A stretch of DNA of 64,000 bases from Candidatus Sulfopaludibacter sp. SbA3. GTDB lineage: Bacteria; Acidobacteriota; Terriglobia; Bryobacterales; Bryobacteraceae. Numbering within the stretch: position 1 is the first letter of the stretch; every line of letters begins with the position of its first letter. The notes beneath the pieces are model-generated. The model was not told where the DNA came from. It did not search any database and was given only the letters and a program-made list of their open reading frames with translations. This document shows positions 1-64,000 of the stretch, one piece after another. The position numbers and the translations under genes are program-made. The stretch covers positions 1 through 64,000 of the forward strand of contig CAMDED010000007.1 of the NCBI GenBank assembly GCA_945893365.1, given 5' to 3'.

Positions 1-1
1 C

Positions 2-226
2 TACCGGAATCTTCGTGCAAGGCTGGGCGCTCCCAAAGCGATCAAGGCGATGGCACGCTACCTGGCCTGTATCATCTACCGCCTCTTCACCAAAGGCCAG
101 GCATGGGTGGATCGTGGAGCCGAACAGTTCGAGCAGATGCGCGAAACGCACGACTTGGCCAAACTCCAGGCTCAGGCTAGCTCACGGGGATTCCGCCTCG
201 TTCCCGCCACAGATCAAGTCGCATGA
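2..226 (+). pseudogene. IS110-like transposase, C-terminal part (5' end outside window)
   Basis: An open frame enters from the left edge and stops with TGA after 74 codons. It reads YRNLRARLGAPKAIKAMARY, then ACIIYRLFTKGQAWVDRGAE. This matches the C-terminal end of IS110/IS1111-type transposases, which typically finish with a basic 'lGk.kAi.A.A..l..iiY.ml..g..Y.d.g' stretch after the transposase_20 domain. Only the tail is visible, so whether the gene is complete upstream cannot be judged. It ends about 15 bases before a headless NmrA gene, so the element probably sits at or made the breakpoint. The IS110 assignment rests on remembered family features and is moderate. Confidence 0.6.
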
Positions 227-239
227 ACTGGAGTGAGTT

Positions 240-745
240 TCTGGAGAGCGGAGTTGGAAGCGCACGCCCGGGAGTCGGGCATTCCCTCCACTTTCGTGCA
301 TGTCGCGTTCTACTTCGAGAATTTCCTGACCTTCTTTCCGCCACAGAAACAGGCCGACGGCTCCTACACTTTTGGATTTCCGCAGGGCGATACTCCGCTC
401 GCGGGAGTCGCCATCGAGGACGCCGGCGGCGTGGTGTCGGCGATTTTCGACCGGCGCGCCGATTTCCTGGGAACGACCGTCGGCATTGTGGGGGATGACT
501 TGACGGGCGCCGAGTATGCCGCCGTCTTCTCAAGAACTCTCGGACGAACCGTGCGGTACAATCACATTCCGCGCGAGGTATACGCAGCCTTTGGATTTCC
601 CGGAGCCGGGGAATTGGCGGACATGTTCGACTTTAACCGTCGGTACATTCCGGAGCGCAAGGCGGATCTCGCCGCGAGCCGCGCTCTTTATCCCGCCATG
701 CGGACTTTCGAGACTTGGGTGGCGGCGAACCGGGAACGCTTCTGA
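240..745 (+). pseudogene. NmrA-family NAD(P)-binding protein, N-terminus missing
   Basis: About 168 codons read as the C-terminal half of an NmrA/HSCARG-like atypical short-chain dehydrogenase: AELEAHARESGIPSTFVHVA, then YFENFLTF, VGIVGDDLTGAEYAAVFSRT and a C-terminal FNRRYIPERKADLAASR. The family begins with a Rossmann GxxGxxG motif some 130 residues earlier. That part is absent and is replaced by the transposase tail. A GTG at 233 could be used as a start but would give a protein without its cofactor site. Likely a gene decapitated by IS activity rather than a functional short form. Confidence 0.75.
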
Positions 746-825
746 GCTTTCCCGTCGCCGGGTCAACTGGGCCTTTCGTCCCGAAGTGAGCCGTGAGATA
801 ATTCCTGCGAAAGGATGGGCTCACT

Positions 826-1797
826 ATGCAGTGTCCCGATTGCAAAGACGTTGACAGAAGGCAGTTTCTGAAATCCGCCGCTCTCGTTACCGCGGCGTCC
901 ACCGCGCCTGCAGCGTTCGCTGCGCGCGCCAAAGCGCCGGGTTCGCCCGAGACGCTCGTCTCCACCCTCTACAACAACCTCACCGCGGACCAGAAGAAAG
1001 CGGTCTGTTTCCCGTTCGATCATCCGCTTCGCTCGAAGGTGGACAACGCCTGGTTCATTACGCCGCAGCGGATCGGCAAGTTCTACACGCCGGACCAGCA
1101 GGCCATGATCACCGAAATCTTCAAAGGTCTGCACAATCCCGATTTCGTCGACAAGGTCATCCACCACATTCAGGAAGACGGGGGCGGCATCGGCAACTAC
1201 ACGATCGCGCTTTTCGGCGAGCCTGGCGCGTCATTCGAATTCGTCCTGACGGGACGCCACTGTACCGCCCGCTGCGATGGCGATACGGTCGAGGGCGCAG
1301 CCTTCGGCGGGCCAATCTTCTATGGGCATCAGGCGGGTAAGAGCGGAACCGAGAATCCCGACCATCCCAACAACGTCTATTGGTATCAGGCAGAGCGCGC
1401 CAACGAAGTTTTCCAGGCGCTTAACGGAAAACAGCGAGCGATGGCGCTGCTCGGCGATCCGCGCCCTGAAAAAGCGACCGAAACCGTGATGCTCAAGAAG
1501 AAGGGCGACCGCATGGACGGCCTTCCCGTATCGGACATGACGCGCGATCAGCGGGAGCTTGTGGAGAAGGTTCTGGCGGATTTGCTGCTTCCCTTCCGCA
1601 AGAGCGACAGTGCCGAAGCCATGAGGTACATCAAGAAGAACGGCGGCGTGAGCGCGCTCTCCATGTCCTTTTACAAGAACCTGGATATCGGCGGCGACGG
1701 CGTCTGGGATGTCTGGCAGCTTGAGAGCCCGACGATGGTCTGGTACTTCCGCGGCTCGCCGCACGTGCACACCTGGGTCAACATTCGAGCGTCGTAG
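826..1797 (+). CDS. DUF3500 family exported protein
   Basis: A 323-residue protein with a twin-arginine-like signal (DRRQFLKSAALVTAASTA, residues 10-27) and an N-terminal CPDC pair. The body matches DUF3500: N-terminal W/F-rich block, an HCTARCDGD stretch near residue 145, a GxxFYGHQ segment, and the C-terminal WYFRGSPHVHTWVNI motif where the family has a conserved HxH. DUF3500 has no established reaction; the conserved histidines suggest metal binding or hydrolysis, which is inference. The start is chosen at the first ATG, with AAGGA about ten bases upstream. It is a single gene facing the convergent DUF1592 gene, with a REP-like hairpin between them. Confidence 0.8.
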   Translation: MQCPDCKDVDRRQFLKSAALVTAASTAPAAFAARAKAPGSPETLVSTLYNNLTADQKKAVCFPFDHPLRSKVDNAWFITPQRIGKFYTPDQQAMITEIFKGLHNPDFVDKVIHHIQEDGGGIGNYTIALFGEPGASFEFVLTGRHCTARCDGDTVEGAAFGGPIFYGHQAGKSGTENPDHPNNVYWYQAERANEVFQALNGKQRAMALLGDPRPEKATETVMLKKKGDRMDGLPVSDMTRDQRELVEKVLADLLLPFRKSDSAEAMRYIKKNGGVSALSMSFYKNLDIGGDGVWDVWQLESPTMVWYFRGSPHVHTWVNIRAS

Positions 1798-1835
1798 GCC
1801 CTGTCACAGCTGCAACTGAAAAGTTGGGAAGGTGG

Positions 1836-1863
1836 GGCAGGCGATCGTCTTATGTCGCCTGCC
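1836..1863 (+). repeat. REP-like palindrome, copy 1
   Basis: Perfect 9-base stem, GGCAGGCGA at 1836-1844 and TCGCCTGCC at 1855-1863, around the 10-base loop TCGTCTTATG. It lies in the 110-base gap between convergent genes, a common REP site, and may also act as a bidirectional terminator. Two related copies lie at 15928-15955 and 20250-20277. A further GGCAGGC at 1878-1884 could pair with the right arm instead. Confidence 0.7.
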
Positions 1864-1907
1864 GTCTTCCGCGCAGATGGCAGGCCACCGCAGCCGCAGT
1901 TCCATCG

Positions 1908-3827
1908 TCAGCCGCGGCTGGCGTAAGTGGCCGCAAGCGACACAAGCAATTCCCTTAACCTGAATTTCGAATCGCGAAAGCGCTCGAATGCCGTCCGGAT
2001 CACCGGCCGGTCCGCGGGCGTCTCCGGCCGGCCGTGCGCATAGCGGAACAACTGGCGAACCACGCACTCCTGGCACTGAGGCGTTCGCGCCAGCACCTCG
2101 CCAAGCTGTTTTGGCGATGAGAAATCGGAGTTCACGATGCCTGAGATGCTGCCTGTCGTATCAAGGTCGAGATCGACTTTGACCGCGTCTTTCTTCCGGT
2201 CCTTGCGTCCGGGGAAAAACGTAAGACTAAGCTTTTCGCGCCTGACGCCGGCGGCGTCGAACTTCTCGAATCCGAACCCAACCGGATCCATCAGCTTGTG
2301 ACAACCCGCGCAGGTTTCGCGCGTCAGGTGCACCGCAAGCCGCTGCCGGTTGGTTTGCGGCTGCGCCTCGGTTAGCGCCGGCAGGTTGCTGTTCGTTCCC
2401 GGAGGCGGATCGGGCACGTGCTGGCAGAGAAATTGCTCGCGAACGAACAACCCTCGCGCCGTGGGAGACGTATCGGCGGGCTTGCTGGTCATCGCAAGAA
2501 ACGATCCGTGACCCAGAATTCCCGCACGCTCCGATTCCGCCGGATAAGTCGACTTCTCGAACTCGCCGGAAGGCCCTTTCAGCTTGTAGAACGCGGCCAG
2601 ATCGGAATTCAGAAACGTATAGTCGGCCGTGAACACGCCCCTGAAATCGCGATCGTTCCACACCGCGTCGTTCAGCAGGAGCCGCGTCTCTTCCGTCATC
2701 GCCGCCGCGAGCTCCGGCGTGAACGCGGGCCACAAACGCCTGTCCTTGACCATGCCCGCCAGGCGGTCGAAGCGCAGCCACTGGGAGGCGAACTCGTCGA
2801 ACGCCTCTTTCGCCCGCCCGTCGGCAAGCATCGTCCGGGCCGTCTCTTCAATATTGTCGCGGGAATCGAGCTTGCCTTGAGCCGCCTTGCGAAGCAGCTC
2901 GGCATCGGGCATGGTATCCCACAGGAAATACGAAAGCCGGTTCGCCGTCTCGTAGGCGCGCCACTTCGGCTCGGAAGGCCGCTCCACGCGGAAGAGAAAA
3001 TTCGGCGATTGCAGCATCGCTTCCACAACCAGCTGCGCGCCCTTCAGGAAATCCTTCTCCTGCGTAAACAGCTTCTGATAACGCTGCGCTTCCTTATCGA
3101 GCAGCGGGCGGCGGAAGGCGCGAAGCCCGAACGTCTTCACAAACTCGTCGCGGCACCCCGCGGCGGCCGGCCTGCATGGAATCAGGTGGTTCGAATCGCC
3201 GCCGCGAAAAGCGTTACGCGCCAACCGCTCCGCCGCCGCGCCATACGCCTCCGCCAATAGCGTGGGCACGCCTTGCGCCTCCGCCTGATTCTTAAAACCG
3301 TTGACGAAATCCTCTTGCGGGAATTGCGACGCCGGGTTCGTCTGCTCGCCCAACAGGTCTCTCACCGTGTGGTTGTATTGACTGTGCGTCAGACGGCGCA
3401 TCACGACTGGAGCCTGAGGTTCGGCGCTGAGCGTTGCCGGCTTGCCTGTCGGTTTCTCGTCAGGCGGAAGACGAACCAGATTCCCGATCCATGCGGTAAT
3501 CGCGCTCTCCTCCGGACTGCCGGGCGCAATCAGTTTGCCGCCGGTGTGTTTGTCGCGGTTCGTCGGCTTCAGCAGAAGCGGGGAGCGGCCGGGCTGCGCG
3601 CGGTCGACCAGAACGCCGAGACTGCGCCCAAACGCTTCGATCTCCCGATCCGAAGCCGTCGCCGGAGGGAACAACAGGCGCGTTGCGGCCGCGATCCCAT
3701 TCTCCACATGGCACGTGCGGCAATTCGCCTTTTGCAGCACCGGATAGAGACCTTGGGAAAACGTGTCCGCGCCAAAGGAAACCAAGGCGCAAGCAAGCGT
3801 TGCGAAGAGAGTTCGTACAGCGGCCAT
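1908..3827 (-). CDS. DUF1592/DUF1588/DUF1585 cytochrome-type protein
   Basis: A 639-residue exported protein: signal peptide at 1-20, a haem-binding CRTCH at residues 36-40, then the usual domain order DUF1587 (MRRLTHSQYNHTVRDLLG), DUF1595, DUF1592 (ANRLSYFLWDTMPDAEL), DUF1588 with a second haem motif CAGCH near 506-510, and DUF1585 at the C-terminus. Such proteins are abundant in Planctomycetes and Acidobacteria and are assumed to act in periplasmic redox or polymer breakdown; no reaction is established. The start is the ATG at 3827, five bases after the rdgB stop, because it begins the signal peptide. The longer frame would run into rdgB. It is the last gene of the leftward operon. Confidence 0.85.
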   Translation of the reverse strand: MAAVRTLFATLACALVSFGADTFSQGLYPVLQKANCRTCHVENGIAAATRLLFPPATASDREIEAFGRSLGVLVDRAQPGRSPLLLKPTNRDKHTGGKLIAPGSPEESAITAWIGNLVRLPPDEKPTGKPATLSAEPQAPVVMRRLTHSQYNHTVRDLLGEQTNPASQFPQEDFVNGFKNQAEAQGVPTLLAEAYGAAAERLARNAFRGGDSNHLIPCRPAAAGCRDEFVKTFGLRAFRRPLLDKEAQRYQKLFTQEKDFLKGAQLVVEAMLQSPNFLFRVERPSEPKWRAYETANRLSYFLWDTMPDAELLRKAAQGKLDSRDNIEETARTMLADGRAKEAFDEFASQWLRFDRLAGMVKDRRLWPAFTPELAAAMTEETRLLLNDAVWNDRDFRGVFTADYTFLNSDLAAFYKLKGPSGEFEKSTYPAESERAGILGHGSFLAMTSKPADTSPTARGLFVREQFLCQHVPDPPPGTNSNLPALTEAQPQTNRQRLAVHLTRETCAGCHKLMDPVGFGFEKFDAAGVRREKLSLTFFPGRKDRKKDAVKVDLDLDTTGSISGIVNSDFSSPKQLGEVLARTPQCQECVVRQLFRYAHGRPETPADRPVIRTAFERFRDSKFRLRELLVSLAATYASRG

Positions 3828-3832
3828 CCTTT

Positions 3833-4411
3833 TTATGATAACCGACTCACAAACGCCGCGAGTTTCCGCAAGGCCTGGCCGCGGTGGCTCACTGCGAATT
3901 TCCGTTCCGCGGCGGTCTCCGCGAACGTGCATCCAAACGGCGGATAGAAGAAGAGCGGATCGTATCCGAAGCCGCCCTCGCCTCGTGGAGACTCGAGAAT
4001 GCGTCCCTCGACTTCGCCCCGAAAGGTATTCAGCAATCCACCTCGTTTCGCGAGCGCGATCACACAGACGTAGCGCGCGGTGCGGTTCCCGGAGCCGCGG
4101 AGTCTCTCGATAAGCAATGCGTTATTCGCGGCGTCGGTCGCGCCATGCCCCGCGAAGCGCGCCGAATACACGCCCGGAGCGCCGCCAAGCCCGTCCGCTT
4201 CAAGTCCGGAATCCTCGGCGAACAGCAGGCTGTCCGCATAGGCGCTGTACCCGACAGCCTTCAGGATGGCATTCTCTTCGAACGTCGAACCGGTTTCTTC
4301 GACCGCCGGGATCGCCGCAAAGTTCTCCAGCCGCACGATATCGAGCGCCGGGTCCGCCAGGGCGAATTCACGGATCTTTCCGGCGTTTCCCGTGGCGCAG
4401 TACAGCTTCAC
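3833..4411 (-). CDS. rdgB: RdgB/HAM1 non-canonical purine NTP pyrophosphatase
   Basis: A 192-residue protein that hydrolyses ITP, dITP and XTP to the monophosphates, keeping deaminated purines out of nucleic acids. Family marks are the N-terminal [10 protein letters not shown] nucleotide-binding loop, [34 protein letters not shown] with the catalytic Asp, GFGYDPLFF, and the C-terminal [10 protein letters not shown]. Length is normal for the family. Its ATG overlaps the rph stop by four bases (4408-4411), so translation is probably coupled. The rph-rdgB order is a widespread bacterial pairing. Confidence 0.96.
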
Positions 4412-5127
4412 CCGATCCGCACGATCCGCTTCTGGATCTCGACCAGATCGGCGATGCCGCTGCGCGCCAGACTCACCAGCCGCGACAACTGATCGTCGTC
4501 AAAAGGCTCCTGCTCCGCCGTGGCCTGTACCTCGATAAACCGCCCGCCGCCCGTCATCACGACATTCATGTCCACTTCGGCGCGCGAATCCTCCTCGTAA
4601 CACAGATCGAGCAGCACGTCGCTCTTCAGGATGCCCACGCTCGTGGCTGCCAGATAGTCCCGCAACGGGTTTCTCTTGAGCGTCCGCATTTCAACCATTT
4701 TCCCGAGCGCCTCCGCCAAAGCGACAAACGCGCCCGTGATGGATGCCGTGCGAGTTCCTCCGTCCGCCTGCAGCACGTCGCAATCCAGAATCACGGTCCG
4801 TTCGCCCAGCGCCTTCGCGTCGACGACCGCCCGCAGCGACCGCCCGATCAGCCGCTGGATTTCCTGCGTCCGCCCGGAGACCTTGCCCTTCATCGATTCG
4901 CGCGGCGTCCGTTTCGCCGTCGCCCGCGGCAGCATCGAATACTCAGCGGTCACCCAGCCCTTGCCGCCCCCTTTGAGGAAATGCGGAACCGTCTCCTCGA
5001 CCGACGCCGTGCATAGGACGCGCGTGTTGCCCACCGTAATGTGCGCCGAACCCTCCGCGGTCCTCAGATACCCGGCGGTAATGTCAACCGGGCGCATTTC
5101 ATCCGCTCTCCGGCCGTCGCTACGCAT
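4408..5127 (-). CDS. rph: Ribonuclease PH
   Basis: A 239-residue phosphorolytic 3'-5' exoribonuclease that trims tRNA 3' ends. It opens with [13 protein letters not shown] and has the RNase PH signature blocks [58 protein letters not shown] and the C-terminal [16 protein letters not shown]. The length is typical and no active-site residue appears lost. The start ATG lies inside the end of a 45-residue membrane peptide gene (8-base overlap, ATGCGTAG), and its stop overlaps the rdgB start. Confidence 0.97.
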
Positions 5128-5257
5128 TCTTCATCACCATGTAAAGGACAAGGGCCGTTCCAATCATCGCGAGGAGGATAAGAATCAGGCACGGAAGACC
5201 CTGAGGCGGCACGCCGGACCCCTTTTTCTTGCCTCGCGCCGGCTTATATTTTCCCAT
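5120..5257 (-). CDS. 45-residue single-pass membrane peptide
   Basis: A short gene between the isomerase and rph. It starts with [13 protein letters not shown], a strongly basic cytoplasmic head, followed by one hydrophobic segment ([19 protein letters not shown], residues 21-39) and the tail MVMKNA. A positively charged head followed by a single transmembrane helix predicts an N-in inner-membrane peptide. It overlaps rph by eight bases and starts nine bases after the isomerase stop. This spacing, and the lack of any other gene in the gap, support it being real. Its function is unknown; translational coupling to rph is the only clue. Confidence 0.7.
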
Positions 5258-5264
5258 TGCGTCT

Positions 5265-5270
5265 ATTATC
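5265..5270 (-). promoter_or_regulatory. -10-like box GATAAT, 7 bases before the small membrane peptide
   Basis: On the minus strand GATAAT is followed by seven bases and the ATG at 5257. No Shine-Dalgarno sequence is present, so an internal promoter giving a leaderless message for the peptide-rph-rdgB part of the operon is possible. The box overlaps the last bases of the isomerase gene. Confidence 0.35.
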
Positions 5271-7134
5271 GCAGCGCCTGAGCCGCTTCGCGGAAAAATT
5301 CGCCGAGCGCCTCAAGCGACTTCGCGCTCAAGTCTTTCACCGCCAGCCTCACTACCGGACGGCCTTTCTCCGAAAGAGCGAGCGTGGTGGCCAGAAATTG
5401 CGCCAGATGATAGTCCGCGCTATAGCCCGCGGCCGGAAGGCGATCCTGTTTTTCCGAGACCAGCACAGTTGTGAAACACTTCCCGTGCCCGATGATCATT
5501 TCATGATAGGAATGATTCATCGCGGGACCTTCGTATACATCCGCGGGCATCTTAAGCCGAGTGCGAAACAACGACTCCGCGGCCCGGTCCATCACGCCGC
5601 GAACGGCGCGTCCGGATGGGGAATAGCGCATGTCTCCGAAGAAGGTAAGTTCTCCATACTCCACCTGGCGTTCCGCTGCCAGTTGCTTCAGGAAACCGGC
5701 GTAAATCGCGGGAGCCTCGCCCTTCGCCGCCGGCCCTTTCAACTGGTCGTAGTAGAGCGTCACCGTCTTCTTCCACACGGCCTTGCGCGGCGTTTCATGC
5801 ATCTTCTTCCAGACCTTGGCGCCGCCAAGCGAACCCGCTTTCGCCGCTTGCGCAAACAACTTGTTTGTGATCGCTTTATAGAGTTCCACGGAGGGCTGCG
5901 TCACGAAGTTCATATTTCGCAGATAGCCAAGGCCGCACACCACGTAATGCACGAACTGCATGTATCGAGAAAGCGCGTCGCCCGCGCCCATCTTGACCAG
6001 CGCGCACGGATAGCCGTGCCTCCGCATGGCCGCGAAAGCCGCTGTTTCGGAGGACTTCACCCCGTCATTCTGAACGGAAAGGAATACGCGGCCCGAGTCC
6101 GAAGGCTCGCGGTAATTGGACAGCTTCGGCCGCTCCCCAATCACAATCTTCAAGCCGAGGTCTTCGCTTTTTCCCAGACTCTCTTCAAAATCCTGCTTGG
6201 TCCAGATGCCCGCCGAGGCAAACGCTTTCGGGAGCAGGAGCGTTACTTTGTCGCGGCCCGCTTCCCCTTGCGCGTCAAGGAACGCAGAGAGCTTCCAAGC
6301 CGCATGAACCTCGTCGTCGCTGAGATTCGTGCCGTGAATCCACCGTTTCAGGTCCACACCCGCGAGCGCCAATGGGTACAAGCTTCCCCGCGTTAGCGGC
6401 CCACTGTGGCGTCCCGCCGTCGAGTTGCCGCCGTCAAGCTGTAGCGGGACCATGCGGTACCCGCGCGGCCCTGCGAATTTATCGAGCAGCGACCCGGGCA
6501 AGGTCATGTAAAGAAAGTTTGGCCGGGCGTCGATCTTATACTTCCTGTACAGGGCGGACAAGTTCTCCAGATTGACAACCGGCTCGTAGGACGTCATGCC
6601 CATCGCCATCCCCACCACGAGCGTCGCGCGCAGCACCATCGGCAGCGGCAGGCCGGAGCGGTGCGTCATGTCGTCGAGGATGGATTTCAGTTTCGCCGGA
6701 TCGGTTGAATCAAGCGCGTAAAATCGTGGACCGCCCTTCAGCAGCCCAGCGGCGTTGTACATCGACTTATCTTCGATCGAGCCTCCCATACCGGCCCAGA
6801 TCAGGAACCGCAGTTTCGCGCCGTGCGTTTCACGAATTGCGGCGCGAATCGACTCCACCTCCTTCTCCACCACGCCGGCCCATTCGGGATGCTCCTTCGC
6901 CTGCCACGCAAGGTTCAGCACACCATATGAATTCTTCGTGACCGCGCCCGCGGCGTCAATCTCAGTGCCGATTCGGACCAGTGGATCGGCCGCCGCATCT
7001 AGAGCGGTAAGCCCGTCGCGGCGGGACAGGGCGTCGATCTCGTGCAGACGGTGAAGGACATTCTCTTGCGAAAAACGGGCAAAGCGAGAGGCCGACGCCG
7101 CCGAACAAGCGTCGTTGTAAAGGGAAGTTAACAC
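5266..7134 (-). CDS. Glucose-6-phosphate isomerase-like protein (SIS fold)
   Basis: About 622 residues from a GTG at 7134. The protein contains two sugar-isomerase regions: LIWAGMGGSIEDKSMYN followed by ALDSTDPAKLKSIL, which is the phosphosugar-binding SIS part, and a second half with LPKAFASAGIWTKQDFEESL and KMGAGDALSRYMQFVHY. This fits the GPI family, which interconverts glucose-6-P and fructose-6-P, but it is longer than the usual 450-550 residues, so exact substrate use is uncertain. Upstream ATGs would overlap the divergent lipoprotein gene and add non-conserved sequence, so I prefer the GTG. It is the first gene of the leftward operon with rph and rdgB. Confidence 0.7.
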   Translation of the reverse strand: MLTSLYNDACSAASASRFARFSQENVLHRLHEIDALSRRDGLTALDAAADPLVRIGTEIDAAGAVTKNSYGVLNLAWQAKEHPEWAGVVEKEVESIRAAIRETHGAKLRFLIWAGMGGSIEDKSMYNAAGLLKGGPRFYALDSTDPAKLKSILDDMTHRSGLPLPMVLRATLVVGMAMGMTSYEPVVNLENLSALYRKYKIDARPNFLYMTLPGSLLDKFAGPRGYRMVPLQLDGGNSTAGRHSGPLTRGSLYPLALAGVDLKRWIHGTNLSDDEVHAAWKLSAFLDAQGEAGRDKVTLLLPKAFASAGIWTKQDFEESLGKSEDLGLKIVIGERPKLSNYREPSDSGRVFLSVQNDGVKSSETAAFAAMRRHGYPCALVKMGAGDALSRYMQFVHYVVCGLGYLRNMNFVTQPSVELYKAITNKLFAQAAKAGSLGGAKVWKKMHETPRKAVWKKTVTLYYDQLKGPAAKGEAPAIYAGFLKQLAAERQVEYGELTFFGDMRYSPSGRAVRGVMDRAAESLFRTRLKMPADVYEGPAMNHSYHEMIIGHGKCFTTVLVSEKQDRLPAAGYSADYHLAQFLATTLALSEKGRPVVRLAVKDLSAKSLEALGEFFREAAQALR

Positions 7135-7171
7135 TTCCCCGTTGTATCCTAGTCGGTCGGAGATGCGCAAG

Positions 7172-7615
7172 ATGAAAATGTTAGTGTCCGCATTTGGAGC
7201 CGTTCCCGCCCGCCGCCGGGGAATCTCTGCGATTGCCGCCGTCCTGTCGCTGGTGGCTTGCGGAGCCCCGAGGGAGATGCCCGTTCTGTTCCCCTCCGTC
7301 GTCGCGGAGTTCTGGAAGTTGAAGGAATCGGCCGCCCTGCCGCCTTCGAGCGCTCCGGAGAATGTCCGCCGCCTCGGCCTCAAACGCGCCGAAAGGGCTA
7401 CCTATGACGGCGCCGGCACAATCACCGCGGACGTCTACGAGCTCACCTCCTCCGCGGCCGGACTCGAACTGGTCCAGACCTGGCGGCCGGCGGCGGACAC
7501 CGTCTTCTTCTACAAAGAGACCTATTTCGTTCTCGTGAAGTGGGAAAGGGCGGAAAAACCCGCCGTTACGGCGTTTGTTCGAGCTCTGGAGAAGCGTCTT
7601 GGCGAGCGGCCGTGA
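7172..7615 (+). CDS. Putative lipoprotein of unknown function
   Basis: A 147-residue protein beginning MKMLVSAFGAVPARRRG, then a hydrophobic segment ending in LSLVACGAP. LVAC is a good lipobox, so the mature protein probably starts at that Cys and is membrane-anchored. The rest is a small globular domain (about 110 residues) ending in FVRALEKRLGERP. I do not recognise a family. GGAG nine bases upstream favours this ATG over 7163 or the TTG at 7142. It is divergent from the isomerase gene (about 37-base gap), and its last 50 bases overlap the 3' end of the convergent BrkB-type gene. Confidence 0.65.
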   Translation: MKMLVSAFGAVPARRRGISAIAAVLSLVACGAPREMPVLFPSVVAEFWKLKESAALPPSSAPENVRRLGLKRAERATYDGAGTITADVYELTSSAAGLELVQTWRPAADTVFFYKETYFVLVKWERAEKPAVTAFVRALEKRLGERP

Positions 7616-8462
7616 TCTCGCGAGCCGACCATTCGGCGCCCGCCAGCACCACCATGGCGGCGACGAATGTCCAGAGTATGATGCTCACCGAAATGTAGAA
7701 GGGCCCGTATTCCTTCTGCAGTTTCGCCTTCAGCAGCGGCCACGTCAGCAAATTGATGTACTTCAAGAGTTCGAGCGCCAGACCGATCACGACCGCAACC
7801 GGCAGCATCCTCCTGACCGGGATGCTGCGATTCGGCAGCAGCCAATACATAAGGAACAGGCCCAGAATCGAGGCTGGAATTGCCGCCAGCTTGAACAGGA
7901 TCGGCAGTACCCATTGGAGCGAATCCACCTCCATGGAAAAATTCCTCGTGAGAAAATCCTGGTTCACGGCGGTCAGGACGAACGACACAAGCGAGAGGCC
8001 GCCGCAAAGGAAAATCAGCCCCAAACTGACGATCTGGTTCTTCAGGAAACTGCGGTTGGCCCGAACGCCCCAAACGCGGTTTAGGGCCACTTCAAATGGC
8101 ACAAAGACGCCGTTCGCCGTGAATAACAGAAGGAAAATCGACGCAAACTGCATCGGCCCGCGCGACTGCACAACAACCCTCAGATTGCGTCCGATGAACT
8201 TGCCGATCTCATCCGGAAAGTAGTCGTTCAGGGAAAGGTAAATTGCGCTTGCCATCGCCGGCCAGTGAAAGACATGGATGCAGAGCGACACCATCACGAT
8301 CAGGAATGGGAAGAAGGAGAGCAGCACGCTCGCCGCAACCGACAACGCAAAGACGTGGACTTCAGTCTCCATCCAATAACGAAGAGTCGGCCGGCACAGC
8401 CTCGCTCCGCGAACCCAGCGGCTCTCTTCTCCCAGGAAAAATTCGAGTTGACGGCCCGCCAC
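7566..8462 (-). CDS. YihY/BrkB-family inner-membrane protein
   Basis: A 298-residue multi-pass protein. About six hydrophobic helices and the family features ALSVAASVLLSFFPFLIVM near residues 39-57, NGVFVPFEVALNRVWGV in the middle and a C-terminal YGPFYISVSIILWTFVAAMV block identify YihY/BrkB (formerly mis-annotated as RNase BN). The role is unsettled: virulence factor in Bordetella, possible transporter elsewhere. The frame starts with GTG at 8462; an internal ATG at the helix-1 METEVHVFALSV is an alternative. Confidence 0.85.
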   Translation of the reverse strand: MAGRQLEFFLGEESRWVRGARLCRPTLRYWMETEVHVFALSVAASVLLSFFPFLIVMVSLCIHVFHWPAMASAIYLSLNDYFPDEIGKFIGRNLRVVVQSRGPMQFASIFLLLFTANGVFVPFEVALNRVWGVRANRSFLKNQIVSLGLIFLCGGLSLVSFVLTAVNQDFLTRNFSMEVDSLQWVLPILFKLAAIPASILGLFLMYWLLPNRSIPVRRMLPVAVVIGLALELLKYINLLTWPLLKAKLQKEYGPFYISVSIILWTFVAAMVVLAGAEWSAREITAARQDASPELEQTP

Positions 8463-8521
8463 TCTTACGAGCTTACGCCAGTTGCCGCGTCTGCCGCAGG
8501 TTCGAACGCGCCCGTCGAGTC

Positions 8522-9740
8522 CTATGACGCGTCGCGCCGCAGATCGAGCGGCGTGATCTCGTTGGCCTGAACATCCTCGAATTGCAGCCCGCGATCGCGC
8601 GGAGGCCGCCGCGATTGAGCGTTGGCGAGAATGTCACGCTATCACAAGAAGTACGAGGAGCAGGAATCCGAAACGCGTCCGTTCCCGCATGGCGTAGTAC
8701 TCGAATTGCGTTCCGGCGTCGGTGGCGAAGAGAAACAGCGCCCCGGCGGCTCCCAGCTTACGCGTCAGATCGGCCTTGCCCGGCAGGTACCCGCAAGTGA
8801 AAGGGATTTTGCGAAAATCACGGATCGAGCGCTCCACCAGGATCATTCCCACGAGCCTCAGAACGGCGAGATGGGCTGCGGCGGAAGCGGGCCGCCAGAT
8901 GGCGAAATACAGGATCGCAGCGGCGATCCAGACGGGCGCGGCAGTCAGTCCATAGAGCGCTTTTCGCACGGCCATGAAGTACGCCCGTGGACTATCGACG
9001 GCGGTGACGCGAAAAACCCAGTTCGCCTTGAGCGTGGCCGGTAGCGCGAACACCGCGCGCGTGCCGATCACGGCGAAAAGCAGCAGAACGAATCCTGTCA
9101 CCATAAGCGGTTGATTGATCTCCCATAAGCGCGGCGTGACGTAGTTGCGGCGCGGTAGACGGAGAGAATGACCCGGTGCTGGCGGCTGCTTGCGATGGTG
9201 CGGGCGGCGAACAGAAAAATGGCATGGTCTCGAGAGCCCTGGGCAGCAGCTTCGCGACAAGGGGCGCGGCCAATCGGGTGCGCGGGCGCCACGCTCGCGG
9301 ATCGGCGTCCGGTTGTTCGGCGATCTGGCGCAGGGTACGGAAGTAGACCAGAGCATAGGTGGTCGCGGCCAGAAGTACGGCGAGGCACAAGGCCCACAGG
9401 GCGCGCACCGCCAACGGGCCGAAGACCGGGTGGACCGGGCCGTTCAGTTGCTGGAAAAGCCCAAGAAACCAGTACGAGGGAATCCAGCGAAGAAAGTGGC
9501 TGTTGCCTGGCGCGGTGACCGCGAGCTCTCTTGAGCCTGGCGTGAGGAGGAAGAGAACGAGAACCATGAAGAAGGCGGCCAGTTGCAGAAAACTCGAAGC
9601 GCGCAGAAACAGGCGGTATGGCAGCAATTGCGCCGCCGAACCGTGCAGTCCGAGCAACGCACAAAAAACGAAGACGCCGGCGGCCGCCGCGGTGATCCAG
9701 TAGGCGGCGAAGGACGAAGTTGGCGGCCCACCACCGCCGC
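8522..9740 (-). pseudogene. Multi-pass membrane protein (acidobacterial permease-like), frameshifted
   Basis: Coding sense is spread over three minus-strand frames that join in order. About 9735 to 9225 reads AYWITAAAAGVFVFCALL, then TYALVYFRTLRQIAEQP and LLPRALETMPF. About 9222 to 9140 continues in another frame as FAARTIASSRQHRVILSVY. From about 9150 to 8634 a third frame gives INQPLMVTGFVLLLFAVIGT, LKANWVFRVTAVDSPRAY and RKIPFTCGYLPGKADLTRKL. After a stop at 8634, RGLQFEDVQANEITPLDL to a stop at 8522 looks like the displaced C-terminus. This resembles large hypothetical permease-type proteins I associate with Acidobacteria; the beginning is not identifiable. At least two frameshifts and a small deletion make it non-functional unless they are sequencing errors. 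Confidence 0.7.
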
Positions 9741-9914
9741 GGCGGCGCGCTGCCGGTTGTGCAACGTGACGCGGGTATTCTTGGCATCGAGCCGGCAGCC
9801 GAGAGCGCGGCGGCTGGTCCGCATGTCGAGCGGCCGGCCAAACTCGACTTTCCGAAGTCGCGTCCGGCCGGTGTGACAAGAACGGCACGGATTCGCAACG
9901 GGTGCTTGTAGACG
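9741..9914. other. Unassigned spacer
   Basis: Between the recognisable beginning of the broken permease and the deacetylase stop I see no credible gene. On the minus strand one frame reads LDAKNTRVTLHNRQ, which may be residual coding sequence of an unknown gene, but it cannot be identified. Confidence 0.3.
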
Positions 9915-11468
9915 TCAGCCCTCGAAACGCAGCCACCCGCGAACGCGAACGGTCTCATCCGGGGCGCAGTCCGCGAGCACCGGGTCCGAGTGGATGCAAG
10001 GGCACAGCGCATTGCCCCACGTGCGGCCGCAGCGCTCCCATTCGGTGAGGATGCGCCGCCCGCCCGCCACCGCCTCCGCGCGCATCTTGCCGAAGGTTTT
10101 GTTTTCGGCCGTCTGCATCTGAAACCCGGCTGCTTCTTTCAGAAGCACGCAGATCTGCGTGCGCAGACCCGTCAGCTTTTCGGCGGTCCCATTTCGCAGC
10201 CAGAGTTCCATGTCGGCTCCCGACTCGGTTGGCCGGACTACCGCGCCGAAGGAAACCTTGTTCGGCAGTGTCCAGTCGGAAGCCAGACTGCCGTCGCCGC
10301 GACGCTCCCAGTCCTGGTTCTCGATCACGACATTGCGCTGATTCCAGAGGGTCGGAACGTGCGTGTGCGCAAGGAAGATGAGGCCGAGATTGCTGAAGAT
10401 GGCCTCCGGTACGTCGACCACGGCGAAGCCGCCGCCCGCCCACGGCGCGAAGACACTGGCCTTGGCGCCGCGCAGGGGATCGATCGCGCCATCGAGAAAT
10501 CCGATTCGCGGATGCCGCCCTCCCGGATAGGGAAGCACGCGCCCTTCAAGCGGTTCCGCCCCGGCGGCGTCGAATCCGTGGCGGCGATTGTTCGATGCCC
10601 AGTAACGCGGCTCTCTCAGATCTGCTTCTTCCTCAGGGGGCAGCCGCAGCTTGCCGTCTTTCGGTTGCGGGTGCCGTAGCTTGCGCACGGGGTCGTCCGG
10701 CGCCGCGCCCACGAATCGGGCAAGATCTCTCAACGCGAGCGTCTCGAAGCCCTGTGCCTTCAGATACGACATGTATTCCCGGAACCGCTCGGGCGGCGTA
10801 TGCACCCACGGATGCGCCGGATCGGGCACTCCGTGGAATTGCAGCACGGCAACTTTGCCCTCGCCCGCTTCCATCACAACCCGCTTGAAGTGATCCGATG
10901 TCCAATTCGGATACGCATCGCCCGTCGTCGGAATCAGGAGCGGGTGGTGTTTTTTCGGGTCGTAGGCCGCGCCCACGGCGATCTGTCCATAGGGCACTTC
11001 CGGCTGCGCTCCGCGCCGCGCGAATTTGTAGCCGCGCGCTTCGATCGCGGTCACCGCCTCCGGACCGAAACCGTTGCCGCTATAGGCGAAGCTCACGGGA
11101 ACGGGGACGCCCACTTTCTTCAGCTCACTCTCGACCAGGGCCAATTCGCCGTTCAGACGCGCAACGTTTCGCGGTTCCGCGAAGTTCGCATGCGTCCAGC
11201 TATGGTTGCCGATCTCGAAACCCATTTCGTGAATCTCGGCAATCTCGCGCCATGTCATGAATTGCGCGGCGTCCGGCATCCATCGATGTGTTACGAAAAA
11301 CGTGGCCCGAAAGCCCATCTCGCGCAGCAACGGGGCGACGAACGTGCGATGCGATTTCACCGCGTCGTCGAACGTGAGTACCACGAACTTCCGGCCCGTC
11401 TGCGCGGCCAGGGGCGCGCAGGCTGGAGTCGCACCGGCTATTGCTCCCATCCACTCTCGACGGTTCAT
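9915..11468 (-). CDS. Exported polysaccharide deacetylase family protein
   Basis: A 517-residue protein with a Tat-like signal MNRREWMGAIAGATPACAPL, then a NodB-type deacetylase domain at about residues 25-260: FVVLTFDDAVKSH (TFDD motif), FATFFVTH-like block, MGFEIGNHSWTH (HxxxH metal ligands) and a later VAVLQFHGVPDP. These enzymes remove N- or O-acetyl groups from glycans. A C-terminal region of about 250 residues, with ASVFAPWAGGGFAVVDVPEA and AHTHVPTLWNQR, is not part of the deacetylase and may bind the substrate. ATG 11468 is chosen because AAAGGGG lies about five bases upstream and it starts the signal peptide. Confidence 0.85.
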   Translation of the reverse strand: MNRREWMGAIAGATPACAPLAAQTGRKFVVLTFDDAVKSHRTFVAPLLREMGFRATFFVTHRWMPDAAQFMTWREIAEIHEMGFEIGNHSWTHANFAEPRNVARLNGELALVESELKKVGVPVPVSFAYSGNGFGPEAVTAIEARGYKFARRGAQPEVPYGQIAVGAAYDPKKHHPLLIPTTGDAYPNWTSDHFKRVVMEAGEGKVAVLQFHGVPDPAHPWVHTPPERFREYMSYLKAQGFETLALRDLARFVGAAPDDPVRKLRHPQPKDGKLRLPPEEEADLREPRYWASNNRRHGFDAAGAEPLEGRVLPYPGGRHPRIGFLDGAIDPLRGAKASVFAPWAGGGFAVVDVPEAIFSNLGLIFLAHTHVPTLWNQRNVVIENQDWERRGDGSLASDWTLPNKVSFGAVVRPTESGADMELWLRNGTAEKLTGLRTQICVLLKEAAGFQMQTAENKTFGKMRAEAVAGGRRILTEWERCGRTWGNALCPCIHSDPVLADCAPDETVRVRGWLRFEG

Positions 11469-11590
11469 CGATGCCCCTTTCGTTTCAAGTATTGGAGCCT
11501 CTTGCAAGATTCAACTAGAACAAAACGCATCCAGCTTAAAAATAGGATTTCGAAGCCAATCCTAAAACCGGAGGATTCCGCCTCCTTCTC

Positions 11591-11910
11591 ATGAAGCTTA
11601 CTCTTTCCGAACAGTTGAATCAATTCATGCGGGTTCCGCAGGGGCTTTGTTCCCGGCGCTGCGGGAGGACTTAGGGTCTTTGACGAAGAAGCAACGGCGA
11701 CGGGTGGCGGCGCTCAGCATGATTCGCATCGATGGGCAGGTCGCGTGTTGGACTGGCTCGGTGGGCCGACCAGGCAAGGACCGCCGGGCCATGGCAGACC
11801 TGTACAAGCTGTCAGGCGCACTGACCACGACCTCCTGTTTGGAAGATGGACAGGCTACTTCAGGAGTATCGGCCCAGACGTCGCAGTGACGACCATTATG
11901 ATTCCGGTCT
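11591..11910 (+). mobile_element. IS remnant: transposase N-terminal fragment, frameshifted
   Basis: From the ATG at 11591 the plus strand reads MKLTLSEQLNQF, a common opening of a family of DDE transposases. A shift of frame near 11640 then gives LFPALREDLGSLTKKQRRRV, RIDGQVACWTGSVGRPGKDR and RAMADLYKL, matching the helical N-terminal domain before the DDE core. Only about 80 codons survive and the catalytic part is gone. The sequence ends at 11889-11911 with ACGACCATTATGATTCCGGT, nearly repeated at about 39230 and therefore possibly the outer IS end. The fragment abuts the broken esterase. Confidence 0.6.
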
Positions 11911-11924
11911 GGCATCGGAATCGC

Positions 11925-12428
11925 TGTCCGGCTTCCAGCGTCTTGCAAGACGCTCGTGGGCTCGAAATAGGGCCGGTTGAAGAAGCCGTGCGCGCCGCCT
12001 TCTGCCACGAACAACTCCGTCTCGACACCGGCCGCCTTCAGATTGTTGTACCTGTCGAGCGACTGTTGAAAAGGCACGGTCTTGGCTTGATGAGTGCTTT
12101 GCGGCGTGGTGGAGAGGTGTTGCCACCTGCCATGGTTCCGGCGGCTCGGCGAAGGTTGAGCCCAGAATCCCGGCTACGGAAACGGCCGCATTGCCGGGCT
12201 GCGACTTGCCGAAGCTGACGAGATCGACGGCCGGGTTGAATGCGGCCACGGCCGCGACGGCGCTCGATACGCCGGGATTTCCGCCGTCGCCCTCAAGCGC
12301 GTCCATCCCGGCGCCGGCTTCATCTCGACTCCCGCCGGCAGCTCGAAAAGAGGCTGTTCCTGTTGGGCGAACAGCGCCGCCGACCCGATCGGCAGCGCCG
12401 CCGAAACCAAACGTTGCATATGCAGCAT
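11925..12428 (-). pseudogene. Exported alpha/beta-hydrolase (acetyl-esterase type), gutted
   Basis: Three pieces of one gene survive on the minus strand. At 12428 a signal peptide and N-terminus read MLHMQRLVSAALPIGSAALF and FELPAGVEMKPAPGW. After a large deletion another frame has DALEGDGGNPGVSSAVAAVA and AFNPAVDLVSFG, a segment downstream of the nucleophile in BD-FAE esterases. A third frame then gives PFQQSLDRYNNLKAAGVETE and GGAHGFFNRPYFEPT, the C-terminal part with the catalytic His. The HGGG oxyanion and GxSxG nucleophile regions are missing. A 3'-adjacent IS remnant suggests element-driven decay. Confidence 0.75.
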
Positions 12429-12564
12429 TCTAGCTTATTCGCTTGCGAATGAGGGCAACGATCGCGGCCAGCGCGGGCTTGCGCTAACGGCTCGCGCCAC
12501 CGCGTTCGCGACGGGCCATCGTGAATGGAGCGGCGCCGTCGTACCGGCGTGACGGCGGCAGCCT

Positions 12565-12780
12565 TCAAGAGTGGTCCGAGTGCCGGTCATCGACGGACGG
12601 AGGCGTGGACCGGGTGAACCTGCGGAACCGCTTCCGGCACGCCCGGCACCGGAACGGCGCGAGGTAAATGGCTTGCCAAAGCCGGTCGGCTATCGAAGAA
12701 ACCAACGATAGCCGGACGTTCTTCGAGCCGCAATGAGGACAAGCCATATCCGGCGTGTGGAGTTCAGGTTCTGCATCCAT
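12565..12780 (-). CDS. 71-residue zinc-ribbon protein
   Basis: The small protein begins MDAEPELHTPDMACPHCGSK and has CPHC and CRAC pairs separated by about 28 residues (LSLVSSIADRLWQAIYLAPF lies between them), a four-Cys zinc ribbon, followed by a basic tail RKRFRRFTR. GAGG eight bases upstream supports ATG 12780 rather than the longer frame. Its role is unknown; basic zinc ribbons often bind nucleic acid or act as small adaptors. It is divergent from the next gene across an 83-base gap. Confidence 0.65.
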   Translation of the reverse strand: MDAEPELHTPDMACPHCGSKNVRLSLVSSIADRLWQAIYLAPFRCRACRKRFRRFTRSTPPSVDDRHSDHS

Positions 12781-12851
12781 CGGCCAACCCTCGTCCCAGG
12801 TTTGTACAGCGGGTTTCAAGTTTAGGGCAAAGCACCGTTGTCTTTCCATCT

Positions 12852-12857
12852 TACAAT
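12852..12857 (+). promoter_or_regulatory. -10-like box TACAAT before the CPCC protein
   Basis: TACAAT is followed by ATGGGT and then the ATG at 12864, i.e. a 6-base gap with no Shine-Dalgarno sequence. This favours a leaderless message starting at or next to 12864 and decides the start codon against the ATG at 12858. Confidence 0.45.
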
Positions 12858-12863
12858 ATGGGT

Positions 12864-13166
12864 ATGGCGAACGGTTTATTCGATGTGAAATGCCCCTGTT
12901 GCGAGGCAACCCTGAAGATCGATCCGCAGACTCGAGCGGTCATCGCGCAAATAGTTCCAGTGAAACCCCCTCCAATCGAAGACCTGGCCGCTGCCGTCCG
13001 GAACCTTAAAGGTGAACCCGGCCGCCGCGAGGACGCATTCCAGAAGTCCGTCGCCGAGACGAAAGTTCACGGCAAGGTGCTGGAGAAAAAGTTCGACGAG
13101 CTCTTCAGGCAAGCCAAGGAGAAGCCCGATTTCTCGAAGCCTGTCCGCGACATCGATTTGGACTGA
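12864..13166 (+). CDS. Small CPCC-motif protein of unknown function
   Basis: A 100-residue protein, MANGLFDVKCPCCEATLKID, in which the CPCC near residues 10-13 is the only Cys cluster. It is followed by a charged, probably helical remainder with EDAFQKSVAETKVHGKVLEK and KKFDELFRQAKEK. With only two or three cysteines, metal binding would need dimerisation or a partner. I recall similar short proteins in Acidobacteria but no function. The start at 12864 is preferred because of the TACAAT box six bases upstream. It is divergent from another tiny CxxC protein. Confidence 0.65.
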   Translation: MANGLFDVKCPCCEATLKIDPQTRAVIAQIVPVKPPPIEDLAAAVRNLKGEPGRREDAFQKSVAETKVHGKVLEKKFDELFRQAKEKPDFSKPVRDIDLD

Positions 13167-13207
13167 AACGACATGGACTGAAATCCGGACCGGGCCAACG
13201 GCAAGCG

Positions 13208-13213
13208 TACAAT
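13208..13213 (+). promoter_or_regulatory. -10-like box TACAAT before the SMP-30-like gene
   Basis: TACAAT, then AGCGAG, then the ATG at 13220. The 6-base spacing and absence of a ribosome-binding site point to a leaderless transcript. Confidence 0.45.
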
Positions 13214-13219
13214 AGCGAG

Positions 13220-14170
13220 ATGAGAAAGACTGTTCCCCTCCTTCTGGCGTTTCTTGCGGGATGCGGCGTGATGCCCGAGCCGAATGCGGCCGACGCAGGC
13301 GCAAACGTGGAAGTGACGGCCACGGTCGCATTCACGGAGGGGCCTACCGTGGACGCCGCGGGCAACGTCTATTTCACCGAGACCACCAGCCGCCGCATCA
13401 TGAAGCTTTCGCCGGCGGGCGAGCTCACCACGTTCCGGGAGAAAAGCGGCGGAGCCAACGGCCTGATCTTCGACGAGCTGTGGCGTCTGGTCGCTTGCGA
13501 GGGCCAGGCTGGGCGGGTGACGCGTACGGATATGAAGACCGGCGAGATCGAGGTGCTGGCTGAGACCTTCCAGGACAAGCGGCTGAACGCGCCGAACGAC
13601 ATCACCCTCGACGGCAAGGGCCGCCTTTATTTCACCGACATGGCGCGGCCCAATCCGCCCGCGGGCGTCACCGATGTCAGCGGCGTCTACCGGATCGACC
13701 TCGACGGCAAAGTGTCGCGAATTCTAGCCGTGCCGGAAATCGAGCGGCCGAACGGTATCGTCGTTTCGCCGGACGACCGGACTCTCTATCTGATTGAGGC
13801 CAACCAGGCTCAGGGCGGAGCCCGCATGATCCGCGGCTACGACCTGCAGCCGGACGGCACGGTACGGAACATGCGCGTGCACTACAACTTTTATCCGGGG
13901 CGCAGCGCGGACGGCATGACGATCGACACGGCGGGCAACATTCACGCCGCCGCGGGGCTCAATCGGCGGCGAGGCACTTCCGAGACGCTCGACACGAAAT
14001 GCGGCATTCACGTGATTTCGCCGGCCGGGAAATTGCTGCGGTTCTTCCCGATCCCCGAGGACACTCTGACAAATTGCGCCTTTGGCGGCCCGGACATGAA
14101 AACCCTCTACGTAACGGCCGGCAAGACGATTTTCAAGATTAGGACCGATATCGCGGGAACGCGGCGTTAG
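13220..14170 (+). CDS. SMP-30/gluconolactonase-like lipoprotein
   Basis: A 316-residue protein. MRKTVPLLLAFLAGCG is a lipoprotein signal (LAGC). The rest is a six-bladed SMP-30/LRE beta-propeller with the expected metal-site segments FTEGPTVDAAGNVYF (Glu), LNAPNDITLDGKGRLYFTD (Asn/Asp), RPNGIVVSPDDRTLY (Asn) and SADGMTIDTAGNIHAA (Asp). Enzymes of this fold open sugar lactones in the presence of a divalent metal; the exact substrate is not visible. It is a single gene with an apparent leaderless promoter. The family call is firm and the substrate open. Confidence 0.85.
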   Translation: MRKTVPLLLAFLAGCGVMPEPNAADAGANVEVTATVAFTEGPTVDAAGNVYFTETTSRRIMKLSPAGELTTFREKSGGANGLIFDELWRLVACEGQAGRVTRTDMKTGEIEVLAETFQDKRLNAPNDITLDGKGRLYFTDMARPNPPAGVTDVSGVYRIDLDGKVSRILAVPEIERPNGIVVSPDDRTLYLIEANQAQGGARMIRGYDLQPDGTVRNMRVHYNFYPGRSADGMTIDTAGNIHAAAGLNRRRGTSETLDTKCGIHVISPAGKLLRFFPIPEDTLTNCAFGGPDMKTLYVTAGKTIFKIRTDIAGTRR

Positions 14171-14213
14171 CGCCGGCGTAGGGCGTCAAGCCGCAATGGT
14201 AAACTGGTTTTCG

Positions 14214-14543
14214 ATGCCGCGTCACGTAGTCTTGCCGTGCGCTTTATTGACCGTCCTGCTGTTGATGGGCATCTCGCAGTGTCTCGCGGCATGCTCCGTT
14301 CAGACGTGCGCGCCGCCCCGGACCGAATGCCATCACGAGCAGGCTCCACAACAAGGCTGCGGACATCAGGCTTTCGTTCGAGCGCAGCAACAAAACGTGG
14401 ACACGCCGCCGCTAGAGACTTTCCTCGCGGCGCACGCTTTCTATGATTTTTCCGGAATCGGAGCCCTCGCGCCCGTTTCAGGAGAGCCGCTGAGAACGCC
14501 GCCTCCGCTTACCTTGTTTTCCCGAGCCGTCCTCAGAGTCTAG
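14214..14543 (+). CDS. Exported Cys/His-rich small protein
   Basis: A 109-residue protein beginning MPRHVVLPCALLTVLLLMGI, a signal peptide, then a short Cys/His cluster CSVQTCAPPRTECHHEQ and GCGHQAF (about residues 27-55) and a hydrophobic C-terminal half. The cluster could bind copper or another soft metal. It lies 86 bases before a multicopper oxidase gene, which supports a role in copper handling; this is inference from context. No clear Shine-Dalgarno sequence is visible. An upstream ATG at 14196 is possible. Confidence 0.6.
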   Translation: MPRHVVLPCALLTVLLLMGISQCLAACSVQTCAPPRTECHHEQAPQQGCGHQAFVRAQQQNVDTPPLETFLAAHAFYDFSGIGALAPVSGEPLRTPPPLTLFSRAVLRV

Positions 14544-14629
14544 ACCGCCTCCTTTCTTTTGATCCAGATTGAGCGCCCGTGTCGTCATGGGCGGAAGAAT
14601 GCGTGGATGTGCGCCGTCAAGGAGTCCCC

Positions 14630-15868
14630 ATGATTCGTAATCGAAGAGATTTTTTTAGCCGTATTGCAGCAACATGCACCGCGCTATGGGCGGGGAAGAG
14701 CGGGCAGGCACAGCATCAGCACGCGCCGCCGCCCCGGTACGCACCGGCGCCATTCGAAACACCGGATGTCCCCAAATTGCCATTCAAGATGGTCGACGGC
14801 GTCAAGGAGTTTCACCTCATTGCCGAAGTCGTCCGGACCGAATTTACTCTCGACCGGCCCGTCACCGCGTGGGGCTACAACGGTTCCGTGCCGGGTCCCA
14901 CGATGGAAGCGGTGGAGGGCGACCGCGTGCGTGTGATCTTTGAAAACCGTCTGCCTGAAATGACGGCCGTCCACTGGCACGGCTTCGAAGTTCCCATGGA
15001 GATGGACGGCAGCGTCGGACTCGGCCAGGACCCCGTACCGCCCGGCGGACGCTTCGTTTATGAGTTCACCTTGAACCAGAACGGCACGTTTTTCTATCAC
15101 TCGCACTTCGCCATGCAGGAGATGATGGGCATGCTCGGCATGTTCATTCTGCATCCGAAGAACGCCCATGAGCCGCGCGTCGACCGCGACTTCGGCATCC
15201 TGCTCCAGGAGTGGGCGCTCAAGCCGAACAACCCCACTCCGGACACGCTGGCCATGGAGTTCAACTGGCTCACCATCAACGGAAAATCCGCGCCGTCCAC
15301 AACGCCGATGCTCGTCAAACAGGGCGAACGCGTTCGCATCCGCTTCGTCAACCTCGGCATGGACCATCATCCGATGCATCTTCACGGCAATACGTTCACC
15401 GTCACCGGCACCGAAGCCGGCCGCGCGCCGGCCGCAACCTGGATGCCGCAGAACACGGTGCTCGTGGGCGTGGCGCAGGCCCGCGACGTCGAGTTCGAGG
15501 CGAAGCACCCCGGTGACTGGATGCTCCACTGCCATCTTCCGCACCACATGATGAACCAGATGATTCCCATGGTGGGGCCGATCCACACAGGCCATGCCGG
15601 CCATGTGATGCCCGCCGCCTTCGATATCTATCCGAAGGACGATCCGGAGAAAAAGAAAGTGCCCGGCTACCCGCAGGACATGTGGATGGTGATGGACGAC
15701 CTGTTCGACGATAAACCCGAGAACTTCGGTCTTCGCGCCGGGTGGACGGGCGCGATGATGGGCATGATGACTCTGGTCCGCGTGTTGCCGCCCACCCTGT
15801 ACGACAAGATCATGGACCTCAAGAACAAGCAGCCGAAGAAGGGGGCCGCGCATGAGCACAAGCCGTAG
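14630..15868 (+). CDS. Tat-exported multicopper oxidase
   Basis: 412 residues from ATG 14630, with AAGGAG six bases upstream and a signal containing NRRDFFSRIAATCTALWAG. All four copper-ligand blocks are visible: HWHGFEVPMEMDGS, HSHFAMQ, HHPMHLHGNTF and the T1/T2/T3 block HCHLPHHMMNQM, i.e. a laccase/CopA-like enzyme that couples oxidation (cuprous ion, phenols or metals) to reduction of O2 to water. Many Met residues near the C-terminus (MMGMMTL, MNQMIPM) are typical of cuprous oxidases. The region between is shorter than in three-domain laccases. The TolC-like gene starts inside its last codons. Confidence 0.9.
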   Translation: MIRNRRDFFSRIAATCTALWAGKSGQAQHQHAPPPRYAPAPFETPDVPKLPFKMVDGVKEFHLIAEVVRTEFTLDRPVTAWGYNGSVPGPTMEAVEGDRVRVIFENRLPEMTAVHWHGFEVPMEMDGSVGLGQDPVPPGGRFVYEFTLNQNGTFFYHSHFAMQEMMGMLGMFILHPKNAHEPRVDRDFGILLQEWALKPNNPTPDTLAMEFNWLTINGKSAPSTTPMLVKQGERVRIRFVNLGMDHHPMHLHGNTFTVTGTEAGRAPAATWMPQNTVLVGVAQARDVEFEAKHPGDWMLHCHLPHHMMNQMIPMVGPIHTGHAGHVMPAAFDIYPKDDPEKKKVPGYPQDMWMVMDDLFDDKPENFGLRAGWTGAMMGMMTLVRVLPPTLYDKIMDLKNKQPKKGAAHEHKP

Positions 15869-17237
15869 CGCAAACACGAAGAACGCGGCGGGAAATAACC
15901 GTTCCAAATTTACCGCTGGAGGGGTGGGGCAGGCCATCGTCGTTTGTGGCCTGCCGCGGGCGCGGCCGCTGAGACGCCACGTCACAACGCTGCCGTTGCA
16001 AGCTTCCCTCATTCTCTTGATTGCCGGCTCGCTCCGCTCGCAGCCGCTGCGGTTGGACGACCTGGAGAGTATGGCGCTCGCGGGACATCCTTCCATCGCG
16101 CAGGCGGCCGCCGGCATCCGCTCCGCCGCGGGACGGGCCCTCCAGGCGGGTTTGTACCCCAACCCCGTAATCGGCGCGAACGGAGACGAGATCGCGACCG
16201 GACCCATCATTCGCGGCGGCGAACTCGGCGGGTTCTTCGAGCAGCGCATTGTCACGGGAGGGAAGCTTCGCCTTAGCCGGCTTGCCGCCGGGCGGGAGAA
16301 GACTCTGGCCGAGGAGGCAGCGGCCGCCGAGCGGCATCGCGTGCTGAACGCCGTCCGAACCCTCTACTACCAAGCTCTCGGCGACGAGCGGCGTCTCAAG
16401 GTTCGGGAGGATCTGGCGAAACTGGCGGAGCGTTCCGCGGCTATTGCGCGCGAACTCGCCAATATCGGACGCGCCGACAAGCCGGACGTGCTGGCGGCGG
16501 AAATCGAAGCGCACCGCATGGAACTGAGCCTCGCGCAGGCGCGGCATTCGCGCGAGCGGACATGGAGACTGCTTTCGACCGCGGTCGGCAACCCCGCGCT
16601 CGAGCCGCAGCCGCTCGCGGGCGATCTGGAAGAGTTACCGGCGCTCAATCTCGAGGAAGCGCTTGCCGGGATTTTCCGCGAGAGCCCGGAGCTTCGCGCG
16701 GCTGGCGCGGATGTGGAGCGGGCGGATCTCATGGTCAAGAGAGCGGAGGTCGAAAAGATCCCCGATTTAATGGTCCGCGGCGGCGTTCGCTACAACCGTG
16801 AGTTGCTGGAGCAGAGCGCTCAGGGCGGGTTGCGTCCCGTTGGGCGCGAAGGCTTCTTCGACATCGGCGTGCGCATCCCGCTGTTCGACCGGAACCAGGG
16901 CGCGGCCGCCTCCGCGAGGGCCGACGCCGAGCGGGCGCGGCTTGAAGTGCAGCGGACGAAGCTCTCTTTGCGCTCCCGGTTGGCCGCCGCATACAAGGAA
17001 TATCAGGACTCCATGGCGATGATAGAAACCTACCGCGGCCGGATGATTCCCAAAGCGCGTGAAGCCCACGAAATGCTGATGAAGAATTTTCAACTGATGG
17101 CCGCGCCGTACCCGGAGGTGCTGACGGCACAGCGCAGTCTGTTTCAGTTGCAGGACGACTACATTGGCGCGCTTGCCGGAGCGTGGCGGGCCGCGGTGGA
17201 GATTCAGGGCCTTCTTCTGACGCCGGCGATGCGATAG
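15852..17237 (+). CDS. TolC/CzcC-like outer-membrane efflux channel
   Basis: 461 residues from the ATG that overlaps the end of the oxidase gene by 17 bases. A hydrophobic segment LPLQASLILLIAGSLRS (about residues 47-63) is the probable signal. The rest is the two-repeat helical OEP fold: LDDLESMALAGHPSIAQAAA, GFFEQRIVTGGKLRLSRLA and, in repeat two, FFDIGVRIPLFDRNQGAAA and PYPEVLTAQRSLFQLQDDYI. A copper or other metal efflux channel is likely from the neighbouring oxidase. The first 45 residues are odd because a REP-like hairpin (15928-15955) lies in them. Initiation further down, for example the TTG before the signal, is possible. Confidence 0.8.
   Translation: MSTSRSANTKNAAGNNRSKFTAGGVGQAIVVCGLPRARPLRRHVTTLPLQASLILLIAGSLRSQPLRLDDLESMALAGHPSIAQAAAGIRSAAGRALQAGLYPNPVIGANGDEIATGPIIRGGELGGFFEQRIVTGGKLRLSRLAAGREKTLAEEAAAAERHRVLNAVRTLYYQALGDERRLKVREDLAKLAERSAAIARELANIGRADKPDVLAAEIEAHRMELSLAQARHSRERTWRLLSTAVGNPALEPQPLAGDLEELPALNLEEALAGIFRESPELRAAGADVERADLMVKRAEVEKIPDLMVRGGVRYNRELLEQSAQGGLRPVGREGFFDIGVRIPLFDRNQGAAASARADAERARLEVQRTKLSLRSRLAAAYKEYQDSMAMIETYRGRMIPKAREAHEMLMKNFQLMAAPYPEVLTAQRSLFQLQDDYIGALAGAWRAAVEIQGLLLTPAMR
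15928..15955 (+). repeat. REP-like palindrome, copy 2
   Basis: Perfect 9-base stem GGCAGGCCA / TGGCCTGCC around the loop TCGTCGTTTG. Compared with copy 1 (1836-1863), the eighth stem pair is C-G instead of G-C: both partners have changed, so the hairpin is conserved rather than the linear sequence. It lies within the 5' region of the TolC-like reading frame. Confidence 0.7.
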
Positions 17238-17279
17238 CCCGCCGGGCGACTCGCATCTCATACGGCCGCCTCTTGTACC

Positions 17280-18470
17280 ATGAAACCAGCCGTGCGCAAC
17301 GTTTTCCGCAACCCTTTTCGCAATCTGGCAAAGCAGCACCCCTTGCGGGGAGGCATCCTTTTTTCGTCGGCGATCGTCCTGGTGGGGTTCGGCGCAGTTG
17401 TCTCCGCCAACAACCTCCTCTTCCTGATTGTGGCCGCGATGCTCGCCACGGTGCTTGCATCGGGCTTTCTCAGCCGGCTAGGCCTGGCGGCCCTGGAACT
17501 CGACTTCGTGGCGCAGGAACACATCTGGGCGCGGCATAAGGCAAGCGCCGCGCTTCGCGTAACGAACCGTAAATGGATGCCCTCGTTTTCGATACGCGTC
17601 GCGCCCGTCGCCTCGGGCGGCGCGCAAGTTTACTTTCCGGTTGTGCCTGGCGGCTCGACGGTCGAGGAGCGCGTCGATCTGTTGTTCGACAAGCGCGGCG
17701 CGTACAAGCACAACCGCTTTTCGTTCTCCACCAGCTTTCCATTCGGTTTCGTCGAACGGACGGCGCAGGTGGAACTTCGCCGCGAGCTGATTGTGTATCC
17801 GTCCATCGAACTGCCTCCGGAGATGGAACGCATGTTCGCGGATGTGGAAGGGGAACTTGAATTTCACGAGCGCGGCAGGGGCAGCGACTTCTATCGCATT
17901 CGCCCGTACGAAACGTTTGAAAGCGCGCGGCATTTGGATTGGAAGGCGTCCGCGCGCACGAATGAGCTGCAGGTGCGGGAGTTCACCCGCGAGCCCGAGT
18001 GCGCCGTGGAGATTTATCTCGACCGCGCGGCGCCCGCCCGTTTCGAGCCGGATTTCGAGGCCTGGTTCGAGCGCGCCGTTGAATGCTCGGCCGGACTTGC
18101 GTGGCGGCTGTCGGAGAGCGGGGCCACGCTCTGGTTCCGCTCTCAAGGCTTTGAGATCCGGCTCCCCTCGGAGAACGGCATTTATACTATTCTAAAGTTT
18201 CTGGCTTTAGCGGGAAAGCTCAATGCGAAGCCTCCGGACGAACCGTTAGATGGGTCACATTACCAGGTTGGATTCAGCGCGCAGCCGGGCCGGCTCGAAG
18301 AAGCGGGCTGGACTCCGTCGCATGTCCTGGGCTTGCGCGATCTTTACCCTGCTCTTGCCGGCGCCGCTGTTTCGAACGCGAGCGGCGGCGCAGGAGACGA
18401 AAACCGCGGCGCCTCCCGCGATCGAGCCGGTCAGGACCAGCATCACCGTGACGGAGAGCATCGCGACTGA
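17280..18470 (+). CDS. DUF58 domain protein
   Basis: 396 residues. After two hydrophobic helices (about residues 27-65: GILFSSAIVLVGFGAVVSA and LFLIVAAMLATVLASGFL), a soluble part carries the DUF58 marker RIRPYETFESARHLDWKASA followed by RTNELQVREF near residues 205-240. These proteins usually sit with MoxR AAA+ ATPases and VWA proteins; no such partner is present here. The last 50 residues, from about HVLGLRDLYPALAGAAVSNA on, are low-complexity and read through the start of the TonB receptor gene in another frame. The original stop may have been lost. Confidence 0.8.
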   Translation: MKPAVRNVFRNPFRNLAKQHPLRGGILFSSAIVLVGFGAVVSANNLLFLIVAAMLATVLASGFLSRLGLAALELDFVAQEHIWARHKASAALRVTNRKWMPSFSIRVAPVASGGAQVYFPVVPGGSTVEERVDLLFDKRGAYKHNRFSFSTSFPFGFVERTAQVELRRELIVYPSIELPPEMERMFADVEGELEFHERGRGSDFYRIRPYETFESARHLDWKASARTNELQVREFTREPECAVEIYLDRAAPARFEPDFEAWFERAVECSAGLAWRLSESGATLWFRSQGFEIRLPSENGIYTILKFLALAGKLNAKPPDEPLDGSHYQVGFSAQPGRLEEAGWTPSHVLGLRDLYPALAGAAVSNASGGAGDENRGASRDRAGQDQHHRDGEHRD

Positions 18471-20250
18471 GGCGCCTGCCTCTCTGTCGGTCACGGGCAG
18501 ACTGGAACTACAGAAGATACCGGGCATTAACCTCGACGACCGGCTGCGCTCCGTTCCCGGATTCAGCCTGTTCCGCCGCACATCGAGTCTGGCGGCGCAC
18601 CCGACCACGCAGGGGGTGTCTCTGCGCGGCATGGGCTCCTCCGGAGCGAGCCGCAGCCTGGTCCTTTGGGACGGGCTTCCGATCAACGATCCTTTCGGCG
18701 GCTGGGTGTACTGGACGCGCGTTCCTCCCGACGAAGTGGAACGAATTGAAGTTTCCCGAGGCGCGTCTACTAGCGTGTTCGGCGACCGGGCGATGTCCGG
18801 CACCATCGCGATTTTTTCGCGCGAGCCCGAACGGCGCAGATTGAACGCGCAGTTTGAGGCGGGCAACCGGAGTTCTTACGATGCCTCCGCGGGTTTCTCA
18901 GAGATCTGGGGCCGCTTTGGAATTTCGGGACAGGGGCGCGCTTACGAAACCGACGGATTCTACATAGTGCCGGCCAACCGCCGCGGCCGCGTCGACACGT
19001 TCGCAGGTGTGCGCTTTGTGACATCCGTCGTGCGTCTCGATTATTTCGGCGGAGCGAATCGTCTGTTCCTGAAGACGGATATTCTGGCTGAAGACCGTAA
19101 GAACGGCACGCCTCTGCAGAACAATTCCACGGGTCTTGGAAACATCGCGCTGCGCTATCAGCGGCAATCGGGGAACGACTCTATCTCGCTCGCCGGCTTC
19201 CACACGCGCGAAGCGTTTCGCAGCAGCTTTGCGACGATTGCGGCCGACCGCAACTCGGAGCGCATCAGCTTTCTCCAAAGGGTTCCGTCCGAAGCGGTAG
19301 GCGTCACCGCCGTGTGGCAGCATCGCGCCAGCCGCTTCAACGCGGTGGCGGGCGGCGACGCCCTTCGCGTCGAAGGCTACAGTACGGACGCGTTTCCCAC
19401 GCAGATCGTGGTGGGCGGCGGCCCCCTCCTTCAACACGGCGTGTTTGGGCAGACCGATTTCAAAGTAGGTCCGGCGCGGTTCTTTGCCGGCGGACGGCAT
19501 CAGTACACAGGACAGGATCGCACTTTTTTCAGTCCGAGCACGGGGTTCGTGGTGGGCCGCGGCCGGCTGCGCGCGCGCGGGTCCGTTTACCGCAGCTTCC
19601 GGGCTCCCACGCTCAATGAACTCTTCCGTAACTTCCGCGCGGGCAATGCGGAGACGCGGGCGAATCCGGCGCTGCTTCCCGAAACGGTGTTCGGTTCGGA
19701 GGTGGGCGCGGACTGGGTGGGCGAATCCACGAGGCTTCGCGTGACGGGATTCCGCAGCTCGATCGGAGACATCATCACGAACGTGACTCTCCTCTCGACT
19801 CCGGCGCAGATTATCCGGCAGCGCAGAAACGCCGCGTCCGCGCTGAGCCGCGGAATGGAGACCGAATTCCAGCAGCGCTGGCGCGATTTCCGTTTCGACG
19901 CCGGATATCTTTTCGCCGAAACGCGTTTTAGCACCGGCGAACGGCTACCTCAGGTGCCGAAGCATCAGGGTTCCGGACAGATCGCCTACGACCGCAACGG
20001 AACGCTCGCGGCGATCGGCGTGCGGAGCTTCGGGTTTCAGTTCGAAGAAGACCTCAACCAGAATAGGCTTCCCGGTTTTGCGACCGTCCAGTTGGTGGTA
20101 CGGCAGCGCCTCGCGAAAGGGTTCTCCGCCGTCGCCGCATTCGAGAACCTCCTCGACAGGGAATACCTGACGGGGAGAACCGCCGCCACGATAGCCATCG
20201 GCGCGCCCAGGCTGTGGCGCGTAGGCCTGCGCTGGGACGGGCGCCGGTAG
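18322..20250 (+). CDS. TonB-dependent outer-membrane receptor
   Basis: 642 residues from ATG 18322. It has a signal peptide MSWACAIFTLLLPAPL, a plug domain with the family pattern LRSVPGFSLFRRTSSLAAHP, TQGVSLRGMGSSGASRSLVL and VERIEVSRGASTSVFGDRAM, then a beta-barrel ending in the receptor-type C-terminal LENLLDREYLTGR and LWRVGLRW. This is a typical siderophore/vitamin-class TonB receptor rather than the Oar type seen at 45148-48429. The ligand is not evident. The start lies inside the end of the DUF58 gene (148-base overlap). An earlier ATG at 18250 would enlarge the overlap and has no signal. Confidence 0.88.
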   Translation: MSWACAIFTLLLPAPLFRTRAAAQETKTAAPPAIEPVRTSITVTESIATEAPASLSVTGRLELQKIPGINLDDRLRSVPGFSLFRRTSSLAAHPTTQGVSLRGMGSSGASRSLVLWDGLPINDPFGGWVYWTRVPPDEVERIEVSRGASTSVFGDRAMSGTIAIFSREPERRRLNAQFEAGNRSSYDASAGFSEIWGRFGISGQGRAYETDGFYIVPANRRGRVDTFAGVRFVTSVVRLDYFGGANRLFLKTDILAEDRKNGTPLQNNSTGLGNIALRYQRQSGNDSISLAGFHTREAFRSSFATIAADRNSERISFLQRVPSEAVGVTAVWQHRASRFNAVAGGDALRVEGYSTDAFPTQIVVGGGPLLQHGVFGQTDFKVGPARFFAGGRHQYTGQDRTFFSPSTGFVVGRGRLRARGSVYRSFRAPTLNELFRNFRAGNAETRANPALLPETVFGSEVGADWVGESTRLRVTGFRSSIGDIITNVTLLSTPAQIIRQRRNAASALSRGMETEFQQRWRDFRFDAGYLFAETRFSTGERLPQVPKHQGSGQIAYDRNGTLAAIGVRSFGFQFEEDLNQNRLPGFATVQLVVRQRLAKGFSAVAAFENLLDREYLTGRTAATIAIGAPRLWRVGLRWDGRR

Positions 20251-20277
20251 GCGGACGACAAGAATCGATCGTCTGCC
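20250..20277 (-). repeat. REP-like palindrome, copy 3
   Basis: On the minus strand GGCAGACGA (20269-20277), loop TCGATTCTTG, then TCGTCCGCC (20250-20258); one stem pair is an A/C-type mismatch and the flanking GGTGGGG of copies 1 and 2 is retained at 20276-20282. It starts at the receptor stop codon and lies between that gene and the permease. Confidence 0.6.
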
Positions 20278-20356
20278 CCACCGTTATCACGTTGACTACC
20301 GGAAACGTGGGAACGAACGTCCTAACACTTACGTTCAAGAGTCGATAGGAGATTCC

Positions 20357-22858
20357 TTGCGTTATCTCGTTCAAGACATCCGCTATGGGCTGCGTACCCT
20401 GGCCAAAGCGCCGCTATTTACCGCGATCGCGGTGCTGTCGCTCGCGCTCGGCATCGGCGCGAATACGGCGATCTTCTCTCTGCTCGACCAGGTGCTGCTG
20501 CGGCTCCTTCCCGTGAAAAATCCCGAACAGCTTGTCCTGTTCAGGTCGCGCGGATTCCATCACGGCAGCAATCGCGGCGATAACGCCCTTTCGTACCCTA
20601 TTTACCGCGATTTTCGCGATCGAAACCAGGTTTTCAGCGGCGTGATGTGCCGGCGTTCCGCGGCGCTCAGTCTGAGCTTCGGCGGCCAGACCGAGCGCAT
20701 CTCGGGGGAGCTGGTCTCCGGTAATTACTTCGACGTGCTGGGCGTCAAGGCCGCGATTGGCCGCACAATTACGCCGGATGACGACCGCACGCCCGGCGGA
20801 CATCCCGTCGTCGTGCTCTCGCACTCTTTCTGGAAAACCCGCTTCGCAGGCGACCAATCGATTCTCGGCAAGACGATCCACCTGAATAGCCTCGCGATGA
20901 CCGTGATCGGCGTCAGTCAAGAGGGCTTCTCCGGCGTCGATATCTCGGATTCCACGCAGGTGCGCGTGCCCATCGCGATGAAGAAGGCGATGACTCCCGG
21001 ATGGGACGACCTGGAGAACCGCCGCAGCCGGTGGGTGCAGGCCTTCGGACGCCTCAAGCCCGGCGTCACTCTCGAGACGGCGAAGGCGTCCTTGCAGCCG
21101 CTCTATCGCGGCATTATCGAAACGGAAGTGCGCGAAGCGGCATTCAATAACGCAACGCCGTACACGCGCGAGCAGTTTTTGCGGTCGACCATCGACCTGC
21201 TGCCCGGTTCACAGGGCCGTCCACAGGCGCGCGAGCGAATGACCGCGCCGCTGTTGGTGCTGATGTCCGTGGTTGCGTTGGTTCTTCTCATCTCCTGCGC
21301 GAACGTGGCAAACCTGCTGCTGGCGAGGGCCACGGCGCGCCAGAAGGAATTCGCCGTTCGTCTGGCGATCGGCGCGGGCCGCGGGCGCCTCGTCGGACAA
21401 TTGCTGGTGGAAAGCACCCTGCTCTCCCTGTTGGGCGGCGCAGCGGGGTTAGCCTTGGCCATCTGGCTTGACCGCGCGCTCATCGGCTTTCTCCCCAACG
21501 GCGGCGCGTCCGTCAATCTTTCCGCAACGCCGGATTTCCGCGTACTCGGCTTCAGCCTCGCGGTGTCCATCGCGACGGGAGTGCTGTTCGGGCTGGCGCC
21601 GGCTCTGCAATCGACGCGGCTCGATCTCGCAAGCATACTGAAGGACCAGGCCAGCGGCGTTCTCGGCGGCGGCCCTCAGGCCCGCCTCAAGAAAGCGCTT
21701 GTCGTGGCGCAGGTCGCCCTTTCCCTATTGCTCCTGGTCGGCGCGGGCCTGTTTCTGGGCAGCCTGCGCAACCTGCGTAACGTCGACCCCGGCTTCAAGA
21801 CGGAGAATCTGATCTCGTTCACGGTGGACCCCCGGCTGAACGGCTACGCGGTCCCGCAAGTGCGCCAGACTTACCAGCAGCTTTCGGAACGTCTGAACCG
21901 CATTCCCGGCGTCAAATCAGCCGCCTTTGCATCGGTGCGACTGCTCGACGGGGACGAATGGGACAGCACCATCACCGTGGAAGGCTACGCGTCGAAACCC
22001 GGAGAGGACATGAATCCGCACTTCAATTCGGTCACGGCGGCGTACTTCGCGACGATGGGCATCCCCCTTGTGGCCGGCCGGGATTTCTCAACACGAGACG
22101 CGCCGGACTCGCCGAGGGTCGCGATCGTCAACGAGAAATTGGCCCGCCACTACTTCGGTAACCGCGGCCCGGTGGGCTTGCATATCGGACAAGGCGGGGG
22201 CCTAGGGACGAAGCTGGACATTGAAATCGTAGGAGTGGTCAAAGACACCAAGTATGAAGGCGTCCGGGAAGAGATCCCGCGTCAGGTATTCGTCTGCTCC
22301 TTCCAGAGCCTGAATCCGGGCGAAATGACCGTTTATGTCAGGACGGCGCTCGAATCGACCCGGATGTTCAACGCCGTGCGCGCGGAGGTCAAAAGCATCG
22401 ACCCGAACCTTCCCATTTTCGAGATGCGCACGCTAGACGATCAGTTGGACCAGTCGCTGCTCACCGAGCGGCTGGTGGCGGCGCTCTCGACCGTGTTCGG
22501 ATTTCTCGCGACGCTACTGGCCGTGATCGGTCTCTACGGCGTGATGACGTACACCGTGACACGGAGGTCGCGCGAGATCGGCATTCGCATGGCTTTGGGC
22601 GCTGAAGCGCCGAACGTCGTCTGGCTGGTGATGAGAGAAGTGGTGAAGCTGGTGGGCGCGGGGATCGCGATCGGCCTTCCCGCCGCGTGGGGACTCGCCC
22701 GTCTGGTGCGCGCGCAACTCTACGGCGTCGAGCCCACCGACCCGGTTACGATCGCCGCTGCGGCCATTCTGCTGGCAGCCGTTGCGGCTCTGGCGGGATA
22801 CATCCCCGCGCGGCGCGCCACGCGGCTCGACCCGGTTCGAGTGTTGCGCTACGAATGA
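20357..22858 (+). CDS. MacB-like ABC permease (orphan, ADOP type)
   Basis: 833 residues from a TTG with TAGGAG five to six bases before it. Starts RYLVQDIRYGLRTLAKAPLF, a hallmark of the acidobacterial duplicated orphan permeases. It has two FtsX-type permease halves: helix, a large periplasmic MacB_PCD domain with RISGELVSGNYFDVLGVKA, then three helices, and again LRNVDPGFKTENLISFTVDP followed by YFATMGIPLVAGRDFSTRD. It ends with three helices and AGYIPARRATRLDPVRVLRY. No ATPase gene lies next to it, so the energising subunit must be elsewhere, as is usual for this group. The HlyD-type adaptor downstream is convergent. Confidence 0.9.
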   Translation: MRYLVQDIRYGLRTLAKAPLFTAIAVLSLALGIGANTAIFSLLDQVLLRLLPVKNPEQLVLFRSRGFHHGSNRGDNALSYPIYRDFRDRNQVFSGVMCRRSAALSLSFGGQTERISGELVSGNYFDVLGVKAAIGRTITPDDDRTPGGHPVVVLSHSFWKTRFAGDQSILGKTIHLNSLAMTVIGVSQEGFSGVDISDSTQVRVPIAMKKAMTPGWDDLENRRSRWVQAFGRLKPGVTLETAKASLQPLYRGIIETEVREAAFNNATPYTREQFLRSTIDLLPGSQGRPQARERMTAPLLVLMSVVALVLLISCANVANLLLARATARQKEFAVRLAIGAGRGRLVGQLLVESTLLSLLGGAAGLALAIWLDRALIGFLPNGGASVNLSATPDFRVLGFSLAVSIATGVLFGLAPALQSTRLDLASILKDQASGVLGGGPQARLKKALVVAQVALSLLLLVGAGLFLGSLRNLRNVDPGFKTENLISFTVDPRLNGYAVPQVRQTYQQLSERLNRIPGVKSAAFASVRLLDGDEWDSTITVEGYASKPGEDMNPHFNSVTAAYFATMGIPLVAGRDFSTRDAPDSPRVAIVNEKLARHYFGNRGPVGLHIGQGGGLGTKLDIEIVGVVKDTKYEGVREEIPRQVFVCSFQSLNPGEMTVYVRTALESTRMFNAVRAEVKSIDPNLPIFEMRTLDDQLDQSLLTERLVAALSTVFGFLATLLAVIGLYGVMTYTVTRRSREIGIRMALGAEAPNVVWLVMREVVKLVGAGIAIGLPAAWGLARLVRAQLYGVEPTDPVTIAAAAILLAAVAALAGYIPARRATRLDPVRVLRYE

Positions 22859-22877
22859 ATGGGGGCCGGGACACCGC

Positions 22878-24239
22878 TCAGTTTGAGGCTACGACCTCGG
22901 GCTTCGGCGTGGGGTTCTCAAGCGCCACTTCATCGCCCACTTCGATCCCGGACAGCACGGCCGCGTAGGTCGCGTTCCGGAGACCGAGCTCCACCTCGCG
23001 CGGTTCCCACTTCTGACCGCGTTTCACAAAGACCCGATCCTTGCCGTCCTTGTTGAGAACGGCGGCGAGCGGCAGGAGCACGGCGTTATCCTTATGCTCG
23101 ACGACGATGTCGCCGCTGGTCGAAAGATCGGGAATCAGACGCGGGTCCGAGCCCAGAATCGTGACTCGAACCGCTACGCTGCGGATGTAGTAGTTCTGCC
23201 GCCATCCTCCCACGCCGAGCGCGCCGAGGCTCTGCACCTTGCCCGGCAAAGACAAGCCCGGGAAGGCGTCGAACTGAAGTTTCACCCCCTGGCCGATGCG
23301 CAACTCTTCCGAATCCACCTGGTTCGTTGTGGCTTCCATCTGCATGCGCGCCGGGTTCACGATTTTCATGAAGGGCTGTCCGGGCGACACCTGATCTCCA
23401 AGCTGAATCTGCGCCATCTCGCCGCCGCGGAAGATGGATTCCATGACGACCAGCCCATCAATGGGAGCGAGCATCGTGAATTTCGCGACGTCCGAATCGT
23501 GACGCGCCTGATGGCGGACCTGCCGGTCTTTCGTGATTTCCAGAATCCGGATTTCCGCCTTGTCCGCGACTTCGCGGTTCTTTGTGTCCGCGGCAAGCTG
23601 GGTGTAGGTAGCCTCGGCCTCCTCGGCCGCGAGTTTCAAAATTTCGGCGTCGACCGGCGTGCGGATCTCGGACGCCCCCAAGTCGAGTTTCGCCTTGTCC
23701 CACTCGGCCTTGGCGTTGCGGATATTCTGACGCATATCCTCGGTCGCGGTCGCCTGTTCGGCCTGGCGCTTGCGGATATCGGCGTCGGCTTGAATCACCT
23801 GCGCTTTGACGTCGTCCAGATGATCCCTGATCGACTGGGCGTCGATCTGCGCGACGAGTTCGCCTTTCTTGATGAAAGTGCCGGATTTGGCCAAGTCGAT
23901 CAGGACCAAAGCCCGGCCTGCGTCGGGACCCCGCATCATGGGTGCAAGAATTGCGGCGAAGTCCTTGGCGGCCGTCACACCGCTGAGGCGCAGGGTGCGG
24001 TCGATCGGACCACTGGCGACTGTTGCGCTCCGTACCTGAACCGTGCCTCCCGCCTGCGAGGCGGACGACGCCGGGTCGGCTTTGGGTTGCAGGAAATACT
24101 TATAAACCGCCCAGCCGCCTCCGGCCACCAAGGCGAAAACGAGGAAATAGAGCCACTTCGAACGCTTTGGCGGGGCGGGAGTTACGAGGGGCGCGGGAGT
24201 TTTGACCGGCGCGGGATGCGGATTGAAGGTCGCCGACAT
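22878..24239 (-). CDS. HlyD-family efflux adaptor
   Basis: 453 residues: a Pro-rich N-terminal cytoplasmic tail, one membrane helix (WLYFLVFALVAGGGWAVY, about residues 29-46), then a lipoyl/barrel-sandwich half (GTFIKKGELVAQIDAQSIRD), a long helical hairpin and the returning half (TMLAPIDGLVVMESIFRGGE), then a beta-barrel segment. This is the periplasmic linker of tripartite pumps or of MacB-type exporters. The neighbouring MacB-like permease is convergent, so co-function is possible but not proven. There is no Shine-Dalgarno sequence; the start is preceded by four tandem repeats with a -10-like box. Confidence 0.88.
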   Translation of the reverse strand: MSATFNPHPAPVKTPAPLVTPAPPKRSKWLYFLVFALVAGGGWAVYKYFLQPKADPASSASQAGGTVQVRSATVASGPIDRTLRLSGVTAAKDFAAILAPMMRGPDAGRALVLIDLAKSGTFIKKGELVAQIDAQSIRDHLDDVKAQVIQADADIRKRQAEQATATEDMRQNIRNAKAEWDKAKLDLGASEIRTPVDAEILKLAAEEAEATYTQLAADTKNREVADKAEIRILEITKDRQVRHQARHDSDVAKFTMLAPIDGLVVMESIFRGGEMAQIQLGDQVSPGQPFMKIVNPARMQMEATTNQVDSEELRIGQGVKLQFDAFPGLSLPGKVQSLGALGVGGWRQNYYIRSVAVRVTILGSDPRLIPDLSTSGDIVVEHKDNAVLLPLAAVLNKDGKDRVFVKRGQKWEPREVELGLRNATYAAVLSGIEVGDEVALENPTPKPEVVASN

Positions 24240-24297
24240 GGTTTTAGCCTACTGGTTTTAGCCTACTAAGATATAGCCTACTAAGATATAGCCTACT
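24240..24297 (-). promoter_or_regulatory. Tandem -10-like repeats before the HlyD gene
   Basis: Read on the minus strand, two 15-base units AGTAGGCTATATCTT are followed by two 14-base units AGTAGGCTAAAACC and then the ATG. Each unit holds TAGGCT; in the last unit it lies six bases before the start codon. The same TTGTAGTAGGCTA string precedes the DUF1553 gene, where TAGGCT is seven bases before ATG. I read TAGGCT as a -10-like box that has been tandemly copied; repeat number could vary between strains. Confidence 0.5.
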
Positions 24298-24324
24298 ACA
24301 ACGACGCCCTCGGCGGGGAAGGGG

Positions 24325-25089
24325 TTACCCGAGGAAACGCCGAATTCCCTTGTCATAGAGAAAACCGCCTATCAGCCCCCCGAGGATCGGAGCCGCGAGC
24401 GGTACCCAGAATATCCCTGAACCGTCCGTCAGGCCATTGTTCTTGAACCCTGCAACCGCGGTGAGCAGGCGGGGACCGAAATCGCGCGCGGGATTTATCG
24501 CGTAGCCGTGCATGCCTCCAAACGAAATCCCGATGGCGACGACAACGGCCCCGACCAGAAGAGGCGTCAGGGCGCCGGACGGCTGGTTGCGTTCGTCGGT
24601 AATGGCGAAGATCAGGAAAAGAAGGATAGCCGTGCCGATCGTCTGGTCGAGAAATCCGGCGAAGGGCGCTTCAGGGAAGGCCGGAAAGGTGGCGAAAACG
24701 CCGGCGGTATGGTCCAGGCGCGGGTCCGCTTTGAGAAACGCGGGCAGGTAGTTCCAGAAGACAAGTCCGGCCGCGGTAAAAGCGCCCGCGGTTTGAGCGA
24801 GCGAATACGGCAGGACCTTCTTCCAGGGGAATCCGCGAAAGACGGCGAGCGTAATGGTTACGGCCGGATTGAGATGACCGCCCGAAATTTTCCCGGCGGT
24901 GAAGATGCCCATCGTCACTCCAAGGCCCCAACCCAGGGTAACGTTGGTGAAGCCCCCGTTGACCACCCCGCCCCTTGGAACGGGACCGAATAAAACTACC
25001 ATAGCGACGACGCCGGTGCCGAAGAGTATCAGAACCAGCGTGCCCAGAAATTCCGCGGAGATCTCAGCGAGAGTGATTTTGTTGTTCAT
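24325..25089 (-). CDS. Aquaglyceroporin (GlpF-like MIP channel)
   Basis: A 254-residue six-helix channel. The two NPA loops are intact: SGGHLNPAVTITL and YAINPARDFGPR. The Asp after the second NPAR (NPARDFGP) is typical of glycerol facilitators rather than pure water channels, so uptake of glycerol or other small polyols is likely. No glycerol kinase is nearby. The start is placed at MNNKITLAEISAEFLG because of the family's N-terminus and a TACGAT box seven bases upstream; the longer frame adds a non-conserved extension. Confidence 0.9.
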   Translation of the reverse strand: MNNKITLAEISAEFLGTLVLILFGTGVVAMVVLFGPVPRGGVVNGGFTNVTLGWGLGVTMGIFTAGKISGGHLNPAVTITLAVFRGFPWKKVLPYSLAQTAGAFTAAGLVFWNYLPAFLKADPRLDHTAGVFATFPAFPEAPFAGFLDQTIGTAILLFLIFAITDERNQPSGALTPLLVGAVVVAIGISFGGMHGYAINPARDFGPRLLTAVAGFKNNGLTDGSGIFWVPLAAPILGGLIGGFLYDKGIRRFLG

Positions 25090-25096
25090 CCGTTGC

Positions 25097-25102
25097 ATCG
25101 TA
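25097..25102 (-). promoter_or_regulatory. -10-like box TACGAT before the aquaglyceroporin
   Basis: TACGAT, seven bases (GCAACGG), then ATG at 25089. It is another instance of the short-gap arrangement. Confidence 0.3.
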
Positions 25103-25319
25103 TCAGGGATGAAGCCGCGCTGCACGTATCGCTCGATTAAGCGTCAAGACGCCGTCCGGAATCGTCATGATCCGAGCTCTTCCCGTGAAGCAATGGTTTG
25201 GGGCGTCTAGCGGAAATGTTCGGCTCATTGTGAGCCGGGGTTCGCTCAATGCGTCTCGTTTTCGATCCTAAAGTTCGCAGGGTCCGCACCCGATATTAAG
25301 ACCAGGAGAGCGGACGGCC

Positions 25320-25523
25320 ATGACAAAATTCGAAGCGATTGGGGGACGGGAGGGGATTGAGTTTCAGGCGAGCCTTCTAGCGTTGGGGGCCGCCATCGAG
25401 AATGCGGACGACGGACGGATCTCCCTCTACCGGCCAGCCTCTGAACAGGTCAACCGGATGGCCGCGCAATATGTACGGGCGGCCAGGATCGAGCCGCGCG
25501 ACGGGTCAGCAGTCAAGGACTGA
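25320..25523 (+). CDS. Possible 67-residue protein
   Basis: The frame MTKFEAIGGREGIEFQASLL continues with ALGAAIENADDGRISLYRPA and ends AARIEPRDGSAVKD. The composition is protein-like, with no runs of rare residues, and AGGAG lies about 12 bases upstream. I do not recognise a family. It is the only credible frame in the 570-base gap between the aquaporin start and the next convergent gene. The remaining parts of that gap, 25103-25319 and 25524-25661, show nothing I can name. Confidence 0.3.
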   Translation: MTKFEAIGGREGIEFQASLLALGAAIENADDGRISLYRPASEQVNRMAAQYVRAARIEPRDGSAVKD

Positions 25524-25661
25524 CAACGAATTCGAACGCGCCGCAAAAAGGGTGCTGGATGACGTCGAAGACCGAGCTCCATCGCACTGAGCCGACGGCT
25601 CGGAACCGATGTTTACTCGACTGTCCAGCGCCAAAGCGAGAGGCCGTCAATGGCGCCGGCG

Positions 25662-26006
25662 TCAACAATCCGCGCTGATGATCAGTTTCGCGGTTCCCCA
25701 CTTCGAGCCGGCCTTGTACGTGAACGTCATTCCCGTCTTAACTATGCCGAGCTCCCGTCCGATCCGATGACGCACCGCGACAGTGAGCGCGTCGCCTACG
25801 CGCACTCCGATCCGATCAAGTACAAGCTTCTGCTCTTCCAGTGAAACATCCTTGAACTCGATGGTCTCGACGACGGCGAAGAACGGAACTTCGACTCGCG
25901 GCTGCGGCGGCCGCACTTCGGGCGGGGCTTGAGCGAAAGCGGGAACCACGAGACAAGCACAAAACAGAGTTGAGGCTGCACGCCGGGTAAAGATCGCGAA
26001 TTTCAT
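25662..26006 (-). CDS. Small exported protein, possible POTRA-like fold
   Basis: 114 residues. Signal peptide MKFAIFTRRAASTLFCACLV to AFAQ, a Pro-rich linker (PPEVRPPQPRVEV) and a compact domain of about 75 residues with VETIEFKDVSLEEQKLVLDR, IGVRVGDALTV and a Gly/Lys end. The alternation FKDV ... GDALT resembles a single POTRA unit as in BamA or FhaC, but one short copy alone is weak evidence. GGGAG seven bases upstream fixes the start. It lies about 140 bases downstream of the cytochrome bc genes on the same strand and might be co-transcribed. Confidence 0.6.
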   Translation of the reverse strand: MKFAIFTRRAASTLFCACLVVPAFAQAPPEVRPPQPRVEVPFFAVVETIEFKDVSLEEQKLVLDRIGVRVGDALTVAVRHRIGRELGIVKTGMTFTYKAGSKWGTAKLIISADC

Positions 26007-26143
26007 ACCGAGACTCCCGAATAGGTTTCCATTCTTTAGCCAGTATATCAGGCGTAAGACCATTATCATCCGCCTCCGCATCGGCCCTATCAGACCTCGT
26101 CGCGTCGGCGGGAGTCAGCCGGTACCGCAAGAGCGGCGAAACC

Positions 26144-27778
26144 TCAGTCGGGGAGCGACAACAGGTACGAACAGATCTTTTCCATGTCGCTTGGGGTAAA
26201 CGGGTATCGCGGCATGATCGTGCCGGGCGACATCGCCTGCGGCTCGCGGAAGTGACGCGCAAGCCACGCCTTGTTGCGGTGGCGGAACGTTCCGTTAAGC
26301 GGCGGCCCGACCTTCATACCTACACCGTTGACGAGATGGCATGCGCCGCACCGGTTGGCCTGGTAGATGAGTGCGCCCTCCACGGCGAACGTGGGCGCGG
26401 CCTGCAGGGCGGAAGCGTTCTGGGGGGTCAGCTTCAGCAGGAACGCCGCGAGAGCGTTTAATTGCGAATCGCTCAGTTGAATGGGCGGCATCATGCTGCC
26501 AGGCACAAGCGTCGCGGGCCGTTTGAAGTGCGCGATCATCCACGCCGCCGATTTCCGGATCGCCGTATTCGCCAGGTCCGGACCGATTTTCGCGCCTCCA
26601 TCCCCCACCGCGTGGCAACTGGAGCAATTTTCTTTTCGGAAATACCCAATGCCGGCCATCTCCTCGGGCGACAACTGAAGCCACTCCGTCGGGGCGGAGA
26701 AATCGATCTCCACCGCGGCTGTTTTCGGCGTTGTGGCGATCGCCGCCGCGGTCAGTCCCGCCCAGCCAAGCAGCGCAAGAAACACGACGCCGAAGGCCGC
26801 ATAGCGCTGCGTCACGCGCCTTACCCTGCCGCGGTCGAGGAACGGAACTAGAACCAAGGCCAGAATCGCAAGCGTGGGCAGTACGATACTCCCCACTATT
26901 TCGAGCGGACCCTCGAAGAACTTCAGCGTCTGGAACAGGAATAGAAAATACCAATCGGGCCGGGGCACGTACGTGGTATCCGTGGGATCTGCCAGCCGCT
27001 CGAGCGGAACGTGAACGGCCACCGCCATCGCGAAAAGAATTACGAAAGCGGCGAATATGGCGACGGTATCCTTGTAGACCTGCTCCGGATAGAACTTCTT
27101 CATCGGTTTCGTTTCGTCGCCAGGCGCCGGCGCTATGCCGTGCTTTCTTACCAGATACACGTGCGCGATGATCATCATCGTCGTGACCGGCGGAAGCAAC
27201 AACACATGCATACCGTAAAAACGCGCGAAGGTCACGACGCCGATTGCGCCCTCGCCGCCGAGCAGCCGCGAGAGGTAAGGACCGAGGAAAGGCGCCTTTG
27301 AAGCGATCTGCACCGTGACGACGGTTCCCCAATAGGCCCGGTTGTCCCACGGCAGCAGGTAACCGGTCAGACCGTACGCGAGCGTCAGCAAGAGCAGCGC
27401 CACGCCGGCCATCCAGGTGGCTTCGCGCGGTTTCTTGTACGCCCCGAAGAGAAATACCTGCGCCATGTGCAGCGCGACCACCACGATCATCATGCTCGCG
27501 CCCCAATGGTGGAGATTGCGAATCAGCCGGCCGCCGGCCACTTCGGTCACAATGTAGCGCAGGCTGTTATAGGCTTCGCCGGGCGTCGGCGCGTAGTTGA
27601 ACGCGAGCAGGATTCCGGTGAAGGCCTGCAGCATGAACAGGAACATCGCCACGCTGCCGAAAATGTGCCGCCAGCCGCTCGAAGCGGGAACCTCCTCGTA
27701 AAGGAAATTGCGGATTGCGGTCTCAAGGCCGGTCCGATGCTCGATCCAGCCTGTAACGTGCCTCACGATGCGCATCAT
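26144..27778 (-). CDS. Cytochrome b fused to two haem-c domains
   Basis: 544 residues. Residues 1-340 are a complete cytochrome b: haem ligands in RNLHHWGASMM and VVALHMAQVF, with FYGMHVLLLPPV and IAHVYLVRKHG, and the Qo-site motif as PDWY (VPRPDWYFLFLF) rather than PEWY. After three C-terminal helices, two cytochrome c domains follow, with CSSCH at 385-389 and CGACH at 477-481 and Met ligands in PGSMMPP and PGTIMPRYP. It forms a quinol-oxidising bc complex with the Rieske protein upstream; the fused c domains replace a separate cytochrome c1. Its start overlaps the Rieske stop by four bases. Confidence 0.93.
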   Translation of the reverse strand: MMRIVRHVTGWIEHRTGLETAIRNFLYEEVPASSGWRHIFGSVAMFLFMLQAFTGILLAFNYAPTPGEAYNSLRYIVTEVAGGRLIRNLHHWGASMMIVVVALHMAQVFLFGAYKKPREATWMAGVALLLLTLAYGLTGYLLPWDNRAYWGTVVTVQIASKAPFLGPYLSRLLGGEGAIGVVTFARFYGMHVLLLPPVTTMMIIAHVYLVRKHGIAPAPGDETKPMKKFYPEQVYKDTVAIFAAFVILFAMAVAVHVPLERLADPTDTTYVPRPDWYFLFLFQTLKFFEGPLEIVGSIVLPTLAILALVLVPFLDRGRVRRVTQRYAAFGVVFLALLGWAGLTAAAIATTPKTAAVEIDFSAPTEWLQLSPEEMAGIGYFRKENCSSCHAVGDGGAKIGPDLANTAIRKSAAWMIAHFKRPATLVPGSMMPPIQLSDSQLNALAAFLLKLTPQNASALQAAPTFAVEGALIYQANRCGACHLVNGVGMKVGPPLNGTFRHRNKAWLARHFREPQAMSPGTIMPRYPFTPSDMEKICSYLLSLPD

Positions 27779-28275
27779 TCCGCGCTCTCCGATTCCACAA
27801 CCTTGCCGAGCAGCAATTTGCCTTGCTCGATCCTGACCTCATAGCGGTCGAGCGGTCGAGGCGCCGGGCCGGACAACACCTTCCCTTCAGGTGAAAACGT
27901 GGAGGTGTGACAAGGGCACAGGAACTGCCGCTTCCCGTCGTCCCAGTGGTACGCGCATCCGAGGTGGGTGCATTGCGGAGCGAGCGCGATGACTTCCGTA
28001 TCCGAAACTTTGAGAGCCCACGCCGTGGTTCGTTCGCTCGTGATCTTCCAACCGTCCACGCGGTTATGCCGGAACACGAGTTCAGTTGGCGTCTTGGGCG
28101 CGAGTTTTGCGACCTCCGCCGCTTCCGTCCACTCTTCCCTCTTGCGCAGCTTCGGCGGAAACAGGAGGTAAATCGATGCGGGAAGGGCGAGCGCCGCTCC
28201 AATCAGGCCCCAAAGCCCATAGATAACCGACAAAAAAAAGAAGCGACGCCCATTATTCGATTCTTCGTGACTCAC
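27775..28275 (-). CDS. Rieske iron-sulfur protein of the bc complex
   Basis: 166 residues from a GTG. It has an N-terminal anchor helix RRFFFLSVIYGLWGLIGAAL and a Rieske domain with CTHLGC and CPCHTS ligand boxes (about residues 102-107 and 120-125), each with Cys and His for the 2Fe-2S cluster. It passes electrons from quinol to the fused haem-c domains of the cytochrome b that follows with a 4-base overlap. A TAGAAT box stands seven bases before the GTG, with no ribosome-binding site. Confidence 0.95.
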   Translation of the reverse strand: MSHEESNNGRRFFFLSVIYGLWGLIGAALALPASIYLLFPPKLRKREEWTEAAEVAKLAPKTPTELVFRHNRVDGWKITSERTTAWALKVSDTEVIALAPQCTHLGCAYHWDDGKRQFLCPCHTSTFSPEGKVLSGPAPRPLDRYEVRIEQGKLLLGKVVESESAE

Positions 28276-28282
28276 GCTCTAT

Positions 28283-28288
28283 ATTCTA
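28283..28288 (-). promoter_or_regulatory. -10-like box TAGAAT before the Rieske gene
   Basis: TAGAAT, ATAGAGC, then GTG at 28275: a 7-base gap, consistent with a leaderless message for the bc-complex operon. Confidence 0.4.
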
Positions 28289-28371
28289 ATGCCGGGGAAA
28301 CGCGGCGCAAGTAAACAAGATGCAAAATATCGGGCGGCCAACGCGCGGTAAGATTGTTGTGAGGAAACCGG

Positions 28372-29253
28372 ATGTCCATTTCCATGATTCAGCAGATCCG
28401 CTCCGCTGTCGCTAATCTAAACCCGGAGGATGTTCGCAGGATCGCCAGCCAGCGCGTGACCATCGGTCTCACGGCGGATTCGGGAGCGAGCCTCGCCTCC
28501 ATGGAAGATTTTCTCATCCCGTCCGGCGTGTCGCGCGAGAAGCGCATGGAAGTGCTGCCGATGGTGTACCGGCCCGGCGATCCGGGAGCGCCCGCGCAAT
28601 TCGACGTCGAGCTCTATGAGCAGGGACTCGCCTGCCCCCGGACTGCCTTCACCTATTACTCGGGCGACCCCGGGCGCACGGTACGAGACGTGCTCGATCA
28701 GCGGCCCGAGATCGCCGTCCCGCTGGCCCGCAGCTTTCCGCCATTCCGCAAACCGGCAGTAGAGGATATCATCGCGAAGATTTCCCGCGAGAATGCATTA
28801 TTCACGGTACTGACGGCGCTGCCGAACGTGATGCCCAGTTTTCTGGAATTGCCTTGGGTTTTTGGCGAATTCGCTTCCGACACCGCGTTTCTAACGGTGA
28901 ACCAGATGAGAATGGCGTTCCTGATCGCTGCTTCAAGCGACAGCGCCATCGGGTATTCGGAGCAGAAGACGGAGATTGCGTCGATTGTCGGGGGAGCGTT
29001 CGGATGGCGGGCCCTGGCTCGCGAGCTTGCGGGGAAGATTCCTCTGGGAGGAGGCCTGATGGCGAAAGGAGCGATCGCGTTCGCGGGCACGTACGTCGTC
29101 GGTTTGGGCCTCGAACGTCTGCATCGCATCGGTTATGGCCTTACCAGGGCGGAGAGGAAAGAAGCGTACGCCGCGGCCGTCGAACGCGGAAAGGGTGTGG
29201 TTGCCCTGCTCCTGGAAGGGCTTAAGACCCGCCGCAAAGCGCGAGCGGCGTAA
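28372..29253 (+). CDS. Uncharacterised membrane-associated protein, possibly DUF697-like
   Basis: 293 residues. The N-terminal part (about 1-95) is soluble with MEDFLIPSGVSREKRMEVLP; the central part has LPNVMPSFLELPWVFGEFAS; the C-terminal half has SIVGGAFGWRALARELAGKI and PLGGGLMAKGAIAFAGTYVV, a Gly/Ala-rich membrane-prone stretch. This last block recalls DUF697/YcjF-type domains that accompany Era-like GTPases, but no GTPase is present. The assignment is tentative. The gene starts about 95 bases after the divergent Rieske start. Confidence 0.6.
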   Translation: MSISMIQQIRSAVANLNPEDVRRIASQRVTIGLTADSGASLASMEDFLIPSGVSREKRMEVLPMVYRPGDPGAPAQFDVELYEQGLACPRTAFTYYSGDPGRTVRDVLDQRPEIAVPLARSFPPFRKPAVEDIIAKISRENALFTVLTALPNVMPSFLELPWVFGEFASDTAFLTVNQMRMAFLIAASSDSAIGYSEQKTEIASIVGGAFGWRALARELAGKIPLGGGLMAKGAIAFAGTYVVGLGLERLHRIGYGLTRAERKEAYAAAVERGKGVVALLLEGLKTRRKARAA

Positions 29254-29295
29254 CCTCGCGCCGCCCGCCGCCGTACAATATTCAGGAGCCGAAAC

Positions 29296-30099
29296 ATGCG
29301 TCAACTGATTGCAGGACTATTTCTAGGGCTGTCGGCCATGATTGCCGCCGATACGCTCACGTTGCGTTCCGGAAAAACGGTTACGGGAAACTACCTCGGA
29401 GGCACGTCGCGCCAGGTGCGAATGGAAGTCGGGGATCAGGTTCAGACATTCGATGTCGGTTCCGTAGCCTCGATCGCATTTCAAGATCAGAAAGCGACGG
29501 GGGCGGCCGCGGCGCCGCGAACGCCGCCGGACCTGTCGAAGGAGCGCGTGACGATACTGCGTCCGCTGTCCTCTGAAGCCGCCGCGGCTACGCGTGCGGT
29601 CGAACTTCCGGCCGGCACGACGCTCACGATCCGCATGATCGACGCCGTCGACTCGGAAGTGAACGAGGTGGGACAGACGTTTCGCGCGAGCCTTGATGAA
29701 CCCGTCCGGATCGGTTCCGATATCGTGATTCCGCGCGGCGCCGACGTGCTGGCCAAGCTCTCGGCGGACAAACAATCCGGGAAGCTCAGCGGGCGCACGG
29801 AGCTCACCATGGATCTGGTCTCGGTGACGGTGAACGGGAAGGCGATCGACGTCAATACCCAGGAAGTGACGACGGCGAGCGACTCTCGATCGAGCGGGAC
29901 GAAGAAGAAAGTCGCCGGTGGCGCGATTGCGGGAGCGTTAATCGGCGCGATCGCCGGCGGCGGAAAGGGTGCGGCGATCGGAGCCGGGGCGGGAGCGGGA
30001 GTCGGGACTGCCGCGCAAGTCTTCACGAAGGGGCAACGCGTACGCATCCCTTCCGAGACCCGCCTCACCTTTACGCTGGACAATCCGATCCTGCTTTGA
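29296..30099 (+). CDS. Exported protein with glycine-zipper segment
   Basis: 267 residues. Signal peptide MRQLIAGLFLGLSAMIAADT; a first domain with TLRSGKTVTGNYLGGTSRQV like small beta-barrel repeats; a central domain with LPAGTTLTIRMIDAVDSEVN and VIPRGADVLAKLSADKQSGK; then a glycine zipper AGALIGAIAGGGKGAAIG and a final beta strand RVRIPSETRLTFTLDNP. This arrangement is common in Acidobacteria for envelope proteins; the function is unknown. AGGAG precedes the ATG. It may be co-transcribed with the DsbA-like gene 55 bases downstream. Confidence 0.7.
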   Translation: MRQLIAGLFLGLSAMIAADTLTLRSGKTVTGNYLGGTSRQVRMEVGDQVQTFDVGSVASIAFQDQKATGAAAAPRTPPDLSKERVTILRPLSSEAAAATRAVELPAGTTLTIRMIDAVDSEVNEVGQTFRASLDEPVRIGSDIVIPRGADVLAKLSADKQSGKLSGRTELTMDLVSVTVNGKAIDVNTQEVTTASDSRSSGTKKKVAGGAIAGALIGAIAGGGKGAAIGAGAGAGVGTAAQVFTKGQRVRIPSETRLTFTLDNPILL

Positions 30100-30154
30100 T
30101 TCCAGGAACCGCGCGCGGCCGGATGCGAGCAGCCTGGACCGCCGGAGTTCAGAG

Positions 30155-30727
30155 ATGATGGAGAAACTGCTAGTGGCAACGATGGCGGCGGCGGGCCTGA
30201 GCGCCGAGGTTCTCATCGAAGGCAAGGCCGACAGCCGCATCCGGGTCCTAATCTTCGAGGATCTTCAATGCCGCGACTGCGCGGTCTTTCGCCGCATGAT
30301 GGACCAGCAGATTCTGCCTAAGTACAAGGACCGAATCGCGTTTCTCCACCGCGACTTCCCGCTTCCCAAACACGATTGGGCAAGAAAGGCGGCGGTTGCG
30401 GCCCGCTTTTTCGAGTCGAAACGGGCCTCTCTCGGACTCGATTACCGGCGTCACATGCTGTCCACGTTCGAGTCGGTGACAGTAGACACGTTCGGACAGA
30501 GTCTTTACGAATTCTGCCGCACGCACGGCGTGGACCCCGCCGAGGCCCAGGATGCGCTGATCAAGCCGGAATTCGCGGAGAGAGTCGAGAGGGATTCCCG
30601 CGAAGGAGAGACGCGCGGCGTGACCAGGACGCCCTCGGTATTCGTCAACGGCATGCCCTTCATCGAAACGTTTTCTTTTGAAAGCATATCGAAGGCCCTG
30701 GACGAGGCGCTGTCAAGTGCAAAGTGA
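30155..30727 (+). CDS. DsbA-like thiol:disulfide protein
   Basis: 190 residues. A short hydrophobic start MMEKLLVATMAAAGLSAEV may be a signal. The thioredoxin fold has FEDLQCRDCAVFRRMMD, so the redox motif is CRDC instead of CPHC, a helical insert FFESKRASLGLDYRRHML, and the cis-Pro loop TRTPSVFVNGMPF. This fits DsbA/DsbG-like periplasmic oxidoreductases (thioredoxin_4 family). The start has GGAG seven bases upstream. Its last 11 bases overlap the GTG start of the reductase gene. Confidence 0.82.
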   Translation: MMEKLLVATMAAAGLSAEVLIEGKADSRIRVLIFEDLQCRDCAVFRRMMDQQILPKYKDRIAFLHRDFPLPKHDWARKAAVAARFFESKRASLGLDYRRHMLSTFESVTVDTFGQSLYEFCRTHGVDPAEAQDALIKPEFAERVERDSREGETRGVTRTPSVFVNGMPFIETFSFESISKALDEALSSAK

Positions 30728-31463
30728 AAAGCGGCCGGCGGCGATCGTGACGGGAGCGAGCCGGGGCATCGGGCGTGGGATCGCCATCGAGCTCTCGCGC
30801 ACGCATGACGTGCTCGCCACCTACAGGGGCCGCGTTGATGCCGCGGAGAGCCTCCGCGCCGAAACCGGCGCTGCGATTCTCCAGTCCGACATATCTTCTT
30901 CGGCCGACCGCGCCGCGCTTATCGAACATGCCCGCGCGAGGTTCGAAAAGCTCGATCTGCTCGTGAACAATGCCGGAATGCCGGTTCGCGAGCGGCTCGA
31001 TCTGCTGGACGCCACCGGGGAAAGCTTCGACGAGTTGATCTCAACCAATCTCAAAGGTCCCCACTTCCTGACACAGCTCGCCGCCCGCTGGATGCTCGAG
31101 AAGGATGCCGGTCGCATTGTGTTCATCACCTCGATCTCGGCGTATGCGGCTTCGCTGAACCGCGCCGAGTACTGTATCTCAAAGGCTGGGCTGAGCATGT
31201 CGGCCTCGCTTTGGGCGCAGCGTCTCGCGCCGCGTGGAATCAAAGTTTTCGAGATCCGGCCGGGCATTATTCGGACCGACATGATCTCCGCCGTGGAAAA
31301 ATCGTACGACGAGAAGATCGCGGGCGGCCTGCTGCCTCAGCGCCGCATGGGCGAGGCCGTGGATGTTGCGAACGCGGTGCGCGCGATCGCCGATGGCCTG
31401 CTCGACTATTCGGCCGGGCAAGTCCTGAACGTGGACGGCGGCTTCCATATGCGGGGGCTGTAG
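30717..31463 (+). CDS. Short-chain dehydrogenase/reductase (FabG-like)
   Basis: 248 residues from the GTG at 30717, chosen because GAGG lies nine bases upstream and the N-terminus then fits the family. Motifs: AIVTGASRGIGRGIAIELS (NAD(P) site), LLVNNAGMP, the catalytic Ser in FITSISAYAA, the YxxxK (YCISK) site and C-terminal LNVDGGFHMRG. It reduces or oxidises a carbonyl/alcohol with NAD(P); the substrate is not evident, although the motif set is that of 3-ketoacyl or sugar reductases. It partly overlaps the DsbA-like gene and is therefore probably co-translated. Confidence 0.9.
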   Translation: MQSEKRPAAIVTGASRGIGRGIAIELSRTHDVLATYRGRVDAAESLRAETGAAILQSDISSSADRAALIEHARARFEKLDLLVNNAGMPVRERLDLLDATGESFDELISTNLKGPHFLTQLAARWMLEKDAGRIVFITSISAYAASLNRAEYCISKAGLSMSASLWAQRLAPRGIKVFEIRPGIIRTDMISAVEKSYDEKIAGGLLPQRRMGEAVDVANAVRAIADGLLDYSAGQVLNVDGGFHMRGL

Positions 31464-31472
31464 ACGGATGCG

Positions 31473-33278
31473 TCACCAGCCGATGACGTAGTCGTCCTTC
31501 GCCGGGCTGACGCCCGCCTGCATGACGCCGCTGACGGGGTCGATTCGCACCATCTTGACGGCCCCGGCGCCCGATGGCTGCTGGCGGTAGGGGCCTTGGC
31601 GCGGGCTGATTTCGATGCGATGCCCGCGCGCGGCGAGCGCCGGGGCAATCGCGTCGGCCAGTATCTTGGGCAGAGTGAGTTTCCCCTCCACGGGCTGAGG
31701 AAACATGGATGCATGGAAGCTTGTCGTGGTGACCGTTGGAGCTTCAAGGGCCTGCTGCAGGTTCATACCGTATTCCTGAACGTTGAGAAACGCCTGCAGC
31801 ATCGCCTGCGGCTGATTGTCGCCGCCCGGCGTGTTCCACGCGAGATAAGGCTTGCCGTTCTTCAGCGCGATGGCCGGATTGATGGTGTGGCGAGGGCGCT
31901 TGCCCGGCTCGAGCCGGTTGACGTCGTTCTCGTCAAGACTGAAGTACGGGAGGCGGTCGTTGAGGACGAAGCCGCCGCCTTCGACAACCAGGCCGCTTCC
32001 GAACGTGGCGTTGACGCTATGGGTGACGGAAACGACGTTGCCGAATTTGTCGGCGATTACGAAGGACGATGTTTCGCCCTGAGCCGAAGGCTTCTCCGCC
32101 GAAGGCGCGGTGGATGGCCCGCCGCTTTCGTAGGAGACTTCATGACCGGCAAGAACGGCCTTTCCCGAGCGCGGATCGCCCGGAGGAGCGGCCCCCCGCA
32201 TGGCGCGATCGGTCCTGATCAAGGCCCGGCGCGCGTTACCGTAGTCTCTCGACAGCAGCGCGGAGACCGGCGCATCGGTGGTCCGCGGGTCCGAGATGTA
32301 GCGGTCGCGGTCGGCGAAGGCGAGCTTCAGCGCTTCCGTCACCAGGTGCACGTATTCGGGCGAATTGTGCTTCAACCGCTTGAAGTCGGAGGGCTCCATG
32401 ATGTTCAGCGCCATCAAGAGCACGATGCCTTGCGAGTTCGGGGGACATTGATAGATGTCGAGATCCTTGTAGGGCGCGTGGATCGGCTCGGCCTCCTCGG
32501 GCTTGAAGGAGGCGAGGTCCTCGTAGCGAATCAGACCGCCCTGCTTGCGGTAGAAATCGTCGATCAGACGCGCGATGGGCCCTTGATAGAAGGCATCCGC
32601 GCCTCCCTCGGCAATGGCGCGGAGGGTCTTTGCGAGATCGGGTTGGACGAAGAGATCGCCGGGAGCGAACGGTTTTCCGTTCTTGAGGAAAGCCGCAACG
32701 GAAGTGGGGAACGGCGAAATTTTCCTCGCTCCTTCCGCGTGCATGGAGGCGCTCCAGAAAGTGAGCGGGTGGCCTTCGGCGGCGGCCTCGTGGGCGGGAC
32801 CGATGAGCTTCCGATAGTCGAGCGTGCCGTATTTCTTCAGCGCCAGATCGAATGCGCCCACGGCTCCGGGCACGGTACTCGAGAGCGGCCCGGCGTCCGG
32901 AATCTTTCCCAGTTTGCGGTAGAACTCGCGAGTGGCGAGCTTTGGCGCGGGCCCGGTACCGTTGATGAAAATGGTGCGCTTCTCCTTCGCGAGATAGGCG
33001 AGAATGAACGCGTCGCCGCCGATGCCGGCCTGATGCTGTTCGACGACTGCGGTCATGTAGAACATCGCAACGGCCGCGTCGAACGCGTTTCCGCCCGATT
33101 GCAGGATTTGAGCGCCGGCCAGCGCTTCGAGCGGATGCTCGGCTGCGACCATGCCGTGAGTGCCCATCACGACGGGCCGCCAGAAGGGGCGCGACGCGGG
33201 TTCCTGCGCCAGGGCGAGGGGTATAGTCAATTGCGCCGTCAATAAGGTCGCGAGGCAAAGAAACCTCTGCATGAACAT
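31473..33278 (-). CDS. ggt: Gamma-glutamyltransferase (exported)
   Basis: 601 residues; the start is fixed by AAGGAGG six bases upstream, and the signal peptide is MFMQRFLCLATLLTAQLTIP. The precursor features are complete: N-terminal AEHPLEALAGAQILQSGGNA, GIGGDAFILAYL, and the self-processing site QGETSSFVIADKFGNVVSVT with the nucleophilic Thr at about residue 403. Downstream FGSGLVVEGGGFVLND and WNTPGGDNQPQA complete the small subunit. It cleaves glutathione and other gamma-glutamyl peptides in the periplasm. It converges on the reductase gene. Confidence 0.93.
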   Translation of the reverse strand: MFMQRFLCLATLLTAQLTIPLALAQEPASRPFWRPVVMGTHGMVAAEHPLEALAGAQILQSGGNAFDAAVAMFYMTAVVEQHQAGIGGDAFILAYLAKEKRTIFINGTGPAPKLATREFYRKLGKIPDAGPLSSTVPGAVGAFDLALKKYGTLDYRKLIGPAHEAAAEGHPLTFWSASMHAEGARKISPFPTSVAAFLKNGKPFAPGDLFVQPDLAKTLRAIAEGGADAFYQGPIARLIDDFYRKQGGLIRYEDLASFKPEEAEPIHAPYKDLDIYQCPPNSQGIVLLMALNIMEPSDFKRLKHNSPEYVHLVTEALKLAFADRDRYISDPRTTDAPVSALLSRDYGNARRALIRTDRAMRGAAPPGDPRSGKAVLAGHEVSYESGGPSTAPSAEKPSAQGETSSFVIADKFGNVVSVTHSVNATFGSGLVVEGGGFVLNDRLPYFSLDENDVNRLEPGKRPRHTINPAIALKNGKPYLAWNTPGGDNQPQAMLQAFLNVQEYGMNLQQALEAPTVTTTSFHASMFPQPVEGKLTLPKILADAIAPALAARGHRIEISPRQGPYRQQPSGAGAVKMVRIDPVSGVMQAGVSPAKDDYVIGW

Positions 33279-33337
33279 GTCAGACCTCCTTCGGAAGTAC
33301 AAATGTAGCGCAAAGGCGGTATTCTGGGGATCACCCC

Positions 33338-34477
33338 ATGACTGAAGAGGCGTTTATACAGTTGGAAGAAGCGCTGCGGGCCGGCGGCGCGGATCGGGCG
33401 TTCGATTTTCTCGCGGAGAAGTTTCGCGCGGAAAAGAAGTACCCGCTGCTGTTTGAGCTGCGGTTGATGCAGAAACGGCGGGAACTCGGTATGCCGCTGT
33501 TGCAGATCGGCTCGCTTGACGACGTGACCGCGGACACGCGGCCCGCGTATGAAAAGGGATTCATCGATGCGGCGCGGGAAACCGGCGGCCTGTTTCTTGG
33601 CGACGGCGATATTCCGCGCGCGTGGTCTTACTTTCGAGCCATCGGCGAGGCGGCCCCGGTCGCGGCGGCGATCGAGAAAGTGGAAGCGGGCGGCGACATC
33701 GACGCTATCCTTGAAATCGCGTACCACGAGCGCGTGAATCCGAAGCGGGGATTTGAGCTGATTCTGGCGAACCACGGCCCGTGCCGCGCGATCACAAGTT
33801 TCGGGCAGTTCCCCGGGCGTGAAGGACGCGAAGAGAGCCTCAAATTGCTGGTTCGGACGCTCTATCGCGACATCTGTGAAAGCATGAGGCGGACCATTTC
33901 AGCGCAGGAAGGCGCGGAACCGTCGAGCGGCAGCTTGCGCGAGCTGATGGCCGGACGCGAATGGCTTTTCGAAGGGCACAACTACTATGTGGACACATCG
34001 CACCTGATCTCTATTGTTCGATTCAGTCTGGAGTTGGAGGATCGCGAGACGCTGGCGCTGGCGGTTGAATTGACGGAGTACGGCGCGCGGCTGTCTCCGA
34101 TGTTTCAGTTCAAAGGCGATCCGCCGTTTCAAAATGTATACGAGGATTGCGGACACTATCTGCACGCGCTGCTCGGCGAAGATACCGACGCCGCCATCGC
34201 GCATTTTCGAAAGAAACTGGAAGACGACGACCCGAACGACGTGACGGCGAGCGTGGCGCAGGCGCTGGTTGGACTGCTCGCGCACGCCGAGCGGTTCGCG
34301 GAAGCGATCGAGGTATCGCTTCAATACCTGCGAGACGCGGAGCCTTCCCAGCTTGGTTGTCCGACCGTTCTGCAACTTTGTCAGGAAGCGAAGGATTTCG
34401 ATCGCTTGCGCGGTCTGGCCCGGGAAAAAGGGGACTTGTTGGGGTTCCTTTCAGGAGCGATCGGTTGCCGTCCTTGA
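33338..34477 (+). CDS. Uncharacterised helical protein
   Basis: 379 residues, rich in charged amphipathic helices, for example RAFDFLAEKFRAEKKYPLLF, GGDIDAILEIAYHERVNPKR and EDTDAAIAHFRKKLEDDDPN. These are consistent with a TPR-like or helical-repeat fold, and no signal peptide is present. A HxxxxD-like patch EGHNYYVDTSHL near residue 217 could be functional. I recall similar hypothetical proteins in Acidobacteria and Planctomycetes, but no role. The C-terminus LGFLSGAIGCRP is short of any recognisable domain. Confidence 0.7.
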   Translation: MTEEAFIQLEEALRAGGADRAFDFLAEKFRAEKKYPLLFELRLMQKRRELGMPLLQIGSLDDVTADTRPAYEKGFIDAARETGGLFLGDGDIPRAWSYFRAIGEAAPVAAAIEKVEAGGDIDAILEIAYHERVNPKRGFELILANHGPCRAITSFGQFPGREGREESLKLLVRTLYRDICESMRRTISAQEGAEPSSGSLRELMAGREWLFEGHNYYVDTSHLISIVRFSLELEDRETLALAVELTEYGARLSPMFQFKGDPPFQNVYEDCGHYLHALLGEDTDAAIAHFRKKLEDDDPNDVTASVAQALVGLLAHAERFAEAIEVSLQYLRDAEPSQLGCPTVLQLCQEAKDFDRLRGLAREKGDLLGFLSGAIGCRP

Positions 34478-34544
34478 TGAACGATCGCGCGGGGCAAATT
34501 GGGCCTGGCAATCGCTATGATCAAGCTATAGTGCTATTACCTGT

Positions 34545-34556
34545 TGGGTCAACCCA
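34545..34556 (+). promoter_or_regulatory. Palindrome TGGGTCAACCCA before the antitoxin
   Basis: A 5-base inverted repeat TGGGT/ACCCA around CA, 16 bases before the antitoxin ATG and after TATAGT at 34527-34532. Antitoxins of this type bind such sites in their own promoter, so this is a plausible operator; it is short and could be chance. Confidence 0.3.
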
Positions 34557-34571
34557 CAATATTTCACCAAA

Positions 34572-34844
34572 ATGAATACACGCCTCACCATTGATAAAGC
34601 AGGCCGCGTCGTCATCCCCAAGCCATTGAGGGAAGAGTTGCATTTGGAACCCGGCGACTCCCTGGAAATGGAAAGCGCCGGGGAGCGGATTACTCTGCGC
34701 CCGGTGCGTGGGACCGGTCCGCTCACGAAAGAACATAGCGTCTGGGTATTCCACGCCGGGCAATCTCTGCCCGCCTCTGCTACCGATGAGATACTGCGGC
34801 AGATTCGCGAAGAGCGCGACTTGGTGAATCTCGGCAAGCCTTGA
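34572..34844 (+). CDS. AbrB/MazE-like antitoxin (VapB type)
   Basis: 90 residues. Residues 1-48 are a SpoVT/AbrB swapped-hairpin DNA-binding domain: MNTRLTIDKAGRVVIPKPLR and LEPGDSLEMESAGERITLRP. The tail, DEILRQIREERDLVNLGKP, is the usual toxin-neutralising helix. It would normally neutralise a PIN toxin encoded directly after it, but that toxin is decapitated here, so the antitoxin is probably orphaned. It may still regulate its own promoter. Confidence 0.85.
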   Translation: MNTRLTIDKAGRVVIPKPLREELHLEPGDSLEMESAGERITLRPVRGTGPLTKEHSVWVFHAGQSLPASATDEILRQIREERDLVNLGKP

Positions 34845-34845
34845 G

Positions 34846-35193
34846 TTGTTTATCCAATTCGACAAATCCAGCGGCTGCTGTGGAGCGCACAGCTTGGCCG
34901 AAGTCTACTCCACGCTGACGCGGATGCCGGGTAAGCATCGTATCGGCGCCGAACAGGCAATGCTGTTCATCGGCAGTATTCGCAAGCGGCTCTCGATCAT
35001 CGCGCTCGACGGTGATGAGTATACGGATGCATTGGAGGCGTCGGCGGCTCTTGGAATTGTAGGCGGCGCAATCTGTGACGCCATGCTCGCGCATTGCGCC
35101 ATCAAAGCCAAAGCGAAAGCAATTTTTAGCTGGAACAGCCGGCACTATGTGCAATGTGGGCCGGAAGTGATGGGTCGGCTGCGAACGCCTTGA
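34846..35193 (+). pseudogene. PIN-domain toxin (VapC type) missing its N-terminus
   Basis: 115 readable codons from a TTG one base after the antitoxin stop: FIQFDKSSGCCGAHSLAEVY, then ALEASAALGIVGGAICDAML, AHCAIKAKAKAIFSWNSRHY. These are the C-terminal two-thirds of a PIN nuclease with the acidic residues of SLAEVY and CDAML kept. The usual opening, a beta strand with LDTSVLV supplying the first catalytic Asp, should stand about 30 residues earlier; there is no space for it, and an in-frame stop lies just upstream. The protein cannot have the full active site. A deletion between antitoxin and toxin explains this. Confidence 0.75.
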
Positions 35194-35202
35194 GTTTCCC
35201 AA

Positions 35203-36897
35203 CTACTCGACGACGGCGACGCTCGCGATCGTCCACGGTCCCGTGCGCAGCTCGCGGACGATTGCGCCTTTCTGGTTCACTTCGGCGAGCCGCCGCCCCG
35301 TATAGTCCGAAACAAGAAGGTTCCCGCCCGGCAAGAGAGCCATTCCGGAAACCCATCCGAACTGTATGTCCAGCTTCTGCCCACCGACCGAGCGTATAAT
35401 CCTGCCGGCTTTATCCACTTCGACGATCTCGCCCGGATTCGTCATGCCCACGATTGTGTTTCCGCTCTTCAGGCGCAACGCCTTGTACGGCAATCGCGTT
35501 TCACCTGGAGCGAAGGTCCAGACGATATCCCCGGCGCGGTTGACTTCAATGATCTTGCCCGCGCGCTCGATCGCTATGAGCGTGGTCCCCGCATCCGTGC
35601 GGCGGCAGTTACGCATCCGCATATTCGCCATGTCCGCGTTCTCGTATTTCCAGACGATCTTTTTCTTCGGATCGACCTCGATCACGCGGCCTAACCGTGC
35701 ATCCCCGATGAGCGTGTTCCCGTTGGGCAGACGTTCGGCGGTAATGGGATGCTCCAGTCCTTCGTCGGGCCCGTAGCTCCAAACGGTGCGCTGCCGGGCG
35801 TCCATCTCGGCGACGGTTTTCTTCGGTCCCATGGTGTAGAGCACATGTCCATTCGGAAGAGACTGCACGTCGTGACCGCGAAAATTGGGCGCGCGCCACA
35901 ATACTTTGCCAGAAGGCCACAACAGACCGAGGACCTCGCCGCCCGGGCCGTGATCGGCGGCGACGATATTGACCTCGTCCTTCTTCGCCAGGCGCCTGTC
36001 GAGGAAGGCGAACATCCTCTTTTCGGCGCGTTCGGCATCCGCGCCCTTGAAACCGTGGTCCGAACCCTCGATCGTTTCAAGCTCGGCATGGACGCCCGCG
36101 GCGCGCAAGCGGTCGATGAGCCATACGGACTGCGCATGCTCCACGTAGCGGTCCACCGATCCATGAACGGCGAGCACCGGCGCGGCGAAGGGAGTCACCC
36201 AGTTGATGGGGCTTGCCCGCACGTGCGCCTTGCGCGCATGCTCCAGATCTCCTCCCAGAAACAGCGGCAGCACCTCGGCGGCATCCACGCTTTTGCCGTA
36301 GGACTTCGTGAAATCGGTGGGCCCGAAGTAATCGACCACGCAGGAAACGCGGCTCGATTCCTCGAGATGCGGTCCACTCCCCTCAAGCTCGCGGACGCCC
36401 GCCGTCAATCCAAGAAAGAGGGCAAGGTGGCCACCGGCCGAACCGCCCGTGGCGCAGATGCGGTCCTCATCGAGCGAGAAACGCGAGGCGTGGGCCCGCA
36501 TCCACCTTACAGCCGCTTTCACGTCTTCGACAGGCGCGGGGAACTGGTTGACGGGGGAGAGGCGATAACTCACCGTGGCCGCCACGTAACCACGCTGCGC
36601 GAGCTTGATGCACAGCGGCAGATAGCTCTCGCGGTTACCGCGCCTGAAACCGCCGCCATGTATGCACACGACGCCGGGGAACGGTCCCGGACCGTTGGGA
36701 CGAACCACGTCGAGCGCGAGTTTGCCGCCGACGTTCGAGTACTGGAGATTCGGTTCGTAGATCACGTTCTCCGGCATCGGCGGAACCGGGGGTTTCGGCA
36801 GCGGCTGGACTTGAGCCGCCAGCGGAAGGGCGAGCGCGAGAATGCACAGTCTGGTCTGCATGGTTTTCAACAGGGACCTGCCCCTTATAACAATCAT
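35203..36897 (-). CDS. Exported alpha/beta-hydrolase fused to a beta-propeller
   Basis: 564 residues. After a signal peptide (MQTRLCILALALPLAAQ, residues 13-29 from this start) come an esterase domain with HGGGFRRG (oxyanion), CATGGSAGGHLALFL (nucleophile) and GSDHGFKG (catalytic His), as in BD-FAE enzymes. From about residue 310 a second module of six repeat units follows, e.g. AEMDARQRTVWSYGPDEGLE and GNTLIGDARLGRVIEVDPKK: a propeller like the WD40/PQQ-type domain of arylsulfotransferase-related proteins. The GGAGG at 36905-36909 lies in the permease end eight bases before the ATG, so the two genes are an operon. A start at 36861 is an alternative. Confidence 0.85.
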   Translation of the reverse strand: MIVIRGRSLLKTMQTRLCILALALPLAAQVQPLPKPPVPPMPENVIYEPNLQYSNVGGKLALDVVRPNGPGPFPGVVCIHGGGFRRGNRESYLPLCIKLAQRGYVAATVSYRLSPVNQFPAPVEDVKAAVRWMRAHASRFSLDEDRICATGGSAGGHLALFLGLTAGVRELEGSGPHLEESSRVSCVVDYFGPTDFTKSYGKSVDAAEVLPLFLGGDLEHARKAHVRASPINWVTPFAAPVLAVHGSVDRYVEHAQSVWLIDRLRAAGVHAELETIEGSDHGFKGADAERAEKRMFAFLDRRLAKKDEVNIVAADHGPGGEVLGLLWPSGKVLWRAPNFRGHDVQSLPNGHVLYTMGPKKTVAEMDARQRTVWSYGPDEGLEHPITAERLPNGNTLIGDARLGRVIEVDPKKKIVWKYENADMANMRMRNCRRTDAGTTLIAIERAGKIIEVNRAGDIVWTFAPGETRLPYKALRLKSGNTIVGMTNPGEIVEVDKAGRIIRSVGGQKLDIQFGWVSGMALLPGGNLLVSDYTGRRLAEVNQKGAIVRELRTGPWTIASVAVVE

Positions 36898-36901
36898 GGT
36901 A

Positions 36902-38248
36902 TCAGCCTCCGAAGACGGCCTGCGCCGCGAGGACAAGGCCAAAGCCGAAGACTGAGACGATGACCTTCATGGTGGTCCAGCTTCGCAGGGTCTGGGGAAC
37001 GGTCATGCCGAAGTATTCCTTCACCATCCAGAAGCCCGCGTCGTTCACGTGGGAGAGAATCGTACCGCCGCAGGCGACGGCGAGCACAATCATCTCGGGC
37101 TGGTAGCCCTGAAGCCCTTTCACGAGCGGCGCTACAATCCCCGCCGCCGTGATGATGGCCACCGTGGCCGAGCCTTGCGCTACGCGCATTGCGGCGGCGA
37201 TGATATAGGCAACAATCAGCGGAGAGACGTTCGAGGAAGCAAGCAGCTTGCCGGCATAGGGTCCGACGCCGGAATCGACGATCACTTGCTTGAACGCGCC
37301 GCCGCCGCCCATGATGACTAGCAGCGTGCCGATGGGAGCGAGCGAATTGGTGGCCATGATTGCGATCCTGTCGCGGCTGAGACCGCGCGCCGAGCCGAAG
37401 ACGATCATGGCGGTAAGCGTGGTCACCGTCAGCGCGGTAAACGGATGACCGAAGAAGCCGAGGATGGATTTTCCGGGAGCGTCCGTCATTTCGAAAATGG
37501 TCGCGGCGAAAATGAAAATGACCGGCATCAGAAGAATCAGGATCACGAGCCATACGGGAGGGGGAGATCCGGTGTCCGTCGAAGAGGTTTCGGCGGATTG
37601 CCTTGCCATCTCCGGCACCGGAATGTTGAGACGCTTCGAGATCCAACCGCCGTAGAAGATGCCGCCGAGGATCGCCATGGGCATCGAGACCGCGACGCCG
37701 TAAAGAATGCTGCGGCCGAGATCCGCGCCTAGCAGTTGCGCGGCCGCGGCGGGGGCGGGATGCGGCGGAACGAGCGCGTGCACGACGGTCAAGGCAGCCG
37801 TCATCGGCATGCCGTAGAAGAGGAGAGAGCGCTTCGACTCGCGAGCCAGGTTCCAGACGATCGGCACGAGAATGATAAATCCGACTTCAAAGAAGATGGG
37901 CAGGCCAACCAGGAAAGCGGCGGTCAGGACGGCCCAGGCGGCGCGATCGCGCCCGAATTTTTCGAGAAGCCAGTCGGCAAGCTCGCGCCCTCCTCCCGAG
38001 TGTTCGAGGAAGCGTCCAATCATTGCGCCAAGCCCGACCACGACGGCGATGAAGCCTAGCGCCTCGCCGAAGCCGGTCTGGACGGACTTGAGCACTTGCG
38101 CCGGGGCCATGCCGGCCGCGAGGCCAAGCGCCATGCTCGAAAGCAGGAGGGCGAGAAAAGCGTGGAGCCGCACGACCAGGATCAGGAAAAGCAGCAGTCC
38201 GATCGAGGCGAGCGTCAGTGCGATGAGATAAGGGCCATTCGCGGGCAT
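36902..38248 (-). CDS. GntP-family gluconate-type permease
   Basis: 448 residues with about 12 hydrophobic helices. Family marks: LPIFFEVGFIILVPIVW in the first half, HALVPPHPAPAAAAQLLGAD, and C-terminal RVAQGSATVAIITAAGI and GGTILSHVNDAGFWMVKEY. GntP members import gluconate, idonate or related sugar acids with protons. The downstream hydrolase/propeller gene starts four bases after its stop, so an uptake-plus-hydrolysis unit is suggested. A TAGAAT sequence lies nine bases before the ATG. Confidence 0.92.
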   Translation of the reverse strand: MPANGPYLIALTLASIGLLLFLILVVRLHAFLALLLSSMALGLAAGMAPAQVLKSVQTGFGEALGFIAVVVGLGAMIGRFLEHSGGGRELADWLLEKFGRDRAAWAVLTAAFLVGLPIFFEVGFIILVPIVWNLARESKRSLLFYGMPMTAALTVVHALVPPHPAPAAAAQLLGADLGRSILYGVAVSMPMAILGGIFYGGWISKRLNIPVPEMARQSAETSSTDTGSPPPVWLVILILLMPVIFIFAATIFEMTDAPGKSILGFFGHPFTALTVTTLTAMIVFGSARGLSRDRIAIMATNSLAPIGTLLVIMGGGGAFKQVIVDSGVGPYAGKLLASSNVSPLIVAYIIAAAMRVAQGSATVAIITAAGIVAPLVKGLQGYQPEMIVLAVACGGTILSHVNDAGFWMVKEYFGMTVPQTLRSWTTMKVIVSVFGFGLVLAAQAVFGG

Positions 38249-38320
38249 GAGTTGGTTATTCTACAATGTCCGCGCGACGAAAGCTTGCGAACCCCTGGTG
38301 GCAGCCAGATGGCGCCGGAT

Positions 38321-38445
38321 TCAGGCCAGTGGGTTGCGCCACCTCAACGGGGGGAAGCGGGCGAAGTCCGTGCCGGTGGAACAGAGTTCCGCTCCGTGCT
38401 CGATGGCCAGGGCGGCCAGGTGCGCATCGGATGAGAGATTGCCGC
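38321..38445 (-). pseudogene. VapC-type PIN toxin, C-terminal relic
   Basis: The minus strand reads GNLSSDAHLAALAIEHGAEL, then CSTGTDFARFPPLRWRNPL and a TGA at 38321. This is the standard C-terminal block of one VapC subfamily (DAHLAALAIEHG with the fourth acidic residue, then TDFARFPGLRWRNPL). Upstream the sequence loses sense within about ten codons and no start or antitoxin is found. It is a remnant of about 40 residues in a 330-base stretch that otherwise holds no gene. Confidence 0.7.
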
Positions 38446-38582
38446 AGAATCGGCAAGTGGCGCGGACCGGGGTGAACGATTATCGCGGACGGCTGTAGTC
38501 GTAATCCCTGTCAACGTTTCAGTGCTGTGCGCTCTGATGCGTCTGTGGTGGACTGCATTTTCGGGGTAACATAGGAAATTCC

Positions 38583-39215
38583 ATGAAATCTACGGTGATC
38601 GCGAAGTGGCTTGTTCGAGCTTTGTGTCTGACGGCTATATTTGCGTGTACGGGGGCGCCGGCTGAAGCCAGTATGCTCTCCGGCACTTCCCTCACGGGCG
38701 AACTGTATTTCGGATCGGATTTCTCCCGCAACTGGTTCTATCCGCCCACGGCGGCTTGTGGTTTGAATTATGAAGGCGCCACAGTGACAGTCTCGGATGC
38801 GGCAACTGAGTTCTGCTTTTTTCTCGCTGGATATCTCGCGGTTGATTTCAATGCCACCAATCCACAGCTAACGGTGATCTTCAACACGCTGCCGCTCGGC
38901 ACGGTTCCTACTGTCACGATTTACCTGACCGACACTGCTTTCGAAGGTCTTACAGTCTCCAAACTGACGGACTCCTTCCCTGGCGGATTGAGTAGCCAAT
39001 TGGCGGGTGATCGAATTACGCTCACATGGCCGGGCGGCGAGGCGAACTTTGTCCCTCCATGTGAAACTTCGACATGTCACTCAGCTACATTCGAGCTCAC
39101 CACTGCCCAGGTCCCCGAACCGTCGACATGGCTTCTCGTAGCCTTGGCAATTTCAGCACTTGTCCTCGGCCAGGGCAGGACGAATCAGACGCGGGCGAGT
39201 TTTCAAAAAACATAG
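38583..39215 (+). CDS. PEP-CTERM sorted exported protein
   Basis: 210 residues: signal peptide MKSTVIAKWLVRALCLTAIF to the A-x-A region, a central domain of about 150 residues rich in beta strands (LDLTGELYFGSDFS-like start, FNATNPQLTVIFNTLPLGTV), then the C-terminal sorting signal VPEPSTWLLVALAISALVLG followed by a basic tail. VPEP plus helix plus basic end is the PEP-CTERM/exosortase signal, so an EpsH-type exosortase must exist elsewhere in the genome. Four cysteines (CGLNY, CFFLAGY, CETSTCH) could pair. The sequence is AT-richer than the neighbouring genes. Confidence 0.8.
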   Translation: MKSTVIAKWLVRALCLTAIFACTGAPAEASMLSGTSLTGELYFGSDFSRNWFYPPTAACGLNYEGATVTVSDAATEFCFFLAGYLAVDFNATNPQLTVIFNTLPLGTVPTVTIYLTDTAFEGLTVSKLTDSFPGGLSSQLAGDRITLTWPGGEANFVPPCETSTCHSATFELTTAQVPEPSTWLLVALAISALVLGQGRTNQTRASFQKT

Positions 39216-39698
39216 TTGTCGCGCACTAACGACCATTTTGATCCGGTCTTGTGCACTTGCGCAAAGTCGCCGTGACACCTCCGTTCGCCCCTGGGCGGAT
39301 CTGATCCAAGACGTCCGTGTTACACAGCATGTCCGGAGATTGCGCCATGAATTCTCATGGGCACTGCTCACAACATATGCGGCGCTTCCGGGTATCTAGT
39401 GGGCGACCTGGGAGAACTGGGCCCGTGGCGGGTCAGGCTTTTCAGTCCGAGGCGGACTGCCGGGAGGCAGTTCACGGTTGTACAAGGATGGGTTGGGCTT
39501 GGCAGTTGCCCGCTTTCCCTTCTCTAAGTACAGTGTTTAGAACGGCCCGGAGCAGTCAACGGGGGAGGGGTCGCAGGCGTCCCTGCAGGGTTGGGGCAAC
39601 GCCACAATTCCATACAGTCCGCTCGTGCCCACTAGAAACCCTGAATTCCCAACTCCTTATCCCGGACTGCGAAAGAGCCCTCTGTCCGTTCGTGGGCT
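39216..39698. other. Non-coding stretch with an IS-end-like sequence
   Basis: No frame in this 480-base stretch resembles a protein. At 39229-39249 the sequence ACGACCATTTTGATCCGGTC recurs almost exactly from 11891-11910 beside the transposase fragment, so it is probably the end of a lost or degraded IS. The rest is unassigned and visibly AT-richer than the flanks. Confidence 0.5.
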
Positions 39699-40652
39699 TT
39701 ACGGCTCGCATACGAACACTCGAATCGTTACCGTCCGGCCTGAAATCGTTTGCGGCCCTGACAGTTCATGTTCCAGACGCCGTGGGTCGGGGATATCACG
39801 GACAGTGTCGACGACGACGAATGTTAGAAATTCGCATGCAGGATGAGCAATGTAAGATTGGATGTCAACGTGCATCTGCTCAATGATCCTCTTCCATCGT
39901 TGGCGTCTGTCTATCCACTTGACTTCGACGAATAATCTAAGTGCCTTGCTGCAAAGATCGACGAATTTGTGCGTCCCCGCGCGAGAAGGCACTGGCTCCT
40001 CTTTAACCAAGTCGAATACAAGCGGCCGCAGTATCACGAATAACAGATCGCGAACATCGTCCTCGCATTCAACTAACCACGGCCGGAGGCCCTTTTCTCG
40101 GGAATTGAACGACCGTATGGTGGGAGTGAGAGATTCGATCGTCCTTCGGACGCCGAACATCAGTGCCTCCCTGCCTTCGAACTGAATAACTGTACGTCTT
40201 TCATCAATCATTCCGCATGTCACAGCTTCAAGGTGCTCTCCGAGAAAGGCTGCGAAGCAGTGATACGGCGCTGAGATGGACGTCCCGCCCGTCGTCGCCA
40301 CGCTGTAGGTATCAGCCTCGTTCGCAATATCCACATCGATTCCAGGAACATCTTTCGCCCATTCTACGGGCTGGGCGCGCAAGAAGAGCTCGTATGCCCA
40401 GGACCTGCGCGCGAAGTCCTCGCGCTCCTTGTCCGTGAGGGATATCCGCACGTGCCTGAAGTCCCGCAGCTCTTCTACCCACTGATCGCTGTAGATGAGG
40501 CGTTCCCTTTGAAGGGTTTCTAAGTCCTGACGGACGTGCTCCGGAATGTGATTAAAGAATCGACCGAACGCCTCAGTCGGGATCCTCCCGTATGTTGATT
40601 CTTCTGTGGAAGACCCCAAGGGTTCCGAAGGTTCGTCGTCGCAGTCGCCCAT
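39699..40652 (-). CDS. PD-(D/E)xK nuclease, DpnII/MboI-like domain, solitary
   Basis: 317 residues. The C-terminal part (about 190-317) matches the DpnII-MboI-type REase-like domain found in defence-associated proteins: ECEDDVRDLLFVILRPLVFD (197-213), PSRAGTHKFVDL (222-233) and the catalytic ExK as FVEVKW (E243, K245; D232 upstream), then IIEQMHVDIQSYIAHP and FVVVDTVRDIPDPRRLEHEL. The first 185 residues, including FNHIPEHVRQDLETLQRERL and SISAPYHCFAAFLGEH, match nothing I know and may be the sensor. There is no methylase, so it is not an ordinary restriction system. Codon use is AT-richer than the neighbours, suggesting transfer. The role as nuclease is inferred; defence is a hypothesis. Confidence 0.75.
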   Translation of the reverse strand: MGDCDDEPSEPLGSSTEESTYGRIPTEAFGRFFNHIPEHVRQDLETLQRERLIYSDQWVEELRDFRHVRISLTDKEREDFARRSWAYELFLRAQPVEWAKDVPGIDVDIANEADTYSVATTGGTSISAPYHCFAAFLGEHLEAVTCGMIDERRTVIQFEGREALMFGVRRTIESLTPTIRSFNSREKGLRPWLVECEDDVRDLLFVILRPLVFDLVKEEPVPSRAGTHKFVDLCSKALRLFVEVKWIDRRQRWKRIIEQMHVDIQSYIAHPACEFLTFVVVDTVRDIPDPRRLEHELSGPQTISGRTVTIRVFVCEP

Positions 40653-40742
40653 TGACGCATCATAGCTCCTCGTAACGACCGACCATTAGCGACGTTTTAC
40701 GGCCGGTAAGGATGCCGCAGTAGTCGATTGTCAGGCCGAAAC

Positions 40743-42182
40743 TCAGGCCAGAACTTCCCTTACGATCCGCGCGTCGTAGACGGAGGTGAGCTTTTCTTTG
40801 AGCCCGCTCTGGTCGAACACCAATTGCCGGTAGTCCAAGCCGAGCAGATGCAGGATCGTCGCGTGCCAATCCGTGACGCTCACTGGATGCTCCGCGACTT
40901 CATAGCCAACGTCGTCGGTCATTCCGTACGAGATACCGGGTTTGATCCCCGCTCCAGCCATCCAGAGAGTGAACGCTCGCGGATTGTGATCGCGGCCGGC
41001 ATCCCTGGCGTTCTTCTCGAATTGCGCGATCGGCATTCGCCCGAACTCGCCGCCCCAGAGCACGAGAGTTTTGTCCAGAAGGCCGCGCTGCTTCAGATCC
41101 TGGAGCAGCGCCGCTACCGGTTTATCCGTACGCGCGCATGCGGTCTTCAGATTCTCCTCAATCTGCGAGTGATTGTCCCAAATCTGGCCGTTGATATAGA
41201 TCTGAACGTACCGGACACCGCGCTCCACCAACCGCCGCGCCATCAGGCAGCGCCGCGCATAGGAATCGGACGGCTGTTCACCGACTCCGTACAACGCCAG
41301 CGTCTCCTTGCTCTCTTTCGAGACATCCAATGCGTCGCTTGCATCCACCTGGAGGCGGGCGGCCAACTCGTAGCTCGCGATGCGAGCATCCAATTGCAGT
41401 TGACCCGGGCGATTGCGTTTGTGTATCAGGTCAAGCCGGCTCAGCAGATCGCGCTCCGCCTGAACCAACTCCGCGGCCTGCTTCCGCTCCGGCTGCAGGT
41501 TCAAAATGGGCGATCCCACCGAGCGCAGCCGCATTCCCTGATAGACCGGCGGCAGAAAACCGGATTGCCAGTTCTGAACTCCATTTACCGGAAGTCCCAT
41601 CGGATCGTCCAGCACCACGTAGGCCGGGAGATTCTGGCTTTCGCTCCCCAATCCATAAGCGACCCATGCGCCGATGGCCGGACGCCCCCCAATGATCCGT
41701 CCGGAATGGATCATAAACAGGGCCGGCTCGTGGTTTGGATGCGTCGTGAACATGGACTTGATCACGGCGATATCATCCACCTGCTTTGCGAGGTGAGGCA
41801 TGATTTCCGAAACCCACGTGCCCGACTGGCCGTGCCGCGCAAATTTGAAAGGACTTCGCAGCAACCCGCCTGCGCCTTCCGGTGCGGTGAGATCGGCCGC
41901 TACTTTATCGAAGTACGCCTCTCCGTGATGTTTGTCGAGTGTGGGTTTGGGATCGAACAGATCCATCTGGCTCGGCCCGCCGTGCATGAACAACTGGATG
42001 ACAGATGTCGCCTTGGGCTCGAAATCGGGCCGCCTCGGCTTCAGGTCGTAGGAGCGGCGGGCGCCCTCCAAACTTGCGCCGTAGACGTCCTTGCTGATCA
42101 GGCCGGCTAACGCGGCCCCATACAGACCATCCGAGACACGATTAAAGAATCCGCGGCGAGATACTAAGTTGGACGTAGACAT
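40743..42182 (-). CDS. DUF1501 family protein
   Basis: 479 residues. It has a Tat-like signal VSRRGFFNRVSDGLYGAALAG and an alkaline-phosphatase-like (sulfatase superfamily) fold: FMHGGPSQMDLFDPKPTLDK, VIKSMFTTHPNHEPALFMIH and the C-terminal LVLWGGEFGRMPIAQ and GRDHNPRAFTLWMAGAGIK. DUF1501 proteins accompany DUF1553/DUF1549 cytochrome proteins in Planctomycetes and Acidobacteria; the substrate is unknown. It follows the DUF1553 gene by 10 bases, so they share an operon. It ends about 90 bases before the nuclease start on the same strand. Confidence 0.88.
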   Translation of the reverse strand: MSTSNLVSRRGFFNRVSDGLYGAALAGLISKDVYGASLEGARRSYDLKPRRPDFEPKATSVIQLFMHGGPSQMDLFDPKPTLDKHHGEAYFDKVAADLTAPEGAGGLLRSPFKFARHGQSGTWVSEIMPHLAKQVDDIAVIKSMFTTHPNHEPALFMIHSGRIIGGRPAIGAWVAYGLGSESQNLPAYVVLDDPMGLPVNGVQNWQSGFLPPVYQGMRLRSVGSPILNLQPERKQAAELVQAERDLLSRLDLIHKRNRPGQLQLDARIASYELAARLQVDASDALDVSKESKETLALYGVGEQPSDSYARRCLMARRLVERGVRYVQIYINGQIWDNHSQIEENLKTACARTDKPVAALLQDLKQRGLLDKTLVLWGGEFGRMPIAQFEKNARDAGRDHNPRAFTLWMAGAGIKPGISYGMTDDVGYEVAEHPVSVTDWHATILHLLGLDYRQLVFDQSGLKEKLTSVYDARIVREVLA

Positions 42183-42192
42183 GAAATGCGCC

Positions 42193-45081
42193 TCAATCGA
42201 TGTATAGGAATGCCGCCGAATTCAACATGGTGTGACAAAGCCTTCCGAGCGAAAGCTTCGCCAGTCCTTCCAGGCTGAGCTTCCGCTCCTCATCGTCCGG
42301 AGGCCTGCTCAGGGCCATCCAATATAACTTCTCGACCTGTTGCTTTGGATCGCTGCCGGCTTCCTGTTTGACCCTTCCGGCGAATGAGTCCGCCATGTCG
42401 TCGACCATTCCGTTGTTCATCAAGTGGAGAGCCTGCGTCGCTACCGTCGAGTCGACCCGATCGACGCAATTCGGGGTCATGGCCGGAAAATCAAAGTTGT
42501 CGAGAATCGTCGGGATGTTGCTCCGGCGCTGCTGCACGTAGATGCTGCGCCGCCAACCCTTGCCGGCTTCGACAGGCGTCACCAGGCCGTCGCCGCGCAC
42601 TTGAACCGGCGCGGGAGCTCCGTAACGCGCTTCATCGAGGCGCCCCGAGACCAGCAGCATCGTGTCGTTCAGAACTTCGGCGCTCATTCGTCTTAAGCTC
42701 ATCCGGGAGAGCAGCGCGTTATCGGGATCCTTCTCCTCGTGAATCGAATCAATCTTCGAGTCTTGCCGGTACGCGCCTGACGTCATCATCAAGCGCTGCA
42801 TCGCCTTGACGCTCCAGCCCTGCACGACGAACTCGACGGCAAGCCAATCGAGCAGCTCGGGGTGCGTCGGCGCCGCGCCCGCTTTGCCGAAGTTCGCCAT
42901 CGTCGTCACGATGCCCGTCCCGAAATGTTCCTTCCAAATCCGGTTAACCATGACCCGCGCCGTGAGCGGATGATCCGGCCGAACCAGCCACTGCGCGAAA
43001 GCGAGGCGCCGGCCGGTCTTCGGCGCGCCCGGCCACGGGGGCTTCACCACGAACGGAGTTTTTCCGTCGGTCAGGACGGAGGGAACTCCAGGCCCCACCA
43101 GTTGGCCGAAGTTCGTGGGACTGCCCCTGCGGAGCACATAGGTCGGAGACGGTTCGCCGCGATCCCAGAGCGCGTGAATCTTCGGATCGGGCGACTGGGC
43201 GGCGAACGCCTTCACCTGACGGTCCACCTCGTCCGCTTCCTTCGCATAAGCTGCGTCGACTCTCCGCAACTCGCGAGGACTCACTCGCAGCCGGGACTCG
43301 TACTTCTTGGCGAGCTCTTTTTGCGGCTCCGTGCGCTGGTCGGCCGCCGTCGTGAACATCTTTCGAAGGTCTTCGTGCAGCTCTTTCGGCAGCTCGGCCA
43401 ACCGCTGCTCGAAGACTCTCTTCGTCGCCGCTTCCGCTTTCTGCTTCAACTCCTCCTGCAGCGCGGCCGTCCGTACTCTCGCTTCGGCCGCCTGTAGTTC
43501 GCGAGCGCGTTGCTCCTGCATGAGCTGAAAGGGTGTGGCAAGAGGAGTGACATAGGGCAGGTAACGGCCCGAGAATGTCCGGCCGTATTTTTCGGCGGTC
43601 AGTGGAGGAACCCAGTCGTGCTCATCGTATGCACCTTTGAACACATCCAGCAGCCGGTAGTAGTCCCGCTGCGGTATCGGATCGTACTTGTGGCTGTGGC
43701 ACCGCGCGCACTTCATGGTCAAACCCATAACGGACGCACCGAGTATATCGACTTCATCCGCGATCACATCCAGCCGGTCGTCGACGAAATTGACTTCCCG
43801 CTCATTCGTCGAATCCGGTCCCATGGCGAGGAATCCGGTGGCGATCAGGTTGTCCATCAGCTCCGGCGTGACGACCGGCGCGATTTCGTAGTTTTCGAGC
43901 TCGTCGCCGGCGATTTGCTCCAGCAGAAAACGGTTGTACGGTTTATCCGAATTGAACGAGCGGATGACGTAATCGCGATAGCGCCAGGCGAATGGCCGGA
44001 TGGTATCGGCGCTCAGCTTGCCGCCGGTCGAATCGGCATAGCCGGCAAGATCCAGCCAAAAGCGGCCCCAGCGCTCGCCGTAACGCGGGGACGCGAGCAG
44101 GCGATCGATCAGCTTCTCGTAGGCCAGCGGATCCGGGTTGGCCTGAAAGGCCAAGGCTTCGGAAGGCTCGGGCGGCAAGCCGGTCAAGTCAAAGTAGGCT
44201 CGCCGGATCAACGTCAGACGATCGGCTTCGGCCGATAAGGTCAGACCCTTGTCCTCCAGCTTTTTGAGAACGAAGGCATCTATCGGATTCTTGACGCGGC
44301 TGGTATGCGCGACCTTCGGCGGCTTCGCCGCGCGCGGAGGCTGAAAGGCCCAAAACTGGCGGTCTTTATCGCTGACCAGCGGGTCGGACTCGGTCGAAGC
44401 CACATCCGGTCTAACGTTCCCTTCCGGCGCGCCGGCATCGATCCATCGGGCGATTTTTTCCATTTCCGCCGGCGTTACCGGCTTCACACCCGCGTCGAGC
44501 AACCCTTTCTTCGGAGGCATGTCTCCGGATTGCATCTTCCGCATCATCAAACTTCCGGCGGAATTGCCGGGGAGCATAGCCGGTCCCGACTTGCCGCCCC
44601 TGAGCATTCCGGCTCGCGTATGCAGGTCGAGGCCGCCGTCCTGCCGCCGCGGGCCATGGCACGCCGTACAGCGCAGCAGCATGACGGGGATGACGTCGTG
44701 CTGGTTGAGAGCGGCGGCCTCCACTTTTTTCCCCGCGCCGGAGGGAAGCGCCCCGCCCTCGATCCACGCCCGGATCGCGCCCGTTTCTTTCTCCGAAAGG
44801 CGCGGCTTACCTGCAGGCATTTTGCCTTCTCGAATCAACTGGTAAAGCCGGCTTTCGTCAGGTTTTCCGGGAACCACCACGGGACCCGACTCGCTACCCC
44901 TCATCAACCGATCATAGGCGCCGACGTCCAGGTCCTTCATCCTGACTTTCTCGCCATGGCACTCGATGCAGTTGGATTGCAGAATCGGCAGTACGCTCGA
45001 TTCAAAAGCAGGAACTTCGGCCAGGGAAACCAGGCAGGCTGTGAGCGCACCGAGCGCGAGATGAAAGGTCCGGAATCCCAT
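42193..45081 (-). CDS. DUF1549/DUF1553 protein with two cytochrome-type domains
   Basis: 962 residues. Signal peptide [20 protein letters not shown]; two planctomycete-type cytochrome C domains, [18 protein letters not shown] and [19 protein letters not shown], each with CxxCH; DUF1549 ([55 protein letters not shown]); a central charged helical region (about residues 500-600); and DUF1553 at the C-terminus ([38 protein letters not shown]). An extracytoplasmic redox or degradation role is presumed. The start is fixed by a TAGGCT box seven bases upstream; the longer frame has no signal. Confidence 0.9.
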
Positions 45082-45088
45082 CAATCGT

Positions 45089-45094
45089 AGCCTA
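45089..45094 (-). promoter_or_regulatory. -10-like box TAGGCT before the DUF1553 gene
   Basis: TAGGCT, ACGATTG, then ATG at 45081, preceded by TTGTAG. The same TTGTAGTAGGCTA string heads the tandem repeats before the HlyD gene. It lies in the 66-base gap after the Oar receptor, so it may be an internal promoter. Confidence 0.4.
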
Positions 45095-45147
45095 CTACAA
45101 ACCGGTACCGCGTTCGCGGTCAAACCGCGATTGGCGTGACGAGTCAT

Positions 45148-48100
45148 CTACCAAAGAAACTTCAGCGCAATTTGAATCTGCCTTCCCGCCGCGGCTGAAG
45201 TCAACTCTCCGGGATTGGTGGCGTCGAACGTCCGGCTTAGACCCCGGAAGTTCGCGTGGTTCGGCAGGTTGAAGGCCTCGGCCCGAAACTGCAGCCGGCT
45301 GCGCTCGGTTATCTGAAAATTCTTGAACACCGAGAAATCCGCGCTGATCAGACCGGGCAGACTGTCGGTATTGCGGCCGGCGTTGCCCCACTTGCCCGCC
45401 GTGGTGTTTTGGAACGCGGCGGGATTGAACCACTGCTCGCGATGCCGGCCCGACGGCGGCTCGACCGGGACACCGGTAACCGCATCCGGACGGGTGTCGC
45501 CGCCCGCGTTCGAGAAGTTCGTCCGCGCCGAAACGGTGTATGGATTCCCCGTGTTAAAAGCATGAATGCCGAGGATCTGCCAACCCTCGAGCAGCACCTT
45601 GGCTGCGCCGCTGGAATTGCGTCCGAACGGCAGTTCGTAGGTGTAGCTCATTACAAACCGGTGAGCGATGTCGTAGTCGGACCGCGCTTTCTCGGCGCGC
45701 CGGTTCCGCTGGTCGCGGAAGCCCACACTGTTCCCGAAGCCGAGCGAAGCCTGCGACACTTCATCCATCGACTTTCCCCACGTATATGCGCCGAGGAAGC
45801 TTAAGCCGTTCGAGAAGCGCTTCTCAACCTTGGTCTGCAGCGAGTGGTACGTCGAACTGTTGCAGGAACACCAGTTGGTGAGGCTGCCGCCGAGGAAGGG
45901 ACGAGGCCGCCGCGCGTTGGTCGCGATGCTCGCGTCCGCCGTGGGTGTCGGCGCGTTCGCATCCAGGAATTCATACAGCTTCTTCCCAGCCGAACCCGCA
46001 TAGGCCGTCTCCCAAACCGTGTTCCACCCCAGGTTTCGCTGCACGCTGAGATTCCAGTGCTGGACGTAGGGATTGCGAAAACCCGGGTCGAGCGCAAACA
46101 GCGCCGGCGCCACCGGTCTTACAAACGCATCGAGCGGAAGGCCGCGGGAGAGTTGATTGACGTCCGCATTGGGAACCCCGAAAGTCACCGGATCCCAGCG
46201 CGACTCCAGATAAAACGGAGCATTGTTGGCCGGATTAGGGATGCTCAACGGCCCGGCCTCATACGACGAATAGAAAATACCATAACCCGACCGAAGCACG
46301 GTCTTCGGCGTGATCTGGTAGGCAAAGCCCACGCGAGGCGCAAGGTTGTTCCTGTCTTGCGGCGCCAGTTGCCGGGGAGCATCGCGGGTCACGGGCACTT
46401 GCGGAAAGAAATTCGAAGGCAGCGGGTCGTTGCGGCCCTTGACGATCTTGAGCGTCCCGGTCACAACGTTAAAGCTCGCCTGGGCGTCGTGCCGTTCCGT
46501 CGGATGGCTGACGAATTCGTAGCGGACGCCGAGGTTCAGCGTCAGTTTCGCGGTCAGCTTCAGATCGTCCTGTACGTAGAAGAAGTGGCCCGGCTGCTGG
46601 AACGTGTCGTTAATGAAACTGCTGACTCGGGTGTTGTCGGTGCGCCCCTGGATGAAATCGGCGAAGGCAAGTCCGGTGGCGCCGCGATTGTTGGTGTCCC
46701 TCGTAAAATTCCCCGTGAAGCCGAACCGCCCCCGGGGAGTCGGCGGCTGCAGGATGCTGAAATCCACCTTGGGCTTGAGCTCGAAGCCGAACTTCAACGT
46801 GTGGCGTCCTTTAATGACACTCAGGGTATCGATCAAGTGGACGACGTTCTCGAACTCGCGCGTGGGCTGAAAAGTCGCGCCGCCGAAGCTGGTGAGCCCG
46901 GTCACATCGAAGCGTGGCAGGCCGCCGTTGCCGGGGCCGAACGGGACGCCGGGAATCCCAACCTGAGACGAGAGGTTCTCGAAGGCATTGAACTGGAGCC
47001 GTTCGCTGCGCAGCCGCGTATACCCGATTCGAAATTCGTTGATCACCCGCGGGGAGAAAATGTGGGTCTCGCTGATGACCGCGCTGCGCGTGTTGTTGGT
47101 CCAATCGCCGGAGGCGAACTGCGCGCCAGCCAGCGGAGGCGGGATCGGCGAAGGCGGCGACAGTTCCTGATTCGACATGCTGAACCGGCCGAACATGGAG
47201 TCGTTGTCGGAAATTTTGTGATCGATGCGGAAATCCCCCTGGTCCGTCCGGCTCGGCTCCACCGGATTGATCAGGTAGTTGTTGGCGACGCCTGTAAAAT
47301 TCACCGAGCCCGGAACCGTGGGGTTCGGCATCAACGCAATCAACTTGACGGCCGCCGGATCGAATTGCGACGCGGGGACGCGGTTATTCGGAACCGGCTG
47401 CTTGGTGGTGGGGTCGAGGATCGGGTTGAACCCGCTGAAATCACCCGTGCGCCACGCGGCCGGCGCGATCGTCGAAAGGAAGGTTTGGCCCGTGCGCTGG
47501 TGCGTGCCCTGGTAGTCCGCGAAGAAGAAAGTGCGATTCTTCACCAGTGGCCCGCCGCCCGCCGCGCCAAACTGGTTCAATCGGTATTTCGGCTTGACGT
47601 TTCCGGCGAAGAAATTCCTCGCGTCGAGTCTGTCGTTGCGCAAGAACTCGAAAGCGGCTCCGTGGAATCCGTTGGTTCCGGATTTGATATTGACGTTCAT
47701 CACCGCGCCGCCGGAGCGTCCGAATTCAGCGCTCATGGAGTTTGTTTGGACGCGGAACTCGGCGATGGCGTCGGGCGAGGGCCCGTACACGTAGCTCGCC
47801 TCATTGGTCAGATCCTGCGAGAGGCTGTTGTTGTCGATGCCGTCAAGCAGGTAGCTGTTTTGATACGGACGAACGCCATTCGAGCTGAACCCGCCGGTCC
47901 GCTCATCGCGCGCTCCCGGAGCGGTGGGGAGCGTCCCGGACGTCAGAACCGCCAGCCGCGTGAAGAGCCGGCCGTTCAGAGGAAGATCCTCGATGCGCCG
48001 GGATTCGACGACCTGTCCCAAATAGGATGAATCGGTCTGGAGCGCCTGCGCCGCGGCGCTCACCTCCACGGTTTCGGTCACTTGGCCTACTTCGAGCGCG

Positions 48101-48429
48101 ACGTTGAGGCCAATCCGATCCTGCACGCTGAGGCTGATTCCCGGGTTTACCGATTTCTTGAAACCAGCCGCTTCGACCGTCACAACATAGCGTCCGGGCG
48201 GCAGGGTGGTGGCCACATAGTTCCCCGACGAATCGGTGGCCATCTTAATGGCGACGACACCCGTCCCCTGGTTAGTAACAGTGACCGCGGCGGCCGGCAC
48301 GGAGGCGCCGCCCGGGTCGGTGACGATGCCGACGATTGACCCTGTGGTTGTTTGGCCGAGTGCAACCATGCGAAGCATGACCGCGGTGACTACTGCCAGC
48401 GGGACGATTCTAAGTTTGTCCACTAACAT
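45148..48429 (-). CDS. Oar-like TonB-dependent receptor with carboxypeptidase regulatory-like domain
   Basis: 1093 residues; AAGGAGG six bases before the ATG fixes the start. After a signal peptide (PLAVVTAVMLRMVALGQ) comes a CarboxypepD_reg-like beta-sandwich with GSIVGIVTDPGGASVPAAAV and KSVNPGISLSVQDRIGLNVA, a plug with YLGQVVESRRIEDLPLNGRL and GVRPYQNSYLLDGIDNNSLS, and a large barrel ending LPNHANFRGLSRTFDATNPG and RQIQIALKFLW. This receptor class is expanded in Acidobacteria and takes up large or unknown substrates, possibly peptides or glycans. It leads the operon with the DUF1553 and DUF1501 genes. Confidence 0.93.
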   Translation of the reverse strand: MLVDKLRIVPLAVVTAVMLRMVALGQTTTGSIVGIVTDPGGASVPAAAVTVTNQGTGVVAIKMATDSSGNYVATTLPPGRYVVTVEAAGFKKSVNPGISLSVQDRIGLNVALEVGQVTETVEVSAAAQALQTDSSYLGQVVESRRIEDLPLNGRLFTRLAVLTSGTLPTAPGARDERTGGFSSNGVRPYQNSYLLDGIDNNSLSQDLTNEASYVYGPSPDAIAEFRVQTNSMSAEFGRSGGAVMNVNIKSGTNGFHGAAFEFLRNDRLDARNFFAGNVKPKYRLNQFGAAGGGPLVKNRTFFFADYQGTHQRTGQTFLSTIAPAAWRTGDFSGFNPILDPTTKQPVPNNRVPASQFDPAAVKLIALMPNPTVPGSVNFTGVANNYLINPVEPSRTDQGDFRIDHKISDNDSMFGRFSMSNQELSPPSPIPPPLAGAQFASGDWTNNTRSAVISETHIFSPRVINEFRIGYTRLRSERLQFNAFENLSSQVGIPGVPFGPGNGGLPRFDVTGLTSFGGATFQPTREFENVVHLIDTLSVIKGRHTLKFGFELKPKVDFSILQPPTPRGRFGFTGNFTRDTNNRGATGLAFADFIQGRTDNTRVSSFINDTFQQPGHFFYVQDDLKLTAKLTLNLGVRYEFVSHPTERHDAQASFNVVTGTLKIVKGRNDPLPSNFFPQVPVTRDAPRQLAPQDRNNLAPRVGFAYQITPKTVLRSGYGIFYSSYEAGPLSIPNPANNAPFYLESRWDPVTFGVPNADVNQLSRGLPLDAFVRPVAPALFALDPGFRNPYVQHWNLSVQRNLGWNTVWETAYAGSAGKKLYEFLDANAPTPTADASIATNARRPRPFLGGSLTNWCSCNSSTYHSLQTKVEKRFSNGLSFLGAYTWGKSMDEVSQASLGFGNSVGFRDQRNRRAEKARSDYDIAHRFVMSYTYELPFGRNSSGAAKVLLEGWQILGIHAFNTGNPYTVSARTNFSNAGGDTRPDAVTGVPVEPPSGRHREQWFNPAAFQNTTAGKWGNAGRNTDSLPGLISADFSVFKNFQITERSRLQFRAEAFNLPNHANFRGLSRTFDATNPGELTSAAAGRQIQIALKFLW

Positions 48430-48780
48430 TCTGCCCTCCTTAAATGCAATGTAGTGTAGAAAAGTGACGTATTGTTGAACAGTCGATCGCAGTGACGGGG
48501 GCGGCGGCTCCGGATGCCGAATAAACCAACACGGGACCTCCAGCTTTCGCGTGGACGGCCGGCCGGGAATTGCGCCAGCGTCGATTCGCATGGTACCACA
48601 CCTCCCGGCACGGTTGCGTCACGAGAATCATCACCGGGTATCACACGAGGCTTTCCTTCCGGCAATAGCACGGAGTTCATGGACGGCAGGGCCGACGGCC
48701 CGCTGTAGGAACTGCCGATCGGGCAAACCGGTTGGAATATACTTCTCCGGGGCGGTATGATGGCTCGACAAGGAGTGTTT
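48430..48780. other. Intergenic control region between divergent genes
   Basis: About 350 bases separate the divergent Oar-receptor and aminotransferase starts. Both starts have strong ribosome-binding sites (AAGGAGG and AAGGAG). No credible coding frame is seen. TGGAATATACTTC at about 48733 could hold the -10 of the aminotransferase promoter. No operator repeat stood out. Confidence 0.4.
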
Positions 48781-49908
48781 ATGAGTACAACCCGCGGAAT
48801 CTCACGTCGCGGCTTTGCAGCAGCCATCGGCTCGATGGCCGGATCGCGCATGCTTTCCGAAATGGCCTACGCCCAGCGTGCCGCCGTGCCCGGCGCTTTG
48901 GCAGAGGATATGGTTTGGCTCAACGCAAACGAGAATCCCGCGGGACCGCCAAAAGCAGCCATCGAGGCGATGATCAAAATCCTGCCCGATTCCGGCCGTT
49001 ACCACTATCAGGAATACGGGGCCTTTTATGCCGCGGTCGCGAAGAGCGAAGACTTGGCTCCGGAGCAGGTATTGATCGGCGCCGGATCGAGCGAAGTGTT
49101 GCACGCGGCCGTCGACGCCTTCACCTCGCCCACGCGTCCATTGATCGCCATCTCGCCCACCTACGAGGGGCCGATCGACGTGGCGCAGGCGCTGGGACGG
49201 AAAGTGATTCGCGTACCGCTCACTTCCGCTTACGGCGCCGACGTCAAGCGTCTGGTCGAAGAGGCGGGCACCGCGGGCGGCGGGCTCATCTACCTCTGCA
49301 ACCCGAATAATCCCACGGCGTCCGTGACGCCAAAGGCGGATATCGGCTATCTGGTTTCGAACCTTCCGCCCAACACGATTGCTTTGATCGACGAAGCCTA
49401 TCATCACTTCGCCGAAACGCCCGAGATGGAGAGCGCGCTTGCCTATGTCAGGCGGGACAAGAACGTGATCGTCTCGCGAACGTTCTCGAAAATCTACGGA
49501 ATGGCCGGTCTGCGCGCGGGATACGTTTGCGCCCGTCCGGATCTTATCAATCAGATGTCGCCATTCCGCAACAACGTCATCTCGATCGTCGCGGTGCGCG
49601 CCGTTCTGGCGGCTCTTGCCGACGCGCCCAACTTTATTCCCGAGCGGCGCGCGAAACTGCTCAAGACCCGCCAGGAGCTCTGCCGGTGGCTTGAGGCGAA
49701 GAACCTTCCCTATATTGAATCGCACGCGAACTTCCTGATGATCGACCTCGGCCGCGAGGCCAAGCCCGTCATTGCCGCGCTGCCGCTGAAAGGCGTCGCC
49801 GTCGGCCGTCCGTTCCCGCCGCTCACCAACATGATGCGCGTCTCAATCGGAACGGACCAGGAGATGGCTCGTTTTCGCGAAGTCTTTTGGAGTGTATATT
49901 CGGCATGA
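48781..49908 (+). CDS. Tat-exported class I/II aminotransferase (HisC-like)
   Basis: 375 residues with AAGGAG six bases before the ATG. It opens with STTRGISRRGFAAAIGSMAG, a twin-arginine signal (SRRGF), followed by a complete fold-type I aminotransferase: VWLNANENPAGPPKAAIEAM, YHYQEYGAFYAAVAKSED, LIGAGSSEVLHAAVDAF, IYLCNPNNPT, LIDEAYHHF and the PLP lysine in SRTFSKIYGMAGLRAGYVCA. The motif pattern is that of histidinol-phosphate aminotransferases, but a periplasmic location excludes histidine biosynthesis. The ATG of the exported RidA protein overlaps its stop by four bases. The substrate is unknown. Confidence 0.88.
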   Translation: MSTTRGISRRGFAAAIGSMAGSRMLSEMAYAQRAAVPGALAEDMVWLNANENPAGPPKAAIEAMIKILPDSGRYHYQEYGAFYAAVAKSEDLAPEQVLIGAGSSEVLHAAVDAFTSPTRPLIAISPTYEGPIDVAQALGRKVIRVPLTSAYGADVKRLVEEAGTAGGGLIYLCNPNNPTASVTPKADIGYLVSNLPPNTIALIDEAYHHFAETPEMESALAYVRRDKNVIVSRTFSKIYGMAGLRAGYVCARPDLINQMSPFRNNVISIVAVRAVLAALADAPNFIPERRAKLLKTRQELCRWLEAKNLPYIESHANFLMIDLGREAKPVIAALPLKGVAVGRPFPPLTNMMRVSIGTDQEMARFREVFWSVYSA

Positions 49909-51137
49909 AAATAACGGCTTTGTGTTTGACGGTATTCGCGGCCATCGCACTCTTGGCGCAGGATCTCCCTCGTCACGAACGTATATTGGTATTCCCGCCC
50001 GGCGCGAAGCCGGCGGGGCCGTACAGCCCCGGTATTATCGCCGGCGATTTTCTGTACGTAGCCGGTCAGGGATCCCGCGGCGCGTCGGGACAAATTCCCG
50101 CCGGTTTCGAAGCGCAAGCGCGGCAGTGCCTCGATAGAGTCAAAGCCATCGTAACCGAGGCGAAGCTCACGATGGAGCACGTTGTCTACATCCAGGTCTA
50201 TCTGGAAAACACGGCGAACTACGACGTGATGACTAAGGTGCTGGGCGAGTATTTCCCCAAGACGCCACCGGCCCGCGCCACGCTTGGGGTCTATAAGATA
50301 CCCATTGACGATTCGATCGAGATCAGCGCCGTTGCGGTTCGAAATCTCGACATGAAGAAGCCCGTGGCGCCCGCCGGATACAAGTCGCCCGGCCCGATCA
50401 CGCCCGGAATCCTGGCGGGAGACCGCCTGTATCTCTCCGGCTTTCTCGGTCGCGACCCCGTCACGGGCACGATTCCAGCCGACCCGGAAGCCCAGGTTCA
50501 ACTCGCGCTGAACCGGATGAAGGAGACGCTCGCCGCCGCGGGCATGGATTTCAGCAACATGGTCTTCATCAACCCCTACCTGACGAAGGACATGCCGGCG
50601 AACGTGATGAACAGGGTTTACGCAAAGCATTTCGAATGGGGAAACACGCCCGCGCGCGCGACCATCCCTGTGAACGCGCTGCCCTTTGGCGCGAACATCG
50701 AGTTCACCGGCGTGGCGATCCGGGACCGTTCAGATCGCGGCGCGGTGCGGCCGAAGAACATGCCGCCGAGTCCCACGGCGAGTCCTTGCGTGCTGGCCGG
50801 CGACACGCTCTATTGCTCGGCGAAGTCGGGGTTCATTCCCGGCCCGAATGGCGGTATCTACGCCGCGGACGTGGAGAATCAGATTCGCCAGACGATGCGC
50901 AATCTGCTCGACGGTCTGGAAGAAGCCGGCCTCGATTTCTCGCATGTGGTCGCGAGTAGTATTTACCTCGACAATCTGGACGATTTCGCGAAGATGAACG
51001 GCGTCTACGGAAAGTACTTCACGCGGTCCCCGCCCACGCGAATGACGGTTGCGCCGCTCCCTCCCGTTAGCCGGACACCGGGCGCGCAGGGGCACTGGCC
51101 GAAACTCGAAGAAATCTCAATCATCGCCGTGAAGTAG
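49905..51137 (+). CDS. Exported protein with three RidA domains
   Basis: 410 residues with a signal peptide MKITALCLTVFAAIALLAQD. Three tandem RidA/YjgF-like domains follow, at about residues 20-135, 145-265 and 270-405, each with GxxYxxG-like start and the Arg-containing loop of the active cleft: TPPARATLGVYKIP, NTPARATIPVNALP and SPPTRMTVAPLPP. RidA proteins hydrolyse reactive imine/enamine intermediates released by PLP enzymes. Here the translated overlap with a Tat-exported aminotransferase strongly suggests the pair works together outside the cytoplasm. All three domains keep the Arg, so none looks clearly dead. Confidence 0.9.
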   Translation: MKITALCLTVFAAIALLAQDLPRHERILVFPPGAKPAGPYSPGIIAGDFLYVAGQGSRGASGQIPAGFEAQARQCLDRVKAIVTEAKLTMEHVVYIQVYLENTANYDVMTKVLGEYFPKTPPARATLGVYKIPIDDSIEISAVAVRNLDMKKPVAPAGYKSPGPITPGILAGDRLYLSGFLGRDPVTGTIPADPEAQVQLALNRMKETLAAAGMDFSNMVFINPYLTKDMPANVMNRVYAKHFEWGNTPARATIPVNALPFGANIEFTGVAIRDRSDRGAVRPKNMPPSPTASPCVLAGDTLYCSAKSGFIPGPNGGIYAADVENQIRQTMRNLLDGLEEAGLDFSHVVASSIYLDNLDDFAKMNGVYGKYFTRSPPTRMTVAPLPPVSRTPGAQGHWPKLEEISIIAVK

Positions 51138-51139
51138 GA

Positions 51140-51988
51140 TTACTCCCCGGGAATGCGCCACATCTCGCCGCACTCGAAGATCTTGAACTTCTGTTCCGGT
51201 CTGTGGCCGAGCATGTGGGCGATAAACCGGTTCACGTCCGTGTCCGCGGCTGGCGCGGTCTCGAAGGCGGTGTGGGCCGTATCGCAGGTAGCGGTGTCGC
51301 TGGCAAAGGTTCCGTAGTGCATGGGAACAAGCCACCGCGCCCCGATATCCTTCGCGAGTTCGGCCGCTTCGGCAATTTCGAAATTGCCGGGCCGGCCGCT
51401 GATGGGCAGCAGCGCGACGGTCACATTGAACGGCCGAAGCCTCCCCACCAGATCGGGATAAGGGACGCAATCGCCGGAGTGGTAAATCGTGCAGTCTCCA
51501 AAGCGGATAAGGTACCCAAGATAAGGATAGCCGCCGGATGGCGTCCAGTCGAGTTGGCCGTGCGCCGACGGCACGGCATAGATGCGGTCGTCCAGATACT
51601 CAACGCGCAGACCGTTATCGGTTGTGACCATGCGGCCGTAAGGAATTCCAATGCTGTTCGCGTACTCAGCCGCGGATTTCGGGAGCACGAGTTTGGCGCG
51701 CTTCGATCCCGCGAGGATTCCAACGACCGTGGGGCCGTCAAGATGCTCCGGATCGTTATGTGTGGCGAGGACCAGTCCCGCGTGCTGAATCTCAAGCGGC
51801 GCGAGCGGCGGTGCGATCAGCCTCTTCGGAGTATTGGAAAGGAAGGGGTCCACGTAGATTACGGCTTTTCGAAACTTCAACACGAAACCGGCGTGGCCGA
51901 GCCACCAGAGCGCCGGAGCCGGGCACTCCGCGCTTTCAATCTCCTTACATAGCTCGGCTCCGCGATTCGCGGGCTGTGACGGATACAT
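51140..51988 (-). CDS. Metallo-beta-lactamase-fold protein (UlaG-like), altered metal motif
   Basis: 282 residues, no signal. The fold is seen in LWWLGHAGFVLKF, VIYVDPFLSNTPKRLIAPPL, YHSGDCVPYPDLVGRL and VPMHYGTFASDT, all UlaG/RNase J-like features. The first metal-ligand motif is ATHNDPEHLD (H77, D79, E81, H82) instead of the usual HxHxDH, so one His is replaced by Asp and the Asp by Glu. Metal binding may still occur but would differ. It converges on the RidA gene, with two bases between the stops. Its 5' 44 bases overlap the cyclase gene, which may be co-transcribed. Confidence 0.82.
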   Translation of the reverse strand: MYPSQPANRGAELCKEIESAECPAPALWWLGHAGFVLKFRKAVIYVDPFLSNTPKRLIAPPLAPLEIQHAGLVLATHNDPEHLDGPTVVGILAGSKRAKLVLPKSAAEYANSIGIPYGRMVTTDNGLRVEYLDDRIYAVPSAHGQLDWTPSGGYPYLGYLIRFGDCTIYHSGDCVPYPDLVGRLRPFNVTVALLPISGRPGNFEIAEAAELAKDIGARWLVPMHYGTFASDTATCDTAHTAFETAPAADTDVNRFIAHMLGHRPEQKFKIFECGEMWRIPGE

Positions 51989-52589
51989 GCGGCTCCGTGT
52001 ATTGTACCCCGGTGCGTTTGCGGTCGCGCTTCATGCCGTACATCCGGTCGTCCGCCTCCGCTACCAAGTCGTACAGCCGGCCCCCGTGTCCTTCCGCAAC
52101 GCCCCAACTCACCCGCATGGGCAGCGGACTGAAGCCCCTGAGGTGAAACTCGGAGAGCCGGGCCTCAATCCGGAGAAGCCTGGTCATGGCGGTCTCTTCC
52201 GTTTCGTTCTGGAAAATCAACACGAACTCGTCGCCCCCCCAGCGAAAAGCCAGGTCGCCTCCGCGCACGGACGCCCGGATCAGGCGGCCGACCTCCCGCA
52301 AGACTTCGTCTCCGGCCAAATGCCCTAACTCGTCGTTGACTCGCTTGAAGTCGTCCATGTCGAGCACCGCCACCACCCCGGAAATCAGCGTCCCTCCCGG
52401 AAGCGTCCCGGCTGCCGTGGTTCGATTCTGGAGACCGGTAAGCGGATCGGTTCGGTAGGTTCGCTCAAGCTCAGTCTGGTTGTACGACAAATCGCGGTTG
52501 CGGTTTCGCAGAAGCGCATTCTGCACGTAGAGAGACACGCAGACGGCAAATAACAAACCGGAGAGCCAGTAAGTGAAGGTTAGGTCCAT
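51945..52589 (-). CDS. Diguanylate cyclase (GGDEF), membrane-anchored
   Basis: 214 residues: one N-terminal membrane helix (YWLSGLLFAVCVSLYV, about residues 7-22), a short linker YNQTELERTYRTDPLTGLQN and a full GGDEF domain with LDMDDFKRVNDELGHLAGDE and RWGGDEFVLIF (GGDEF at 118-122). The I-site RxxD is present as RGGD at 109-112, five residues before GGDEF, so product inhibition by c-di-GMP is likely. It makes c-di-GMP, probably at the inner membrane. The ATG at 52589 starts the helix; a longer frame adds a non-conserved extension. Confidence 0.92.
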   Translation of the reverse strand: MDLTFTYWLSGLLFAVCVSLYVQNALLRNRNRDLSYNQTELERTYRTDPLTGLQNRTTAAGTLPGGTLISGVVAVLDMDDFKRVNDELGHLAGDEVLREVGRLIRASVRGGDLAFRWGGDEFVLIFQNETEETAMTRLLRIEARLSEFHLRGFSPLPMRVSWGVAEGHGGRLYDLVAEADDRMYGMKRDRKRTGVQYTEPHVSVTARESRSRAM

Positions 52590-53206
52590 TTCAATTACGA
52601 TTGTATCGGCGGGTTGGCGATCCACGGAATAGAACAAAGGTCCCGATCCGCAGGTACGGGAGAAATAGGTGGATGGAGGACCAAGGGCTTAAGTACGTAG
52701 CTGCGCAGCCGGGAACGTGGCCCTTCGGCTTAATATGGACGATACCGCCGTACTTGGTAACTCAGACTTCCGTAGAGCCGGTATTAACAAGTAAGTCGTT
52801 GATTCTCACCATCGACCTGACCGAATGCGAGAAGAGCCGCTCCGAGGCCACGTCGACTCGAAGCTCAGGGCGGAAGTTACGGGTCCGCGGAGTGCACAGG
52901 TTGGAGATCATCGATACCAGCGGCGAATCGACCATTCTGAATAACGGTCAAGCGCCCTCGCTTCGGTGGCGGCCGGCGAAAACGAAGTTATCGGGGAACG
53001 GCGGTTGGCCAAGTAGTCCCGCGCGGAGTCGGATTCACCTCACGAGAATCACTTGGCCGTGTAACGGTCTGCGCGAACTAGTGCCAAGCGCGCTCTTCCT
53101 GAATCCCGGTTGAAAAGGGGCGATTCACACGTCCCGCCGACTGGGCTTGCTGTAACGGCAGATGGCGTGCTGCCGGCCTGCTCCGCCCGGCGGTACAATA
53201 ACGCCC
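52590..53206. other. Large intergenic stretch, no gene recognised
   Basis: About 600 bases separate the divergent cyclase and class III aminotransferase starts. A 170-codon plus-strand frame at 52601-53113 exists, but it has no recognisable motif, no ribosome-binding site and a composition unlike neighbouring proteins, so I do not count it. The stretch is AT-richer than its flanks and may be remnant DNA. The TACAAT at 53194-53199 is the likely promoter of the aminotransferase. Confidence 0.4.
53194..53199 (+). promoter_or_regulatory. -10-like box TACAAT before the class III aminotransferase
   Basis: TACAAT, seven bases (AACGCCC), ATG at 53207, and no Shine-Dalgarno sequence. It is one of the clearest leaderless-type starts in the window and fixes the start against the longer frame. 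Confidence 0.5.
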
Positions 53207-54556
53207 ATGGAACAAACGGCGATCACCTCAAGCAGGGAACTCGATCTGGAGCACCTCTGGCACGGCAACCTTCAGCACCATGGCCTCGACCGGCGGCCGC
53301 CGCTTGAGGTTACAGGCGCGCACGGATGTTGGATTTGGGACGCGGATGGCCGCCGCTACCTCGACGGCATGGCTGGCCTGTGGTGCGTCAATGTAGGCTA
53401 CGGCAGACAGAAAATCGTCGACGCGGTGGCGGCGCAGATGACGCAAATGCCGTACTATCCCCTGACGCAATCTCACGGTCCGGGCGCGCGTTTAGCGGCG
53501 CGTCTGGCGGGGCTGCTGCCCGGCGAACTGAACCGCGTCTACTTTTTGAACAGCGGGTCGGAGGCGGTCGAGACGGCGCTCAAGATCGCCCGCCAAGCCA
53601 GCCGCCGCCTGCACCCCGGAGAGAACCGGTTCAAGATCATTTCGCGCTATCGGGCCTATCACGGGTTTACCATGGGCGCGATGTCGGCTACCGGTCAGGC
53701 CTTTCGCAAGCGCGACTTCGAGCCGCTCGTGCCCGGCTTCTTTCACGTCGTGCCGCCCGACCCTTATCATTGCGATTTCTGCGCGAAGGAACCCGGCTGC
53801 ACACTGACCTGCGCCGACGAGTTCGACCGGGTGATCCGCATGGAAGGACCCGATACCGTTGCGGCGATCATCATGGAACCCGTCATCGGCGGAGGCGGCG
53901 TGCTGCCCGCGCCCGAAGGCTACATTCGGCGCGTCCGCGAAATCTGCGACCGCTACGGCGTGCTGCTGATTCTGGACGAAGTGATTACGGGTTTTGGGAG
54001 AACGGGAAAATTATTCGGATTCGAGCATTCCGGCGTCACGCCCGATATCGCCACGTTTGCCAAGGGATTGACGTCGGCGTATCTGCCCTTGGCCGCGACA
54101 GTCGCCACAGGCCGGGTCTTCCAGGCGTTCTCGAGCGCGGAGGACGACACCGCGAAGTTCACTCAAGTTACCACCTTTGGTGGGCATCCGTGCTCCTGCG
54201 CCGCCGGGCTCGCGAACCTGGACATCCTCACGGAGGAACGGCTCTGGGAGAACTCCGCTCAGGTTGGCGCTTACTTGAAAAACAGGTTGATCGAGCTAGG
54301 CGCGCCGTCGATCGGCGAAGTCCGAGGGATGGGCCTCCTCATCGGCATCGAGATGGTGGAGGCGGGTACCCGGACGCCCATGCGGGAGTCGCGCGTGATT
54401 TCGATTCAACGCGCGATTCGCGACCGCGGCGTGATCGTGGGGAGGAATAACGACACCGCGCCCGGCCTCTGCAATACGCTCACGATCTCGCCGCCGCTGA
54501 CGCTCACGGAGGGCGAGGCGGATATCATCGTCGAAGCGATTTCCGCTTCGTTATGA
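53207..54556 (+). CDS. Class III (omega) aminotransferase
   Basis: 449 residues. PLP-fold type I class III features: DADGRRYLDGMAGLWCVNVG, LNSGSEAVETALKIARQ, YHGFTMGAMSATG, the EP-x-IGGGG phosphate region (MEPVIGGGGVLPAP), ILDEVITGFGRTGKLFGFEH, and the PLP lysine in FAKGLTSAYLPL followed by FGGHPCSCAAGLANLD. It probably transfers an amino group from an omega-amino donor (beta-alanine, putrescine or similar) to pyruvate or 2-oxoglutarate. A Cys-rich insert YHCDFCAKEPGCTLTC (about residues 187-202) is unusual and could bind metal. Start chosen by the TACAAT box. Confidence 0.93.
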   Translation: MEQTAITSSRELDLEHLWHGNLQHHGLDRRPPLEVTGAHGCWIWDADGRRYLDGMAGLWCVNVGYGRQKIVDAVAAQMTQMPYYPLTQSHGPGARLAARLAGLLPGELNRVYFLNSGSEAVETALKIARQASRRLHPGENRFKIISRYRAYHGFTMGAMSATGQAFRKRDFEPLVPGFFHVVPPDPYHCDFCAKEPGCTLTCADEFDRVIRMEGPDTVAAIIMEPVIGGGGVLPAPEGYIRRVREICDRYGVLLILDEVITGFGRTGKLFGFEHSGVTPDIATFAKGLTSAYLPLAATVATGRVFQAFSSAEDDTAKFTQVTTFGGHPCSCAAGLANLDILTEERLWENSAQVGAYLKNRLIELGAPSIGEVRGMGLLIGIEMVEAGTRTPMRESRVISIQRAIRDRGVIVGRNNDTAPGLCNTLTISPPLTLTEGEADIIVEAISASL

Positions 54557-54589
54557 CCGGATCGAAGGGGTGACGTCTTCGAGGCGTGG

Positions 54590-54955
54590 TCACTCAATTT
54601 CCACGAGTGTCGTGCGGTAGGGCTTCGTTCCCAGATTGATCAACTGCGGGGCGTCCTCGCCCTTGTCGTGCCAGATGACGTCGCCGGACTTCCGCTCGCG
54701 AATCGTCTTCTCGCCCGTGGCTGAGTCCTTCCTCTCGTAGCGGCAATCGTCCATGAACACAATCACCTGGTCCGTTCGCCGGATATGCCGTTCCCGCGGC
54801 ACGCCGGGCGCGTAGACCATCTCGGAAACTCTTACGCGTTTGTTCTGCAGTTTCACCGTAGGCGCGGAAGGCGTTTGCGCCAGGCCGAGCCCCCACATCG
54901 CCGCCACCGTAAGCGCCGAGCTGATGGCCGCCGTAAGAACGATCGTCTTTCTCAT
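54590..54955 (-). CDS. Exported cupin-like small protein
   Basis: 121 residues with a signal MRKTIVLTAAISSALTVAAM and a domain of about 95 residues: VSEMVYAPGVPRERHIRRTD and QVIVFMDDCRYERKDSATGE, SGDVIWHDKGEDAPQLINLG. This looks like a single-domain beta-barrel cupin, with His/Glu/Asp positioned as possible metal ligands (RERHIRRTD, VIWHDKGE). It is the last gene of a four-gene operon and its ATG overlaps the transporter stop by four bases. A role in handling the sugar taken up is inferred from context only. Confidence 0.75.
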   Translation of the reverse strand: MRKTIVLTAAISSALTVAAMWGLGLAQTPSAPTVKLQNKRVRVSEMVYAPGVPRERHIRRTDQVIVFMDDCRYERKDSATGEKTIRERKSGDVIWHDKGEDAPQLINLGTKPYRTTLVEIE

Positions 54956-56211
54956 GCCGGTAACTCCTTCGGAGCGTATTTCTCGCGCACCAGCAACAGG
55001 TATGCCGCGATTCCAATAAACAGGAACACCCAGATGGCCTGCATGGGCGCTTCATAGCTGCCGGTTTTTTCAATCAGCCAGCCCGTGAGAATCGGCGCCA
55101 CAATGCCGGGCAGGTTCGCGGCGCAATTCTGAATTCCGACGATCCGTCCAATCGCTCCGCCGGGGATCAGCGTCTGGGTCAACGCCCAATAGTTCGCCGT
55201 CGCCAAACCAAGCCCGGTGAGCGAAAACACGGCAAAGAATAGCGCCACGGGAACCGAATCGGAGAGCGCGCCAAACACCTCGGTCGAAGCCATCACGAAG
55301 CCCGCGATCGTGAACGCCTTGCGCACGGTCACGGGGTTCGCGCCGCGCGAGATGATGCGGTCGGCAGCCCAGCCCGCGACCGCCGCCATGGTCGCCATGC
55401 CGCCGAAGCTGAAGAACGTGTAGAGGCCCATCGAGTTCAGCGACAATCCGCGGCGTTCCACGAAGTATGCGGGCATCCACGTCATGCAGAAGTAGACGAA
55501 ATACATGTAGGAGAACGTGCCGATGATCGTCCCCCAGATTACGGGGCTCGCCATCAGCCGGCCAAACGGAACGGAGACCGCGTTCGGTTTCTTCTCCGCG
55601 CGCTCGCGCTGCCGGTCGTCGTTGCCCACGAGCGTAGTCCAGGGAATCAGCCAGAGCAGGCACCCCAGCCCGAGCACGAGAAACATGATCCGCCAATCGT
55701 ACTTCGCGATCAGCCACGCGGCTATGGGCGCTCCGATAGCCGGGCCGATCTTGGTGCCGGTCATGTACAGGCCGACGGCAAATCCGCGTTCCTTCTCGGC
55801 GAAATGGAATCGGATCCAGCGCATGCTCGCCGGCGTTACGACGGACTCGCCTACGCCCAACAGGAACCGCAGCGCGAACAACTGCGAGAACGAGTTCGCC
55901 ATCGCCGTCCCCGCGGACACCAGGCTCCAGAACAGGAAGCCGATCGTGTAGGGCGTCTTGACGCCGTAGCGGTCGACCAGCCATCCCGCCGGAATCTGAA
56001 GAAATGCGTACGACCAAAAGAACGCGGAATTCAGCGCTCCGCGGTCGCGGTCCGTCAGGTTGAAGAACTGCTTGAACTCCGGCACCGCGAGTGCGACGGA
56101 AATATTGGACCGGTCCACGTACGCGATGATGACGCCGAGACTAAGCAAAGCGACGATCCACCAGCGGCCCTTTTTGGAAACGGTTTCCGCGGCGGCAGCG
56201 AGCGTGCTCAT
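54952..56211 (-). CDS. MFS transporter, anion:cation (sugar-acid) type
   Basis: 419 residues with 12 hydrophobic helices. The family marks are the N-terminal IAYVDRSNISVALAVPEF, the loop-2/3 GWLVDRYGVKTPYTIGFLFW, LLGVGESVVTPASMRWIRFH and the second-half MGLYTFFSFGGMATMAAVAG. The set fits the ACS family (hexuronates, glucarate, galactonate). Both its start and its stop overlap neighbours by four bases. It is the presumed importer for the substrate processed by the DUF1080 and Gfo/Idh proteins. Confidence 0.9.
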   Translation of the reverse strand: MSTLAAAAETVSKKGRWWIVALLSLGVIIAYVDRSNISVALAVPEFKQFFNLTDRDRGALNSAFFWSYAFLQIPAGWLVDRYGVKTPYTIGFLFWSLVSAGTAMANSFSQLFALRFLLGVGESVVTPASMRWIRFHFAEKERGFAVGLYMTGTKIGPAIGAPIAAWLIAKYDWRIMFLVLGLGCLLWLIPWTTLVGNDDRQRERAEKKPNAVSVPFGRLMASPVIWGTIIGTFSYMYFVYFCMTWMPAYFVERRGLSLNSMGLYTFFSFGGMATMAAVAGWAADRIISRGANPVTVRKAFTIAGFVMASTEVFGALSDSVPVALFFAVFSLTGLGLATANYWALTQTLIPGGAIGRIVGIQNCAANLPGIVAPILTGWLIEKTGSYEAPMQAIWVFLFIGIAAYLLLVREKYAPKELPA

Positions 56212-57353
56212 GCGGATTTCACCTGGACCTGCTTGTACTCGATCCAGCGCCCCGCCTGATGCGCTTGCAGCATGATGCGCCCCGGCTCCAGGTCTTCCAA
56301 ATCGTTGTACTCAACCACGTTCTCGCCGTTGATCCGCACCAGACAGTACCTGCCTTTCACTACGAGCTGCATCAGGAACCACTTCTCCGGCTCGATTTTC
56401 GGATAGATGGCGCGTTTGATTCCGTATAACGATCCCGTCGGATAGACGGCGCCCTCGACATCGTGCACCTGGATCTCGTAGTGCCGTCCCTGATTTCCAG
56501 CGCCGTCGGCGCGAAACAGGATGCCGCCGTTCGCCCACTTGCTCGAGCGCAGGTAGACGTGAAACTCGAAATCGCGATACCGCTCGCGCGTCGCCAAATG
56601 GCCCAAGCCGTCGGCGCGCAGCACCGCCCCCAGCGGTTCCCACTTTGCCTTGCCTTCCACGACTTCCCATTGGGCCAGATCGGCGGGCTTCTCATAAAGC
56701 ATCTGCCATTTTTCCTTCGAGGGCAGCTCCTTGATCCGGAGGTTGCGGAAGCGAATCGGATACGACAGCGATTCAAGCCCGATGTATCCGCGCCGCAGCC
56801 TGTATTTCAGGTCCGGAACCGACTCGACGTCGAGATCCTGAACCAATTCATCGTTGATCCAGACGCGCAGCCGCGGCCATTCCATCGCGGTGCGCATCGA
56901 GTTCCACTCACCCTTGTTGCGCACGTTGACCTTGAGAGGGGCGGCCAGCGGGAACACGGCGCCGATCGATTCCCCAAGCATCTTGTGATCCTGCTTGTGA
57001 AAAATGTTGATCTTCATGCCCGTCTCGGCGTTGCGGCCGTGCTCGGGCGCGTGCAGGAAGATGCCGGAATTCATCCAGCCTTTGATGTAGAATTCGCAGC
57101 GAAAATCGAAATTCTCGTACTGCTTCTCCGAGCGGAGCCAGGTTGGGAAGTTCGACCCCTCGTGGACCACGATCGCGCCGTCATTGACGTAGAAGGCGGA
57201 CTGCGGCCCTTCGCGGATGCTCCATCCCTTCAGAGAAACGCCATCGAAGAGAGCGGTGTAGCCGTCGCTCTCGCCGCCGTTCTCAATTCCCTGCGCGGCG
57301 GCCGCCGGAACGAAGGCGAGAGGGACGGCCGACAGCAGGTCGCGGCGCTTCAC
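56208..57353 (-). CDS. Exported DUF1080 protein, two domains
   Basis: 381 residues from a GTG that overlaps the oxidoreductase stop (GTGA). Signal peptide VKRRDLLSAVPLAFVPAAAA; then two DUF1080/3-keto-disaccharide-hydrolase-like lectin folds: the first with TALFDGVSLKGWSIREGPQS and FRCEFYIKGWMNSGIFLHAP, the second with DLAQWEVVEGKAKWEPLGAV and FEFHVYLRSSKWANGGILFR. DUF1080 domains hydrolyse 3-keto-glucosides in some cases, which fits an oxidoreductase that could make or use 3-keto sugars. Substrate remains inferred. Translation is probably coupled to the upstream gene. Confidence 0.88.
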   Translation of the reverse strand: MKRRDLLSAVPLAFVPAAAAQGIENGGESDGYTALFDGVSLKGWSIREGPQSAFYVNDGAIVVHEGSNFPTWLRSEKQYENFDFRCEFYIKGWMNSGIFLHAPEHGRNAETGMKINIFHKQDHKMLGESIGAVFPLAAPLKVNVRNKGEWNSMRTAMEWPRLRVWINDELVQDLDVESVPDLKYRLRRGYIGLESLSYPIRFRNLRIKELPSKEKWQMLYEKPADLAQWEVVEGKAKWEPLGAVLRADGLGHLATRERYRDFEFHVYLRSSKWANGGILFRADGAGNQGRHYEIQVHDVEGAVYPTGSLYGIKRAIYPKIEPEKWFLMQLVVKGRYCLVRINGENVVEYNDLEDLEPGRIMLQAHQAGRWIEYKQVQVKSA

Positions 57354-58654
57354 ACTTTTTGCGGGACCACAAAGGGCTCCCGGTACTTCCGCGTGAACAT
57401 CCGGTTGGCTTCGTCGTCGCCGGTGCACTTGAGCGTATTCGGATCGAAATTCAGTGTACGTCCCAGCCGGTAGGAGATGTTTGCCAGGTGCACGAGCTGG
57501 GTCGACAGATACCCCTCTTCGATGTCCGCATTGAGGTCGGATTGCTTCCGGCTGCGCACCGCCGTAATGAAATTTTCCCAGTTGCTGCCGCCCTCGGACC
57601 GCGCGGGGCCCGGCTCCTGCTCCCTGCCCAGATACGTTTTGTACGTAGCGTACCCGTCGATGGCCATGTAGCCCTTCGATCCGAAGAACGTGTTACCGAC
57701 CGTGTTCGAGTCCTTCTTCTTTCCGCCCTCGCCGATGCCGGCCTCGTGATTGCTCATCCAGTGCCGGACTTCGAACACGAGCAGGCGTTTCCTGCCGCCC
57801 TCGTTGAACTCGAAGGTCGAGACCTGCGTATTCGGCGTTTGCTGGTCGTCGTCGAACATGAAGTGTCCGCCCATGGAGCTGATCTTCGTTGGGAGCTTCA
57901 CGCCCAGGCCCCACCGCGCGATGTCCATTTCATGAATGCCCTGATTGCCGATGTCGCCGTTGCCGTAGTCCCAATTCCAGTGCCAGTTGTAGTGAAACCG
58001 ATTCTTCGAGAAAGCGCGCGCGGGCGCGGGTCCGAGCCACAGATCGTAGTGAACGCCCGGAGGCGCGGCGGAATCGGGAGTGCGCCCGATGGTGTCGCGC
58101 CACTTGAAGCAGAGGCCGCGCGCCATGTAGACATCGCCGATCGCGCCTTCGTTCAGCTTCGCGGCCGCTTCGCGGAGGGCGACCGTCGAACGGCTGTTGG
58201 TTCCGTGCTGCACGATGCGGTCGTATTTGCGCGCCGCGGCCACAAGCTGGCGCGCCTCGAAGATATTGTGCGAGCACGGTTTCTCGACGTAAACGTCTTT
58301 TCCGGCCTGGCAGGACCAGATGCCCATCAGCGCGTGCCAGTGGTTCGGCGTTGCAATCGAAATGGCGTCGATCGACTTGTCTTCGAGCAGTTTCCGGATG
58401 TCGGTGAAGCGCGCGGGTTTCTTCTTGCCGGACTTCTCGACCTGGCCGATGCGCTCGTCGAGCACGGATTCGTCGACATCGCAGATCGCCGCGATTTCGA
58501 CGTTCTGCATCGCGGAGTACGCTTTGATGTGAGAATTGCCTTGCCCGCGCACGCCCACGCAGGCGACGCGAACCGTGTCGTTGGCGCTCGCCCGCGCGGA
58601 AACCGTCCCGCCCGCGGCCGCCGCCGTGGTCATCAGAAAATGTCTGCGATCCAT
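57350..58654 (-). CDS. Exported Gfo/Idh/MocA oxidoreductase
   Basis: 434 residues; AGGAG seven bases upstream. It has a signal peptide MDRRHFLMTTAAAAGGTVSA with a Tat-like MDRRHF, a Rossmann domain ACVGVRGQGNSHIKAYSA, the EKP motif (VYVEKPCSHNIFEARQLV) and C-terminal NWDYGNGDIGNQGIHEMDIA. Members oxidise sugars with NAD(P), here probably a nonclassical exported form (with bound cofactor) that makes 3-keto sugars. It leads the four-gene operon in which the next three genes each overlap their predecessor by four bases. Confidence 0.93.
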   Translation of the reverse strand: MDRRHFLMTTAAAAGGTVSARASANDTVRVACVGVRGQGNSHIKAYSAMQNVEIAAICDVDESVLDERIGQVEKSGKKKPARFTDIRKLLEDKSIDAISIATPNHWHALMGIWSCQAGKDVYVEKPCSHNIFEARQLVAAARKYDRIVQHGTNSRSTVALREAAAKLNEGAIGDVYMARGLCFKWRDTIGRTPDSAAPPGVHYDLWLGPAPARAFSKNRFHYNWHWNWDYGNGDIGNQGIHEMDIARWGLGVKLPTKISSMGGHFMFDDDQQTPNTQVSTFEFNEGGRKRLLVFEVRHWMSNHEAGIGEGGKKKDSNTVGNTFFGSKGYMAIDGYATYKTYLGREQEPGPARSEGGSNWENFITAVRSRKQSDLNADIEEGYLSTQLVHLANISYRLGRTLNFDPNTLKCTGDDEANRMFTRKYREPFVVPQKV

Positions 58655-58860
58655 GGTGAAGCTCCTATGCAGGAATGATTGTACGCCGGGGAGGAGGTCA
58701 AGTTCAATGTGGGACCGGCCTCCAGGCCCAGAGGCGTCAAGATAAGCCGTCGCATCGCTTTCGATCAAAGTGCATTCCTCTCAGCGTGGCTTGTGTCAAG
58801 CTATGCACCTAAAACAGAAACGCTTCCTTTTCGTTTATCTTGATTAAGAATATTCGCATG

Positions 58861-59115
58861 AACGCCCCGAAGGATGATCTCGAAGCGGTCCGCGCGATTG
58901 TTGAAGCTATCAAGGATTTCAAGTCGGACGAGCAGCAAAGCATCTTCCGATGGGCCGCTCGAAAAGCTGGGCTTGCCACAACCATTCGCTTCCTCTATTC
59001 ACGCACAACCGCCACCATCTGGAACATCTCCGGGAGTAACCGCTCCCGTCACACTGCTGGCGCCACAACCTCCCACCGCGACAAGAGACATCAAACCTTT
59101 CACCGCCGAGAAAGA
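58861..59115 (+). pseudogene. Conserved acidobacterial-type hypothetical gene, frameshifted and truncated
   Basis: From the ATG at 58861 the frame reads NAPKDDLEAVRAIVEAIKDF and SDEQQSIFRWAA. A shift near 58967 then continues as LEKLGLPQPFASSIHAQPPP, TLLAPQPPTATRDIKPFTAE and KDPKNP. I recall a family with an N-terminal 'LEAVrtIVeal..l...eQ..i.RWa.EKLGL' and a 'DIK.F...K.PKsd' central block; the following helical domain is missing because at about 59115 the sequence changes to the S9 peptidase relic on the opposite strand. Confidence 0.6.
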
Positions 59116-59934
59116 CCCGAAGAACCCGGAACCACTGCTCGCCCTGTTCGAGCGGAACGCGGAAGTCGTCGTCGGGATGGAGCACGAGCGTAGGCGTTTC
59201 ACATTCTTCGCATGCTTGAGCGGCGACGTATTCCAGTAATTGTCGATCGCCTGAAAAAAGATCGCCGTCGAAATCCTTGCTGTGCCCGTAGGGCGAAGAC
59301 AATCCAATTCGTCATAAAGCCGCCATAGCTTCCGCCGGTCACACCGAGACGGCTTTGGTCGATCCAAGCGTGCTTCTTCGTCACCACGTCCACGCCGCTC
59401 ATGATGTCCGTATAGGCCTTCCCGCCCAGTTGTTCACCACGCCGCGCGCAAACTTCTCGCCGTATCCGGTCGAGCCGCGCGGATTTGTGAAGAACACCGG
59501 CAGGCAAGGCGCGTGCCGTCGGGCGACCAGACGAAGCTCGTCACTCCGTTCTTCAGAATTCGTCCGTTTGCTCGTTTCGCCGCCGTTCATGGGGAGCAGG
59601 TACACCCGATTCAGGGAACCCGCGCCGCGCGCGGAGCGAAATGCGCGACTGCGTCCATCGGGACTCCAGCTGGGATCGCGGGTGGCCTGCGCGCTCGTCG
59701 TGAATTCCCAAGGCTCGGGGCTGCCATCGGCCGTCGCCATCCGGATGGAGGAGTGACGGCGGTTCCGCTTCTCTTCGATCGCCGTCACTACGTAGGCGGC
59801 GAATTTTCCATCCGGAGAAATGCGCGCATCGGAGACGGTTCTCGAAGCGAAAATAATCCTCAGCCGTCATTGCGCGCGTCTCGGCGTTGCGCGCCCGCGG
59901 TCAACAGGCAGGCAAGCAGTATTCGTTGTATCAT
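59115..59934 (-). pseudogene. Prolyl-oligopeptidase-family (S9) peptidase, frameshifted with internal deletion
   Basis: From the ATG at 59934 the minus strand reads MIQRILLACLLTAGAQRRDA, and frameshifted pieces follow in order: ISPDGKFAAYVVTAIEEKRN, PEPWEFTTSAQATRDPSWSP and SLNRVYLLPMNGGE from the N-terminal propeller. After a jump come FFTNPRGSTGYGEKFARGVV, SGVDVVTKKHAWIDQSRLGV and TGGSYGGFMTNWIV, the catalytic domain with the Ser motif. The end, CETPTLVLHPDDDFRVPLEQ and GEQWFRVL, holds the Asp region. Much of the propeller is lost and at least three shifts occur. Its start overlaps the aminotransferase stop by four bases, so it was the operon's last gene. Confidence 0.8.
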
Positions 59935-61037
59935 GAGCGCATCTCCATCCCAATCCGGCGAAGTCCTTCGCGTAAGACCTCAGGCTGGCCGCCAAGACAG
60001 ATCCGGATGAATCCCTCGAGTCCCAGGTGGCTTCCCGGCACGATCAGCGTACTTCGATTGACGCGAATTCGCTCGCTCAAATCGAAGCTCGGCACACTTT
60101 CGGCATAGCGCACCAAGCCAAGCGCGCCCGCTTCCGGTTCGTGGAGAGTCAGGAAATTCCCCAATCCGGCGGCCCACTCCCGCACAATCGGCAGGTTAAA
60201 CTGCAAGATCGCACGGGTGCGAGCGTAGAGTTTCTCGCGGTTGTCCGGCCGCACGGCAACGCGCGCGATCTCTTCGGAGAGCTGGTTCCGGCCGATCGTC
60301 AAATAGTCGTGCTGTGTCCAGCATTCCGCGATCACATCCGCGGGACCCACGATCCAGCCCACGCGCAAGCCGGGAATTCCGTAAGCCTTCGATAGTCCGC
60401 CGGTCACGATGACGCGATCGCTCATGCCCCAGAAGCTGGGCGTTCGCTCGCGGTGGATCTCAGCGCCGTGGTACACCTCGTCCGCCAGCAGATAGGTCCC
60501 GGTCCGATCGCACCGCTCGACGATGCGCCGCATCGATTCCCGCGAGAGCACGGAGCCTGTCGGGTTGTTCGGATTCGAAATGTAGAGCAGGCGTGTCTTG
60601 GGTGTGACGACGCGCGCGAACTCTTCCCAGTCCGGCTCCCAGCCGCTCTCGCCGCGTAGCCGGAACGTACGGACCGTCGCGCCCAGGCTTCGTGGAACGC
60701 CCCACAATTCTACGAAGTTGGGCGTCTCGAAGGCAACTTCGTTTCCCGGCCGCACGAGACTCAGGGCAACGGTGTAGTTTGCATCCGACGTCCCGTTCGT
60801 CACGTCGATGCGATCCGGGGTCGCGCCGGGATATTGGAGGCACAGCGCTTCCCGCAACGCAATCGTGCCGTTCGACTGGCTGTAGCCGAGCGGCGTATCC
60901 ATCGCTCCTTCCATGTCGAAGCCCAGATCCACAAGCTCACGCAGCGTCACGGGCCGTACGCCGCTCTCGCTCATGTCTATCTCGACCGGGCGTTCCCCTG
61001 CCGACTGCATGCGCTCCGTCTCGAACTTATCGATCAT
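59931..61037 (-). CDS. Class I/II aminotransferase
   Basis: 368 residues without a signal. Fold-type I PLP features: LGYSQSNGTIALREALCLQY, VTNGTSDANYTVALSLVRPG, LLYISNPNNPTGSVLS, YLLADEVYHGAEIHRERTP and the PLP lysine in VTGGLSKAYGIPGLRVGWIV. It probably aminates or deaminates an amino acid in the cytoplasm; the donor is not evident. It lies 36 bases after the M20 peptidase gene, and a decayed S9 peptidase gene followed it, which suggests a peptide/amino-acid operon. Confidence 0.9.
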   Translation of the reverse strand: MIDKFETERMQSAGERPVEIDMSESGVRPVTLRELVDLGFDMEGAMDTPLGYSQSNGTIALREALCLQYPGATPDRIDVTNGTSDANYTVALSLVRPGNEVAFETPNFVELWGVPRSLGATVRTFRLRGESGWEPDWEEFARVVTPKTRLLYISNPNNPTGSVLSRESMRRIVERCDRTGTYLLADEVYHGAEIHRERTPSFWGMSDRVIVTGGLSKAYGIPGLRVGWIVGPADVIAECWTQHDYLTIGRNQLSEEIARVAVRPDNREKLYARTRAILQFNLPIVREWAAGLGNFLTLHEPEAGALGLVRYAESVPSFDLSERIRVNRSTLIVPGSHLGLEGFIRICLGGQPEVLREGLRRIGMEMRS

Positions 61038-61073
61038 CGAATCCTCTCGTCACGGGCAATCCGCATCGGCGTG

Positions 61074-62324
61074 TTAGGGATTCTGTTTTCCGTCGTACAT
61101 CAGCAACGCCAGCAGCGCCTGCTGGACCGCCCTGTACGCTCCCTCCGGATCGAACCATTCGCCGAGCGAGTGATGGTCGCCGCCCCGTCCGCCGCCGCCG
61201 ATCGTCACCGCCGGAATCCCCATGTTGATCGGAACGTTCGAATCCGTGCTGCCGATTTCAAGCTGGGGCTTGAGCCCCATCGCCCGAATCGCTCCCATCA
61301 TCGACTGCACCAGGTTCGAGCTCTCGGGCGTCGCACCGCCGTTACGCACCGCGAGCAACTTCGGCTCCGCTTCGAGCTTCGAGCCGGACTTCGCGCGAAA
61401 ATCGTTCTCTTCCTTAACGCCGCGCTCGACGGCGGCGAGCAGCTTCTGCTCCAGCCGCTCCAGTTCGGAGTCGCTCTCCGAACGCATATCGACTTCCATC
61501 CACGCTTCGTAGGGAATCGAATTCACGGACGTGCCGCCACCGATTCTCCCCACGTTGTAGGTTGTTCTTGGGCTCTCGGGAACTTCGACATCGGCAAAGC
61601 GAGCCGTAATCCGGGCGAGCGCATGCGCGGGATTCGGCCGCCCGAAGTTGCCCCAACTGTGACCCCCGGCGCCTCGAATGACGATCTTGTACCGCTTGCT
61701 CGCCAACGCGCGATTCACGAAACGTTCCGGGCTCGTTCCGTCAATTGAGATGAAGCCCTTGATCTTATCCTTGAAGCGGCCCTTCTGAAGCAGGTATTTG
61801 ATGCCTTGCAGGTCGCCCAGCCCCTCTTCGCAAACGTTCGCAACAAAGAGCAGCGATTCCGTGGTCTCGATGTTCGCGTGGTTCATGGCCTCCACGAGCG
61901 CCAGCAGCGCGGCCAGGCCTCGGGCGTCATCCGCAATTCCCGGCCCCAGGAGCCTCGCCCCTTTCCGCTTCACGGTGACGTCGGTCCCGGCGGGGAAAAC
62001 CGTGTCGAGATGCGCGGCAATGGCCAGCGTGCGCTCGATCCCGCCTCGCCTCCATCCAAGAACGTTGCCGCGCGGATCGATCTCCACGTCCTTCAATCCC
62101 ACGCGTTTGAACTCGCCCACCATGAAGGCCGCCCGCTTCTCTTCGGCGAACGTGGGCGCGGGAATTTGAGAGATCTCAATCTGTTTCTTCAGATGAATTT
62201 CGTGGTTCGCCTCAAGGTACGCGAAGGCTTTCCCGACGGCTGGACGCGACAGGGCATCCTGCGCGAGGGCCGTGCCGGAAAGCGCAAGGGCGCACCGGAG
62301 CGCAAAGCGGAGGGCGAATGTCAT
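61074..62324 (-). CDS. Exported M20-family metallopeptidase
   Basis: 416 residues. A signal peptide MTFALRFALRCALALSGTAL is followed by a complete M20 fold. Metal ligands and catalytic residues are in AIAAHLDTVFPAGTDVTVKR (H, D), GPGIADDARGLAALLAL (D), ANVCEEGLGDLQGI (E E) and GGDHHSLGEWF (H). The dimerisation domain carries AGGHSWGNFGRPNPAHALAR. Closest to the peptidase T-like/M20 exopeptidases that release amino acids from short peptides. Its start overlaps the amidohydrolase stop by four bases. Confidence 0.92.
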   Translation of the reverse strand: MTFALRFALRCALALSGTALAQDALSRPAVGKAFAYLEANHEIHLKKQIEISQIPAPTFAEEKRAAFMVGEFKRVGLKDVEIDPRGNVLGWRRGGIERTLAIAAHLDTVFPAGTDVTVKRKGARLLGPGIADDARGLAALLALVEAMNHANIETTESLLFVANVCEEGLGDLQGIKYLLQKGRFKDKIKGFISIDGTSPERFVNRALASKRYKIVIRGAGGHSWGNFGRPNPAHALARITARFADVEVPESPRTTYNVGRIGGGTSVNSIPYEAWMEVDMRSESDSELERLEQKLLAAVERGVKEENDFRAKSGSKLEAEPKLLAVRNGGATPESSNLVQSMMGAIRAMGLKPQLEIGSTDSNVPINMGIPAVTIGGGGRGGDHHSLGEWFDPEGAYRAVQQALLALLMYDGKQNP

Positions 62325-64000
62325 TTTTTGTACATCACCTTTCCGCCCACGATTGTATACGCGACGCGAGCCGAGAGAATCTCGTCGTCCGGAACCGACA
62401 TGATGTCCTTCGTCAGAACCGTAATGTCGGCCAGCTTGCCCGGCGCAAGCGACCCCTTAATGTCTTCCTCAAACGCGGCGTAGGCGTTGCTGAGCGTGAA
62501 GGACCGCAGAGCCTCCTCGCGCGTCAGACGCTGCGCTGGATAGAAAACCAGTCCGCTCGCGGTTTTCCGCGTAACCGTTGCGTGGAAGGACGCGACCGGA
62601 TCCACGTCTTCGACCGGCGCGTCGGTTCCGTTTCCCACTACCGCGCCCGATGCGAGCAACTTCTTCCAGACGTAGGCCCCTTCTTCCGCGCGCGCGGCTC
62701 CGAGACGCTCGATCACGTACGCCGCATCCGATGTGCAGTGGACGCCTTGCGTGGCGGCGATCACGCCGAGCGCGCCGAAACGCGGGATGTCCGCCGCGCT
62801 CAGGTGCTGCGCGTGTTCGATGCGCCAGCGAAGATCTTTCCGGCCCGCGGCCACGCGCTCGAACACGTTCAGAGTCTCCCGGTTCGCGCGGTCGCCGATG
62901 GCGTGAACCGAGAGCTGGAACCCATGCCGCGCCGCGATGCGCGCTACTCTTTCGATGTCTTCCACGCTTTCGGTGTTCAATCCGCTCGAGGAAGGCAGGT
63001 CGGAGTACGGCTCGAGGAGCCACGCGCCGCGCGAGCCGAGCGCGCCGTCCATCTGACGCTTGATCGCGCGGACGGTCAGACGATGCTCTCCCAGATTTAC
63101 CACGCGGTAACTCGCCGCGTTCCGCTCCAGATCCGCAATTGAGGCGCGCAGCATCATCCACAAACGCACGCCCAGAGTTCCTTCGGCCACCCGGCGCTTG
63201 ATCAGGGCGATCGTCTCGGGCGTGGAGCCCGCGTCCTGAAAACTCGTGATTCCCTTCGAGAGGCACTCTTCAACGGCGAGGTCGATTTCCTGTTTCGCTT
63301 CGAGGGCCTTCTCGGCGGACGAACGCCGGGCGAGATCCTCCGCCAGCGCGCGATTGATAAGGGCCTGAGCGCGTTCGTTGAAAAGACCGGTGGGATTTCC
63401 GTTTGCATCCTTTAATACGTCTCCGCCTTCGGGCGAGGGCGTCGATTTCGTAAGTCCGGCGCGCTTCATGGCCTGTTCGTTCGCGAACAAGGCGTGACCG
63501 CTTGCATGGGTGAGCAGAACGGGGTTGTGAGGTGAAGCTTCGCTCAGCGAATCGTGGACCGGAAAACCCTCCACGTTTGGCGACGGGCGGCCGTTCCATT
63601 TCTCCTGATGCCATCCGCGTCCCACGATCCACTCTCCCGGTTTGGCGCGCCGCGCGCTTCGGGCAACCGTGGCGACAATTTCGGACCATCCCTTCGCCTC
63701 GCTCAGATTGAGATTCATCCGCATCCGGCCGATGCCGGTAAAGTGTCCGTGGCCCTCGATGAAGCCGGGGATCGCAAGCTGGCCCGAGAGATCGATCGCT
63801 TTGGTGGACGCCCCGGTGTAACGGTGAATTTCGGAATCGGAACCCACGGCGAGTATCCGGTCACCGGCGATCGCAATCGCCTGCGCTCGCGGTTTTACGG
63901 CATCCATCGTGATGATGTTTCCGCCGCGAAGGACCAGCGACGCCGTCCGTCCCGCCGTCTGCGCGGATGCGGCCTGGGCCGCCAGAAGCAAGGCACAGAG
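62321..64000 (-). CDS. Exported amidohydrolase (YtcJ-like), N-terminus outside window
   Basis: The gene is open to the right edge (559 codons visible); the signal peptide LLLAAQAASAQ begins before the visible part, so the start lies beyond base 64000. The YtcJ-like fold shows LVLRGGNIITMDAVKPRAQA, GFIEGHGHFTGIGR with the HxH metal site, a long middle with QDAGSTPETIALIKRR, SVHAIGDRANRETLNVF, WRIEHAQHLSAADIPRFG, and GNGTDAPVEDVDPVASFHA. YtcJ-like enzymes hydrolyse N-acyl or carbamoyl bonds; here in the periplasm. It heads the operon with the M20 peptidase and the aminotransferase. Confidence 0.88.
   Translation of the reverse strand, partial: LCALLLAAQAASAQTAGRTASLVLRGGNIITMDAVKPRAQAIAIAGDRILAVGSDSEIHRYTGASTKAIDLSGQLAIPGFIEGHGHFTGIGRMRMNLNLSEAKGWSEIVATVARSARRAKPGEWIVGRGWHQEKWNGRPSPNVEGFPVHDSLSEASPHNPVLLTHASGHALFANEQAMKRAGLTKSTPSPEGGDVLKDANGNPTGLFNERAQALINRALAEDLARRSSAEKALEAKQEIDLAVEECLSKGITSFQDAGSTPETIALIKRRVAEGTLGVRLWMMLRASIADLERNAASYRVVNLGEHRLTVRAIKRQMDGALGSRGAWLLEPYSDLPSSSGLNTESVEDIERVARIAARHGFQLSVHAIGDRANRETLNVFERVAAGRKDLRWRIEHAQHLSAADIPRFGALGVIAATQGVHCTSDAAYVIERLGAARAEEGAYVWKKLLASGAVVGNGTDAPVEDVDPVASFHATVTRKTASGLVFYPAQRLTREEALRSFTLSNAYAAFEEDIKGSLAPGKLADITVLTKDIMSVPDDEILSARVAYTIVGGKVMYKK

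Follow-up and report, generated by a model that had tools for sequence, protein, structure and literature searches.

A predicted Tat-exported aminotransferase encoded in overlap with a signal-peptide-bearing triple RidA protein in Acidobacteriota

Introduction

Rid proteins have mostly been studied as intracellular guards of pyridoxal phosphate (PLP) enzymes, as presented in the available text of PMC4433059. The locus described here raises the question of whether a PLP enzyme and a RidA protein that both carry export-type N-termini could work together outside the cytoplasm. It lies in a stretch of 64,000 nucleotides from Candidatus Sulfopaludibacter sp. SbA3, hereafter the window, for which an initial annotation had proposed a periplasmic PLP pathway with built-in imine clean-up, of a kind not described before.

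The gene pair of the window

Both open reading frames are present on the forward strand (Table 1), and the 4-base ATGA overlap reported between them was confirmed, the TGA stop of the aminotransferase gene (49906-49908) overlapping the ATG of the triple RidA (3x-RidA) gene at 49905. An alternative ATG start of the aminotransferase, at 48757, also retains the signal. The pair is flanked upstream by the gene of an OMP_b-brl_4 outer-membrane barrel and downstream by that of a metallo-beta-lactamase-fold protein; since both flanking genes point the opposite way, the operon at this locus consists of two genes. Further downstream, 2 to 5 kb from the pair, a class III aminotransferase gene (53162-54556) and an MFS transporter gene (54952-56211) were also seen.

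Table 1. Coordinates of the gene pair and of its predicted features in the window.
Feature	Position	Strand	Remarks
Class I/II aminotransferase, HisC-like, predicted Tat signal	48781..49908	+	Nearest NCBIfam models are PRK09105 and PtaA, each scoring under its cut-off
Twin-arginine signal region ISRRGF...AYA	48781..48873	+	End read by eye, not predicted; RR in 10/10 complete N-termini
ATGA stop/start overlap (translational coupling)	49905..49908	+	-4 overlap also in L081, L084, L099
3x-RidA with signal peptide	49905..51137	+	Three Ribonuc_L-PSP stretches, alignment, structure model
Sec-type signal region (MKITALCLTVFAAIALLA)	49905..49958	+	End read by eye; alignment
RidA domain 1, Arg124	50007..50339	+	Profile match, alignment
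RidA domain 2, Arg251	50397..50720	+	Profile match, alignment; Arg in 44/44
RidA domain 3, Arg379	50781..51050	+	Pfam match stops short of domain end

Properties of the two proteins

The first protein is, as initially annotated, a class I/II aminotransferase (Aminotran_1_2 in Pfam, 3e-48) with a twin-arginine motif. More precisely, SRRGF occupies residues 8-12; beyond it, the sequence was read as a stretch of weak hydrophobicity (Kyte-Doolittle value of about 0.9 across 12 residues) and then A-Y-A. The RR pair is found in 10/10 aligned aminotransferases with an intact N-terminus; the eleventh row of this alignment, L081, is cut by the chosen start and has SRRGF in its upstream stretch. A looser scan, in which truncated genes were kept and an RR anywhere in the region counted, some hits being spurious, detected the pair in 8/9 aminotransferases. 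TatC is encoded in this genome. K237, N174-T179, D204-Y207, and R353, which we take to be the PLP lysine of the SK motif, the NPNNPT and DEAY motifs, and the C-terminal Arg of class I/II PLP aminotransferases, are invariant in the 11 aligned proteins, and the structure model has a pLDDT of 78.8.

Against curated models, this protein reaches 355.7 bits with PRK09105 (NF006580; residues 6-373, signal region included; cut-off 444), 294.7 bits with PtaA (NF051461; residues 7-371 of 375, signal included; cut-off 500), and 226 bits with HisC (TIGR01141; cut-off 276.55). To judge from these profiles, it is close to Tat-exported HisC-like aminotransferases, yet below all three cut-offs. A strict PtaA equivalog was thereby ruled out by score. 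The HisC of histidine biosynthesis was ruled out as well, since the genome has a separate gene (C4:120681-121709) above the HisC cut-off, with 296 bits. Distant HisC-like aminotransferases were also seen beside a SulP-type permease at nine loci (L039, L041, L042, L044, L045, L046, L049, L051, and L057), most of them with RR starts; the Pfam check covered L045, the others being recognized by their similar starts, and L049 is cut.

The three tandem RidA domains and the own signal peptide attributed to the second protein were likewise found. Three Ribonuc_L-PSP (PF01042) stretches are present in one chain (3e-64 for the whole protein), the match to TIGR00004 (212 bits) lies above the cut-off of 106, and the N-terminus, which begins MKITALCLTVFAAIALLAQD, is hydrophobic and signal-peptide-like. 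A strong N-terminal hydrophobic stretch is shared by 40 of the 44 aligned 3x-RidA rows, and two of the four others (L108 and L117) have late starts. As annotated, all three domains of the window protein keep the active-site Arg (R124, R251, and R379), scored at what we take to be the R105-type position; across the 44 rows, a catalytic-type Arg occupies it in 40 (domain 1), 44 (domain 2), and 41 (domain 3). The AlphaFold model of the three-domain chain, computed as a single chain, has a pLDDT of 92.5 and a pTM of 0.91. In a PDB search by chain, the single domains match RidA structures with a target TM of about 0.9, and the best full-length matches are chorismatases, with a TM of about 0.5.

Recurrence of the pair and identity of the main partner

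A near-full-length RidA orthologue was detected in 17/40 relatives, with 45-88% identity (G006, whose RidA is in two pieces, is left out of the 17), and the aminotransferase adjoins RidA in three of the 40 (G002, G005, and G021). The search was extended to public RidA loci, taken as the best 80 of 153 from a contig scan; several are identical to contigs of the 40-relative set, and 79/80 are titled as Acidobacteriota groups, the exception being L089, titled Acidimicrobiia. Besides the window, a same-strand aminotransferase lies directly upstream of RidA in 8 of these best 80 of 153 loci, one of which, L083, holds only a 67-residue aminotransferase fragment at a contig end, and the 4-base overlap recurs in three of the eight (Table 1). 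The conservation of the adjacent pair in related genomes, on which the initial annotation had made its proposal depend, is thus found in these eight loci. By these counts, the strict aminotransferase-RidA pair is uncommon but recurrent. Among the seven aminotransferases of at least 55% identity, window included, three (G003, G012, and G018) have no adjoining Rid gene. Downstream of the pair, L082 encodes two proteins with RR starts, a rhamnonate-dehydratase relative and one of DHDPS fold; in L154, an S9 peptidase precedes the pair.

Across the best 80 of 153 loci, the commonest gene upstream of 3x-RidA encodes a relative of the DgaE-family ammonia-lyase, a PLP enzyme. A six-frame HMM tally within at most 3.5 kb assigned a DgaE-type partner to 38 of the 80 loci, an aminotransferase to 7, and neither to 35, with HMMs that were built from the same loci and that recognize both families rather than define them independently. 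The counted partner lies on the RidA strand in all 45 partner-bearing loci, and two of the 35 partnerless ones are cut by contig ends, L083 (aminotransferase) and L144 (DgaE). Neighbour genes were called by a hexamer-scored caller, and the six-frame tally needs no gene calling; an apparent 'DgaE' of L076 was discarded as an antisense gene-calling artefact. The gene at position -1 is a DgaE-type or aminotransferase gene in 42 of 80 cases (79 public loci and the window); among genes at least three places from RidA in these loci, the figure is 1/496, a background that is local and not genome-wide. Chance adjacency was ruled out by these two figures together with the shared strand. These position counts and the RidA tree mentioned below include an artefact row of L095 and omit L146, both loci being covered by the six-frame tally.

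Three of the DgaE-type partners were scanned with TIGR01437 and gave 146-155 bits over most of the model, missing the cut-off of 385, and one partner matches PDB entries 8t7j and 7lc0. An RR was found in 32/36 DgaE-type partners by the same loose scan, with its truncated genes and some spurious hits; the DgaE-type partners thus appear mostly to bear a Tat-type signal. Partner labels form clusters on a quickly made RidA tree yet change several times, at least 9 times for DgaE and 5 for the aminotransferase; the starred branches alone force 7 and 2, respectively. Since the loci are related by descent, the locus counts are not independent events. A phylum search returned a RidA match in 3/297 genomes, this genome among them, under a strict E-value and with 6 candidates scored per row shown, so that absence is weak evidence; in both other genomes (L210 and L211), a DgaE-type gene with an RR start adjoins RidA.

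DgaE-like lyases release enamines/imines, whereas the ordinary transaminase reaction releases no enamine, and the DgaE-type lyase therefore makes better chemical sense as a RidA partner. Of the periplasmic PLP pathway with clean-up that had been proposed, export and the imine role fit the data, but the main partner is a DgaE-type enzyme (38 of the best 80 of 153 loci) and the aminotransferase the less frequent one.

Other Rid and DgaE-type genes and their neighbourhoods

This genome holds 17 Rid domains in 11 genes, whose N-termini were read as export-type in seven cases, not so in three, and ambiguous in one. It also yields 13 DgaE-like matches, and 11/11 of those read carry an RR start; in the stretches fetched, only one of these 11 DgaE-type genes has a Rid neighbour, and ten have none. 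A second, divergent 3x-RidA with an export-type start (C188, L187:3058-5974) lies beside a divergently oriented DgaE-type gene with RR. In C60 (L188:2328-4475), a divergent triple Rid gene with a signal peptide was seen, followed by a KDG-kinase-like gene.

KDG-kinase-like genes, below cut-offs, adjoin Rid genes in both L087 and C60, and one strand of L100 (3667-11286) carries a Tat-type DgaE, EF_0837/PRK09237-type and other amidohydrolases, a 3x-RidA, an HpcH/HpaI-type aldolase, and an MFS-like protein. Because of L100, L082, L154, and the KDG-kinase neighbours, the neighbour genes suggest amino-acid or amino-sugar-acid use.

Several further neighbours were noted. In L089 (Pfam-checked), L094, L095, L098, L105, and L145, the gene immediately before that of triple RidA belongs to a cytochrome c family. 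Downstream of triple RidA, L098 encodes a protein with two Rid stretches in Pfam and a Tat-like start (9161-10222), L105 a protein of the same BLAST family (5702-6703), and L116 a flavin amine oxidase-type protein (9219-10688), a possible imine source.

Proposed role and alternative explanations

In the explanation that we prefer, and that we consider to have an even chance of being right, the two genes would form an exported unit in which a periplasmic PLP enzyme is served by dedicated imine hydrolysis, both export and activity being what we infer. The case is sequence-based: overlapping genes, signals on both proteins, conservation of both proteins, and the association of RidA with Tat-type PLP enzymes.

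The aminotransferase would load PLP in the cytoplasm and then cross folded via Tat, while the 3x-RidA would cross via Sec, fold outside the cytoplasm as a one-chain trimer, and there convert enamines/imines by hydrolysis into 2-oxo acids and ammonia. Imines may be supplied by the partner, through a lyase side activity, or by the organism's many Tat-signal DgaE-type enzymes; given these sources, RidA would both finish the DgaE-type reaction and shield exported PLP enzymes, a damaged cofactor presumably being hard to replace outside the cytoplasm. Since a plain transaminase releases no enamine, the window RidA would serve a lyase side activity or guard the aminotransferase against enamines produced by exported DgaE-type enzymes. 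DgaE would then be the source and the aminotransferase the likely victim, both making good neighbours for RidA, and the likely setting would be one with amino acids or amino-sugar acids as substrates. In this context, aspartate aminotransferase has been reported to fall victim to 2-aminoacrylate, according to the accessible part of PMC4433059. Against a clean-up unit speak the 35 of the best 80 of 153 loci where a partner is absent from view, two of them by contig ends, the ten of 11 DgaE-type genes of this genome and the three of seven close aminotransferases that lack a Rid neighbour, and the domain 1 or domain 3 Arg that is missing in some RidA relatives (4/44 and 3/44).

A rather unlikely alternative, which nevertheless keeps some weight, is that the two proteins merely share a catabolic context, both being exported for amino-acid or sugar-acid use without RidA acting on the imines of its neighbour; like the YjgF-fold chorismatases, RidA may have some other metabolite as its ligand or substrate. 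The remaining neighbours would fit (the cytochrome c family at 6 loci, the sugar-acid dehydratase relative, aldolase-types, the S9 peptidase, and amidohydrolases), and so would the chorismatases found as best full-length structural matches, at a TM of about 0.5. However, PLP enzymes are the commonest neighbour families, the domain 2 Arg is present in 44/44 rows, and the single domains match RidA structures at a target TM of about 0.9.

A PtaA-like tailoring role, with a secreted natural product as the periplasmic substrate of the aminotransferase and RidA as an accessory, is improbable. Such a role would agree with the PtaA score of 294.7 bits, for an alignment that spans almost the full length and takes in the signal region, and with the occurrence of PtaA in species without pyoverdine (PMC6206403, in the portion available), but the scores fall below the PtaA (500) and PRK09105 (444) cut-offs, and no siderophore or NRPS gene was noticed on reading the starts of the called ORFs, the family-library scan covering 8 window proteins. 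Finally, that the signals are non-functional and the pair acts in the cytoplasm is very improbable: the aminotransferase signal is weakly hydrophobic, as given above, but RR in 10/10 complete N-termini, TatC in the genome, the hydrophobic RidA start in 40/44 rows, three Rid paralogues of the same genome that lack such a start, and a PRK09105 match extending over the signal region all argue for export.

Beyond the window, and with chances that we place somewhat short of even, the exported unit with imine clean-up may be one instance of a wider arrangement in which Acidobacteriota run PLP enamine/imine chemistry broadly in the periplasm, with several exported DgaE-type lyases, an exported transaminase, and dedicated exported one-chain RidA trimers. 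These trimers would complete deamination and guard cofactors that could not be reloaded outside the cytoplasm. If true, the idea of Rid protection would extend to a bacterial extracytoplasmic PLP pathway. The conserved, signal-bearing one-chain Rid protein beside Tat-type PLP enzymes makes imine stress and PLP damage outside the cytoplasm testable, and hints at a possible route for acidobacterial use of amino acids or amino-sugar acids.

Comparison with known systems

The statement of the initial annotation that no periplasmic system of this kind had been described proved too strong, since PtaA/PvdN (PMC6206403) and LAAO/RidA pairs (PMC5053998, PMC10805672) are known, as the accessible parts of these papers indicate. 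PtaA and PvdN of Pseudomonas, two PLP enzymes that tailor pyoverdine, reach the periplasm through Tat (PMC6206403). The window aminotransferase resembles them as a folded PLP enzyme with a predicted Tat signal, the PtaA model spanning residues 7-371 of its 375; it differs in a score far under the PtaA cut-off, in that no pyoverdine context was noticed here, and in its RidA partner, which is not mentioned in the available text of PMC6206403.

LAAO/RidA systems come close from the side of RidA. In Gluconacetobacter, genes for cytochrome c and RidA cluster with that of an L-amino-acid oxidase predicted to carry a Tat signal, the location of this RidA not being stated in the accessible text (PMC5053998), and a periplasmic LAO1-LAO2/RIDA pair is described in Chlamydomonas (PMC5053998, PMC10805672, as far as available). 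They share with the window an imine-forming enzyme that is extracytoplasmic, or predicted to be so, together with a RidA gene partner, and the six cytochrome c-RidA loci recall the LAAO-cytochrome c-RidA cluster; on the evidence of the same text portions, however, the enzyme is a flavin oxidase in their case and a PLP enzyme in the window.

The 3x-RidA type (EF_0115) was named in 2015 by Niehaus and others and presumed to consist of covalently linked trimer units, and Rid genes cluster with those of aspartate aminotransferase and of 2-aminoacrylate-forming PLP enzymes, as given in the part available of PMC4433059. The window protein likewise has three RidA domains in one chain, but it bears a signal peptide and adjoins a Tat-type PLP enzyme; the terms 'signal peptide' and 'periplasm' have 0 occurrences in the main text of that paper. 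In the ong chitin-oxidation cluster, which comprises the OngB deacetylase, the OngC deaminase, the OngD RidA needed for growth, and KdgK (PMC9537276, in its accessible text), the combination of deacetylase, amino-sugar-acid deaminase, RidA, and KDG kinase recalls L100 and the KDG-kinase-like neighbours of L087 and C60. There, however, OngB and OngC are predicted cytoplasmic, and OngD has a single RidA domain, its role being called unknown in the same text. As to the DgaE family itself (D-glucosaminate-6-phosphate ammonia lyase, TIGR01437; PDB 7lc0, 8t7j), the partners match most of TIGR01437 and differ in their Tat-type signal and in scores below the curated cut-off of 385.

Taken together, exported PLP transaminases, extracytoplasmic oxidase-RidA pairs, and 3x-RidA proteins are known separately. 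What is apparently new is a signal-peptide 3x-RidA tied to Tat-type PLP enzymes: the open-access literature, among the matches listed and at the level of titles and abstract starts, did not show a pair of RidA and PLP enzyme that are both exported. That the same RidA pairs more often with a DgaE-type enzyme than with an aminotransferase points to extracytoplasmic imine clean-up.
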